From contig PLHD01000072.1 in assembly GCA_003138815.1 (NCBI GenBank), positions 14,946-57,645 on the forward strand: 42,700 nt of DNA, in the 5' to 3' direction. The notes beneath the pieces are model-generated. The model was not told the origin of the DNA. It saw only the letters and a program-made list of their open reading frames with translations, and made no database searches. This document shows, piece after piece, positions 1 through 42,700 of this stretch; the first letter of the stretch is position 1; the number at the start of each line of letters is the position of its first letter. Made by a program: the position numbers and the translations under genes. Origin of the DNA: Acidimicrobiaceae bacterium (lineage in GTDB: Bacteria; Actinomycetota; Acidimicrobiia; Acidimicrobiales; RAAP-2).

Positions 1-1199
1 CCCACCAGGTAGAACAGGTGCAGCGACAGCCAGGCGAGCCAGCCGAGCGTGCCCTTGATCACTCCGCCGTAGGGCAGCTTCGCCACGGCCTCGTGGCGTC
101 CAATGGTGGCCATCGACCCCCTGTCGCGGTACCGGAAGGGCTCGGTCGGCTCGCCCTTCAGCACGCGCAGGATCTGGCGCGCGCAGTGCCGGCCCGACTG
201 GATGGCGACCGGCGCCAGCTGGGCGCACAGTTCGGTGGCGTTCCTCGGCACGGCCGCGGCGTCGCCGACGGCCCACACGTTCGTGCTGTCGACCAGTCGC
301 AGGTCGGCGGTGACCCTGGCGCGCCCGCCGGGCCCCGGGGTGACCTGGAGGTCGTGACCGAGCGTGCCGCTCGCCGTGACGCCGGCCGCCCAGATGACCG
401 CCGCCGTCTCGAGGCGCTCGCCGTCGGCGAAGCGGATCGCGTACTCCTCGACCTCCACCACCGAGCGGCCGAACTCGATCTCCACGCCGATCCTGGTCAG
501 CTCCTTGCGCGCGTAGGCGCTGGCCGACTCGGGAAAGGCGGTGAGCAGGCGCGGCGCGACGTCCACGAGCAGCACCCGCACCTTGGCCGGATCGATGCGC
601 AGCCCGTCGCGCCGCAGGACGATCTTGATGAGTTCGGCGAGCGCGCCGGAGGTCTCGACGCCGGTCGGCCCTCCCCCGACCACCACGAAGTTCAGGTTGG
701 ACGCCGCGTCCAGTCCGCGCGCGTCGGCGCCCTCGAGGGCGAGCAGCAGGCGGTTGCGCAGGTTGCGCGCGTCGGCCAGCGAGTAGAGCGGCATCGCGTA
801 CCGCGACGCGCCCGGGATCCCGAAGTAGGCCGCGGTGGCGCCGGTGGCGACGACCAGGTGGTCGAATCCGATCTCGGCGCCGTCCTCGAGCCTCACGACG
901 CTCGCGACGTGGTCGACCTCGCGCACCCGCCCGTGGCGGAAACCGATATTGTCGGCGTGCCCGAAGATCGTGCGGATGGGGTAGGCGACGTCGGCGGGCT
1001 CCAGTCCGGCCGTGGCCACCTGGTACAGCAGCGGCAGGAACGTGTGGAAGTTGTGCTTGTCGATGATGGTGACGCGAACGTCCTTGTTGACGAGCCCCCG
1101 GGCCGTCGCGATCCCCGCGAATCCTCCCCCGATGATCACCACGTGCGGAAGGTGGGAGAAGTCGCGGTAGACCGGTGCGGTGTGGGAGGACATCGCCAT
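1..1199 (-). CDS. ndh: Type II NADH dehydrogenase (NDH-2), C-terminus cut by window edge
   Basis: Single-subunit, non-proton-pumping NADH:quinone oxidoreductase of the pyridine nucleotide-disulfide oxidoreductase family. It passes electrons from NADH through FAD to membrane quinone. An N-terminal FAD-binding loop GGGFAG lies at residues 24-29, a second dinucleotide-binding loop GGGPTG at 175-180 (NADH), and the FAD-contacting VGDAAA motif at 311-316. The last residues visible, near the window start, are hydrophobic (LGWLAWLSLHLFYLVG), as in the membrane-associated C-terminal part of NDH-2. About 399 codons are present and the stop lies outside the window. Two in-frame ATGs (1199 and 1193) are possible starts; neither has a clear ribosome site, so a leaderless mRNA is possible. 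Family call is firm; that it is ndh rather than a close FAD oxidoreductase is likely. Confidence 0.9.
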   Translation of the reverse strand, partial: MAMSSHTAPVYRDFSHLPHVVIIGGGFAGIATARGLVNKDVRVTIIDKHNFHTFLPLLYQVATAGLEPADVAYPIRTIFGHADNIGFRHGRVREVDHVASVVRLEDGAEIGFDHLVVATGATAAYFGIPGASRYAMPLYSLADARNLRNRLLLALEGADARGLDAASNLNFVVVGGGPTGVETSGALAELIKIVLRRDGLRIDPAKVRVLLVDVAPRLLTAFPESASAYARKELTRIGVEIEFGRSVVEVEEYAIRFADGERLETAAVIWAAGVTASGTLGHDLQVTPGPGGRARVTADLRLVDSTNVWAVGDAAAVPRNATELCAQLAPVAIQSGRHCARQILRVLKGEPTEPFRYRDRGSMATIGRHEAVAKLPYGGVIKGTLGWLAWLSLHLFYLV

Positions 1200-1234
1200 A
1201 CTGCGCCATCTTAGTGAGACGATTTCCTTGGAAT

Positions 1235-2533
1235 TCAGCGGCGGGCGAACCTGCGACCGACGCCGTAGACCAGTCCGGACGCGAGCATGAGCACCGACAG
1301 GAGCCGGTCGCCGACGCTGAACGAGAGCGCGATGGCGACCGGGATGACCGCGCCGAGCACCCACAGCAGCTGCTGGCGCACGGCGAAGCGCGCGAAGGTG
1401 CGACCCTGGGCGCCCGCGGGAATGTTGCGCTGGGTGATCGCGTCGAAGCTCGGCTGCACGACCGCCGCGCAGAGTCCCAGCCAGCCCGCGAGGACGACCT
1501 GGGCGATCAGGGTCGGGTGCGCGGAGGCGACGCCCGCCCCGACGCCGGTGGCGAGCAGCGCGAGGGTGAGCAGCGTCGACTCGGGCACGGCGTTTCGCAC
1601 CCGCGTCACCACGGCCAGACCCACCAGCGAGCCCAGGGCGCTGATCGCCAGCGCGAACGCGAACCAGCTGAGCCCGGCGTCCGCGCGGCGCAGCCCGAAG
1701 GCGAGCAGGAACGTGGCGAAGCCCACGGTGAAGCGCATCAGCGCCGACGCCGTGAGTCCCCACGAGACCTCGACGTCGCCCAGCGGGTTCAGCGCGTGCA
1801 GGTCGCGCGCCGACTGGCTGAGACCGCCGACCTCCTCGCGCACCGCCTTGGCCGGTCGCTGGAGCCGCACGCTCGCGACCGTCGCGCCCGCGTAGACGGC
1901 CGCCGCGGCCACCAGCACGCTCGGCGCGCCCAGCCCCTTCAGCAGTCCGGCGCCGATGGAGCCGGCGATCAGCCCCGCGATGGTGCCGAGCAGCGTCAGC
2001 TGCGCGTTGAATCCCGCGTAGCCTTTCGCCTCCTCGACCTCGTGGGCGGGCCAGCCGGCCTGGCCGACCTTGGCCGCGTGCTCGCGGAACTGGTCGGTGC
2101 GGGCCATCTCGGGCACCAGCGCCCCGCGCGTCACCACGTACAGCTTCGAGGAGATGAGCACGAGGAAGGCCTCGGGAAAGAGCCACAGCGAGTTCAGGTG
2201 CTGGCTCATCGACCAGCAGAGCAGCACCCGGAAGCCCGCCGAGAGCGCCACCAGGATGCGCCGTCCGTTGGCCGACCGGTCGATCAGCGGCCCGAGGATC
2301 GGCGAGACCACCGCGAAGGGCGCGATGGTGAGCAGCAGGTAGGCCAACACCTTGCCCTTGGCCTCGGTCGGCGAGACCGAGAAGAAGAGCGAGCCCGCGA
2401 GCGAGACGGTGACCAGCGTGTCGCCGGCCATCATGATCACGTGCACCAGCGCCAGGCGCCCGAAGGCCGTGGTCTGGTCGAAGAGGTCCTGCGTGGACGC
2501 CCACGCGAACGAGGCAAATCCACGACGACGCAC
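1235..2533 (-). CDS. MFS transporter, probable exporter
   Basis: A 432-residue polytopic membrane protein with about twelve hydrophobic segments, typical of the major facilitator superfamily. After TM2 there is the loop GPLIDRSANGRR, the counterpart of the conserved MFS loop 2-3 motif. A central polar stretch (about residues 190-240) separates two six-helix halves. Substrate cannot be read from the sequence; the general form resembles actinobacterial drug-efflux-like MFS proteins. It lies upstream of ndh on the same strand with a gap of only 35 bases, so the two could be co-transcribed. The ATG at 2533 is followed by a basic stretch (MRRRG), a normal cytoplasmic N-terminus. Nothing looks truncated. 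Confidence 0.85.
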   Translation of the reverse strand: MRRRGFASFAWASTQDLFDQTTAFGRLALVHVIMMAGDTLVTVSLAGSLFFSVSPTEAKGKVLAYLLLTIAPFAVVSPILGPLIDRSANGRRILVALSAGFRVLLCWSMSQHLNSLWLFPEAFLVLISSKLYVVTRGALVPEMARTDQFREHAAKVGQAGWPAHEVEEAKGYAGFNAQLTLLGTIAGLIAGSIGAGLLKGLGAPSVLVAAAAVYAGATVASVRLQRPAKAVREEVGGLSQSARDLHALNPLGDVEVSWGLTASALMRFTVGFATFLLAFGLRRADAGLSWFAFALAISALGSLVGLAVVTRVRNAVPESTLLTLALLATGVGAGVASAHPTLIAQVVLAGWLGLCAAVVQPSFDAITQRNIPAGAQGRTFARFAVRQQLLWVLGAVIPVAIALSFSVGDRLLSVLMLASGLVYGVGRRFARR

Positions 2534-2605
2534 GAGGCAATCGTAGGTGCTGCGTGGCGCCGGGCGGCCCGCCGCGTTCCGGACCCGCGACGACGCCGCG
2601 CCGCG

Positions 2606-2956
2606 CTAGTTCGAGAAGCAGCCCAGACGGTACACGTAGTCGGGCATGAGGCCGGGCTTGCAGTACGTCAGCCTCGGCACCACGAACCAGCCCTGGCGCA
2701 GCGTCGAGTAGTGCAGCACCTCGGTCACGCCGACGGCGTCCTGCTCGTTGGTGCCCACGGTCGCCCAGAGATAGGCCCATCCCGCCTCGCAGCCGTAGCT
2801 CTGCACCGACATGACGTTGGTCAGGTGCGCCGAGAGCGCCGGCGCGGAGCACGGGGTGCTGAGCGGGACCTTCGACGCGCTCGACGTCGCACGGCCCAGC
2901 GCGAAGCCCATTGCCACCAGCACCAGGACGGTGCACAAGAGACGCGGGGTCTTCAC
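2606..2956 (-). CDS. Small exported or membrane-anchored protein, unknown function
   Basis: About 116 residues if the GTG at 2956 is the start (MKTPRLL...). An in-frame GTG at 2974 would add six residues but gives a less natural signal sequence. A basic N-terminus followed by a hydrophobic stretch of about 17 residues looks like a Sec signal peptide or signal anchor. The remainder is a small soluble domain rich in Tyr and Trp, with four cysteines, two in the middle and two near the C-terminus, that could form disulfides outside the cell. I do not recognise the family. It lies between the MFS gene and tetR on the same strand with no obvious promoter of its own. Confidence 0.6.
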   Translation of the reverse strand: MKTPRLLCTVLVLVAMGFALGRATSSASKVPLSTPCSAPALSAHLTNVMSVQSYGCEAGWAYLWATVGTNEQDAVGVTEVLHYSTLRQGWFVVPRLTYCKPGLMPDYVYRLGCFSN

Positions 2957-2989
2957 GTCACCAGTGAACCACACGCGCGGGCCAGCGGC

Positions 2990-3601
2990 CTACAGGGGAC
3001 TGAGCATCTGGGTGAAGATGACGTTCATCATCCGCTCCCACTCGTGGTCGTCGATCGGCGGGAACGAGGCGTAGACCACCGTGCGCCCGAACACGATCGC
3101 GCGCAGGCACAGCCCGATGTAGTGCGCCGAGACGTCGCTGCGCAGCCATTCGCGGTCCTGGCCGAACTCGATGACGCGCATCAGCTCGTCGGCGAGGCGG
3201 GTCTGGGCGAGGCCGATCGAGACGCGCAGGTCCGGGCGCGTGAGGGCGGCCGCGAGGATCCGCACCCTGATCTCCTGCTTCGCGACGTCCTGGCCCGGCG
3301 AGAAACGCCTCAGCACCGGCCGTATCGCGTCGATGAACTCCTCGCGGGTGGAGGCGGATTCGTTGATCATGCGCAGCGAGTCGATGTCCTCGTTGATCAG
3401 CCTCGTGTAGATCGCGTAGTAGGCCGCGTCGATGACCCCCTCGCGCGATCCGAAGTGGTGGTAGACCGACCCGTAGTTGATGCCGGTCGCCTCGCAGATC
3501 TCGGGAATGCGGATCAGGACCTCGTCGCCGGTCATCAGGCGCTCGACCACGGCGTCGAGCACGACCTGCATGACGGGGCCGGAACGGCTCTGCTTGACCA
3601 T
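2990..3601 (-). CDS. TetR-family transcriptional regulator
   Basis: A 203-residue protein with a TetR-type DNA-binding domain at about residues 10-60. The helix-turn-helix shows as EICEATGINYGSVYHHFGSR, where the end YxHFGSRE is the diagnostic recognition-helix segment. The longer C-terminal region is helical and would bind a ligand and dimerise. It is divergent from a DHA2 efflux pump starting at 3762, the standard arrangement for a local repressor that responds to the pump's substrate. The 160-base space between them carries a duplicated 13-mer, one copy next to the regulator's own start. The ligand is unknown. Confidence 0.9.
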   Translation of the reverse strand: MVKQSRSGPVMQVVLDAVVERLMTGDEVLIRIPEICEATGINYGSVYHHFGSREGVIDAAYYAIYTRLINEDIDSLRMINESASTREEFIDAIRPVLRRFSPGQDVAKQEIRVRILAAALTRPDLRVSIGLAQTRLADELMRVIEFGQDREWLRSDVSAHYIGLCLRAIVFGRTVVYASFPPIDDHEWERMMNVIFTQMLSPL

Positions 3602-3761
3602 GCCAGAACCTTATTCCGGAAAGTCGATATTTTGTAAGGATTCGCGGCTGGGAACGGGGTCCAAAGACCTTATTTCGGACCCCGGGGCCGTACGAAATAT
3701 GCGCCGCGACCAGTAGGGTCGACTGAGTTTCATCGCCGCGCCCTGACGAAGGAAGTTCCGC
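3602..3761. promoter_or_regulatory. Divergent tetR / DHA2-pump control region with duplicated 13-mer
   Basis: The region is visibly less GC-rich than the flanking genes. A 13-base word ACCTTATTYCGGA occurs at 3608-3620 and again in the same orientation at 3667-3679 (12 of 13 identical). The first copy abuts the tetR start and includes its likely ribosome site (AAGG on the minus strand). Other symmetry: ATATTTTGTA at 3627-3636 is nearly the reverse complement of TACGAAATAT at 3691-3700, and GGGGTCC at 3656-3662 pairs with GGACCCC at 3677-3683. These are candidate operators for the adjacent TetR protein. I could not pick a single convincing -35/-10 pair. Confidence 0.45.
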
Positions 3762-5243
3762 TTGCCCGACCAGAACCGACTCGAACCCGCGATCATCAAG
3801 GCCGGGGTCGTCGTCGTGCTCGGAGCGATCATGGCGATCCTCGACACCACGATCGTGGCGGTGGCCCTGCACACCCTCAGCGGCGACTTCAAGGTCAACG
3901 TCGACACGATCCAGTGGGTGACGACCGGCTACCTGCTCTCGCTGGCGATCGTGATCCCGGTGTCGGGCTGGGCGATCCACCGCATCGGCGCCAAGCCCGT
4001 CTACATGATCTCGCTCGCCCTGTTCCTCCTGGGTTCCGTACTCTGCGGTTGCGCGTGGTCCGCCTCGAGCCTCATCCTCTTTCGGGTGCTCCAGGGCCTC
4101 GGCGGCGGCATGATCATACCCGTCGGCCAGTCCATCATGGCCCGAGCCGCGGGGCCGCACCGCATGGGTCGGGTCATGGGGATCATCGGGGTCCCCCAGC
4201 TGCTCGGGCCGATACTCGGTCCGGTGCTCGGCGGCGTCATCGTCTCGAACACGTCGTGGCGGTGGATCTTCTTCGTGAACGTCCCCATTGGACTCGTGGC
4301 GCTCTGGCTGTCGCGCAGCTTCCTACCGAAGTCCACGCGCGACAACGAGCACCGGTTCGACCTGCTGGGCTTCCTGCTGCTCTCGCCCGGGCTGGCGCTG
4401 CTCGTCTACGGCCTCTCCCAGGTCGGCGTGGAAGGCGGATTCCACGGCGCGTCGGTCTGGGACAGCCTCGCGGCGGGCGTCGCGCTGATCGCGCTCTTCG
4501 TCCTGCGTTCGACCAAGGCGCTCGAACCGCTCATCGACATGCACCTCTTCCGGGACCGGACGTTCTCGGTCTCCTCCGTCGGCATCTTCCTCACGGGCGC
4601 CACCCTCTACGGCACGATGTTCCTGCTGCCGCTCTACTACCAGATCGACCGCGGCGACGCGGCGTGGAAGGCCGGGCTGATGATGGCGCCCCAGGGCATC
4701 GGCGCGGCGCTGGTGATGCGTCTGGCCGGCTCGATCTCGGATCGGCGGGGCCCGCGCTACGTCGCGGCGTTCGGCATGGCGATGCTGGCGCTCGGCACGT
4801 TCTTCTATACGGGGGTCAGCAACTCCACCGGCTACGTCGTGCTCGCGCTCGCGCTCTTCGTGCGGGGCATCGGTCTGGGATTCGGCATGATGCCGGTCAT
4901 CGCCGCCTCCTATCGCAACCTGACCCACGCCAGCGTGCCCAAGGCCACCTCGGCGATCAACATCATCCGCCAGATCGGCGGATCGCTCGGCGTCGCGATC
5001 TTCGCGGTCGTGCTGCAGACCCAGATCACCCAGCGCTTCGGCGCCTCGGGCGCCAAGCTGCAGGCCGGACTGATCAGGCCCACGCTCAGCGACCTCCAAG
5101 GGATCGCCCACGCCTTCGCGCACTCGTTCTGGTGGTCCTTCGGCACCTGCGTGATAGGCATCATCCCCGCCCTCTTCCTGCCCAACACCGGCATCGCGCA
5201 TCGCCGGGCCGAACCGCTCGAGACCGAGGCCGCGCTCGACTGA
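3762..5243 (+). CDS. DHA2-family (EmrB/QacA-type) MFS multidrug efflux transporter
   Basis: 493 residues, the usual length for 14-helix drug:H+ antiporters. Diagnostic motifs: LDTTIVAVALHTL in TM1 (DHA2 motif D1) and the TM4 segment FRVLQGLGGGMIIPVGQ. TM5 has the antiporter motif C region (GPILGPVLGGVIV), a glycine-rich bend typical of proton-driven exporters. Expected role: export of hydrophobic or cationic drugs across the cytoplasmic membrane using the proton gradient. The start is TTG at 3762, chosen because AAGGAAG lies just upstream and no ATG fits. It is divergent from a TetR regulator that probably represses it. Confidence 0.9.
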   Translation: MPDQNRLEPAIIKAGVVVVLGAIMAILDTTIVAVALHTLSGDFKVNVDTIQWVTTGYLLSLAIVIPVSGWAIHRIGAKPVYMISLALFLLGSVLCGCAWSASSLILFRVLQGLGGGMIIPVGQSIMARAAGPHRMGRVMGIIGVPQLLGPILGPVLGGVIVSNTSWRWIFFVNVPIGLVALWLSRSFLPKSTRDNEHRFDLLGFLLLSPGLALLVYGLSQVGVEGGFHGASVWDSLAAGVALIALFVLRSTKALEPLIDMHLFRDRTFSVSSVGIFLTGATLYGTMFLLPLYYQIDRGDAAWKAGLMMAPQGIGAALVMRLAGSISDRRGPRYVAAFGMAMLALGTFFYTGVSNSTGYVVLALALFVRGIGLGFGMMPVIAASYRNLTHASVPKATSAINIIRQIGGSLGVAIFAVVLQTQITQRFGASGAKLQAGLIRPTLSDLQGIAHAFAHSFWWSFGTCVIGIIPALFLPNTGIAHRRAEPLETEAALD

Positions 5244-5319
5244 ACGGTCCTCGCCGACGGCGCTCTCCAAGGCAACGAACGCGAGGAAATGGGACGTTTG
5301 GCCCAGGTCGCCTCTCTCT

Positions 5320-6315
5320 ATGATTGGCCAGGTGACTGACCTTTCGAGCCCCGAGCGCGTCGAGACGAGCCCCACCGTCATTCACACCGAGAACCTCACC
5401 AAGGTCTACCCCGGGGCCGACTTCCGCGCGGTCGACGAGCTGAACCTCACGGTCGCCACCGGCGAGATCTTCGGCCTGCTCGGCCCCAACGGCGCGGGCA
5501 AGACCACGACCGCGGGCATGCTCACCACGCGCGTCATACCCACGTCGGGCTCGGCGTTCGTCGCCGGCGTCGACGTGGTCGCCCACCCCGCGCTCGCGAA
5601 GCAGTTCCTCGGCGTGGTCTCCCAGACCAACACCCTCGACCGCCAGCTGACCGTGTGGGAGAACCTCTACTACCACGGCCGGCTCTTCGGGATGTCGGCT
5701 CACGAGTCGCGCGCGACGGCGGACCGCCTGCTCGAGCAGTTCCAGCTCGCCAAGTGGGCCAAGGCCTCGGTCTACGCCCTGTCGGGAGGCATGGCCCAGC
5801 GGCTCATGGTCGCGAGGTCGATCTTCCACAGCCCCGCCGTGCTCTTCATGGACGAACCGACGGCCGGGCTCGACCCCCAGAGCCGCCTCGCGCTGTGGGA
5901 CATCCTCCAGCAGCTGAACGCCGACGGACAGACCATCCTGCTCACGACCCACTACATGGAAGAGGCCGACCAGCTCTGCGACCGCGTGGCGATCATGGAC
6001 CACGGCCGGATCCTGGCGCTCGACACGCCGGCCGAGCTGAAGCAGTCGGTGGGGATCGACACCATCGTGACGATCAAGGCTCCGGGCGACCAGGACCTGC
6101 TCGCGGCCGCCCTCGAGAAGGGCGTCGAGGGGGTGACCCGGACCCGCAAGACCGACGCGGGACTCGAGCTGAGCGTGAGCGGCTCGGACCGCCTGCTGGC
6201 CCGGGTGATCTCGGCGGCGGAGGGCGGCGGCTTCGTGGTCGCCGACATCTCGGTCGCCGAGCCCAGCCTCGAGACCGTCTTCATCAACCTCACCGGCAAG
6301 GAGTTGCGAGACTGA
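5320..6315 (+). CDS. ABC exporter ATPase, DrrA/daunorubicin-resistance type
   Basis: 331-residue nucleotide-binding subunit of an ABC-2 exporter. Walker A GPNGAGKTT is at residues 55-63, the signature LSGGMAQ at 154-160 and Walker B VLFMDEP at 174-180, followed by TAGLDPQ and a switch His in TTHYMEEA. The C-terminal ~90 residues are the extension usual in DrrA/CcmA-like exporter ATPases. The stop overlaps the ATG of the following permease gene (TGATG at 6313-6317), so the two are translationally coupled and form one transporter. ATG at 5320 is the first start; a GTG at 5332 is also possible and neither has a strong ribosome site. Substrate unknown: drug, lipid or polysaccharide are all possible. 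Confidence 0.9.
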   Translation: MIGQVTDLSSPERVETSPTVIHTENLTKVYPGADFRAVDELNLTVATGEIFGLLGPNGAGKTTTAGMLTTRVIPTSGSAFVAGVDVVAHPALAKQFLGVVSQTNTLDRQLTVWENLYYHGRLFGMSAHESRATADRLLEQFQLAKWAKASVYALSGGMAQRLMVARSIFHSPAVLFMDEPTAGLDPQSRLALWDILQQLNADGQTILLTTHYMEEADQLCDRVAIMDHGRILALDTPAELKQSVGIDTIVTIKAPGDQDLLAAALEKGVEGVTRTRKTDAGLELSVSGSDRLLARVISAAEGGGFVVADISVAEPSLETVFINLTGKELRD

Positions 6316-7193
6316 TGGCCACCACCCCGCTCGCCCCGCACCACGATCGCATCGTCGTCGGGCCGCGGCGAACGACCTTCGCGGCGAGCCGCATGGCGCT
6401 CGGCGCCCTCCTGCTGCGCGACGTCACCGTGCTGCGCAAGGGCGTCGTGATCTTCGTGCTGCGCACGATCGTCCAGCCGTTCCTGCTCTGCTTCGTCTTC
6501 CTCTTCGTGTTCCCCAAGATCGGCCAGTCCGTCGGCGGCGGCGGCACGCACGGCTCGACCACGTTCGCCACCGTGCTGGTGGCCGGTGTCGTGGGCATCT
6601 CGATCATGTTCCAGGGCGTGCAGTCGGTCGCCCTGCAGATGTCCACCGAGTTCGGTTACACGCGCGAGATCGAGGACCGTATCCAGGCGCCGTGCCCGAT
6701 CTGGCTGGTCGCGTTCGAGAAGGTCCTCTCGGGGGCCATCCAGGGGCTGATCTCGGCCGCGATCGTGCTGCCCATCGCGTCGGTGGTGCACGCCAGCGGG
6801 GTCGAGGCGAGCATCAACCTGCACTGGCTCATCCTGGTCACCCTCGTGCCGCTCGCCTGCATCGCCATGGGCGCGCTCGGCCTGGTGCTGGGCACCAGCT
6901 TCGAGCCGCAGAACATCGGCATGATGTTCGGCTTCGTGATCCTGCCCATCACCTTCCTCGGCGGCACCTACTACGAGTGGACGCGCCTGGCGCCGGTGAA
7001 GATCGGAGCGTGGCACTGGCTCCAGACCATCGTCCTGATCAATCCGCTGATCTACGTGAACGAGGGGATGCGCGCGGCCTTCACCAACTCGCCCCACATG
7101 CACCTGTACATCGTGTACCCCGTGCTGATCGGCTTCTGCGTGGCGTTCCTCACGCTCGGCCTGCACAACTTCCGCCGGCGCGTGCTCTCCTAG
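6315..7193 (+). CDS. ABC-2 family exporter permease (DrrB-like)
   Basis: 292-residue membrane subunit with six predicted hydrophobic segments after a basic ~40-residue N-terminus. The region EFGYTREIEDRIQAPCPIW after TM2, followed by a conserved membrane half, is typical of ABC-2 transporter permeases of the DrrB/NodJ class. FGFVILPITFLGGTYY is the characteristic segment before the last large loop. It starts at the ATG overlapping the stop of the ATPase gene, so the two proteins are made in a fixed ratio. It would form the translocation path as a dimer with two copies of the ATPase. No substrate clue is visible. Confidence 0.88.
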   Translation: MATTPLAPHHDRIVVGPRRTTFAASRMALGALLLRDVTVLRKGVVIFVLRTIVQPFLLCFVFLFVFPKIGQSVGGGGTHGSTTFATVLVAGVVGISIMFQGVQSVALQMSTEFGYTREIEDRIQAPCPIWLVAFEKVLSGAIQGLISAAIVLPIASVVHASGVEASINLHWLILVTLVPLACIAMGALGLVLGTSFEPQNIGMMFGFVILPITFLGGTYYEWTRLAPVKIGAWHWLQTIVLINPLIYVNEGMRAAFTNSPHMHLYIVYPVLIGFCVAFLTLGLHNFRRRVLS

Positions 7194-7277
7194 CGGGGCC
7201 TCCAGAACATCGCGGTGCGGTGTAAGAAAGCCGTGACCGGCGACATGACATGAGTAGATGCGATAGAAGGAGAAGCC

Positions 7278-8078
7278 ATGAGTGACCGAGACAGTTCCCC
7301 CCAGGCGCCCGCGGAGACCTCCGCCCCGACCGGGTCCCACGACCCGACGGCCCGGCGTCGGCGAGCCTCGCTCAAGTGGTCGATTCTGGTCGTGGTGCTG
7401 GTGGCACTAGTGGTCGTGAACGTCGTCGCCCTCGCCCTCAACCACTCGAGTTCGTCGACGGCGACCATCAGCGTCACGGGATCGGGCACCGTCCAGGGGA
7501 CGCCCGACACGGTGAGCTTCCAGGTCGGCGTCCAGAACGTCGCCCCGAGCGCCGTCGGGGCGCTCGAGGCGAACAACGCGCGGGTCAGGGCAATGGAGGC
7601 CACCCTCCAGGCCCACGGCGTCGCCAAGAAGGACATGCAGACCTCGGGGCTCGACATCTACCAGAACACGAACAACCAGGGCGTGGTCACCGGATTCACG
7701 GTTGCCAACTACCTCGACGTGACCATGCACCAGATCAAGAAGGCCGGCGGCGCCATCGATGCGGCGGCGCACGCGGTCGGCAACGGCATCCAGCTCAACG
7801 GCATCACCTTCTCGATCTCCAACGAATCCAAGTTGCTCGCCTCGGCCCGCGCCAAGGCCATGCGCAACGCCCACACCGAAGCCGCCCAGGTCGCCAGAGG
7901 CGGCGCCACGGGCATCGGATCGATCGTGAAGATCACCGACCAGGAGAACTCGACCCCCACGAACGTCTTCTACCCCCAGGGTGTCGCCTTTAAGGCCACC
8001 TCGTCGTCCGTGCCGATCGAGGCGGGAAGCCAGTCGATCACCGTGCAGGTGAGCGTCGTCTACGCGCTGAACTCGTAG
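7278..8078 (+). CDS. SIMPL-domain (DUF541) membrane-anchored protein
   Basis: 266 residues. A polar N-terminal ~30 residues is followed by one hydrophobic helix (about 35-55, WSILVVVLVALVVVNVVALA) that would anchor the protein with its C-terminal domain outside. Residues 65-266 match the SIMPL/DUF541 fold: ISVTGSGTVQGTPD at the start, an internal region LDIYQNTN...VANYLDVT, and the ARAKAMRNAHTEA helix. Relatives include E. coli YggE and a mouse IRAK-associated protein; the biochemical role is not settled, though oxidative-stress links are reported for YggE. AGAAGGAGAAGCC just before the ATG is a strong ribosome site. It stands as a single transcription unit. Confidence 0.85.
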   Translation: MSDRDSSPQAPAETSAPTGSHDPTARRRRASLKWSILVVVLVALVVVNVVALALNHSSSSTATISVTGSGTVQGTPDTVSFQVGVQNVAPSAVGALEANNARVRAMEATLQAHGVAKKDMQTSGLDIYQNTNNQGVVTGFTVANYLDVTMHQIKKAGGAIDAAAHAVGNGIQLNGITFSISNESKLLASARAKAMRNAHTEAAQVARGGATGIGSIVKITDQENSTPTNVFYPQGVAFKATSSSVPIEAGSQSITVQVSVVYALNS

Positions 8079-8263
8079 CCGCCGGCCCGGCGGACCCGGT
8101 GGCCCGTTCCGCCAGGCCTTAAGGTGCACGACATCGGCAAGATCGCCGTTTCCGACAAGATCAGCTTTCCGGCGCGCTTAATCGTGCTCGCTTCCCCGTA
8201 GTCCAGTAAAATGGCGACGGGATTGGTTGGTTGATTCATCCGAGAGTTGAAGGAATCAGGTCA

Positions 8264-8497
8264 TTGGTGTTTCCAGAGTCCGTTGAACAAGAAGCTCGCC
8301 TGCGCGCCATGGGAACCTGCGAATGCGCGCGCGACACGTGCCAGCACTACGGTCCCTGCAAGGCCCGGGGCTCCGAATTCCACCACAAGAAGCCGGTCGG
8401 CACCGGCGGAAGCGAGGAGCTCACCAACTGCCAGTTCCTCTGCAAGCTGTGCCACCAGCAGGCTCACAGCAGCGGAGAGGGCATAGGTCGACTCTGA
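8264..8497 (+). CDS. Small HNH-nuclease-like zinc protein
   Basis: About 77 residues from TTG 8264; GTG 8267 is nearly equivalent and both lie behind AAGGAATCAGG. The sequence has cysteines at 19, 21, 26 and 32, then FHHKKPVGTGG (His40, His41), Asn55 and finally CKLCHQQAH (Cys60, Cys63, His64, His68). The order H-H...N...C-x2-C-H...H is that of an HNH endonuclease beta-beta-alpha metal fold stabilised by zinc-binding cysteines. Stand-alone HNH proteins of this size are common in phages and mobile DNA. Whether it cuts DNA is not shown. It opens the accessory-looking stretch of the window and has no obvious partner gene. Confidence 0.65.
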   Translation: MVFPESVEQEARLRAMGTCECARDTCQHYGPCKARGSEFHHKKPVGTGGSEELTNCQFLCKLCHQQAHSSGEGIGRL

Positions 8498-8884
8498 TCC
8501 GAACGGCCGTCATCGGCCGCGCCAGCTGATCAGCCTCCACTGACTCCCTGCGCCGACGGCGTACCCGGGGCGATGCCAACTCCCTCGTGCGCGACTGACG
8601 GCCAGTGCGACGAGCGGACAGGCGCCATCGACACCGCGCAACCCTGTTCGGGGTGGCGACGTTGGTCGGGGCCCGCCATCGTCGACGGCGCATCGTCGCA
8701 GAGCCATGGGACGCCAGGGATTTCGACCGGCACCATCGTCCTCGGCCGTAGTTGAGTTGATAGCTAAAACCAATAGTTGTATATAGGCTAAATAGCTTCT
8801 GACTTTAGACACTAGTGGCCCCACGCCGTGCGCCGGCAAGATGGTTGCGAACTTCTAAACAGAAGATAGAAAGGAGCGAGTTCG
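8498..8884. other. Intergenic region between HNH gene and doxX-like gene
   Basis: 387 bases. The left two thirds (to about 8750) is GC-rich and shows only overlapping low-complexity reading frames that I do not believe. The right part (8755-8820) drops sharply in GC and carries the promoter listed separately. The ribosome site AAAGGAGCGAG lies at 8870-8880. No structural RNA recognised. Confidence 0.5.
8757..8785 (+). promoter_or_regulatory. Likely sigma70-type promoter of the doxX-like gene
   Basis: TTGATA at 8757-8762 and TATATA at 8780-8785 are separated by exactly 17 bases, with a TG just before the -10 box. The surrounding 60 bases are unusually AT-rich for this genome. Transcription would begin near 8792, leaving a ~90-base leader before the ATG at 8885. 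Confidence 0.55.
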
Positions 8885-9553
8885 ATGAAGACCCCCCTAG
8901 AACTCCTCGGTAACCCAGCAGAGATTGCGAAGCCCCGTGCACTCGCGTGGCTTCAGGGATCGCGTGTGATGGCGGTCGGCTGGTCCGCCATGAGGATCTG
9001 GCTTGGTGTCATGTGGCTCCAGGCAGGCATTGCCAAGTTGTGGGGCTCCGAGAACGCGGCCTTCATGCACGGCGGCGCGGGAGTCAAGGGCTTCGCCAGC
9101 GCCACTGGTGCCTACAGCTGGTGGACCAGCTTCATGCACGGCTTCGTCGTACCGAACGCTGGATGGATCGCCATTCTGGTCGCCGTCTCCGAGTTCGCTA
9201 TCGGCTGCGCACTGGCACTGGGACTCTTCACGCCCCTGGCAGCGTTCGCTAGCCTCATCTTCCTGTTCACCTACGTGATGTCCGGCACCGCCAGCGTGTG
9301 CGGCTTCTACGCGTTGGTGGCATTCGTGCTGCTCGTCATGTGGCGCTCCGCCGGCTACATCGGAGTGGACGGCCTGCTGTACGGCTATCACCAGCGCCAC
9401 TACGGCAAGTTCCAACTGAACGTTGATCACCACGATCTCCCCAAGGTCCAGGCGATCATCCCGGACACCGTTCCGGAGTCCTTCACCAACGACGCCGTCA
9501 CCGCCGGCAAGGTCGCCACGGTCGACAGCCTGCCCGACGCCGAGAAGAACTAG
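8885..9553 (+). CDS. DoxX-family membrane protein (TQO small-subunit-like)
   Basis: 222 residues with four hydrophobic helices between about residues 30 and 160, followed by a polar C-terminal tail of ~55 residues. RIWLGVMWLQAGIAKLW in TM1 and the TM3 segment EFAIGCALALGLFTPLAA are hallmark DoxX features. The family includes DoxD, the quinone-binding part of archaeal thiosulfate:quinone oxidoreductase, but many members act in unrelated redox or detoxification complexes, so function is open. It is isolated, has its own strong-looking promoter, AAAGGAG ribosome site and hairpin terminator, and codons less GC-biased than its neighbours. This suggests a well-expressed single-gene unit. Confidence 0.8.
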   Translation: MKTPLELLGNPAEIAKPRALAWLQGSRVMAVGWSAMRIWLGVMWLQAGIAKLWGSENAAFMHGGAGVKGFASATGAYSWWTSFMHGFVVPNAGWIAILVAVSEFAIGCALALGLFTPLAAFASLIFLFTYVMSGTASVCGFYALVAFVLLVMWRSAGYIGVDGLLYGYHQRHYGKFQLNVDHHDLPKVQAIIPDTVPESFTNDAVTAGKVATVDSLPDAEKN

Positions 9554-9597
9554 TCGCACTGGAACCAGCACCCTGACGCAAGCAGCATTCACCGATG

Positions 9598-9638
9598 CGC
9601 ACACACGCGGCCCGCTTCTCGTGGGCCGCGTGTGTGCG
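9598..9638 (+). terminator. Hairpin terminator after the doxX-like gene
   Basis: A perfect 15-bp stem (GCACACACGCGGCCC at 9599-9613 with its complement at 9623-9637) and a 9-base loop, extendable by one C-G pair. There is no U-tract behind it, which is common for high-GC actinobacterial hairpins. The lack of U-tract leaves some doubt that it terminates alone. Confidence 0.65.
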
Positions 9639-10328
9639 TTGCGTGAACCTCAGGTCTCTGGCGTGGCGCCCGGCGCCAGGTGCTCGACGGCGACCAGCCC
9701 TGGGCTTCGCGTTGGCCAGCTCGGCCATGAGGTGATTGGGCGATCGCTCGGCCGTCGCCTGGTGCCGGTTGCCCAGCGCTCACCTGGTACCAACCGCTGT
9801 CGTCCTTGGCGCAGTAGGAGTCGAAGCATCCGAAGTCGGAACTGAACGTGATGCGGTACTCGGTGTTGCGAAACATCATTCCCGCCTCCCACGTGCTCGC
9901 CGGGGCCCTCCCCCGACATTGATTCGCCAGTCCTCGCACATGGACAATGCGGTTGACGAGGCATCAGGCGCCATCGGCACAGTGCGACGGCGACAGGACC
10001 TCGCCAACCGATGACGCCGCTGGCATCTCTCCGCGACGCGCCGGGCTCCGCTGAGGCGCGCCTGGTCCTGCATCACCTTCGCCATCGCCGAGGCAATCGG
10101 CGCTTCGGATTTCAGCGGGGTGTGATGGTGGCGAGTAGAACATCCCGGGCGCACTCAGAGAAAATCGGCGCATGTTCCGTAATCGATCGACGAGACAGCC
10201 CCACGAGTGTCGCCGGATGCGTCCTCTGATGCTCCTACGTTTGTCAAATCGCCGTGTTGACGACGCCACTGGTGCTATTCGTGCTACTCTGCGCCGTAAA
10301 ATTGGGATTTTTCCCATAGGGGGCGGCG
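9639..10328. other. 690-base region with no convincing gene
   Basis: All reading frames here are short and Arg/Pro/Ser-rich. The only protein-like piece is on the minus strand near 9760-9880, starting MFRNTEYRITFSSDFGCF, but it dissolves into low-complexity sequence and runs into the terminator hairpin; it may be a relic. A short hairpin, TGGGA-TTTT-TCCCA near 10304-10317, lies just before the ribosome site (GGGGGCGG) of the next gene. Confidence 0.4.
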
Positions 10329-11564
10329 ATGGCAACGTTTAACGCTTGGTGGCTTCGAGCAGTTCTCGGCCTCGTGTTGCTTGGGGCGGTGGCGTGCGTA
10401 CCGCTCGCGACGAGTCCGGCCGGCGCAGACTCGCAGTACAACCTGACCGGTACGTGGGATACCTACGGCACCGGCGGCGGCTACACGGGCACGTTCACGA
10501 TCACGACGATGGACGCCGCCACCGGTGAGTTCTCCGGGACCGGCGATGGCGGGGCATTCGTGCTGGCGGGCACGGAGCTTGGCGCGACCGTCCAATTCAC
10601 CCAGAGCCAGGGAGGCTACGTCGCGACTGACAGCGCGTCGCTCGAGCTGAATGACGGCAAGCTCGAGATGAACGAAGGCATATGGAGCGACACGAACGGC
10701 AGTGGCGGAACGTTCACCGCGAGCATTGCCTACAGCGGGACGATCTCAGGCACCGTGATGCGCGATGGCAAGCCCCTCCCCGGAGTTACCCTCGCGGCGA
10801 GCGACAGCGCCGGTGACAAAGCCAGCGCGACCAGTACCGCCGTCGGCACTTACCAGATCAACCTGTCAAAGACAGGGACCTGGACGGTCACGCCGAGCGG
10901 CCTCGGACTGAAGTATCAGCCGACGGATCACATCGTCTTTGTGACTGGGGACTCGACCGGCGTGGACTTCACCGCTGGGGGGAGCGCAACGCTCGAGATG
11001 GATAAGCACATCGCCAAGTCTTCGGGCATCGAGCTCTGGTACCGAGGGCGGGACTGGGATCCGACGGGCAGCGCGATAGCGCTCAGGGTCGGCGGGCAAA
11101 CAGTTGGATCGGAGCCCGCAGCGTCGGCTATCGCCGGCAACGTGACGATTCCCTACTGGCCGTCGCGCCACACGGTCAGCAACGACAAAGACCCCTCCGC
11201 AAAGGCGTGTTGGGCGAATCTCGTCGCAACCCAGGGCAGTTCGGTCGCTTCCGCGCAGTTCGACGCCAAGGCGGTCGGGGTGGTCATCTGGAGCCTCGAT
11301 CCGCACATTGGTACCGGGCAGGTGTACTGCGCCGGCGAGTCAAACAGCCCGCTCTTCTCTGGCGGCGACATCATCGCGCTGAACTTCACCGGGTTGATAG
11401 ACGTCTACAACGGCCCGGGAAAGGTGATCCGCGGGATCCCGGTGAGCCAACTCCAAGGGGGACGCCACTTGTGTTACGGCGCGCCTTCCCAGAACGTGCA
11501 CGTCGTGCTCACCATCTCGAATGGGGTCATCCACGGTACGCAGGGTCCGGGCCTTTGTTCTTAG
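10329..11564 (+). CDS. Secreted protein with a carboxypeptidase-regulatory-like domain, unknown role
   Basis: 411 residues. A signal sequence occupies about residues 1-34; cleavage after AGA is likely, although the Cys in GAVAC could make it a lipoprotein. Residues ~35-135 are beta-rich and Gly/Thr-rich (GTWDTYGTGGGYTGTFTI), like repeat or lipocalin-like surface domains. Residues ~138-220 resemble a carboxypeptidase-regulatory/Cna-B-like beta-sandwich (GTISGTVMRDGKPLPGVTL). The C-terminal ~190 residues contain four cysteines. No sortase signal or C-terminal membrane helix is seen. It is probably an extracellular or envelope protein; ligand and partners unknown. ATG at 10329 has a GGGGGCGG ribosome site. 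Confidence 0.7.
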   Translation: MATFNAWWLRAVLGLVLLGAVACVPLATSPAGADSQYNLTGTWDTYGTGGGYTGTFTITTMDAATGEFSGTGDGGAFVLAGTELGATVQFTQSQGGYVATDSASLELNDGKLEMNEGIWSDTNGSGGTFTASIAYSGTISGTVMRDGKPLPGVTLAASDSAGDKASATSTAVGTYQINLSKTGTWTVTPSGLGLKYQPTDHIVFVTGDSTGVDFTAGGSATLEMDKHIAKSSGIELWYRGRDWDPTGSAIALRVGGQTVGSEPAASAIAGNVTIPYWPSRHTVSNDKDPSAKACWANLVATQGSSVASAQFDAKAVGVVIWSLDPHIGTGQVYCAGESNSPLFSGGDIIALNFTGLIDVYNGPGKVIRGIPVSQLQGGRHLCYGAPSQNVHVVLTISNGVIHGTQGPGLCS

Positions 11565-11735
11565 ACGTGACCGGCGAACGCGACGGTCTCGGTGTCTGGC
11601 GTCGCCCAGCGAGCGTCCGCGAGGAGTCCCGTGGGTCGCAGTCCTACAAAGCCGATCGGCGACCGACCATGACCTCGCCGGTCTGATGCGAATGTTCCCC
11701 GTAGTTGCGCGAGACGCAGTGAATTCAGGATCGGT

Positions 11736-12311
11736 TCAGGAGAACTTCGCCGTGCCGCTGATGATCTTGTAGCCAGTCAGGCCCACCTTTGACTTACAAG
11801 CGGTCCTGAACTTCGCGATGGTCAAGTTCGTGTACACCGTGACGACCGATCGCTTTCCGTGGTCCTTGCCGGCGAAAGATCCCGTCACGGATGCGTTGCC
11901 ACCGGTGTTCGGTATCGTGAATCCCTCCTGCCCAGCCTTGTTCTGCAGGAAGCTGAAGCCGGAGAACGACGCCGAGGTGGAATGTACTGACTTCGGGGTC
12001 CACGCGAGGGTGGGCGCTGTGCGCTTTGAAGACACCACGCCGCCACACGCATTCGTCGGTGATCGGACGACGTCCGTGAGGCCGCCACCCTTCACGTGCT
12101 TGACGTTCGACTTCGACGTCGTGCAGGCGCTCGCGTGGATCGTCCACGTCATCTTCTCGGGCTTCGTACCCCCCTTGCGGAGCGGCGGTGAGAGGGAGAT
12201 CGACCCGGTCACCTTCCGGTACGTGACGCTGCCGGTGGCCACTGTGACCTTGGACTTGGCCGCCGCAGACGCATGAGCGGCGCCCAAGCTCGAGAAGACC
12301 GAGAACACCAT
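11736..12311 (-). CDS. Secreted beta-rich protein with a frameshifted signal peptide
   Basis: 191 residues from ATG 12311. The mature part (after about AAHASA) is Thr/Ser/Lys-rich with three cysteines and no recognised domain. The visible start gives an N-terminus (MVFSVFSSLGAAHASA) without the basic residues a signal peptide needs. The missing part lies immediately upstream in another frame: from GTG 12352, MGKSRSVTVLVAC reads into a TGA at 12313-12311, and joining the two frames gives a textbook signal peptide. One extra base near 12312-12314 would restore a single gene. So this is a recent pseudogene, a sequencing error, or less likely a TTG/ATG-started short-signal form. Confidence 0.55.
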   Translation of the reverse strand: MVFSVFSSLGAAHASAAAKSKVTVATGSVTYRKVTGSISLSPPLRKGGTKPEKMTWTIHASACTTSKSNVKHVKGGGLTDVVRSPTNACGGVVSSKRTAPTLAWTPKSVHSTSASFSGFSFLQNKAGQEGFTIPNTGGNASVTGSFAGKDHGKRSVVTVYTNLTIAKFRTACKSKVGLTGYKIISGTAKFS

Positions 12312-12524
12312 CAACAGGCCACAAGAACCGTCACCGATCTGGACTTGCCCACGAATCCACCAATCACTCGCTCGCTCACGGACTCAGTATCGACCTCGCT
12401 CACCGACCGGACCAGGGTAATTAGTCCTTTGGCGACGGCGGCGTACGCCGCGGCGTCCGGATCCCTCGACACTGGCAGCTCGTCGGCGACGACGGACGTC
12501 CAAACGAACACGAGTGGGAAAACC

Positions 12525-12551
12525 TTGCGGGGTATCCATCTGACCGCCACT
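12525..12551 (+). repeat. Left inverted repeat of a 0.42-kb element
   Basis: 27 bases beginning TTGCGGGGTATCCATC. It matches, as an inverted repeat, 12916-12942 with a single mismatch (C at 12528 against T); the inner 23 bases (12529-12551) are identical. Confidence 0.85.
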
Positions 12552-12560
12552 CGGCAGTGT

Positions 12561-12854
12561 TTACAACGACCGCCCAGGGTCAGCTTTGCTGAACTTCCTA
12601 TGCGCCCACGGAGCCAAGAACCCCAGGATGTAAATCAGTAGCGCAACCTTTAGCAGCGGCAGCGAACCGAGCACTGCGGCGACAATTGCAAGCAGCGTCA
12701 CAAGCAACATCAAGAGTCCACTAACAACCCAACCAGTGCGAAAACGTTCTGCGTAAATGCCCACTGACCGAACACCGAGACGCTTCGCGAGAACGAAGTT
12801 GAAATACGCCTGACCAAGAGCGGCGATGGCTGCAATCACTGCGAGAACTTCCAC
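12561..12854 (-). CDS. Small membrane protein inside the inverted-repeat element
   Basis: 97 residues from a GTG start. Three hydrophobic stretches: about residues 3-20, 45-65 and 68-85, separated by a basic loop (AKRLGVRSVGIYAERFR). The C-terminus is basic and polar. No family recognised. Base composition is lower in GC than the surrounding core genes. The reading frame almost fills the interval between the two 27-bp inverted repeats: its stop is 10 bases from the left repeat and its start about 60 bases from the right one. This suggests it is carried as a passenger. No strong ribosome site is seen. Confidence 0.5.
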   Translation of the reverse strand: MEVLAVIAAIAALGQAYFNFVLAKRLGVRSVGIYAERFRTGWVVSGLLMLLVTLLAIVAAVLGSLPLLKVALLIYILGFLAPWAHRKFSKADPGRSL

Positions 12855-12915
12855 TGGGACAACTTACTTGGAGGGGTCATGCACCTCGGCTGTGGCCAAT
12901 TGGACACACCACATC

Positions 12916-12942
12916 AGTGGCGGTCAGATGGATACCCCACAA
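12916..12942 (-). repeat. Right inverted repeat of the 0.42-kb element
   Basis: Reverse complement of 12525-12551 with one mismatch; the inner 23 bases (12916-12938) are exact. Read on the minus strand it begins TTGTGGGGTATCCATC. Confidence 0.85.
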
Positions 12943-13378
12943 ACTTTTTCTTCGAGCCAATCTGAACAGGGAAAATGAGTTCGCGTTCTCCTTGTAATGA
13001 GAGCGCCCCGGGGGTACGATGAAAACGAAGGATTTGGGCAGACTCTCAAGGAGGCACCCGGACGAATGAAACCTGCAGGTAGTTAGTCCTGAGGATGGAC
13101 CACACGGGGTTGTACGGGAGAGATTCCGGCAGGCCCAGGCACATCGATGGCAAGTGGCTCGAAGTCGAGAGTTGCAACGGACGAGAAGCACGTATGCTTC
13201 CCTGGCGCCATTTCCCGAGTGCTCTGTTCTGGGAGTACATCTTAAGTAAAGCGCCCGATTCCCCTTAATTTGTGGGACGGGCGCTTTCGCGTAGGTCCAA
13301 GTTTTCCCAGTCTGGGCCACTGTCTCGACCAGGGCGTGGCCTACTTCGAGCGGCGGCGGTGCGTCGCGAAGGCCCACC
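12943..13378. other. Non-coding stretch with a possible small RNA
   Basis: No believable protein. The stretch is AT-richer than the genome. It contains AAGGAGG at about 13049-13055 without a following open frame, a tight hairpin GAAGCA-CGTA-TGCTTC at 13185-13200, and a CTCG-AAGT-CGAG hairpin at about 13158-13169. It ends in the strong hairpin at 13248-13287. The layout would suit a structured RNA on the plus strand, but I do not recognise a known class. Confidence 0.35.
13248..13287 (+). terminator. Hairpin, possible bidirectional terminator
   Basis: AAAGCGCCCG at 13248-13257 pairs perfectly with CGGGCGCTTT at 13278-13287 across a 20-base AT-richer loop. A-rich and T-rich arms at the base would give a short U-run on either strand. 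Confidence 0.5.
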
Positions 13379-13487
13379 TTCACGTTGGTCCACCGTGGGC
13401 CTCTACGACGCGGCGCACGGCCGGATCGTGGCCCGCTGGCTCGTGGCCTTCGACGCCGGCCAGTTCGACTCGATCTGGTCCGCGTAG
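13379..13487 (+). pseudogene. C-terminal remnant of a SnoaL/NTF2-like protein
   Basis: In one frame the sequence reads STVGLYDAAHGRIVARW followed by LVAFDAGQFDSIWSA and a TAG at 13485-13487. This resembles the last two strands and C-terminal end of SnoaL-like (nuclear transport factor 2 superfamily) proteins, where DGRI...W...D...FD..W is recurrent. Upstream the frame turns into Arg/Pro-rich sequence with no start or domain, so only the tail survives. Recognition is from memory of the family pattern. Confidence 0.4.
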
Positions 13488-13621
13488 ATCCGGCCGCTCC
13501 CGGCCGGCGCCGCGGGCACGTCACCGTCCGCGGCCACCCGCTGGCGCCAACTCAGCACGCCGGCCGCGCCTCAACCTCCCGGCCCGTTCGCGTCGATCGG
13601 GCCAGCGGCAATACTTGAGGC

Positions 13622-14287
13622 GTGTCGGCGCTCGCGCTCTTCGATCTGGACAACACGCTGCTCGACCGCGCGTCAGCCTTCGCGCGGTGGTCGAAGCGCT
13701 TCATCGAGGAGAACGATCTGCCCTCTCGCGCGTGGTCGGTCATCGAGCACGTCGACGTGGACGGAACCAGATCGCGACGGCTCTTCTTCGATGAGCTGAG
13801 GGCACAGTTCGGGATCACGACCGGGAGCGAGGACCTGATCGCCCGCTACTACGTCGACTATCCCGCGTGCTTCACGATCGAGAGCGAGACCGTCGAGGCC
13901 CTTCGACTGCTGCGATCGCGGGGCTGGAAGGTCGCCGTCGTGACGAATGGCCCCCGGGCCCAGTGGAGGAAGCTCGAGGTCACCAATCTCGCCGATGAGG
14001 TCGACGGCGTCTGCATCTCCGAGGTCGTCGGTGCCCAGAAGCCCGACACCGCCATCTTCCGCGAAGCCGCCCGCACCTGCGGGCTGGCGCTCGACGGCTG
14101 GATGGTCGGCGACTCCGCCAGTGCCGACATCGCCGGGGGTCAGCGAGCGGGGCTGCGAACGATCTGGATGGCGCGGGGCCGAGAGTGGGACCTGACCCAG
14201 GACTCCCCCGACGCCATCGTGTCCACGATCCCCGAGGCGGTCGACGTTATCCTCCAATCGGTGTACGGTCCGGCCTTGAGCGCTTGA
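13622..14287 (+). CDS. HAD-superfamily phosphatase
   Basis: 221 residues from GTG 13622. Motif I is FDLDNTLLD, with nucleophile Asp8 and acid/base Asp10. Motif II is the Thr of VVTNGP, motif III the Lys of VGAQKPD, and motif IV GDSASADIAG. The helical cap inserted after motif I places it in subfamily I (HAD-IA/YjjG-like). It is likely a soluble small-molecule phosphatase, possibly a nucleotidase or sugar phosphatase; substrate not readable. All catalytic residues are present. It is a single gene followed by a pseudogene remnant on the same strand. Confidence 0.87.
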   Translation: MSALALFDLDNTLLDRASAFARWSKRFIEENDLPSRAWSVIEHVDVDGTRSRRLFFDELRAQFGITTGSEDLIARYYVDYPACFTIESETVEALRLLRSRGWKVAVVTNGPRAQWRKLEVTNLADEVDGVCISEVVGAQKPDTAIFREAARTCGLALDGWMVGDSASADIAGGQRAGLRTIWMARGREWDLTQDSPDAIVSTIPEAVDVILQSVYGPALSA

Positions 14288-14314
14288 GTGGCTGATCCGA
14301 GGTGGTGATCGGTT

Positions 14315-14512
14315 GTGGCGACGGCGTACGGCAACGACCTGAAGGGCCAGGCGCCGCTGACGTTCCACGCGATCGTCGGGGCCGTGGCGTTCGTCAATCG
14401 GTGGATCAGCGTTGCGTCCCACGTCGCCGTCACGACGATGTGGCTGGTCCCCGATCGTCGCCTGGAGAAGGTCACGCCGGCGCACGTGGGCCCTGCGACC
14501 AGCAGTACGTGA
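14315..14512 (+). pseudogene. C-terminal remnant of a TMEM175/DUF1211-like channel protein
   Basis: A 65-codon frame from GTG 14315. Its middle part, TFHAIVGAVAFVNRWIS then TTMWLVPDRRLEK, resembles the end of bacterial TMEM175 (DUF1211) proteins, where the last helices read as ...VNPWISLALF...MWLIPDRRIE. The preceding helices and the conserved FSDG motif of the family are absent, so only the C-terminal ~45 residues remain, fused by chance to a start codon. Probably a decayed gene fragment, not expressed. Confidence 0.45.
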
Positions 14513-14606
14513 GCGCCTCGCCTCGCGGGTCGCCTGACGCAGTTCCCCCTTTTTGGCGCAGTCGTTCGCCCGGGCGTTCGGACACGTAACTGCGTAGTCT
14601 GGGCGG

Positions 14607-15809
14607 ATGAATCCTGACACCACGCTGCTCGCCGAGGCTCAATCCCTGCTCCCGGCGGCGATACGACTGCGCAGGGACATCCACGCCCACCCCGAGCTCG
14701 GGCTGGAGCTTCCGCGCACCCAGGGCGCCGTCCTCTCCGCGCTCGAGGGCCTGGGCCTGAGCATCACCAGCGGCCGGGCGCTCTCGAGCGTCGTGGCGGT
14801 ACTGGACTCCGGCCGACCGGGACCCACGGTGCTGCTTCGAGGCGACATGGACGCGCTGCCGATGCCCGAGGACACCGGCCTCGACTTCGCGAGCACCAAC
14901 GCCGGAGCGACGCACGCGTGCGGCCATGACTCGCACGTCGCCATGCTGGCGGGCGCCGCCTCGCTGCTGCGGGCGCACGTCGACGAACTGAAGGGCCGGG
15001 TGGTGTTCATGTTCCAGCCCGGCGAGGAGGGAGAGCACGGCGCCCGGTTCATGATCGACGAAGGAATCCTCGACATCGCGGGTCGGGTCGATCTCGCCTT
15101 CGCCATCCACCAGAGCCCGAACATCCCCTCGGGCATGATCGCGACCAAGGGCGGCACCCTGCTCGCCTCCGCGGACGAGATCTTCATCGACGTGGTGGGA
15201 AGGGGCGGCCACGCGTCGATGCCGTACCTCACGCTCGATCCGATACCGGTCGCCTGCGAGATAGTGCTCGCGATCCAGTCCATGATCACCCGCAAGGTCG
15301 ACGTCTTCGATCCGGCGGTGGTCACCATCGCCCACGTGACCGCCGGCACCACCAGCAACGTCATTCCCGAGGTCGCGTCGATCCACGGCACGGTCCGCGC
15401 GATCTCCGCCCAGACCCGCCAGCTCGTCCACGACGAGCTGGCGCGGCTGGTCGGCGGCATCGCCGCCGCGCACGCGATGACCGCCGAACTGAGGATCGAA
15501 CTCGGCTTCCCCGTCACGGTGAACGACGCCGCGACGGCGGACTGGACCCGCGCGGTGTCATCAAGGCTCCTGGGCGAGGACAAGGTCGTCGAGATGGCGA
15601 GCCCCGTCATGGGCGCGGAGGACTTCAGCTACGTCCTCGAGAACGTGCCCGGCACGATGGTATTCCTCGGCACGTGCCCCGACGGCACCCCGTTCACCAG
15701 CGCGGCGCCGAACCACTCGAACCGGATGATCCTCGATGAGTCAGCCATGGCGACCGGCATCGCCCTTCACGCGGCCATCGCGCTGGCACGAAGCGCGGAG
15801 CCGGCTTGA
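14607..15809 (+). CDS. M20D-family amidohydrolase (hippurate / IAA-amino acid hydrolase type)
   Basis: 400 residues, the usual length. Metal-ligand motifs are present: HACGHDSH at residues 103-110, the catalytic Glu pair in FQPGEEGEHG, AIHQSPNIPSG with the ligand His, and a C-terminal GAEDFSYVLE ending the metal site. RRDIHAHPELGLE near the N-terminus is the M20D start signature. The enzyme would remove acyl groups from N-acyl amino acids (for example hippurate or auxin conjugates) in the cytoplasm. Its substrate cannot be fixed from sequence. Intact and monocistronic; convergent with the GGDEF gene 43 bases downstream. Confidence 0.9.
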   Translation: MNPDTTLLAEAQSLLPAAIRLRRDIHAHPELGLELPRTQGAVLSALEGLGLSITSGRALSSVVAVLDSGRPGPTVLLRGDMDALPMPEDTGLDFASTNAGATHACGHDSHVAMLAGAASLLRAHVDELKGRVVFMFQPGEEGEHGARFMIDEGILDIAGRVDLAFAIHQSPNIPSGMIATKGGTLLASADEIFIDVVGRGGHASMPYLTLDPIPVACEIVLAIQSMITRKVDVFDPAVVTIAHVTAGTTSNVIPEVASIHGTVRAISAQTRQLVHDELARLVGGIAAAHAMTAELRIELGFPVTVNDAATADWTRAVSSRLLGEDKVVEMASPVMGAEDFSYVLENVPGTMVFLGTCPDGTPFTSAAPNHSNRMILDESAMATGIALHAAIALARSAEPA

Positions 15810-15852
15810 TTCCAAGCGGGCTCGCCCGAGTGAGCGCCGTGGATGGCCGGGC

Positions 15853-16899
15853 TCAGCAGGTCTCCCAGATTTGAGACCGGCCGGCATCCTTTGCTTCCTT
15901 GGCCATCTGCTGCGCTCTCTCCATCGCGCACGCGTGGTCCTCCCGCGTGGCCGCGTAGGCAACGCCGCCCGAGAAGGTGACCGGGAGGTCGCTGATGCGC
16001 AGGTGCAGCTCGGGCCGACTCAGGAGTGACTCGATGCCGTCGCGGGCGGCCGACGCGGCAACACCCGGCAGCAGCACGAGGAACTCGTCGCCTCCCCAGC
16101 GAGCCACGACGGCCTGGGGAGACAGGCTGTTCAGTAGCCGAGCGACGCCCCGCAGGGCTTGGTCGCCGGCCGCCCAGTTGCCCTGGGACTTGTTGAGGTC
16201 GCGCAGGTTGTCGACGTCGATGAACGCGACCGCGTACGGCGCCGCGAGGGCCGGCAGGAGCTTCTGCAAGCCCCAACGGTTCAAGAGCCCCGTCAGCTCG
16301 TCGATCCTCGCCTGCTGCTCGACCAGCTCGAGGCGTGTCTGGAAGTCGGCCTGCTCGGTCAGGAAGGAGGCGAGGGCCACCTTCTCCAGGGCGTCCAGCC
16401 GCTGCTCGAAGTCCCGCCTCCTTTCACTCTGATCCGAGCGCTGCACGGCCCAGAGGAGCTGGGTGGACCTGAACTCGTGGTTGGGGCCGGTGCGGGCGGT
16501 CACCCGCACGTGCACCGCAATGCTCTGGCCGTCGACGACGAACGCCTCCTGGTTCACCCTTTGACGGATCAGCCGCTGCAGCTGGGAGGTCTCGTGCGGG
16601 CCGCAGCCGTCGACGAGTACGGCGAATTCATCACCTCCGACCCGCGCGACGCACGCGTCGCGTTTGATGCTCCGGAGCCGCTGCGCCAACGCCACGAGCA
16701 CGGCGTCACCGATCTCGGGACCGTATCGCTTGTTGATCTCGCGCAGGGCCGTCACGTCGACGAGCGCCAGTCCGTAGCTGCTGCCGTATTCCGCAGTTCT
16801 GGCGCAGCAATCGAGCTGCGCCTCCCTGGCCATCAACTCGCCGACGTCAGCGACGCCGGTCAATGGATCCACGATCGCACCACCTCCTCCGACTCGCAT
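15853..16899 (-). CDS. Tandem-GGDEF protein (probable diguanylate cyclase)
   Basis: 348 residues from ATG 16899, chosen because the frame upstream is Arg/Pro-rich and unlike coding sequence. Two complete GGDEF domains: the first at ~10-140 with GGDEF at 88-92, the second at ~199-340 with GGDEF at 269-273. Between them lies a ~50-residue charged helix (RRRDFEQRLDALEKVA), a likely coiled coil. The second domain keeps the metal and substrate residues (FIDVDNLRDLN, AAGDQAL). The first has Asp-Val-Thr in place of Asp-x-Asp and is perhaps regulatory. Neither has the RxxD inhibitory site at the expected place. There is no membrane helix or known sensor, so it would be cytoplasmic and make cyclic-di-GMP. 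Confidence 0.85.
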   Translation of the reverse strand: MRVGGGGAIVDPLTGVADVGELMAREAQLDCCARTAEYGSSYGLALVDVTALREINKRYGPEIGDAVLVALAQRLRSIKRDACVARVGGDEFAVLVDGCGPHETSQLQRLIRQRVNQEAFVVDGQSIAVHVRVTARTGPNHEFRSTQLLWAVQRSDQSERRRDFEQRLDALEKVALASFLTEQADFQTRLELVEQQARIDELTGLLNRWGLQKLLPALAAPYAVAFIDVDNLRDLNKSQGNWAAGDQALRGVARLLNSLSPQAVVARWGGDEFLVLLPGVAASAARDGIESLLSRPELHLRISDLPVTFSGGVAYAATREDHACAMERAQQMAKEAKDAGRSQIWETC

Positions 16900-17258
16900 C
16901 CCCGGAGGTCCACCGGAAGATCCAAGCCGTACTGGCCGCGCCGCGCCGACAAAGGCAGTTCCTCGTGACTGACCCCGACCATACTCCTCAAGACCCGCCG
17001 TCCCCAGAGGCGGTGCGCACGGCGCGGTCCGATGCACCCGGTCGAGGGCGCGACCTTCGACCTGCGCGCCGTGTACGACAGTCCGATCAGGGACTACGGC
17101 CTGGACGTCTCGCTGGTCGTGGAGATGTGGGCGCCCCAGACCTCGTGGAGTCCCCGCGCCGGCGCACCGGCGACCGTGCCGGGCCAACTGAGTGCGGTCA
17201 CTGCCGCGTTGCTCTCGTGGCCACTATCGTGCGCGAAGTAGCCATCGGCGGCGAGCAC
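16900..17258. other. Intergenic region, no gene recognised
   Basis: 359 bases between the divergent GGDEF and VOC genes. One frame (ATG 17032 to 17241) begins with fairly protein-like sequence (FDLRAVYDSPIRDYGLDVSL) and then degrades. It could be a relic, but I cannot assign it. No clear promoter motif. Confidence 0.4.
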
Positions 17259-17660
17259 ATGAGCGAATGGTCAGGTCAGTCCAAGCAGATCGCCGCGGTC
17301 ACGCTCTTCGTGGAAGATCTCGACGTCGCGAAGTCCTTCTACGAGGAAGTCTTCGACCTCCCGGTCCACTACGAGGACGCGAACTCCGCGGTGTTCCAAT
17401 TCACGCACACGCTCCTCAACCTGCTGAAGGTCACCCAAGCCAGTGACCTGATCGGACCCGCGGCCGTGGCGGGGCGCGACGCGGGGTCGCGTTTCCAGTT
17501 CACGATCGCGGTCGACGACGTCGACGCCGTGTGCGAGCAGCTGAAGGACCGGGGGGTCACCCTCGTGAACGGCCCCGTGGACCGGTGGTGGGGGCTACGA
17601 ACGGCGAGCTTCACCGATCCCGACGGCCACATCTGGGAGATCGCCCAGGACCTGGCCTGA
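17259..17660 (+). CDS. VOC-superfamily protein (glyoxalase/bleomycin-resistance fold)
   Basis: 133 residues from ATG 17259. It shows the paired beta-alpha-beta-beta-beta layout of the vicinal oxygen chelate fold: IAAVTLFVEDLDVAKSFYEE opens the first half and FTIAVDDVDAVCEQLKDRG the second, ending in FTDPDGHIWEIAQD with the usual C-terminal metal-ligand Glu. Members include isomerases, dioxygenases and antibiotic-binding proteins, so the reaction is unknown. Its first-half metal ligand is not obvious. Another VOC gene lies 0.3 kb downstream on the same strand. Confidence 0.82.
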   Translation: MSEWSGQSKQIAAVTLFVEDLDVAKSFYEEVFDLPVHYEDANSAVFQFTHTLLNLLKVTQASDLIGPAAVAGRDAGSRFQFTIAVDDVDAVCEQLKDRGVTLVNGPVDRWWGLRTASFTDPDGHIWEIAQDLA

Positions 17661-17689
17661 CACGCGGTCCATGACGTTGGAACCTCGGC

Positions 17690-17870
17690 CAGCGCGACGC
17701 GTCCTCGTTGCTGGTCCAAGGTCCCACCGCGAGACGGTTGACCGGTCCCACGGGCCGGTCCCCTCGGGAGTCCTCGCACCGCAAGAGCTGGTCGATGTCG
17801 CAGGTGACCCCGACCCAGTAGGCATCCTGGAAGAGCTCCCTGGCGCAGGCCCGCTTGCGGGCATGACTCG
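17690..17870 (-). pseudogene. Remnant resembling chloramphenicol-phosphotransferase-like protein
   Basis: On the minus strand the sequence reads ELFQDAYWVGVTCDIDQLL then RCEDSRGDR and PVGPVNRLAVGP. The pattern of a hydrophobic strand ending VGV.C, then a helix, then RGDR matches the lid region of the chloramphenicol phosphotransferase-like P-loop kinase family. The P-loop and the rest of the kinase are missing, and the flanks are Arg-rich and out of frame. I take it as a relic of a deleted gene. Limits are approximate. Confidence 0.35.
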
Positions 17871-17972
17871 AATGCCGGTCGTCGGCAGTCCCGGTACCCG
17901 ATGGAGTCGCCCGTGGACCGTCCGCGACGCTCCTCTCGTGCCCGCGGACCGGGAGTGTGGCAATATGCAGGC

Positions 17973-18344
17973 ATGCTCGATCATCTGTCAATCCAATGCG
18001 CTGACGTGGCCGCCAGCGCGAACTTCTACGACTCGGTGCTCGCGCCTCTCGGTGCGCAGCGGGTGATGGACTTCGGCGAAGTCATCGGCTTCGGCGTCTC
18101 GGGAAAGCCCACGTTCTGGATCGGTCCCCGAGAGAGCGGCGAAGGCTTCCGCGAGTCCCACTTCGCGTTCGTCGCTGCCGACCGCGGCGCCGTCCAGGCA
18201 TTCTTCGACGCCGCGGTGGCGACCGGGGCGCAGGTCCTGCACAGCCCGAGGCTGTGGCCGGAGTATCACCCGGACTACTTCGGAGCCTTCGTGCGCGACC
18301 CTGATGGTAACAACGTCGAGGCCGTCTGCCACTCGCCCGAGTAG
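17973..18344 (+). CDS. VOC-superfamily protein
   Basis: 123 residues from ATG 17973 (MLDHLSIQCADVAASANFYD). It has a His ligand in DHLS at the first strand, a second-half His in SHFAFVAADRGAV, and the closing FVRDPDGNNVEAVCH with the expected Glu. This matches the common small glyoxalase/dioxygenase-like proteins of about 125 residues. His, His and Glu are all in place, so it is likely a metal-binding enzyme; substrate unknown. An ATG at 17965 is out of frame and is not the start. Confidence 0.85.
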   Translation: MLDHLSIQCADVAASANFYDSVLAPLGAQRVMDFGEVIGFGVSGKPTFWIGPRESGEGFRESHFAFVAADRGAVQAFFDAAVATGAQVLHSPRLWPEYHPDYFGAFVRDPDGNNVEAVCHSPE

Positions 18345-18386
18345 TCGACCCTCGAACGCCGCTTGGACCGCCCCGGCAGCGGCCAG

Positions 18387-18650
18387 TTAGTCGGGCTTCT
18401 TCGAGTGATACGGCGGAATATCTGGATGATGCTCGATGATGTGGTCGAGCTTGGCGTGCAGCTCGGCGGTGCCGGCCTCGATGTGTCGCTTCACGAACCT
18501 CTCGATCGCCTTGCGCATCGGCGGGTAGAAGACGGTAGTGGCGATCGCCGCCAGGATCACCCATATCAACGTCGCGACCACGTCGCCGGGGATGCCGCCG
18601 GAGCCGCCGGCGGGCCACACCCAACGCTGCAGGAAGGTTGAGGCGATCAT
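18387..18650 (-). CDS. Small membrane protein of a phage-like pair (holin-like)
   Basis: 87 residues from ATG 18650. A single strong hydrophobic helix (about residues 24-43, VVATLIWVILAAIATTVFY) is followed by a basic, amphipathic, charged C-terminal tail (FVKRHIEAGTAELHAKLDHI). The ATG overlaps the stop of the upstream gene (ATGA at 18650-18647), so the two are translationally coupled. The form (one helix, charged tail, paired with another small membrane protein) is seen in gene pairs near the lysis module of actinobacteriophages. A holin-like or accessory lysis role is only an inference. Confidence 0.6.
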   Translation of the reverse strand: MIASTFLQRWVWPAGGSGGIPGDVVATLIWVILAAIATTVFYPPMRKAIERFVKRHIEAGTAELHAKLDHIIEHHPDIPPYHSKKPD

Positions 18651-18964
18651 TCGGTCCCCTTGCTCAAGTGCTCGTGCAGCGCGGGGTGACGCAGCCGGTG
18701 CTGCTCCTTCAGCGCTGCGTGATCTTCCTTGTTCGTGTGCTTGTGGCACGTCTCGTAGTGCGTTCCCTCGACACGCCCGAGTCCGGCTTTGAGCGCGAGC
18801 CGCCAACAGTTCTGACACTTGTGGCGGTGATACATGCCGAGGATGCTGAGGAAGATGGCGCCTTCGGCGAAGTCAGCGCCGAATCCGCTCCAGAAGGCGT
18901 ACCACCGGCCAGCCTCGTCGTCGGTTCCGGTGACCTGGAGGAACCAGTGCCAGACTGCAATCAC
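18647..18964 (-). CDS. Small Cys/His-rich membrane protein resembling actinophage proteins
   Basis: 105 residues from GTG 18964, with GGGGAG five bases upstream as ribosome site. The N-terminal segment (WHWFLQVTGTDDEAGRWY then FWSGFGADFAEGAIF) leads into a hydrophobic helix. A Cys/His cluster follows: HKCQNCW and later YETCHKH, spaced as a possible zinc site. The C-terminal ~30 residues are His/Lys-rich. The order 'WYAFWSGFGSD...helix...C..C...GT....C..H' is one I associate with small proteins of Streptomyces and Mycobacterium phages and prophages; that memory is not checked. With the overlapping gene downstream it forms an isolated phage-like remnant or domesticated cassette. Confidence 0.6.
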   Translation of the reverse strand: MIAVWHWFLQVTGTDDEAGRWYAFWSGFGADFAEGAIFLSILGMYHRHKCQNCWRLALKAGLGRVEGTHYETCHKHTNKEDHAALKEQHRLRHPALHEHLSKGTE

Positions 18965-19172
18965 GATGCTCCCCAGATCGGCCGACGAATGAACGACACG
19001 ATCGTCATTGTAAGCGCTCGCCGAAATGAAACGTGGCTTTGGCGCGGACGAGCGGCGGCGCCCGCGAGAGAGGCGCGACGAATCACGGCCGTCGCGCGAG
19101 AGAAACGACGCGCAGGAAACGGCCTACGCAGGTGCGCCCATCGGCGCCGCGCCGCTCGGGTCGCGCCGTCGA
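18965..19172. other. Intergenic, nothing recognised
   Basis: Arg-rich pseudo-frames only; it joins the structured leader that begins near 19173, making about 400 bases without a gene. Confidence 0.4.
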
Positions 19173-19360
19173 CCGGTTCGGTTCGCGGGCCGAACCGGCC
19201 GGTATGTCTGGGCCGCGACCGGCGATTTGGTACCATCGCCGTGGAGCGATGAGGCCCGCCCCTTAAAGTGCCGAGCAGTCCGCGGCTGATGGCTTCTACC
19301 AGCGTGAAAGTGAGCTGGTAGGGCCGGTCCTCCGCACCCCTGCCATTACCGGAGGTGCAG
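19173..19360 (+). promoter_or_regulatory. Highly structured 5' leader of the cation/proton antiporter, candidate riboswitch or attenuator
   Basis: Four consecutive pairing elements precede the start codon. (1) CCGGTTCGG at 19173-19181 with CCGAACCGG at 19190-19198, a perfect 9-bp stem. (2) GGGCC at 19210-19214 with GGCCC at 19253-19257, enclosing the hairpin GGCGAT (19221-19226) / ATCGCC (19235-19240). (3) TACCAGC at 19297-19303 with GCTGGTA at 19314-19320. (4) CCTCCG at 19329-19334 with CGGAGG at 19350-19355, which buries the ribosome site of the gene. Element 4 looks like a translation-control platform. I do not recognise the aptamer; ion-sensing classes upstream of antiporters are the natural comparison. 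Confidence 0.5.
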
Positions 19361-20575
19361 ATGAACGTCTACTACGTGATGGCGATCTGGATTGGCATGG
19401 CGCTGCTGGCGTCCTTCATCAGCATCCGGGTCGGGATCTCCGTGGCCCTCATAGAGATCCTGGTTGGCGCCGTGTTCGGCAACATCCCGGGGATCATGGA
19501 GCACGTGCAGCAGACCGACTACACGACGCTGCTCGCCGGCGTCGGCTCGGTCCTGCTGACCTTCCTTGCCGGAGCCGAGATCGACCCGGTCTCGTTGAAG
19601 CGACATTGGAAGGCGAGCCTTTCGCTTGGTGCCGTCTCCTTCCTGCTGCCCCTCATCGGGGCCTTCTGCTTCGCGAAGTACCTGTTCGGGTGGAACCTGC
19701 ACGCGGCCGAGATCGCCGGGATCGCGCTCAGCACGACGTCGGTGGCGGTCGTCTACGCGGTGATGGTCGAGACGGGGCTCAACCGCGAGGACATCGGCAA
19801 GCTGATCCTCGCGGCTTGCTTCGTCACCGACCTCGGGACGGTCCTCGCGCTCGGCGGCCTGTTCGCGAACTACGGGTGGCTGCTGGTGGTGTTCATCGTC
19901 GTCACCGCGGTGGTCCTCTTCTTCCTGCCTCGCGTGCTGCGCTGGACCCTGGCGAACCTCGGCCACCGCGTGAGCGAACCCGAGGTGAAGGTGATCTTCG
20001 TCGTCCTGCTGGCGCTGGGCGGTCTGGCCACGGCCGCGGGCAGCGAAGCGGTGCTGCCGGCGTACGTGGCCGGTCTCGTGGTCGCGGGCGTCTTCATGCA
20101 GGACCGCGTGGTGCTCGACCGGATCCGCACGATCGCCTTCGCCCTCTTGACGCCCTTCTTCTTCCTGCGAGCCGGCACGCTCATCTCCGCCTCGGCCCTC
20201 GTCACCGGCGCGGGCGTGATCGCGGCGCTGTTCGGCGTGAAGATGGTGACGAAGTTCATCGGCGTCTGGCCCACCGCAACGGCGTTCCGTCTGCCCAAGC
20301 AGGAGCGGACCTACACGACGCTGCTGATGGCCACGGGTCTCACCTTCGGATCGATCGCCGCGCTGTTCGGGCTCACGAACCACCTCATCGACAAGGTCCA
20401 GTACACCGAGCTCGTCACGGTGGTGATCCTCTCGGCGTTCATCCCCACGTTGATCGCCCAGCAGTTCTTCCAGCCCGTCATAGAGATTGCGACCGAGGAG
20501 GAGGAGGCGCTCGGGGAGGAGGACATGTCGATCCAGCATCGCCACAAGCCTCCCCCCGAAGGCGAGGGCAACTGA
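19361..20575 (+). CDS. Cation:proton antiporter (Na+/H+ exchanger family)
   Basis: 404 residues from ATG 19361 (GGAGG at 19351-19355); a GTG at 19355 is in frame but overlaps the ribosome site. About twelve hydrophobic segments, no C-terminal TrkA-N domain. Typical features of the monovalent cation:proton antiporter families are IEILVGAVFGNIPG in TM2-3, LTFLAGAEIDPVSLKRHWK (the conserved F.AG.E.D segment) and LAACFVTDLGTVLAL (the transport-site Asp in TM6). The protein would exchange Na+ or K+ for H+ across the cytoplasmic membrane for pH or salt balance. Its long structured leader suggests regulated expression. The C-terminal ~25 residues are acidic then basic. Confidence 0.88.
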   Translation: MNVYYVMAIWIGMALLASFISIRVGISVALIEILVGAVFGNIPGIMEHVQQTDYTTLLAGVGSVLLTFLAGAEIDPVSLKRHWKASLSLGAVSFLLPLIGAFCFAKYLFGWNLHAAEIAGIALSTTSVAVVYAVMVETGLNREDIGKLILAACFVTDLGTVLALGGLFANYGWLLVVFIVVTAVVLFFLPRVLRWTLANLGHRVSEPEVKVIFVVLLALGGLATAAGSEAVLPAYVAGLVVAGVFMQDRVVLDRIRTIAFALLTPFFFLRAGTLISASALVTGAGVIAALFGVKMVTKFIGVWPTATAFRLPKQERTYTTLLMATGLTFGSIAALFGLTNHLIDKVQYTELVTVVILSAFIPTLIAQQFFQPVIEIATEEEEALGEEDMSIQHRHKPPPEGEGN

Positions 20576-20869
20576 GGGTCGCGCGTCGTTAGCCGGCGCG
20601 ATTCCCACGCGGTGGCCCGGTGGCGAGCGACGCCTCGAGGTGAGATCGTCAACTCACGTGGCGTGCAGCTCCCGCCGATCAGGTTCGAGCCGAGGTCGAC
20701 GCTGCACAAAGGGCACGACCTGGCCAGGAGATTCACGTCAGATCTTCTGTCTCGAACGACGATCACTTGATCATGCACCCGAGCGCCATGTCCCTTCGTC
20801 GGCCGTGACTCCGCCAGCGCCTGGCGCGTGCCCGCCGAGAGGACCCAGAACCGAAGGTAATCTGGTGGC

Positions 20870-21367
20870 GTGAGAGTGACCCTTCGTCCGCTCGTGGCTC
20901 TCGTCCTCGTCGGCGCCGGTGCACTGGTCACGTCCCCGAACTCGGCCGCCGCGCCGAGGCAACTGACGATCTCGGACGTCACCGTGACGGCCGCGGCCAA
21001 GGGCCACGACTCGGCGGTGGCCCTGAAGATCGTCAACTCGACGGCCCAGCCGGTTTCCCTGCTTTCGGTGAGGTCCCCCAGCGCGCGCGGGGACATGATC
21101 TTCTTCGACACCAACATGTGCCAGGGCGACCACGCCATGAGCGTGCTCTCGAACATCTACATCTCGAGGGGCTTCATCCAGAAGCTGGGCTACAGGTCCC
21201 AAGGCGCCATGCTCAGCGAGCTGTATCGGGCGCTGACCCCGGGCCAGAAGATCTCGTTGATCGTCACCTGGAGCAACTTCAACGAAGTTCATCACACGGC
21301 AATCGAGGCCTCCGTGGTGGCTGCACCTCGCCATATCAAGTTCCTGATGGGAAATATGTCGATGTAG
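20870..21367 (+). CDS. Exported copper-chaperone-like (PCuAC/DUF461-like) protein
   Basis: 165 residues from GTG 20870. A signal peptide occupies about 1-27 (cleavage after SAA). The mature domain is beta-rich with potential copper ligands: MCQGDHAMSVL, an NEVHHTAIE strand near the end, and a Met-rich C-terminus (LMGNMSM). Spaced Met and His residues in a small extracytoplasmic sandwich are the features of PCuAC chaperones, which load CuA of cytochrome oxidase. The canonical H(M)x10Mx21HxM pattern is not fully matched. A CtaG-type assembly gene 0.27 kb downstream supports the reading. Another extracellular function remains possible. Confidence 0.5.
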   Translation: MRVTLRPLVALVLVGAGALVTSPNSAAAPRQLTISDVTVTAAAKGHDSAVALKIVNSTAQPVSLLSVRSPSARGDMIFFDTNMCQGDHAMSVLSNIYISRGFIQKLGYRSQGAMLSELYRALTPGQKISLIVTWSNFNEVHHTAIEASVVAAPRHIKFLMGNMSM

Positions 21368-21639
21368 GTCGTGACGGCCCTCGCGACCCTCGCACGGCGC
21401 AGGTTCGCAAGCCGGACCATTCCCGGCGCCGCCACCGTCGAGAATCATCGGGAATCAGGAGGGGATCGGTGCCTCGAATCCGGCGAGGACCCGCCGCGCC
21501 GACGGGCGATCCCCTGGCGTCTGCGTCGGGATCTTTGAGATAGTGTCCGGGGTGAGTTGGCCCCGGGAGATGGGCGGTTCGTCAAGATACTCTCGGCAGT
21601 TCGGCCGTTTCGTTCAATGAGTCGCAAGAGGTGCGGGTG

Positions 21640-22575
21640 ATGGGCTATTTCACAGCGAACTGGGGCTATCCGTGGGTGGCGGTGGTGACCTTGCTCGTCG
21701 TCGCGGTCCACGAGAAGGGACTGAGGTCCCTCAACCGCCGCTCGACCCGCGCCCACGCCCGGCGCCGGCGCCGGCGGCTCTGGCTGAGCTACGGCGGCCT
21801 CGCGGTGCTGGCGTTGAGCGTCGTCTCGCCGCTGCAGTACTGGGCGATGCAGTACTTCTGGGTCCACATGCTCCAGCACATCAGCGTGATGCTCGCGGCG
21901 CCGGCGCTCTACGTCGCCGGCGCGCCGCTGGTGCCCCTGATCCACTCGGTGCCGCTCAACGCGAGGCGGCGCATGTTGCGCCGCGTCTTCGTTCGTCCCG
22001 GTCGTCATCCGCTGCGGCGTATCTGCGCCGCGATCGTCTCGCCGTTCGTCGGAATCGTGTTCTTCAACGTGGTGATGGTCGTGTGGATGCTACCGAGCAT
22101 CTTCAACCCCGTGATGGCCCGACCGGAGCTCCACATCGGCCTGATGCTGTCGACCTTCTTCCTGTCGGGACTCTTGTTCTGGGTGCAGTTCATCCAGTCG
22201 GCTCCCCTGACGCCGAAGCTCACGCCCTTCGCCCAGGCCGGAGCGCTGCTGGTCACGAACCTGATCATGACGATCATCGCGGTTACGCTCAGCCTGCTGG
22301 TGGCGGTTCCCTCGTACCACTTCGGGCTGATGATGATGGGATCGATGACCATGCGCACGACGACCCTGAACCCCATGGCGGACCAGCAGATCGGGGCGGC
22401 CATCCTGTGGGTGTGCGGCGACCTGTGGTGCTTCCCCGCGCTCGTCGTCGCCTTCCGTCAGGCGATGAAGGACGACTCCGAGACCGGCCTCATGGACCGG
22501 ATCATCCGCGGGCGGCGAAGCATCACCGCGGAGGAGTTCCAGAAGGCCCGTTCCGCCTCCAGGAGCCTGGAGTAG
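21640..22575 (+). CDS. ctaG: Caa3-type cytochrome c oxidase assembly factor CtaG
   Basis: 311 residues from ATG 21640, with GAGGTG upstream; a GTG at 21631 is less well placed. Seven or so membrane helices. Conserved motifs of the Caa3_CtaG family: SPLQYWAMQYFWVHMLQHIS with the paired histidines, APLVPLIHSVP, and RPELHIGLML. Later WMLPSIFNP and GDLWCFPALV complete the pattern. The Bacillus-type CtaG is needed for formation of an active caa3 oxidase, probably in copper delivery. It is distinct from the Cox11-type protein also called CtaG. The upstream PCuAC-like protein makes a plausible partner. Confidence 0.88.
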   Translation: MGYFTANWGYPWVAVVTLLVVAVHEKGLRSLNRRSTRAHARRRRRRLWLSYGGLAVLALSVVSPLQYWAMQYFWVHMLQHISVMLAAPALYVAGAPLVPLIHSVPLNARRRMLRRVFVRPGRHPLRRICAAIVSPFVGIVFFNVVMVVWMLPSIFNPVMARPELHIGLMLSTFFLSGLLFWVQFIQSAPLTPKLTPFAQAGALLVTNLIMTIIAVTLSLLVAVPSYHFGLMMMGSMTMRTTTLNPMADQQIGAAILWVCGDLWCFPALVVAFRQAMKDDSETGLMDRIIRGRRSITAEEFQKARSASRSLE

Positions 22576-22829
22576 AAGGCAGCAGCTCGCCCGCGCGATG
22601 GGCGCCGTGGGGCCCCGCCTCGGCGGCGAGACTCCCCCTCCGTGGGCACCGGAGAGTGGACTGGACGACGCGTGCCACGATTGGAGGAATGGCACCTTCA
22701 TCGTGCCCCCAATCACCGCCAACCAGTGGCGGAATCAGGCGATTCATAGCTCCGCGGTTCTCCGATCGTGGCGACGAGGTGATCGTCGCGACCAGAAGCG
22801 CAACGACGGCCCGCGAGAGCGCCTCCGAG

Positions 22830-23471
22830 TCACGTGGCGGCGAGCAGGTCCGGCAGTTCGCTCATGTCGTCGAACACGACCGCGCCGGCCGCCGACAGCA
22901 AAGCGGCGCTGGTGACGCTTCCGGAGAATCCGAACACCGACATTCCCGCCGCGACGGCTGCGGCGACTCCGGCGACGCTGTCCTCGACCACCGCGCAGCG
23001 ACCGGGCGCGAAGCCCATCGCGCTCGCGGCGTGCAGGAAGACGTCGGGCGCGGGCTTGGCCCGCTCGACGTCGTCGGCACTGAAGATCCGACCCCGGAAC
23101 CGGTCGATCAGGCCGGTGAGCGCGAGCGTGAACTCCAACTTGTTGTGGCCGCCGCTCGACGCGACGCAGGTCGCGGTGTCGATCCGCGCGAGGGCCTCGA
23201 CGACCCCGGGCACCGCCACCAGTTCGCGCTCGAAGACCTCGCGGTACCGGACCTCGAACTCACCGTCCCAGTCCACCTCGCGACCGAGGTGCCGCTCGAT
23301 CTCGCGGTGCATGTCCGACGCCGATCGGCCGACGAACCGGGCCACGATCTCCGACTCCGAGATCGGCCAGCCGAGGCTGGCGAGGATCTGCGCCTCCGTG
23401 CGCACCGCGAGGCGCTCGCTGTCCACCAGCACGCCGTCGCAGTCGAAGATCACGAGGTCGAACCGACTCAC
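22830..23471 (-). CDS. HAD-IA hydrolase, beta-phosphoglucomutase / sugar phosphatase-like
   Basis: 213 residues. Motif I is FDCDGVLVDSE with Asp10 and Asp12, motif II the Ser of VASSGGHNK, motif III the Lys of RAKPAPDVF, and motif IV the acid pair in VVEDSVAG. The alpha-helical cap after motif I and the DGVLVDSE form are those of the beta-phosphoglucomutase / 2-deoxyglucose-6-phosphatase / YieH group. A soluble phosphatase or mutase of sugar phosphates is likely; which one cannot be told. Complete, and divergent from the DUF1697 gene. Confidence 0.88.
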   Translation of the reverse strand: MSRFDLVIFDCDGVLVDSERLAVRTEAQILASLGWPISESEIVARFVGRSASDMHREIERHLGREVDWDGEFEVRYREVFERELVAVPGVVEALARIDTATCVASSGGHNKLEFTLALTGLIDRFRGRIFSADDVERAKPAPDVFLHAASAMGFAPGRCAVVEDSVAGVAAAVAAGMSVFGFSGSVTSAALLSAAGAVVFDDMSELPDLLAAT

Positions 23472-23539
23472 CCCGCGAGCCTAGGCGTCGAGCCGTGGGC
23501 GGGCACGACCGTCGCTGCGGCGTTGGTACTCTTTCGCCG

Positions 23540-24085
23540 ATGGGCGGAAGAAGGACTCTGAAGGAATCGGTCTACGTTGGCCTCCTGCGCGGGGTCAACG
23601 TCGGAGGCACCAACAAGCTGGCGATGGCGGACCTGCGCTCGCTGTTCGAGGACCTCGGATTCTCCGGCGTGCGGACCTTCATCCAAAGCGGCAACGTGGT
23701 CTTCGCGAGCGGCCACCAGCCCGCGTCGCTGGCGCTCGAGGCCGCCATCGCCCAGAGATTCGGGATCGAGACCGACGTGGTCCTTCGCTCCTCGAGCGAA
23801 CTCGGCGGCGTCGTGGCGGCCAACCCGTTTCCCCACGACCTGGCCCGGTCCGTCCACGTCGGATTCATGGCGCGTGCTCCGGGCCAGGCGGCGCTCGAAG
23901 CGCTCGAGCCCGAGCGCTTCGAAGCCGAGAGATTCGCGGTCGTCGGCACCGAGGCGTACGTGTACCTGCCCGCCGGAGTGGGGCCGTCGAAGCTGCCCGC
24001 GTACCTGGCTCGCCGGCTGGGGACGCCGATCACGTTCAGGAACTGGAGCACGGTCAACAGGCTGCTCGAACTCTCCGCCGGGTAA
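23540..24085 (+). CDS. DUF1697 family protein
   Basis: 181 residues from ATG 23540 (MGGRRTLKE). Further upstream in-frame starts give a poor N-terminus. The family signature YVGLLRGVNVGGTNKLAM is followed by DLRSLFEDLGF and TFIQSGNVVF, then FMARAPG and the end FRNWSTVNRLLELS. All are conserved DUF1697 blocks. The function of the family is not established; it is a small soluble cytoplasmic protein. Nothing unusual seen. Confidence 0.9.
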   Translation: MGGRRTLKESVYVGLLRGVNVGGTNKLAMADLRSLFEDLGFSGVRTFIQSGNVVFASGHQPASLALEAAIAQRFGIETDVVLRSSSELGGVVAANPFPHDLARSVHVGFMARAPGQAALEALEPERFEAERFAVVGTEAYVYLPAGVGPSKLPAYLARRLGTPITFRNWSTVNRLLELSAG

Positions 24086-24197
24086 ATCGGCCGTTCGCGC
24101 ATCCGGGGCCGTGGTCGGGCCCACGATTGGCTAGATTCGAAGCGCCGCAGCCGACCGGGCCAAGGACCGCCGCATCACCAACACCGAACGGAGAGCC

Positions 24198-25436
24198 GTG
24201 TACTTCCAGGACCGATACCTGACCGAAGAACAACGCATGATGCGAGACACCAGCCGCCAGTACGTCGACCACGTCGTCATTCCGTTCATCCGCCAAGACC
24301 GCACCCGCGAGTGGCGGATGGATCCCATGGAGCGTCTCGCCCCGCGCATCCTCGAGCAGGCCGACGCGGCGGGCCTACGGTCCCTCGGGGTGCCGGAGCG
24401 TTTCGGCGGCGTCGCCCTGGATCCCTCGACGCAGTCCCAGACGCTGGCCGTGATCGCGACGGAGCTGGCCCGGGGCGATTCGGGCCTGGCCGACAAGCTG
24501 GTGCAGAACTGGAAGATATCGGTGCTGATCGCCCAGTTCGCGTCCGAGGAGCTCCAGCGGCACTGGTTCACGCGCTACATGGCCGAACCGCAGTTCCTGA
24601 TGGCCCACTGCCTGACCGAGCCGCGGGGAGCTTCGGATCGTTGGCTCCCCTACAACGTCCCTGAGGTGAACATGGACACGAAGGCGGTCCTCGACGGCGA
24701 CCACTGGGTGATCAACGGCCGCAAGCAGTTCATCAGCAACGGCTACGACGCGTCGCTGTACGTCGTCTACGCCAACACCGACGACTCCGTCGGCATGCAG
24801 CAGGGCACGTCGAGCTTCCTCGTGCCTCGTGAGACGCCGGGGTTGGAGGTGACCGGATGCAACGAGACGATCGGCGGCCGGTTCATGAACAACGGCGAGA
24901 TCGTCTTCGAGGACTGCCGCGTGCCGATCGACCATCTCCTCGTCCACAACGACGCCCTGGGCAAGGCCGGCATCTACTTCCGTCCCGGCAAGGTCCTCGT
25001 GGCCGCCAAGAGCCTCGGCATCGGACTGGGCGCCTACGAGGAGACGGTGACCTTCGTCCACGAGAGGGTCCAAGGCGGCAAGGTACTGATCAAGCACCAG
25101 GCGGTGGCCCTGCGGATCGCCGACATGGCCACCCGCCTCGAGGCGGTGGCCGCCCTGCTGCGCCACGCGGCGCTGGCCGTCGACGAGCAGTCGAGCGACG
25201 CCGACGCGCTGTGCAACATGGTGAAGGTCTTCGCCTCGCGCGAGATCGTCCAGGTGTGCCAGCACGCCATGGAGCTGCACGGCGGCTACGGCGCGATGCT
25301 TGAGGTCGGCATCGAGAAGTACATGCGCGACGCGCTGATCAATCTCCACTCCGACGGGACGTCGGACGTCTCCAACTTCAAGATCGTGCGCGCGATGTTC
25401 CCCGAGACCGCTGGACGCTACGCGGGCTCGGAGTAG
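24198..25436 (+). CDS. Acyl-CoA dehydrogenase
   Basis: 412 residues from GTG 24198, with ACGGAGAG ribosome site. An N-terminal helical domain (YLTEEQRMMRDTSRQYV) leads into the middle beta domain. There, AHCLTEPRGASD is the FAD-contacting block and WVINGRKQFISNG the conserved strand-turn. The C-terminal helical domain ends MELHGGYGAMLEVGIEKYMRD, the block after which the acyl-CoA end contacts occur. It would catalyse FAD-dependent alpha,beta-desaturation of an acyl-CoA, passing electrons to ETF. Chain length or branched-chain preference is not readable. It is a single gene; no other beta-oxidation gene adjoins, though a crotonase homologue is at 39.7 kb. Confidence 0.9.
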   Translation: MYFQDRYLTEEQRMMRDTSRQYVDHVVIPFIRQDRTREWRMDPMERLAPRILEQADAAGLRSLGVPERFGGVALDPSTQSQTLAVIATELARGDSGLADKLVQNWKISVLIAQFASEELQRHWFTRYMAEPQFLMAHCLTEPRGASDRWLPYNVPEVNMDTKAVLDGDHWVINGRKQFISNGYDASLYVVYANTDDSVGMQQGTSSFLVPRETPGLEVTGCNETIGGRFMNNGEIVFEDCRVPIDHLLVHNDALGKAGIYFRPGKVLVAAKSLGIGLGAYEETVTFVHERVQGGKVLIKHQAVALRIADMATRLEAVAALLRHAALAVDEQSSDADALCNMVKVFASREIVQVCQHAMELHGGYGAMLEVGIEKYMRDALINLHSDGTSDVSNFKIVRAMFPETAGRYAGSE

Positions 25437-25658
25437 CGGGCCGGGCCAACGGCTCCGCTGCGAGGCAACCGATCGTTCGCCACTTCTGCTCCCTTGATCC
25501 TTGCGACGGGAACGCTGGCCCGGGACACCACCCGAGTCCACCGAAATGCTAGGTGCTCGCAGAGTCATGTCGACGCCCCCGCGGGTCCCGGCGACTCGGA
25601 CCGCCCAGCACGGCGGCCCTTCGACGAAAGCGACCGCGGTGGGCATCGCCCCCACGCG

Positions 25659-26432
25659 TCAGGACCTCTGGGCCCACATGAGTATCCGCTTGAACGGGTA
25701 GAGGTAGGGCCTGCGGTCACCGAGCCGTGAAATCAAGCGCTCACGATAGACGCTTACGAAATGCTCCCACCCGACGTCGCCCAACGGCTCCTTGAAGCGC
25801 GTGAGGCTCGTCCCCTTCATCCACTCCACGACGTCCACACTCGACGAGAGGCGGTGGACGTAGACCTGCAGCCTGACGTGCTGCTCGTGGAAGCCGAGTT
25901 CGTCGAGCAGCTCGGCGTAGGTCTCGGGGGCGAGCACGTTGCGCGCAACCGCGTCGGGCGGCGGATCGTCGAGGACCTCGCGCGCGAGCTCTTCGGCCAG
26001 GAGGTGCGCGGGATGATCGGCGTTCGACGGCACCTGGATAGCGAGCTGGCCGCCCGGGCGCAGCGAGCCCGCCCATCTGCGCATCACCGCACGATGATCG
26101 GGGACCCACTGCATCGAGGCGTTCGCGAACACGACGTCGAAGGCCTCGCGCTCCTCCCACACCCCGATGTCGCCGAGCTCGAAACGCACCGACTCCGAGG
26201 CGTGCGACCTCGCTCGATCGATCATCGCCGGGGAGCTGTCGACGCCGAGCGTCGCCGCGGCGCCGAGCGTTTCGCCGAGTGTCGCCGTGAGCCGTCCATC
26301 ACCGCAGCCCAGGTCGACGACCGCGGGCGAGGAGACGGCTCTGACCAAGCGAGCGAGGTCCCAGAAGGGCTGCTCGCGCTGCGCGGCAAACCGGTTGTAC
26401 TGGGAGGGGTCCCATCCGTCGAAGGTCGCCAT
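25659..26432 (-). CDS. tam: Trans-aconitate 2-methyltransferase-like SAM methyltransferase
   Basis: 257 residues, the usual length of Tam. The N-terminus WDPSQYNRFAAQREQPFWDL is characteristic of the family. SAM motif I is VVDLGCGDGRLTATL, then an acidic residue in LGVDSSPAMI, and the post-motif VVFANASMQWVPDH. The C-terminal part (YAELLDELGF...SVDVVEWMKGTSLTRF) also matches Tam. The enzyme methylates trans-aconitate, a by-product inhibitor of the citric-acid cycle. A related carboxyl methyltransferase role is the alternative. It is divergent from the DUF3054 gene. Confidence 0.85.
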   Translation of the reverse strand: MATFDGWDPSQYNRFAAQREQPFWDLARLVRAVSSPAVVDLGCGDGRLTATLGETLGAAATLGVDSSPAMIDRARSHASESVRFELGDIGVWEEREAFDVVFANASMQWVPDHRAVMRRWAGSLRPGGQLAIQVPSNADHPAHLLAEELAREVLDDPPPDAVARNVLAPETYAELLDELGFHEQHVRLQVYVHRLSSSVDVVEWMKGTSLTRFKEPLGDVGWEHFVSVYRERLISRLGDRRPYLYPFKRILMWAQRS

Positions 26433-26521
26433 TGGTCACCAAGTATTACCGCACGTCGCCACCACGTCACTTCCTCGCGCCACGTTCGCGGCGGCGGCCG
26501 CGAACGTTAGGATTTGGGTCC

Positions 26522-26890
26522 ATGCGCCACACCTGGGCCGCGATTGACGTCGCCGTCGTCCTGCTCTTCGTCGGTATCGGCCGGTCCGTCCACGACCACG
26601 GCGTCAACGTCGCCGGCATGGCCTCGACGACCTGGCCGTTCGCCGTCGGGCTCTGCGCGGCCTGGCTGGCCCTGGCCGCCTCGCGCAGGTCCGGGCTGAC
26701 CCCGACGGACGGCGCGGTCGCATGCGCAATCACGGTGCTCGTCGGAATGTCCCTTCGCGCAGTTTCGGGCCAGGGAATCGCGGCGGCCTTCGTGCTGGTG
26801 GCGCTGTGCTTCCTCGGCGCCTCCATGATCGGATGGCGGTGGGTACGCGCGATTCTTCGGCGAGCGCGACGGTCGCGCGACCACGCCTGA
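26522..26890 (+). CDS. DUF3054 membrane protein
   Basis: 122 residues from ATG 26522. Four hydrophobic helices spaced evenly, starting AIDVAVVLLFVGIGRSVHDH, the opening of DUF3054 proteins. WPFAVGLCAAWL and GQGIAAAFVLVALCFLG follow, and a basic C-terminus (RRARRSRDHA) sits in the cytoplasm. Widely present in actinobacteria; function unknown. It is monocistronic; after it 178 bases lead to the LacI promoter. Confidence 0.82.
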   Translation: MRHTWAAIDVAVVLLFVGIGRSVHDHGVNVAGMASTTWPFAVGLCAAWLALAASRRSGLTPTDGAVACAITVLVGMSLRAVSGQGIAAAFVLVALCFLGASMIGWRWVRAILRRARRSRDHA

Positions 26891-27068
26891 TCGACGGTCC
26901 GCGACGGACTGGTTCTGGCGACGTGCCCCTCACCGACCACCTTGGTCGCGGCCGGCCGCGACGCCGGCCTGCTGCCAAGAGATATTTGGCTCGAAAATCT
27001 GTTGGTAGTCCCGGACCAATTCCCTCGAAACTGGCTTAGATCAAAGGAAAACTACCGCCACGCGCTAC

Positions 27069-27110
27069 TTGACAAGTGAGTCCTTGCTATGTACTCTGTA
27101 AGCGGTTACA
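27069..27110 (+). promoter_or_regulatory. Promoter with overlapping LacI-family operator
   Basis: TTGACA at 27069-27074 is a consensus -35; TACTCT at 27092-27097 is the -10 after a 17-base spacer. TGTAAGCGGTTACA at 27097-27110 is an almost perfect palindrome of the LacI-family type (central CG, TGTAA/TTACA arms). It begins at the last base of the -10 box and covers the predicted start site, so binding would block transcription of the lacI-type gene and probably the transport genes behind it. Confidence 0.75.
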
Positions 27111-27153
27111 GGGTCTGTACGACTCGGCGCTGTTGGGGACGCAAGGGGGACTG

Positions 27154-28260
27154 GTGGTAGATTCGCCGCCAACTATTTACGACGTGGCGAAGAAGGCCGG
27201 CGTCTCTATCGCCACGGTGAGCCGGGCCCTCAACTCACTCTCGACCGTGCGTCCTTCAACCCGGGCCAAGGTCGTTGCGGCCATGGAGGAACTCCAGTTC
27301 GTGCCCAACTCGGTCGCCCGGCGACTGTCGAGCGGCAAGCACTGGATCCTGGGACTGGTCTTCATGCGCGCCCCAGTGGAGAACGACGTGCTCGCGGTCG
27401 AGGAGGCGAGCCTGCTCTACACCGACATCGTCATCCGGGGGGCCGAGACCCGGGCCGCCGAGCGCGGCTACTCGCTGCTGCTCTCCAGCGCCGACGAGAC
27501 GCATCCTTCGGGGATGGCGTCGATCCTGAGCCTCACCGGCACCGTCGACGGGCTCATCCTCCTGGACCGGGTCCTCGGCGACGACGACGTTGCCGACCTC
27601 GCCCGACGGACCCCGGTGGTGCTGCTGGCCGGCAAGGGCGACTCGCCCTCGGCCGTCACGATCCGGGTCGACAACGAGAAGGCCATGCGCGGCCTGGCCG
27701 AGCACCTCGTCAACGTCCACGGCATCGTCCACGTCGGCTTCGTCGCCGGAGCGAGCCAGAGCCCCGACAGTTCGGCTCGGGCGAGCGCCTTTCGCGAGGC
27801 CATCACGGAGCTGGGCGGGCGGCTCGACGACGCCGACATGCTCGACGGGGACTGGACGTTGGCCGGGGGCGAAGCAGCGATGCAGCTGCGGATGAAGTCG
27901 GGCGAGCCGCTGCCGCAGGCCTTCGCCTGCGCGAACGACCAGATGGCGATCGGCGTGATCTACGCGCTCAACGCGAGCGGCCTCAAGGTTCCCGACGACA
28001 TCGTCGTGACGGGCTTCGACGACATCACGGTGACGCGGTACTTCAACCCTCCCCTCACGACGATCCGCCAGTCGGGCAAGCTGCTGGCCGAAGTCGCCGT
28101 GGACGCGCTGGTAGCGATGCTCGACGGTTCCAAGGAGGTCGAGCGGACCATCGTGATGCCCACCGAGCTCGTCGTGCGGGCAAGCTGCGGGTGCGTCGAA
28201 GAACCCGAGATGCGGGGAACCTTCTCCGAGCCGCCCACGCCACAACGCGAGGTCGGCTGA
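27154..28260 (+). CDS. LacI-family regulator of the beta-glycoside uptake operon
   Basis: 368 residues from GTG 27154, chosen because AAGGGGG lies four bases before it and the protein then begins right at the DNA-binding domain. The helix-turn-helix is at residues ~7-30 (YDVAKKAGVSIATVSRALN), then the hinge RRLSSGK. The periplasmic-binding-like effector domain contains FACANDQMAIGVIYAL and VVTGFDDITVTRYFNPPLTT, both typical. Its gene is 2 bases from the first permease, so it is probably co-transcribed with the transporter. A palindrome over its own promoter suggests autorepression relieved by the imported sugar. The effector is inferred from the GH1 enzyme downstream. Confidence 0.92.
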   Translation: MVDSPPTIYDVAKKAGVSIATVSRALNSLSTVRPSTRAKVVAAMEELQFVPNSVARRLSSGKHWILGLVFMRAPVENDVLAVEEASLLYTDIVIRGAETRAAERGYSLLLSSADETHPSGMASILSLTGTVDGLILLDRVLGDDDVADLARRTPVVLLAGKGDSPSAVTIRVDNEKAMRGLAEHLVNVHGIVHVGFVAGASQSPDSSARASAFREAITELGGRLDDADMLDGDWTLAGGEAAMQLRMKSGEPLPQAFACANDQMAIGVIYALNASGLKVPDDIVVTGFDDITVTRYFNPPLTTIRQSGKLLAEVAVDALVAMLDGSKEVERTIVMPTELVVRASCGCVEEPEMRGTFSEPPTPQREVG

Positions 28261-28262
28261 TC

Positions 28263-29243
28263 GTGCGGATGATCCTTCGCCGCCTCGGACTGTACGCGCT
28301 CACGGCGTGGGTGGCCATTTCGGTGAACTTTCTCCTGCCGCGCCTCATGCCCGGCAACCCGATCCAAAACCTGATCGGAAGGCTGCAGGGCCAGGTGACG
28401 TCCAACGAGATCCGCGCGATCCGCCTCTCATTCGGCTTCGGAGTGAATCAGGGCCTCGTCGCGCAGTACTTTACCTATGTTTCCCAACTCTTTCACGGAA
28501 ATCTCGGGGTGTCCATCACGCTTGGGGCTTCGGTGAGTTCGATTCTCCGCGCGTCGGTGCCCTGGACGGTCGGGCTCATCGGGCTCTCCACGATCATCAG
28601 CTTCGCGATCGGCACGTTCGCCGGAGCGATGCTCGGATGGACCCGAGGCTCACGCTTTGATTCATTCATCCCTACCGCGACGTTCTTTCAAGCGGTGCCC
28701 TACTTCTTCCTGGCGACGGTGATGCTGCTCATCTTCGGCAGCGACCTGCACTGGTTCCCCGTGCTCGGCGCCTACAGCCAAAGCGTGACGCCGGGCTGGA
28801 ACTGGGCATTCCTAAGCAGCGTTGTTCGCTACGGCGAACTGCCGGTCATCTCGATCGTGTTGAGCTCCATCGCCGGCTGGATGCTCGGCATGCGCAACAT
28901 GATGATCACGATGATCGGCGAGGACTTCGTCCTGATGGCCGTCGCAAAGGGCCTCCCCCGTCGCAAAGTGATCATGCACGCCGCGCGCAACGCGGTACTG
29001 CCCAGCATCGCGAATCTCTCGCTCGCCATTGGGCTCGTGGTTTCGGGAGCGCTGCTCGTCGAACTCGTCTTCAACTACCCGGGCGTCGGCGACCTTTTGC
29101 TGCAAGCGGTGTTGAACGAGGACTACCCGCTCATTCAAGGCATCTTCCTCGTCATCACGCTCACCGTGCTCGCCGCCAATCTGATCGCCGACTTCGTCTA
29201 TCTCGCGCTTGATCCGCGAACGAGAACGGAGGCAGCACTATGA
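28263..29243 (+). CDS. Opp/Dpp-family ABC transporter permease (DppB-like)
   Basis: 326 residues from GTG 28263 (GAGG upstream at 28250-28253; ATG 28269 is also in frame). Six membrane helices. The N-terminal YALTAWVAISVNFLLPRLMPGNP is the DppB/OppB hallmark. The cytoplasmic EAA-type loop VLMAVAKGLPRRKVIMHAA contacts the ATPase, and VELVFNYPGVGDLLLQAV closes the family pattern. It forms the membrane channel with the next gene product; its stop overlaps the next ATG by four bases. Members carry oligopeptides or, in several archaea and Thermotoga, oligosaccharides; the context here favours a sugar. Confidence 0.9.
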   Translation: MRMILRRLGLYALTAWVAISVNFLLPRLMPGNPIQNLIGRLQGQVTSNEIRAIRLSFGFGVNQGLVAQYFTYVSQLFHGNLGVSITLGASVSSILRASVPWTVGLIGLSTIISFAIGTFAGAMLGWTRGSRFDSFIPTATFFQAVPYFFLATVMLLIFGSDLHWFPVLGAYSQSVTPGWNWAFLSSVVRYGELPVISIVLSSIAGWMLGMRNMMITMIGEDFVLMAVAKGLPRRKVIMHAARNAVLPSIANLSLAIGLVVSGALLVELVFNYPGVGDLLLQAVLNEDYPLIQGIFLVITLTVLAANLIADFVYLALDPRTRTEAAL

Positions 29244-30208
29244 AAGCGCTGCGCCTACCGCGTTCGCCCAAGGTCCTCCTGGGCCTTGGCATCTTCGGCT
29301 TCTTCATCATCATGACCGTCATCGGACCGTGGCTTGCGCCTTACAGCCCGAGCGCCACCAACTTCACTCCCAACCTGACCCCCTCGGCGCATCACTTGCT
29401 CGGGACCACGAGCCTCGGCCAAGATATCTTCTCGCAACTTCTCGTGGGGGCGCGCGCCACCATGGTGGTTGCACTGCTGGCGGGGCTCGTGGCGACGGTG
29501 CTCTCGGTCACGATCGGGGTCACCGCGGGCTACCTGGGCGGCTTCTCCGACGATGGACTCTCACTGCTTTCGAACGTCTTTCTCGCCATCCCCGGATTGC
29601 CGCTACTCATCGTGATCGACAGCTACCTACCCGTGAACAGCCGCTCGAACTCGTTGGTAATCGGGCTCGTCATCTCTCTCACAGGCTGGGCCTGGGGGGC
29701 AAGGGTACTGCGCGCCCAGACCATGTCGCTGCGGAACCGCGATTTCGTCGAGGCGGCTCGCATCATCGGCGAGAAGCGCATTCGCATCATGTTCTCTGAA
29801 ATCGCGCCGAACCTACTGCCCATTCTCGCGTCCTCGTTGCTCTTTACGGTCCTGTACTCCATTGGCGCCTACGTCACGCTCGCCTACATCGGCCTTACGA
29901 GTACCGCCGTGTGGAACTGGGGCACGATGCTCTACTGGGCCCAGTCCAACAACGCGCCCCTGTCGGGTGAGTGGTACTGGTTCGTGCCGCCGGGTATCTG
30001 CATCGCCCTCGTGGGTACGAGTCTCGCGCTGTTGAACTTCGGCATCGACGAATTCATCAATCCCCGGCTCCGCGACGCCGGTCTCACTAGTCGCCAGCGA
30101 CGATCCTTAGGCCTCCCCCGCCGAATTCGCCTGGGTCTCACGCCCGTCCTGCGACCGGCGATCGCGAAGAAGATCAGTCCGTCGCCCGCAAAGTTGGTGG
30201 GCCAGTGA
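29240..30208 (+). CDS. Opp/Dpp-family ABC transporter permease (DppC-like)
   Basis: 322 residues; ATG at 29240 overlaps the preceding stop (ATGA). Six helices. The N-terminal GPWLAPYSPSATNFTPNLTP followed by HLLGTTSLGQDIFSQLLVGA is the classic DppC opening. GWAWGARVLRAQTMSLRNRDF with EAARIIGEKR forms the EAA loop. The C-terminus extends ~40 residues past the last helix into a basic tail, somewhat longer than usual. It pairs with the DppB-like protein. Its stop overlaps the GTG of the first ATPase. Confidence 0.9.
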   Translation: MKALRLPRSPKVLLGLGIFGFFIIMTVIGPWLAPYSPSATNFTPNLTPSAHHLLGTTSLGQDIFSQLLVGARATMVVALLAGLVATVLSVTIGVTAGYLGGFSDDGLSLLSNVFLAIPGLPLLIVIDSYLPVNSRSNSLVIGLVISLTGWAWGARVLRAQTMSLRNRDFVEAARIIGEKRIRIMFSEIAPNLLPILASSLLFTVLYSIGAYVTLAYIGLTSTAVWNWGTMLYWAQSNNAPLSGEWYWFVPPGICIALVGTSLALLNFGIDEFINPRLRDAGLTSRQRRSLGLPRRIRLGLTPVLRPAIAKKISPSPAKLVGQ

Positions 30209-31365
30209 GCGCCGAACGGCTCGAAGCGCCGCCGCTCGTCGACGAACGCAGTCGCAGTGATTCCCTCGTCTCGCCACTGCCCGCGAGAAGCGACTTCGTG
30301 CTGGACGTGAGCAACTTCAGCGTCGTCTACGGTACGGGCGAACACATGGTGCGCGCCGTGAACGACATCTCGTTCACGCTGCGTCGCTCGGCCGTGCTCG
30401 GCGTGGCCGGCGAAAGCGGTTCGGGCAAGTCCACGTTGGTCTACGCGATGACCCGCCTGTTGCGCGCACCCGGGCTGATCAGTGGTGGCGTCGTGAACTT
30501 GAACACGACCAGGAGCGGTGACGCCGGCGAAGAGACCGTCAATCTGGTCACCGCCAGCGAGAAGGAGCTCCGAAAGATCCGATGGTCGCACGTCTCAATC
30601 GTCCTCCAGAGCGCGCTCAGCGCCCTCAACCCGGTGCTGCGCGTCGGCCGTGACTTCGACGAGGTACTCAAGACGCATCGACCCGACATGACGAGAGCTC
30701 AACGTCGCGAACGTGCCGCTGAGCTGGTCTCGTCGGTTGGCCTCAACGAGGACCGCCTCGATCGCTTCCCGCACGAGCTCTCGGGGGGGCAGCGTCAACG
30801 GATAATGATCGCCCTCGCCCTGGCGCTGGATCCCGAACTCGTGATCATGGACGAACCAACGACCGCCTTGGACGTCGTTACCCAGCGAGAGATCATGAAC
30901 GAACTTCAAGACCTGCGCGCGCGATTCGACTTCGCGATGATCTTCATTACCCACGACCTCTCGCTGCTCGTCGAGATCGCCGACGAGATTGTCGTGATGT
31001 ACGCCGGGTCGATCGTCGAGCGAGCCCGCGCGAACGAGCTCTACGAGGCGCCGCGTCACCCTTACACGCTCGGTCTGCTGAATTCATTCCCCCCGATGCA
31101 CGGCCAGCGTCGTGAATTGACGGGTATCCCCGGCTCACCTCCCGACCTCGCCGATCTACCGACGGGCTGCAAGTTCCACTCTCGCTGCCCCTACGCCATG
31201 ACCCGCTGCCGGGACGAAGAGCCGCCGCTGACCAGTCTCGGCGACTCGGAGCGCAGCGTCGCCTGCTGGCTCCACGTGGGAGGCCCCGGGGTCTCCGTTC
31301 CCGTCGAGCTCTCCCGTGACGCGACAACGAAGGACCGCGCCCACGCGAACGGAGAGCGCCCGTGA
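30205..31365 (+). CDS. Opp/Dpp-family ABC ATPase (DppD-like)
   Basis: 386 residues from GTG 30205 (GTGA overlap). Walker A GESGSGKST is at residues 69-77; signature LSGGQRQRI and Walker B LVIMDEPTTALD are intact, with the switch His in THDLSLL. The C-terminal oligo_HPY domain follows: HPYTLGLLNSFPP, then CKFHSRCPYAMTRC, a cysteine cluster that in Opp/Dpp ATPases can bind an Fe-S cluster. A ~30-residue N-terminal extension precedes the domain. It powers import together with the next gene product as a heterodimer. Confidence 0.92.
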   Translation: MSAERLEAPPLVDERSRSDSLVSPLPARSDFVLDVSNFSVVYGTGEHMVRAVNDISFTLRRSAVLGVAGESGSGKSTLVYAMTRLLRAPGLISGGVVNLNTTRSGDAGEETVNLVTASEKELRKIRWSHVSIVLQSALSALNPVLRVGRDFDEVLKTHRPDMTRAQRRERAAELVSSVGLNEDRLDRFPHELSGGQRQRIMIALALALDPELVIMDEPTTALDVVTQREIMNELQDLRARFDFAMIFITHDLSLLVEIADEIVVMYAGSIVERARANELYEAPRHPYTLGLLNSFPPMHGQRRELTGIPGSPPDLADLPTGCKFHSRCPYAMTRCRDEEPPLTSLGDSERSVACWLHVGGPGVSVPVELSRDATTKDRAHANGERP

Positions 31366-32423
31366 GTGAGACCCTGAATCAACCGACGAGCACGCCGGTG
31401 CAACTGAGCGCTCGACACCTGACGCGCCACTTCACGACGCGCATACCCGGGCGCTTCATGAAGGCCAAGCACGTCGTGCGCGCCGTCGACGACGTGAGCC
31501 TCGACCTCGTCGCGGGACATGTCACGGCCGTGGTTGGCGAGAGCGGCTCAGGCAAGTCGGTACTCGCCAGGATGTTGGCGCGAATCGTGAAGCCCACCTC
31601 GGGCGAACTGGACCTTGAGGGCACGCCGATCGCCGTCGGCGCGCGACGAACCCTCGACTACGCCTCGAAGGTGCAGTTGGTTCTGCAGGATCCCTTCGCC
31701 TCGAACAATCCGGTGCACCACGTGCGCCACAGCCTCGAGCGCGCGCTCCTCCTGCACGGCGCCACCAAGGGCACGGTCGACGAGCTCGCCAGGGCGGCCC
31801 TCACGAGGGTGTCGCTCGAGCCACCCGATCGCTTCTTGGACAGCTACCCCCACGAACTCTCGGGAGGACAACTCCAACGCGTGTCGATCGCGCGGGCGCT
31901 CTGCGTGCGGCCCAGCGTGCTGCTGGCCGACGAGCCGATCTCCATGCTCGACGTCTCGGTTCGACTCGGTGTGTTGAACCTCTTGAAGGGCCTGTGCGAC
32001 AACGAGCAACTGGCCCTCTTGTACATCACCCACGACATCGCCTCCGCGCGCTACCTCGCCGACGAGACCATCGTGATGTACGCCGGGCAGATCGTCGAGC
32101 GCTCGATCAGTACCGCGCTGGTGGATGAACCCACGCACCCCTACACCCAGCTCCTGATCGCCTCGGTCCCCAATCCGGCGGACCCCACGAGCCAGGCCCG
32201 CGAGAAAGCGGAGCACACCACCTTCGCCGTGGCCGACGTCGGGTGTCGATTCGCTCCGCGCTGTCCCTACGCCATGGACGTCTGTCGCACGAGCGATCCG
32301 CCGGACTTCACGGTCGGTGAGGGCCACACCTCGCGCTGCTGGCTGCACGCGAGCGAACCCGAAGCAGTATCCGAGGTGGCGCCGCCAGAGCGCCGACGAG
32401 AGGGGGAAACGACGAAGACATGA
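31362..32423 (+). CDS. Opp/Dpp-family ABC ATPase (DppF-like)
   Basis: 353 residues from GTG 31362 (GTGA overlap). Walker A GESGSGKSV, signature LSGGQLQRV and Walker B VLLADEPISMLDVS; the switch His in THDIASA. The oligo_HPY tail HPYTQLLIASVPNP and the cysteine group CRFAPRCPYAMDVC are present. Like DppF it lacks the N-terminal extension of its partner. The last gene before a 166-base break in the operon; all four transporter subunits overlap or nearly touch, so they are made from one message. Confidence 0.92.
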   Translation: MSETLNQPTSTPVQLSARHLTRHFTTRIPGRFMKAKHVVRAVDDVSLDLVAGHVTAVVGESGSGKSVLARMLARIVKPTSGELDLEGTPIAVGARRTLDYASKVQLVLQDPFASNNPVHHVRHSLERALLLHGATKGTVDELARAALTRVSLEPPDRFLDSYPHELSGGQLQRVSIARALCVRPSVLLADEPISMLDVSVRLGVLNLLKGLCDNEQLALLYITHDIASARYLADETIVMYAGQIVERSISTALVDEPTHPYTQLLIASVPNPADPTSQAREKAEHTTFAVADVGCRFAPRCPYAMDVCRTSDPPDFTVGEGHTSRCWLHASEPEAVSEVAPPERRREGETTKT

Positions 32424-32546
32424 CGATAGCCATTCAGTAGGGTGCACGAGCGAACAAGCGATTGCTCGCCGGTGCGCTCGGTGGGAGCACGAAGGTCCAA
32501 CCGGCCGTCGCGTCAATCACTATGGACCTTGACCGTTCAATAAGAC

Positions 32547-32584
32547 GTCGGCGAAAGCCGGCTGGACACTATCAATATAAAGGA
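32547..32584 (+). promoter_or_regulatory. Leader hairpin and ribosome site of the solute-binding-protein gene
   Basis: GTCGGC at 32547-32552 and GCCGGC at 32557-32562 pair (one G-U) around a GAAA tetraloop, a very stable small hairpin. AAAGGA at 32579-32584 is the ribosome site, six bases before the ATG. Such a hairpin 5' of a binding-protein gene can protect its message and raise its dose over the transporter; no promoter is clear in the 166-base gap. Confidence 0.4.
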
Positions 32585-32589
32585 CAACT

Positions 32590-34257
32590 ATGTTTAGAAA
32601 GCTAGGAGTTGTACTCACTGCCCTGTCGTGCCTCACGATCGGCATGGTGGCGGCGTCCGTAGGAGCCGCCTCAGCAGCCAGAAGTTCGGTGATTACCCTC
32701 GAGGGTAACACCGGCGTCACATTCACCGACAACTTCAATCCCTTCTCCTCGAGTTCCTTCGCGGACCAGTTGAGCGTGCGCTCGCTGGTCAACGAACCGC
32801 TCTTCGAGTTCGACACGTTGAAGACCAACACCCAGTACCCGTGGCTCGCGAAGAGTTACGCGTTCTCCAACGGAGGAAAGACGTTGACCTTCCAACTTCG
32901 AAAGGGAGTGAAGTGGAGCAACGGCAAGCCCTTCACCTCGGCGGACGTGGCCTTCACGTTCGACCTGTTGAAGAAGTATCCGGCCGCGAATGACTACGGC
33001 GCGCCCACGATGTCGAGCAACGCCACGACACCGAATGCGAACGAGGTGGTGCTGCACTACTCGTCGCCCCAGTACCTCAACATCCCGACCATCGCCGGTA
33101 CGGTGCTGATCGTGTCGAAGGCCCAATGGTCCAAGGTCGCGGGCCCGGCGACGGCCGTGATCACCAAGGAGATTGGCACGGGACCGTACGTCCTGAGTAG
33201 CTACTCGTCACAGTTGGTCAAGTACAAGGTGAACCCGAAGTACTGGGATGGAAAGCCCGCCGCCAGCGAGATCAACGTTCCCTCCTACACGACGAACACA
33301 GCGGCCGCCACGGCACTCGCCGACGGACAGCTGACCTGGGCGGGTAACGACATCGCCAACGTGAACAAGATCTTCGTCGACAAGAACACGAGGACCAACC
33401 ACACCTACTTCGCGCCGGGTAACACGGTCACCCTAGAGTTCAACACGACCGGCACGGGACCACTCAGCGACCCGATAGTTCGTCAAGCGATCAGCGCCGG
33501 CGTCGACCGCACGGCCCTGGGCATCGAGGGCGAGTCGGGTTACGAGAAGCCGGCGACCTCGTCGGGCGGGCTCATCCTTCCCAACCAGTCGTCGTACCTT
33601 GAGTCCTCGCTGAAGAACGACTTGTCAGCGGCGTCGGACCCGACCAAGGTTGCGTCGCTCTTGACGGGCGACGGCTACACGAAGGACTCGGCGGGCTTCT
33701 ACTCGAAGGGTGGAGTGCAAATCACCTTCGCGATGGAGGACCCAACCGCGTACTCGGACTACTACGCCGACATTCAACTGATATCGACCGAGCTCCAAGC
33801 CGAGGGCATCGACGCCACGGTGGACGGGGTGCAGGCCTCGCAGTGGTACACGGATTCCGCGGACGGCAACTTCCAGGTGATCGAGCACTGGGGTAACGGT
33901 GGCGTGACCCCGTACGTGCAGTACGACAACTGGCTCGACTACACCCAGTCGGCGCCCATCGGCACCGCGGCGAACGCCGACTACGGTCGCTACGACAACG
34001 CGTCCGCCCAGACGGCGCTCGCGACGTTGGCGAGCACCAACCCATCGAACACGAGTGCGCTGAAGTCCGCGGTCGATGTGCTGCAGAACCTCGTGTCGAC
34101 CCAGGTACCCGTCGCTCCTCTGCTCTACGGGGCGGACTGGGACGAGTACTCCACGGCAAGCTTCACCGGCTTCGTGACGGCCCAGAACCCTTACATGGAC
34201 CCGTCGCCCGGTGATCCGCAGTTGCCATACATCTTGATGCACCTTAAGAAGGCCTAA
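32590..34257 (+). CDS. Family 5 extracellular solute-binding protein of the Opp/Dpp-type importer
   Basis: 555 residues. A signal sequence (MFRKLGVVLTALSCLTIGMV...) is cleaved near residue 29 (AASA). The mature domain carries the SBP_bac_5 fold: DNFNPFSSSSFAD near the start, YSFNGGKTLTFQLRKGVKWS-like block (SNGGKTLTFQLRKGVKW), and EIGTGPYVLSSYSSQLVKY, the family block. It binds the solute outside the cell and delivers it to the permeases. There is no clear lipobox: ALSC has Ala at -3, and a Sec cleavage site fits better. How it stays at the cell surface is therefore open. The ligand is inferred from the GH1 gene to be a beta-linked oligosaccharide. Confidence 0.9.
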   Translation: MFRKLGVVLTALSCLTIGMVAASVGAASAARSSVITLEGNTGVTFTDNFNPFSSSSFADQLSVRSLVNEPLFEFDTLKTNTQYPWLAKSYAFSNGGKTLTFQLRKGVKWSNGKPFTSADVAFTFDLLKKYPAANDYGAPTMSSNATTPNANEVVLHYSSPQYLNIPTIAGTVLIVSKAQWSKVAGPATAVITKEIGTGPYVLSSYSSQLVKYKVNPKYWDGKPAASEINVPSYTTNTAAATALADGQLTWAGNDIANVNKIFVDKNTRTNHTYFAPGNTVTLEFNTTGTGPLSDPIVRQAISAGVDRTALGIEGESGYEKPATSSGGLILPNQSSYLESSLKNDLSAASDPTKVASLLTGDGYTKDSAGFYSKGGVQITFAMEDPTAYSDYYADIQLISTELQAEGIDATVDGVQASQWYTDSADGNFQVIEHWGNGGVTPYVQYDNWLDYTQSAPIGTAANADYGRYDNASAQTALATLASTNPSNTSALKSAVDVLQNLVSTQVPVAPLLYGADWDEYSTASFTGFVTAQNPYMDPSPGDPQLPYILMHLKKA

Positions 34258-34265
34258 CCGGCCTT
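34249..34265 (+). terminator. Short hairpin over the stop of the solute-binding-protein gene
   Basis: AAGGCC at 34249-34254, loop TAACC holding the TAA stop, then GGCCTT at 34260-34265. Six base pairs only, so terminator strength is uncertain; a longer hairpin follows at 34342-34391. Confidence 0.35.
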
Positions 34266-34341
34266 CAGGCACGCGGCCACGCATCTTCCCTGTGCGAGGC
34301 CGCCTTGCCAAGGTTGCGCTTCAAGAAGGCCCATAAGGCCT

Positions 34342-34391
34342 CCTCTACGCACGGCCGCGCCATCCCAACCCGGCGTGGCCGAGCGTAGAGG
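34342..34391 (+). terminator. Long hairpin between the solute-binding-protein and GH1 genes
   Basis: CCTCTACGC at 34342-34350 pairs with GCGTAGAGG at 34383-34391; inside, GGCC (34353-34356) pairs with GGCC (34377-34380) and CGCC (34358-34361) with GGCG (34372-34375). The nearly continuous 17-bp stem has no U-tract. It may terminate or attenuate, giving GH1 a lower level than the binding protein. Confidence 0.6.
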
Positions 34392-34436
34392 TAAACGACC
34401 ACTTCTATCCACTAACTATCAGGAGATGTCCCTACC

Positions 34437-35885
34437 GTGAGTACCTCAGGCCCGAACAGCCAAAGCCCGATTCGCCTCTTCCCACCAGGCTTCCTCTGGG
34501 GAGCGGCCACCGCTTCCTACCAGATCGAAGGGGCGACCACCGAGGACGGCAGGGGGCCCTCGATATGGGACACCTTCAGCCGTCAACCCGGCGCCGTGTG
34601 GAACGGCGACACCGGCGACGTCGCCTGCGACCACTACCACCGGATGGAGGAGGACCTCGACCTGCTCGGCGAGCTTGGCGTCACCGCGTACCGGTTCTCG
34701 GTCGCCTGGCCCCGGATACAGCCCACGGGCAAGGGTCCGGCCAACCAGCGCGGGCTCGACTTCTACCACCGGCTGGTCGACGGGCTTCGCGCCCGGCGCA
34801 TCGAGCCGACGCTCACCCTCTACCACTGGGACCTGCCCCAGGCGCTCGAGGACGAGGGCGGTTGGTGCGTGCGCGACACCGCCGAGCGCTTCGCCGAGTA
34901 CGTCGACATCGTCGCGAGGGCGCTCGGCAGCGACGTGGAGCGATGGATAACGCTCAACGAGCCGTGGTGCTCGTCGTGGCTGGGCTACGGCGCCGGGCAG
35001 CACGCCCCGGGGGTCCGGGACATCGGCAAGGCCGCGGCGGCGAACCACCACCTGCTGCTCGCCCACGGCATGGCGGTGCCGATACTGCGCTCGGCGGTGC
35101 CCGGCGCCAAGGTGGGCATCACGCTCAACCTGGGTGACGAGCGCCCCGGCTCCGAGCACGAGCTCGACGTCGCGGCGGCCGAGCGCGCCGACGGCAACCT
35201 CAATCGGCTCTTCCTGGAGCCGGTCTTCCACGGACGCTACCCCGAGGACATGCTCGCGCACTACGCGAAGGCCGATCCGGGATTCTCGGTCGTGAGGGAG
35301 GGGGACCTGGCGCTCATCTCCCAGCCGCTCGACTTCCTGGGGGTGAACTACTACTTCCCCTCCACCGTGGTCGACGAGTCGCGCGCGACCGAGGCCCGGC
35401 TCGCCGGATACTTCGTCGCGCCGATCGAGATGTTTCCCGACCTGCACGTGCGGTCCCTCGAGACGCCGGGCCGCGACAAGACGGCGATGGACTGGGAGAT
35501 CCAGGCGTCGGGGCTCACGTCGCTGCTCGTGCGCATCAGGGACGAGTACACGACACTGCCGATCTACATCACCGAGAACGGAGCGGCGTTCGACGACTAC
35601 GTCGATCCCAACGGACGGGTGCTCGACGCCAACCGCGTGGCGTACCTGCAGGAGCACATCTCGGCGGTGCACGACGCCCTCGATGCCGGCGTCAACGTGC
35701 AGGGCTACTTCGTTTGGAGCCTGCTCGACAACTTCGAGTGGTCCTTCGGCTACTCGAGACGGTTCGGCATCGTCTGGGTGGACTTCCCGACGGGGACTCG
35801 GCTCACCAAGCAGAGCTACCACTGGTACCGCGACACGATTCGCGCGAACTCGGTGGAGTACGCGACGTCGATCGGTAGCAGTTAG
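34437..35885 (+). CDS. GH1 beta-glycosidase (beta-glucosidase)
   Basis: 482 residues from GTG 34437, with AGGAGA ten bases upstream. A complete family 1 TIM barrel: FLWGAATASYQIEGA (family start), TLNEPW with acid/base Glu175, and YITENG with nucleophile Glu380. WSLLDNFEWSFGYSRRFG near the end is the aglycone/subsite signature. There is no signal peptide, so it acts in the cytoplasm, hydrolysing beta-linked disaccharides such as cellobiose or gentiobiose to glucose. It fits the importer just upstream. Exact specificity (glucoside, galactoside or fucoside) is not fixed. Two catalytic glutamates are intact. Confidence 0.95.
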   Translation: MSTSGPNSQSPIRLFPPGFLWGAATASYQIEGATTEDGRGPSIWDTFSRQPGAVWNGDTGDVACDHYHRMEEDLDLLGELGVTAYRFSVAWPRIQPTGKGPANQRGLDFYHRLVDGLRARRIEPTLTLYHWDLPQALEDEGGWCVRDTAERFAEYVDIVARALGSDVERWITLNEPWCSSWLGYGAGQHAPGVRDIGKAAAANHHLLLAHGMAVPILRSAVPGAKVGITLNLGDERPGSEHELDVAAAERADGNLNRLFLEPVFHGRYPEDMLAHYAKADPGFSVVREGDLALISQPLDFLGVNYYFPSTVVDESRATEARLAGYFVAPIEMFPDLHVRSLETPGRDKTAMDWEIQASGLTSLLVRIRDEYTTLPIYITENGAAFDDYVDPNGRVLDANRVAYLQEHISAVHDALDAGVNVQGYFVWSLLDNFEWSFGYSRRFGIVWVDFPTGTRLTKQSYHWYRDTIRANSVEYATSIGSS

Positions 35886-35944
35886 GGCTCGAGGGCGTCC
35901 GCGCGAGGGTCCACCAGGTTGACGCTGGGACGTCACACCAACCC

Positions 35945-35965
35945 GACGGCGTTCCAAGCGCCGTC
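35945..35965. terminator. Bidirectional hairpin between GH1 and the convergent hydrolase gene
   Basis: GACGGCG at 35945-35951 and CGCCGTC at 35959-35965 with a 7-base loop, placed in the 110-base gap between two convergent genes. Confidence 0.55.
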
Positions 35966-35995
35966 ACCGGGCCTGGGGGTCTCCGCGGCCGATGC

Positions 35996-37333
35996 CTAGA
36001 ACATTGGAGTCGTCGTGGTGGTGGTGGTGATTGGTGCCAGACCGAAGTGACGGCGCAGCGCGTTCTCGAGAGCGAGCAGGACCTTGCCGTCGTTCCCGAT
36101 CGTGGTCGTCCATGCCTTCGCCTTCGAGCCGCCCTGGACCGCGAGTGCCAGCACGTCTCTCCCGACGAGCTCATCGGCGTTCACCAACGCGCTGATGGAG
36201 GTGCCGAGCGTCCCGTTCGCCCCGTAGCCGAGCAGCTCGTCGTCGAGAGCCCCGAGGGCATCGGCGAAGCGCAGGTCGATTCGTGCGAGGTCCTGGGCGG
36301 TCGAAGAAGCCGTCAACGACTTGAGACCAGAAGCCCAACGCCTCCCCGCCGCGTTCGACGCCTTCTGGTCGGCCAGGTAGCGCTGGCGGACCTGGGAAGG
36401 GGCGATCGCAGCCGGCGCTCCGGCGAGGAACGTGCGCACGAGGAACGTGAAGGGCGTCCCCTCCTGGAACAAGAAGGCGTGGCCCGCGTCGGGATAGAGC
36501 ACGAGTCGCGATCCCGGTATTTCGGCGGCCACCGCGCGGTCGTTGGCGGCGGCGTCGATGCGGTCGTTGGCGCCGTCGGCGACGAGGGTCGGCGCGGAGA
36601 TCCGGGTCGCCTCGCGCCCCGCCGGATCACGACCGTCGAACCAGGCGAGGACCGCGCTCTTCTGGGCCGCAATCACCGACGCGGAGGCGGACGGCGACGC
36701 CGGGTAGGCCGCGATGTCGCCGGCGAACGCGTCGGCGGCCATTGTCTGGTCGGAGGGAAAGAGGTCCGCCTGGGCCGCCGCCGGATTGCTGCCCGTGAGA
36801 GCTGCCACGTCCTTCTGGGACGGCTGAACGGCGTTGCCGACGCCCGGGAACGTGGCGCACAAGATCAGGCGGCGAACCTGGCCGGGGTGACGAATCGCGA
36901 GCGCCTGGGCGATCATGCTGCCCATTGACCAGCCGAGGACGTCGGGTGAGGAGAGGTGCAGCGCCGTGATCAGCGCGCCCGTCTGGTCGGCCATGGCGTC
37001 GATGCTGAGCGGCGCGCGAATCGCCGCGGTGCTCCCGATGCCCGCGTTGTCGAAGATGATCACCCGGAAGTGGCGCGACAACGCGTCGACGAAGTGAGGG
37101 TCCCACGTCTCCATGGACCCCGCGTACCCCATGATGAGCACCAGCGCGGGCCCGCTGCCCATGGTCCGGTACCCCACGTCGCCCTCGGACGTGTGCGCGA
37201 CGCGCACCGAAGCGTCCACGATCGTGGTCGGTGACGAGGTCCTCGTGGCGCTCGTGGCGCACCCGCTCAGCGTCGTCGCCGCCAGCGCGGCCACGAGGCC
37301 GCGAGAGAGGACCCGACGACGCGAGCGACGCAT
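35996..37333 (-). CDS. Lipoprotein alpha/beta hydrolase
   Basis: 445 residues. Lipobox LSGC with Cys25 follows a twin-arginine-rich start (RRSRRR), so it is likely a lipoprotein outside the membrane. Residues ~45-300 form an alpha/beta-hydrolase fold: oxyanion strand LVLIMGYAGS, nucleophile elbow GWSMGS with Ser136, and the catalytic His in DAGHAFLFQE. The Asp is probably in DGANDRID. A C-terminal ~120-residue helical extension follows, ending in seven consecutive Thr encoded by a GGT/GTG-type trinucleotide run at about 36008-36030. Substrate unknown; esterase or peptidase are options. Confidence 0.85.
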   Translation of the reverse strand: MRRSRRRVLSRGLVAALAATTLSGCATSATRTSSPTTIVDASVRVAHTSEGDVGYRTMGSGPALVLIMGYAGSMETWDPHFVDALSRHFRVIIFDNAGIGSTAAIRAPLSIDAMADQTGALITALHLSSPDVLGWSMGSMIAQALAIRHPGQVRRLILCATFPGVGNAVQPSQKDVAALTGSNPAAAQADLFPSDQTMAADAFAGDIAAYPASPSASASVIAAQKSAVLAWFDGRDPAGREATRISAPTLVADGANDRIDAAANDRAVAAEIPGSRLVLYPDAGHAFLFQEGTPFTFLVRTFLAGAPAAIAPSQVRQRYLADQKASNAAGRRWASGLKSLTASSTAQDLARIDLRFADALGALDDELLGYGANGTLGTSISALVNADELVGRDVLALAVQGGSKAKAWTTTIGNDGKVLLALENALRRHFGLAPITTTTTTTPMF

Positions 37334-37455
37334 GGAACCGACCGTACTACGAGCACGTCGGATCCGGACCAGCGGCCCGTCGAGTTCCGAGTTCGTCCAA
37401 GATGGCGAGTGAAGATGTCGCGGCCGCCCACGTCGCGTGCTCGTCGCTTCTCACG

Positions 37456-37983
37456 CTACGGGGCGAAGCAGCCGGTCGCCGGCGAGTTCGTGCCGTAGGA
37501 ACCGTGGGAGGCGGCGCCCTTCGCCGGTACCACGCCGAGTTCGGAACCGTTCCAGGTGATCGAGAAGTCCGGCCCACCCGAGGGCCACGACTGCATGAAC
37601 GGCCCGCCGCGCGCCGCGGAGGTGGCCCAGCCCGTGCCGGACGCCGGAGCGGCGCCGTTGAGCGCGCGGTACGTCCCGAGCGCGGTGTCAACCGACTGGA
37701 AGTCGGCCTCGCAGGCCGAGACCCGCGACTGCGGGACCGCGCTCGCGATGCTCTGCGGTGAAGTGGCCGGCGAACCCTGGGCCACCGTGCTGATCGGCGT
37801 CGGGCCGTGCGAACCGGACAGGACAATCGTGATCAGGACGCCCAGAATCACCACGACGCTCAACATGGTGACCATCGCGTAGCCCTGCTCGGCCGCCTCG
37901 ACCGGAGCAGAATCCCGTGGAGAATCGTGGTGTTCGCCGAATCTGGCGGAGGCTGACTTCGCCTTGCGCGAGTGGCCGGTCAT
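37456..37983 (-). CDS. Type IV pilin-like protein
   Basis: 175 residues from ATG 37983. A 34-residue polar leader ends in Gly34, then YAMVTMLSVVVILGVL starts a ~22-residue hydrophobic helix, the architecture of a type IV prepilin. Unlike classical pilins, the fifth mature residue is Thr, not Glu, and it starts with Tyr not Phe. The soluble part has two Cys (SACEADFQ and the last residues GCFAP) that could form the usual C-terminal disulfide loop, and a TALGTYRALNG region as in pseudopilin alpha/beta regions. It is likely a minor pilin or pseudopilin. Five bases after a small membrane protein gene, probably co-transcribed. Confidence 0.6.
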   Translation of the reverse strand: MTGHSRKAKSASARFGEHHDSPRDSAPVEAAEQGYAMVTMLSVVVILGVLITIVLSGSHGPTPISTVAQGSPATSPQSIASAVPQSRVSACEADFQSVDTALGTYRALNGAAPASGTGWATSAARGGPFMQSWPSGGPDFSITWNGSELGVVPAKGAASHGSYGTNSPATGCFAP

Positions 37984-37988
37984 CGCAC

Positions 37989-38342
37989 TCAGGGGAGTTC
38001 GGGGCGCTCTCGGTCCGGGTCGGCGTTCAACCGGAACGGCCCTGCGGGGTACGTCTGGGTCGTCCGGCGCCGTTCGGACTCGAGCAGTATCTTGCCGCGC
38101 TTGGCGCGCATGTTCTTCCTCTTCATCAGCCCCAGCGAGATGCCCAGTATGACCACGCCCGCTCCGATGAGGCCGAAGCCCCCGAAGTACGAGAACACGA
38201 TGCGCGAGCAGGTCGGCCCCATTCCCGTCTGCTTGCCGATCGAGGCATTGCACGCGGCGTTCTTCGTGCCCTGCGTGGCGATGAGCCAGGAGCCCACGCC
38301 CAGTGTGGCCAAGCCCAGCAGAGCCACGAGTCCTCTTCGCAT
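37989..38342 (-). CDS. Two-helix membrane protein paired with the pilin-like gene
   Basis: 117 residues. Membrane helices at about 5-23 and 49-73. The outside loop between them holds Cys31 and Cys45, possibly a disulfide. The cytoplasmic tail is strongly basic (LMKRKNMRAKRGK) and extends ~40 residues. No family recognised. The stop is 5 bases from the pilin-like start on the same strand, so a role with that protein is plausible but unproven. Confidence 0.65.
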   Translation of the reverse strand: MRRGLVALLGLATLGVGSWLIATQGTKNAACNASIGKQTGMGPTCSRIVFSYFGGFGLIGAGVVILGISLGLMKRKNMRAKRGKILLESERRRTTQTYPAGPFRLNADPDRERPELP

Positions 38343-38434
38343 ACCGCCACAGTATCCCGCGCCGTGGCGCGAAGTCCGCCAGTACGTTGCACCTCACCAC
38401 GCTGGCGCCGCCGCGCGGTGTCAGCGCAACTCGC

Positions 38435-39532
38435 TCAGTTTCCCTTCTGGCCGCCGGTCCCGCGCCGGTTCGAGCGGCCGAACAGGGGCTGCAGCGGCGC
38501 GAGGCTCCAGTCCGAGCGCGGACAGACGAACATGACGTGGCAGGCCTCGATGATGGCGTCGTAGTTCACCCGCCAGCCGACGAAGTCCCACCACGCCGCG
38601 TCGTGGTCGGCCACGATCGGCACGCCACTGCGCTCGAGACGTTCCAGAACCAGGTCGAACTGCTCGCGGGTAATCGAGATCGGGATCGTGCGGTCCACGG
38701 CGACCGGATAGGGAATGCGGAAGTAGTCGGCCAGCGGGCGCAGCGTCAGCCATCCCGCGCGGATGCAGATCCCGGCGGTCGCCGACGGCGGGGCGTCGAC
38801 CGCCGCGTTGAAGAGCGCCGCGGCATCGAGCACGGTGGCCGCGGCGCCGATCCACGTCTGATCGGGGTTCGGGGAGCGGTAGTAGTTGAGGATCGTCAGG
38901 GTCGAGTGCGTCTCGCCCACCTGGATGAACCACTGCTCCCACTCGCGCCACAGCTCGTCGAGCACCTGGTAGTTCTCGACGCTCTGGGCGATCTCGAGCA
39001 CACCCCACGGAGTGGCTGGTATACCCGCGCGAACCGAGAGTCGCGACACCGAGAGCTCGCGGTCCTGGAACGCCGAGTACAGCGTCGGGATGAAGGAGAT
39101 GAGCAGCGCCAGCAGCGTCAAGCCGATGGCCGCCTCAACGTAGCCGAGGAACACCTGCGCGCCGCCGCTGCCCGAGGCCGTGCCGAGCGTCATCAGCGAC
39201 GATCCCGATATCTCGAACGCCCGCCCCGCGTGGCGAACGCCGGCCGCGACGAATCCCAACGCGAACGCGACCAGGCTCAGCGCCAGCCAGAGCGCCTGGT
39301 AGGTGAGCAGCAGGATCGAGGCGTACAGCGAGAGGATGCGGTCGCGCACCGCGTAGCTCCTCTTCTCGCTGGCGAGGATCCGAAAGACCCAGCCGACCGA
39401 CATGGCGACGGCGCGGCTCAGTCGGATGCTCGCGATCCTCGGCAGCAGGAAGGTTCGGATGGCCGCGTCGAGCACGAGCACCTGGAGCGAGAGGCCCAGC
39501 ACCCCCGCCAGCACGCGAATCCAAATGGCCAT
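38435..39532 (-). CDS. Two-pore-helix ion-channel-like membrane protein with degenerate filter
   Basis: 365 residues. Hydrophobic stretches at ~1-21, 66-97 and 125-150. Residues ~107-155 look like an Ion_trans_2 pore: pore helix SGSSLMTLGTASGSG, where TLGTASG at 115-121 occupies the place of the potassium filter TVGYGD, followed by the last helix AAIGLTLLALLISFIPTLYSAF. The C-terminal ~210 residues are soluble and contain WEQWFIQVGETHSTLTILNYY. This layout is common in actinobacterial channel-like proteins. It lacks a TrkA-N domain. Whether it conducts K+ with that filter is doubtful. Confidence 0.65.
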   Translation of the reverse strand: MAIWIRVLAGVLGLSLQVLVLDAAIRTFLLPRIASIRLSRAVAMSVGWVFRILASEKRSYAVRDRILSLYASILLLTYQALWLALSLVAFALGFVAAGVRHAGRAFEISGSSLMTLGTASGSGGAQVFLGYVEAAIGLTLLALLISFIPTLYSAFQDRELSVSRLSVRAGIPATPWGVLEIAQSVENYQVLDELWREWEQWFIQVGETHSTLTILNYYRSPNPDQTWIGAAATVLDAAALFNAAVDAPPSATAGICIRAGWLTLRPLADYFRIPYPVAVDRTIPISITREQFDLVLERLERSGVPIVADHDAAWWDFVGWRVNYDAIIEACHVMFVCPRSDWSLAPLQPLFGRSNRRGTGGQKGN

Positions 39533-39740
39533 CTACGTCAACTCCAAACCAGGGCTCGACTCCCCACGACGTCGGTCGCGAGCCGCACGACGATGGCGAC
39601 GGGAAAGGAAATCGAAGTCTAGGTCCACGCCGAGTCCCTGGAAAGACTGGTCGTGCACGGCGCGCCGGGACCGAAGGCGTTGACGGGGACGGCGGGCGGC
39701 GGTTAGCCTTCGAGAAGATCACTCATAGGAAGCAGTGTCT

Positions 39741-40526
39741 ATGGCCCGAGAGTACCAGTACCTGCTGGCCGAGCGCGAAGGGCCAACCTTCACGATCACG
39801 ATGAATCGGCCCGAGCGGCGCAACAGCCTGTGCCTCGAGCTTCTCGAGGAGCTGACCCGGGCCTTCGACGAGGCCGGTGCCAGCGACGCCACCGGCGTGA
39901 TCCTGGCGGGCAACGGCAAGGTGTTCAGCACCGGCCACGACTTCGCCGACATGATCGGCCAGGACCTCCAGAGCGTGCGCCTCCTGTTCGCGACCTGCAC
40001 GAACCTGATGAACACCATGCAGGCGATCCCCCAGCCGGTGGTCGCGCGGGTCCACGCGCTCGCGACGGGTGCCGGTTGCCAGCTGGTCGCGACGGCCGAC
40101 CTGGCCGTTGCGTCCCAGGAAGCGACCTTTTGTACGCCGGGGGGCAAGGGCGGCCTGTTCTGCACCACGCCGATGGTGGCGGTGGGACGCAGCATCGGCC
40201 GCAAGAGGGCCCTGGAGATGGCGATGAGCGGCGACCCCATCGACGCGCAGACCGCTCTCTCGTGGGGGCTGGTGAATCAGGTCGTCCCCGCAGAGGAACT
40301 CAAGGCCGCCACGGACGCCCTGCTCGAGCGCGTCACCCGAGGCAGCGCCCTGGCCAAGGGAATCGGCAAGCAGGCCTTCTACGCCCAGATCGGTCTGGAC
40401 CAGCCCAGGGCCTACGACTACGCCACCGAGGTGATGGCGTCGGCCAGCCAGCTGCCCGACGCCCAGGAGGGGATCGCCGCATTCCTGGAGAAGCGCCCAC
40501 CGAAGTGGAGCAGCGGTTCCAACTGA
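39741..40526 (+). CDS. Enoyl-CoA hydratase/isomerase family protein, ECHDC3-like
   Basis: 261 residues from ATG 39741 (AGGAAG eight bases upstream; the in-frame GTG at 39735 is too close). Crotonase fold: ITMNRPERRNSL, GKVFSTGHDF at ~59-68 (oxyanion loop), LATGAGCQLVATADLAVAS, and CTPGGKGGLFCTTPMVAVG. The last block matches the ECHDC3 subgroup and does not contain the two Glu used by true enoyl-CoA hydratases, so hydratase activity is doubtful. Thioester-related or non-catalytic roles are possible. A single-gene unit. Confidence 0.85.
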   Translation: MAREYQYLLAEREGPTFTITMNRPERRNSLCLELLEELTRAFDEAGASDATGVILAGNGKVFSTGHDFADMIGQDLQSVRLLFATCTNLMNTMQAIPQPVVARVHALATGAGCQLVATADLAVASQEATFCTPGGKGGLFCTTPMVAVGRSIGRKRALEMAMSGDPIDAQTALSWGLVNQVVPAEELKAATDALLERVTRGSALAKGIGKQAFYAQIGLDQPRAYDYATEVMASASQLPDAQEGIAAFLEKRPPKWSSGSN

Positions 40527-40560
40527 CGCTTCACGGGCCGGTGTTTCTCCTCGGCACCGA

Positions 40561-41718
40561 CTACTGGAGTGACAGCTGGCCGTCGAGCAGCGCCTCGCAG
40601 TCGACGGCGTCGAGCGGGCGCGAGAAGAGGAAACCCTGTCCGTAGTCCCAGCCAAGTTCGAGCAGCGCGTCCCACCGCTCTTGCCGCTCGATTCTCTCGG
40701 CGATACCGACCATTCCCATCGAGGTGGCCAGTCGGCTGATATCCTTCACCGGCGTCATCGAGCGCTCTGATTCGGGCAGTTCGGCGATGAACGAGATGTC
40801 CAACTTCAGATGATCGAAGGGGAACCGGCGGACGTACGAAATCGACGCGAAGCCGGTCCCGAAGTCGTCGAGCGCCAGACCCAAGCCGAGCTCCTTGAGC
40901 CCGGTCAGGAAGTCCATGGTCTCCTTGGAGTCGTTGAGCAGCACCGATTCGGTAACTTCCACGACCAGATCGGAGGGCTCGATTCCCGACGAGGCGACCA
41001 CGCTCGAGATCATCTTAAGAAGGTCCGGATCCGACAGGTCACTGGACGACAGGTTGACGCTCATCCAGAAGCGCGGGTCGACGGAAACCTCTGCTGCCAA
41101 GCCATGAGCTGATGTATTGCCTGGTCACGAGCCCAGCGATCGATCTCGATGATGAAGCCGGTCCCCTCGGCGAGCGGCAGGAACTCCCCCGGCTGAAGCA
41201 GGCCGAGTTTGGGATGCTGCCAGCGGACCAGGGCCTCGAACCCGGCTATCCGCCGGTCCGCGAGAGCGAAGATCGGCTGGTAGTGCAGCACCAGCTCGTC
41301 GAGCTTTGGGGAGAGCCCCATCTGATGGTTGGTGACCGGACGGGCCGCGGCCACGTCAACGATCGCGTCGCGCAACTCCTCTATCGCGCGGGTCTTGAGC
41401 ACGTACGCGGAACTTCCCGCTCGCATGGAGGCGTAGTACGCGCCTTGACGCTCGGAACCGGAGAAGGTGATGATCCGGCCTTCGGGTGGACGGCCAGCAG
41501 CGCCTTGATGGCGACGGGGGCCTCCATGTCCGGCAGGTGGGGATCGAGAATCACCACGTCGGGTCGGTGCAGACCCACGACATCGATCCTTGCGCAGCGG
41601 TCAGCGCCATGCCGACCACGACGATGCCCGGGTCGTCGCGCAACAGGCGCACGACGCTCTACAGGAACATCTCGTGATCGTCGACCACGACTATGCGAAT
41701 CGCGGGCTCCCCACTCAT
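40561..41718 (-). pseudogene. Decayed response regulator with EAL domain (c-di-GMP phosphodiesterase)
   Basis: From ATG 41718 a receiver domain begins (IRIVVVDDHEMF) but meets TAG at 41661-41659. The domain then continues in other frames: DVVILDPHLPDM (phospho-acceptor Asp) around 41530-41560, then YVLKTRA with the conserved Lys, near 41390. An EAL domain follows: FEALVRWQ at about 41230-41250, then after another shift the 40561-41100 part with VNLSSSDL, DDFGTGFAS and GQGFLFSRP. Frame changes lie near 41590, 41475 and 41090, each in the sense of one missing base. Protein sequence outside the breaks is well preserved, so the decay is recent or the breaks are sequencing errors. Confidence 0.8.
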
Positions 41719-42303
41719 CGCGTCCTGACACCTTTCTGCGAACCAGGCCAGCGTCGGACGCTGCATGCACCTCTCGCCTGATGACGACCGACATTCTTCC
41801 AGCGCTCTTCGAAATCCCTGAGTCAATTGGGATCTAATTTGAAGAGTAGCCCAGCACCTTAAGCGTCTAAAGCTGACCACCGAGCGAATGACCGTCCTTC
41901 AATTGGTTGTCGACGAATCTCGACAAACTCGATCCCTTCGCGCTGACTGCTTCGCCCATCGTCCTCCTCGGCCATCGAACCCGTACGCGACACATCGCTG
42001 GACCCGAACTCCGCTGGGCCACTTCACGCGTCCTTTCGGGCTCCATCGGGATCGGACCAATTCCGTGACCGTTGACTCGTCAGTGGTCGATAAGCCCGAA
42101 AATCGAGTTGGTGGAGCGTGGAAGGGCTTTCCAGTCAGCTCTTGTCTGATGGCAAGGACAGTAGACCCGTTCCTGCACCAGTGGATCCGTGACGTCCATT
42201 CCGACCAAGACGAGATCTTTCTTTTCGCTACATAGGAAAATCTGGCCACTACGCTGCGGGTACGCCTGTCTTTACGGGTCCTCGACCTGAAAGGGAGGTG
42301 GGT
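41719..42303. other. 585-base region without a recognised gene
   Basis: A 115-codon plus-strand frame at 41888-42235 has no recognisable domain and a weak start, so I do not call it a gene. Near 41835-41875 the sequence is AT-rich, a plausible promoter zone for the decayed EAL gene. The end holds the strong ribosome site AAAGGGAGGTGGG at 42290-42302 for the PAS gene. Confidence 0.4.
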
Positions 42304-42700
42304 ATGCCTCATCTCACCGACAGCACGTTGCTCGGTCTGCTCGATTCCGCGCCCGACGCGATGTTCGTTGTCGACAAGGATGGGCTCATCGTCCTGGTCA
42401 ACGCCAAGGCCGAGCGAGTCTTCGGCTACCAGCGAGCTGAGATCCTCGGCAAGCCCGTCGAGATGCTCGTCCCCCTGGCGGAGTCGAACTTCCCGACTCA
42501 GGCAACCTGCTTGCAGATGATCGGCCGTCGTCACGACGGTACCCAGTTCTCCGCGGAGATCTCGTTGTCGACCGTGAAAACCAGCGTCGGAGTGTTGCAA
42601 TGGGCCACGGTACGCGACCATACGGAATGGAATGAGGTCGAAGCCGAGCGCAATCGAGTCAGCGCCGAAGCGGAGGATGTGCGCCTCGAGGCCGAGGCCG
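42304..42700 (+). CDS. PAS-domain signalling protein, C-terminus beyond window
   Basis: 132 codons visible from ATG 42304, with the strong ribosome site GGGAGGTGG just upstream. Residues ~7-105 form a PAS domain: LLDSAPDAMFVVDKDGLIVLV, VNAKAERVFGYQRAEILGKPV and a GRRHDGTQFSAEIS block, standard PAS pattern. After it a charged helix (RNRVSAEAEDVRLEAEA) begins, typical of the coiled coil that leads to a histidine kinase or GGDEF/EAL output domain. The output domain is outside the window. Given the neighbouring EAL pseudogene, a cyclic-di-GMP or two-component enzyme is likely. Confidence 0.8.
   Translation, partial: MPHLTDSTLLGLLDSAPDAMFVVDKDGLIVLVNAKAERVFGYQRAEILGKPVEMLVPLAESNFPTQATCLQMIGRRHDGTQFSAEISLSTVKTSVGVLQWATVRDHTEWNEVEAERNRVSAEAEDVRLEAEA

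Follow-up and report, generated by a model that had tools for sequence, protein, structure and literature searches.

The leader of a cation/proton antiporter gene in an Acidimicrobiaceae bacterium (assembly GCA_003138815.1, contig PLHD01000072.1) raises the question of which signal its RNA senses and by which means that signal reaches the gene. The leader occupies positions 19173-19360 of the analysed DNA stretch of 42,700 nucleotides, referred to as the window, and the antiporter open reading frame begins at 19361. An initial annotation of this DNA had proposed a new ion- or pH-sensing RNA composed of four successive pairing elements, the last of which hides the ribosome site. Our analysis led to the conclusion that the leader is a divergent but real fluoride riboswitch, a known switch type on a known target gene class, and we are highly confident that it responds to fluoride and switches the antiporter gene on.

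Fluoride-family matches and linkage to the antiporter gene

The predicted protein carries an Na_H_Exchanger profile match (Table 1) and matched the CPA2 model TIGR00932 with E 2.2e-31, yet below that model's curated cut-off, while a sequence comparison with solved structures gave none at E <= 0.001. On the minus strand at 18387-18964, small open reading frames (tested parts 18387-18647 and 18647-18964) showed no Pfam family at E <= 0.001.

With the threshold lifted, a search of the 301 bases at 19100-19400 revealed a match to the Rfam fluoride family RF01734 at 19236-19305 with 27.2 bits and E 9.6e-6. The score does not reach the RF01734 gathering score of 34 bits, and at gathering scores the whole window matches no Rfam family; as this cut-off is a curation line and no structural trait, the sub-threshold score lowers only the automatic label. 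At E <= 0.001, RF01734 matches the 2.53-Mb genome in the antiporter leader (E 1.9e-5) and nowhere else.

A further model, R2, comprised 14 fluoride aptamers, all over the Rfam cut-off and none from this genus. Nine of them lie upstream of antiporter homologues (L005 with an intervening MFS gene), and five (L052, L053, L056, L057 and L058) were originally found by R1, a model of the genus leaders, so that the choice of these five is not fully independent of the window. R2 assigned 38.5 bits to the window aptamer, with E-values of 1.8e-14 in the window and 1.1e-12 genome-wide that are rough in view of 28 genome matches at E <= 10, and it found 10/10 orthologous leaders with 31.6-41.4 bits. The next-best genome match (C13, 20.5 bits, E 4.0e-5) is located within long open reading frames and was not accepted as a second riboswitch. 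Scores of individual leaders spread around the Rfam cut-off: the orthologous leader L004 exceeds it with 34.9 bits and L002 reaches 25.8 bits, while L003 has no Rfam match at E <= 0.05, but 34.2 bits by R2; the G137 leader, apparently the same as L003 over the compared stretch, gave 20.9 bits and E 0.002 with RF01734. The homologue leaders L073, L074, L077, L078, L079, L083 and L084 are all over the cut-off. L007, a 32-residue match, was set aside as too short and shows no Rfam match at E <= 0.05.

The aptamer accompanies the antiporter gene well beyond this genome. Within the genus, the antiporter was found in 11 of 99 genomes (E <= 1e-60), and an RF01734 match at E <= 0.01 lies upstream in all ten genomes, our own included, whose assembly contains the leader; in the eleventh, G060, the antiporter matched from residue 36 only, at a contig end. 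The class sample yielded the antiporter (E <= 1e-80) in four of 395 genomes: our own, a genus-mate, and two whose distant homologues show 48% identity and are both preceded by the aptamer (36.2 and 34.2 bits). In the phylum sample, nine of 396 genomes, again including our own, encode it at E <= 1e-90; the other eight homologues share 47-58% identity with the antiporter and all have the aptamer upstream, seven by RF01734 (E <= 0.05, five of those over the cut-off) and the eighth, L082, by R2 only with 23.3 bits. Linkage in the class and phylum thus refers to antiporter homologues within these two E-value limits. A Clostridia homologue is likewise preceded by the aptamer (RF01734 37.0 bits), and in a Deltaproteobacteria record an aptamer of 58.8 bits is followed by an MFS gene with the antiporter directly downstream. 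Searching the 395 class genomes with R1, built from whole genus leaders, gave a match at E <= 0.01 in 20; among these class matches, eight loci (L051-L058) were run through Rfam, where seven are over the cut-off and L054 scores 27.2 bits.

The aptamer sits in the 5' leader of a known fluoride-response gene class: in the accessible text of PMC11139923, which refers to its reference 67, Na+/H+ antiporters rank directly behind fluoride exporters in frequency among riboswitch-associated classes. Our case shares the same broad downstream gene class and differs in its setting, an Acidimicrobiaceae genus with a CPA2-type antiporter, whereas that part of the source does not name the antiporter family. 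A literature search on fluoride riboswitches combined with Acidimicrobi, expression platform and ribosome-site sequestration did not reveal this leader in titles and abstract openings.

Aptamer anatomy and predicted promoter

Table 1 Predicted elements of the antiporter leader in window coordinates.
Feature	Position	Strand	Details
Predicted extended -10 element	19228..19236	+	TGGTACCAT (TGnTAnnnT); conserved in 11/11 leaders
Helix P1 with 8-nt loop	19244..19261	+	19244-19248/19257-19261; A.C mismatch 19245/19260; RF01734 match
Pseudoknot 5' strand	19251..19256	+	GAGGCC; pairs with 19291-19296; two-sided changes at pairs 2, 3 and 5
Helix P3	19270..19286	+	GCCG 19270-19273/CGGC 19283-19286
Conserved 3' aptamer part	19287..19300	+	UGAUGGCUUCUACC; pseudoknot 3' strand 19291-19296; presumed linchpin A 19289/U 19297
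Switch hairpin H	19296..19321	+	CTACCAGC 19296-19303/GCTGGTAG 19314-19321; perfect 8-bp stem; overlaps pseudoknot 3' strand
Hairpin over ribosome site	19334..19358	+	GCACCCC 19334-19340/GGAGGTGC 19351-19358; computed fold
Shine-Dalgarno site	19351..19355	+	GGAGG; invariant in 11/11 leaders
CPA2-type cation/proton antiporter gene	19361..20575	+	PF00999, E 5.8e-39

The aptamer, at about 19244-19300, is separated from the antiporter start by 60 nt. It shares with the RF01734 crcB motif, of the Bacillus cereus crcB and Thermotoga petrophila types, the helix P1 with its 8-nt loop, P3, the pseudoknot, the linchpin A-U and a hairpin overlapping the pseudoknot 3' strand. Unlike these types, it has an A.C mismatch in P1, an imperfect pseudoknot pair 3 and a sub-cut-off Rfam score, and its output module differs in lacking a U tract after the hairpin and in having an extra hairpin over the ribosome site.

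The anatomy was examined in 11 distinct orthologous genus leaders, with repeat loci of the same genomes or leaders left out. For a wider comparison of 20 aptamers, ten of these 11 were combined with L006 and nine homologues from the class and phylum, leaving aside L023 (a near-copy), L005, L016, L082 and further genus matches. Covariation among homologous leaders, which the initial annotation had named as a test, is present in this set, as P1 and the pseudoknot both show two-sided pair changes. P1 pairs 2 and 4 occur as several standard pair types (pair 4 as C-G in 15, U-A in three and G-C in two aptamers), while pseudoknot pair 2 is A-U in 15 and G-C in five, and pair 5 is C-G in 18 and U-A in two. 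Mismatches were found at P1 pair 1 (3/20) and pair 2 (A.C, 9/20), at pseudoknot pair 3 (G.A, 8/20) and pair 4 (1/20), and once each at P3 pairs 1 and 3, with P3 counts that are biased towards pairing because its 5' arms were picked by best complementarity. Taken by themselves, the 11 genus leaders show a nearly invariant aptamer with slight covariation, in a count that omitted pair 7-20 (G-C in 11/11). P3 keeps its four pairs in every one of them, and three leaders show a two-sided change at one pair; the P1 A.C mismatch recurs in ten, and pseudoknot pair 3, a G.U in the window, is G.A in nine.

All 20 aptamers satisfied the anchor pattern that was applied, with one G of UGAUG replaced by A in four of them. 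Five positions, U 19287, A 19289, U 19290, G 19291 and U 19297, are invariant in all 20, and we take them to be U38, A40, U41, G42 and U48 of the T. petrophila aptamer. The roles of the A40-U48 linchpin and of U41 in the fluoride aptamer are addressed in the accessible portions of PMC8752731 and PMC11077080. The leader aptamer would be expected to bind fluoride together with Mg2+. Two homologous leaders, L080 and L082, contain an extra stretch in the aptamer junction between P1 and P3, which probably lowers their Rfam score.

Upstream of the aptamer, all 11 leaders share the pattern TG[GC]TAnnnT followed after 7-8 nt by GAGCG, which occurs once in the window when both strands are scanned. The extended -10 call is based on this conservation; no -35 element was identified, and a consensus sigma-70 scan returned no promoter at its threshold. 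Transcription is predicted to start at about 19243-19244, probably with the first aptamer nucleotides, and not at 19173, where the initial annotation had begun its RNA leader. The multi-stem unit that it had placed at 19210-19257 combines promoter DNA and the aptamer's first helix. A start downstream of 19320 would have been incompatible with the annotated leader, and the predicted one, at about 19243, lies upstream of that position.

Further upstream, CCGGTTCGG and CCGAACCGG form a perfect 9-bp inverted repeat (19174-19199). Because the repeat lies 5' of the conserved extended -10 element, it falls outside the RNA, and the best repeat in the matching stretch of the other ten leaders has 0 to 7 bp. 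We thus rejected it as part of the RNA. Located just upstream of the predicted promoter, it could be an operator or nothing.

Output module downstream of the aptamer

The antiporter gene class is already known to be under fluoride riboswitch control, and the expression platform in this genus has no U tract. The 8-bp core of hairpin H includes the linchpin U as well as the nucleotide that ends the pseudoknot; in the computed fold, H lengthens to GGCUUCUACCAGC/GCUGGUAGGGCC, thereby covering the pseudoknot 3' strand. Seven of its eight pairs are kept in 11/11 genus leaders and the eighth in 10/11. Terminator-type fluoride switches consist of such an overlapping hairpin followed by TTTT. Of these two traits the window has the hairpin and not the U tract, and none of the 11 genus leaders, the window included, has TTTT in the stretch from H to the start codon. 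Among ten homologous leaders, TTTT follows the overlapping hairpin in five (L006, L077, L078, L079 and L081), and none was flagged in L073, L074, L080, L083 and L084, nor in the window; in L082, TTTT was seen by inspection. The two phylum homologues L083 and L084 show a different arrangement, in which the fold joins the pseudoknot strand to the ribosome-site region by base pairing. According to the accessible text of PMC2864571, the crcB motif is widespread and terminators overlap it in many cases.

The second, predicted hairpin of the module covers the ribosome site. Its GCACC/GGUGC stem pairs in 48 of 55 cells over the 11 leaders, and 717 of 20000 arm permutations were as good, where this and the following permutation figures are not strict probabilities because the leaders are related. 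The last stem of the initial annotation, CCTCCG (19329-19334) with CGGAGG (19350-19355), is complementary as described, but only 44 of its 64 cells are paired, with 16411 of 20000 permutations as good, and GCACC/GGUGC competes with it over the same ribosome site. An alignment-free duplex test of the ribosome-site arms gave a mean of -8.6 kcal/mol for cognate versus -7.6 kcal/mol for swapped arms, with 700 of 20000 permutations as good, or 250 of 20000 without the near-duplicates L023 and L026. The original description holds in so far as the leader of the cation/proton antiporter is structured, presumably senses an ion and has a stem covering the ribosome site.

From this arrangement a mechanism can be proposed. 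Fluoride with Mg2+ would lock the pseudoknot and the linchpin pair, and the locked pseudoknot would withhold the strand GGCUUCUAC from hairpin H. Without fluoride, H would form, the downstream hairpin would hide the Shine-Dalgarno site, and no antiporter would be made. The aptamer family, its helices and pseudoknot, the overlap between H and this pseudoknot, the missing U tract and the gene linkage are computational results, whereas we infer fluoride binding, the direction of the on-switch, its translational output and its physiological role, in which more antiporter in response to fluoride would help to bring cytoplasmic pH and the ion balance back to normal after HF entry. The hairpin over the ribosome site suggests that the output is translational, a reading towards which we lean with some reserve, as the link from the aptamer to this hairpin is the weak step of the model. 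When the pseudoknot strands were blocked in the energy model, the mean unpaired fraction of the ribosome site was 0.18, compared with 0.19 without blocking (11 leaders). With 30 nt of coding sequence included, pairing between the ribosome site and its upstream arm has a probability of 0.12 in the window, and thus occurs in a minor fold only; under the same conditions and without blocking, it is at least 0.57 in nine of the 11 leaders. Since blocking released no ribosome site and pairing in the window is this low, the translational step is unsupported by thermodynamics.

The same fluoride aptamer could alternatively act by premature termination, with H stopping the polymerase without a U tract or exposing the leader to Rho. 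The missing release of the ribosome site in the folding calculations and the TTTT stretches of the homologous leaders, L082 among them, fit this explanation, whereas the consistent lack of TTTT in the genus, the better fit of the ribosome-site stem to its own arm than to swapped arms, and the pairing of the pseudoknot strand with the ribosome-site region in L083 and L084 speak against it. On balance we regard termination as rather unlikely, and translational control as the preferred output.

A broader and tentative reading, which we consider possible but would not yet favour, is that one pair of fluoride aptamer and CPA2 antiporter has exchangeable output modules across the phylum, namely an intrinsic terminator, direct capture of the ribosome site by the pseudoknot strand as in L083 and L084, and the genus hairpin. 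The genus module would then be a former terminator hairpin which, devoid of its U tract, governs a separate ribosome-site hairpin. The connecting helix could be formed by GGUAGGG (19317-19323) and CCCUGCC (19338-19344). This helix appeared in the lowest-energy fold of three of the 11 leaders (the window, L002 and L026) when the 5' strand of H was removed; for the best duplex of the freed H strand with the downstream spacer, between 19 and 325 of 1000 shuffles, depending on the leader, did equally well, which makes the helix suggestive only. If true, the exchangeable modules would represent a traceable conversion from a transcriptional to a translational fluoride switch.

Ligand alternatives and further fluoride loci

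A variant of the fluoride fold with a changed ligand could be considered because P1 pair 2 and pseudoknot pair 3 are mismatched and a G-to-A change occurs in UGAUG in four of the 20 aptamers. It is very unlikely, as the mapped fluoride-site and linchpin positions are invariant throughout the 20 aptamers, and as a genus-mate (G040) carries a higher-scoring RF01734 match of 45.2 bits (L016, 1501-1562) upstream of an inorganic pyrophosphatase gene, a fluoride-linked class in the accessible text of PMC11139923.

Even less probable is a new leader that senses Na+, Li+, pH or c-di-AMP. It is suggested by the gene class only. The nhaA-I and nhaA-II Li+ and the DUF1646 Na+ riboswitches are associated with antiporter genes, with nhaA-I and nhaA-II linked to NhaA genes (pfam06965, pfam07399) and not to PF00999, according to the accessible part of PMC9646797. 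The Rfam comparison with nhaA-I, nhaA-II, DUF1646 and ydaO that had been recommended for this leader gave no match to E = 5 on 19100-19400, nor did any of them reach its gathering score elsewhere in the window, a result that assumes the presence of these families in Rfam 15. Besides RF01734, the sole match listed to E = 5 on the 301 bases was a microRNA model (E 1.6). With a strong fluoride match as the only riboswitch hit, the proposal of a new sensing RNA is not needed.

Chance pairing in GC-rich DNA without any RNA element, for which the ordinary fold energy might speak, is practically negligible, given the homologous leaders, their covariation and the phylum-wide association with the gene. 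The fold energy of 19140-19380 corresponds to z -1.21 (26 of 200 dinucleotide shuffles at least as stable) and that of 19242-19375 to z -1.19 (24 of 200 shuffles), and we rejected fold stability at z of about -1.2 as evidence for an RNA; the signal comes from homology and covariation. The successive pairings originally described do exist as the 9-bp repeat, the 8-bp stem and the CCTCCG/CGGAGG complementarity, but their fold energy is ordinary and their limits were off.

Several other loci relate to fluoride. The genome itself (G000) contains two CrcB fluoride-channel genes in tandem on contig C46 (92823-93532), without an RF01734 match there; with this pair present, a fluoride-exporting antiporter as sole defence of the genome was rejected. 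Two or three RF01734 matches per contig (E <= 0.01) with CrcB pairs nearby were found on G019 C40, G045 C56 and G128 C93, which look like fluoride-resistance islands, and in G019 and G128 one fluoride riboswitch precedes a MutS_V-domain gene (L042 and L039). Sub-cut-off RF01734 matches also occur beside NADH dehydrogenase-like PF00146 genes in G116 (L025, 28.3 bits) and G114 (L029, 22.8 bits), the latter being doubtful.

Taken together, a candidate new ion sensor is replaced by a fluoride switch that the automatic Rfam cut-off had missed, and, in the phylum sample, fluoride sensing is linked to one antiporter lineage. A role in fluoride response is thereby predicted for genes named only as cation/proton antiporters, and their differing output modules offer a natural series for studying how a riboswitch changes its expression platform.
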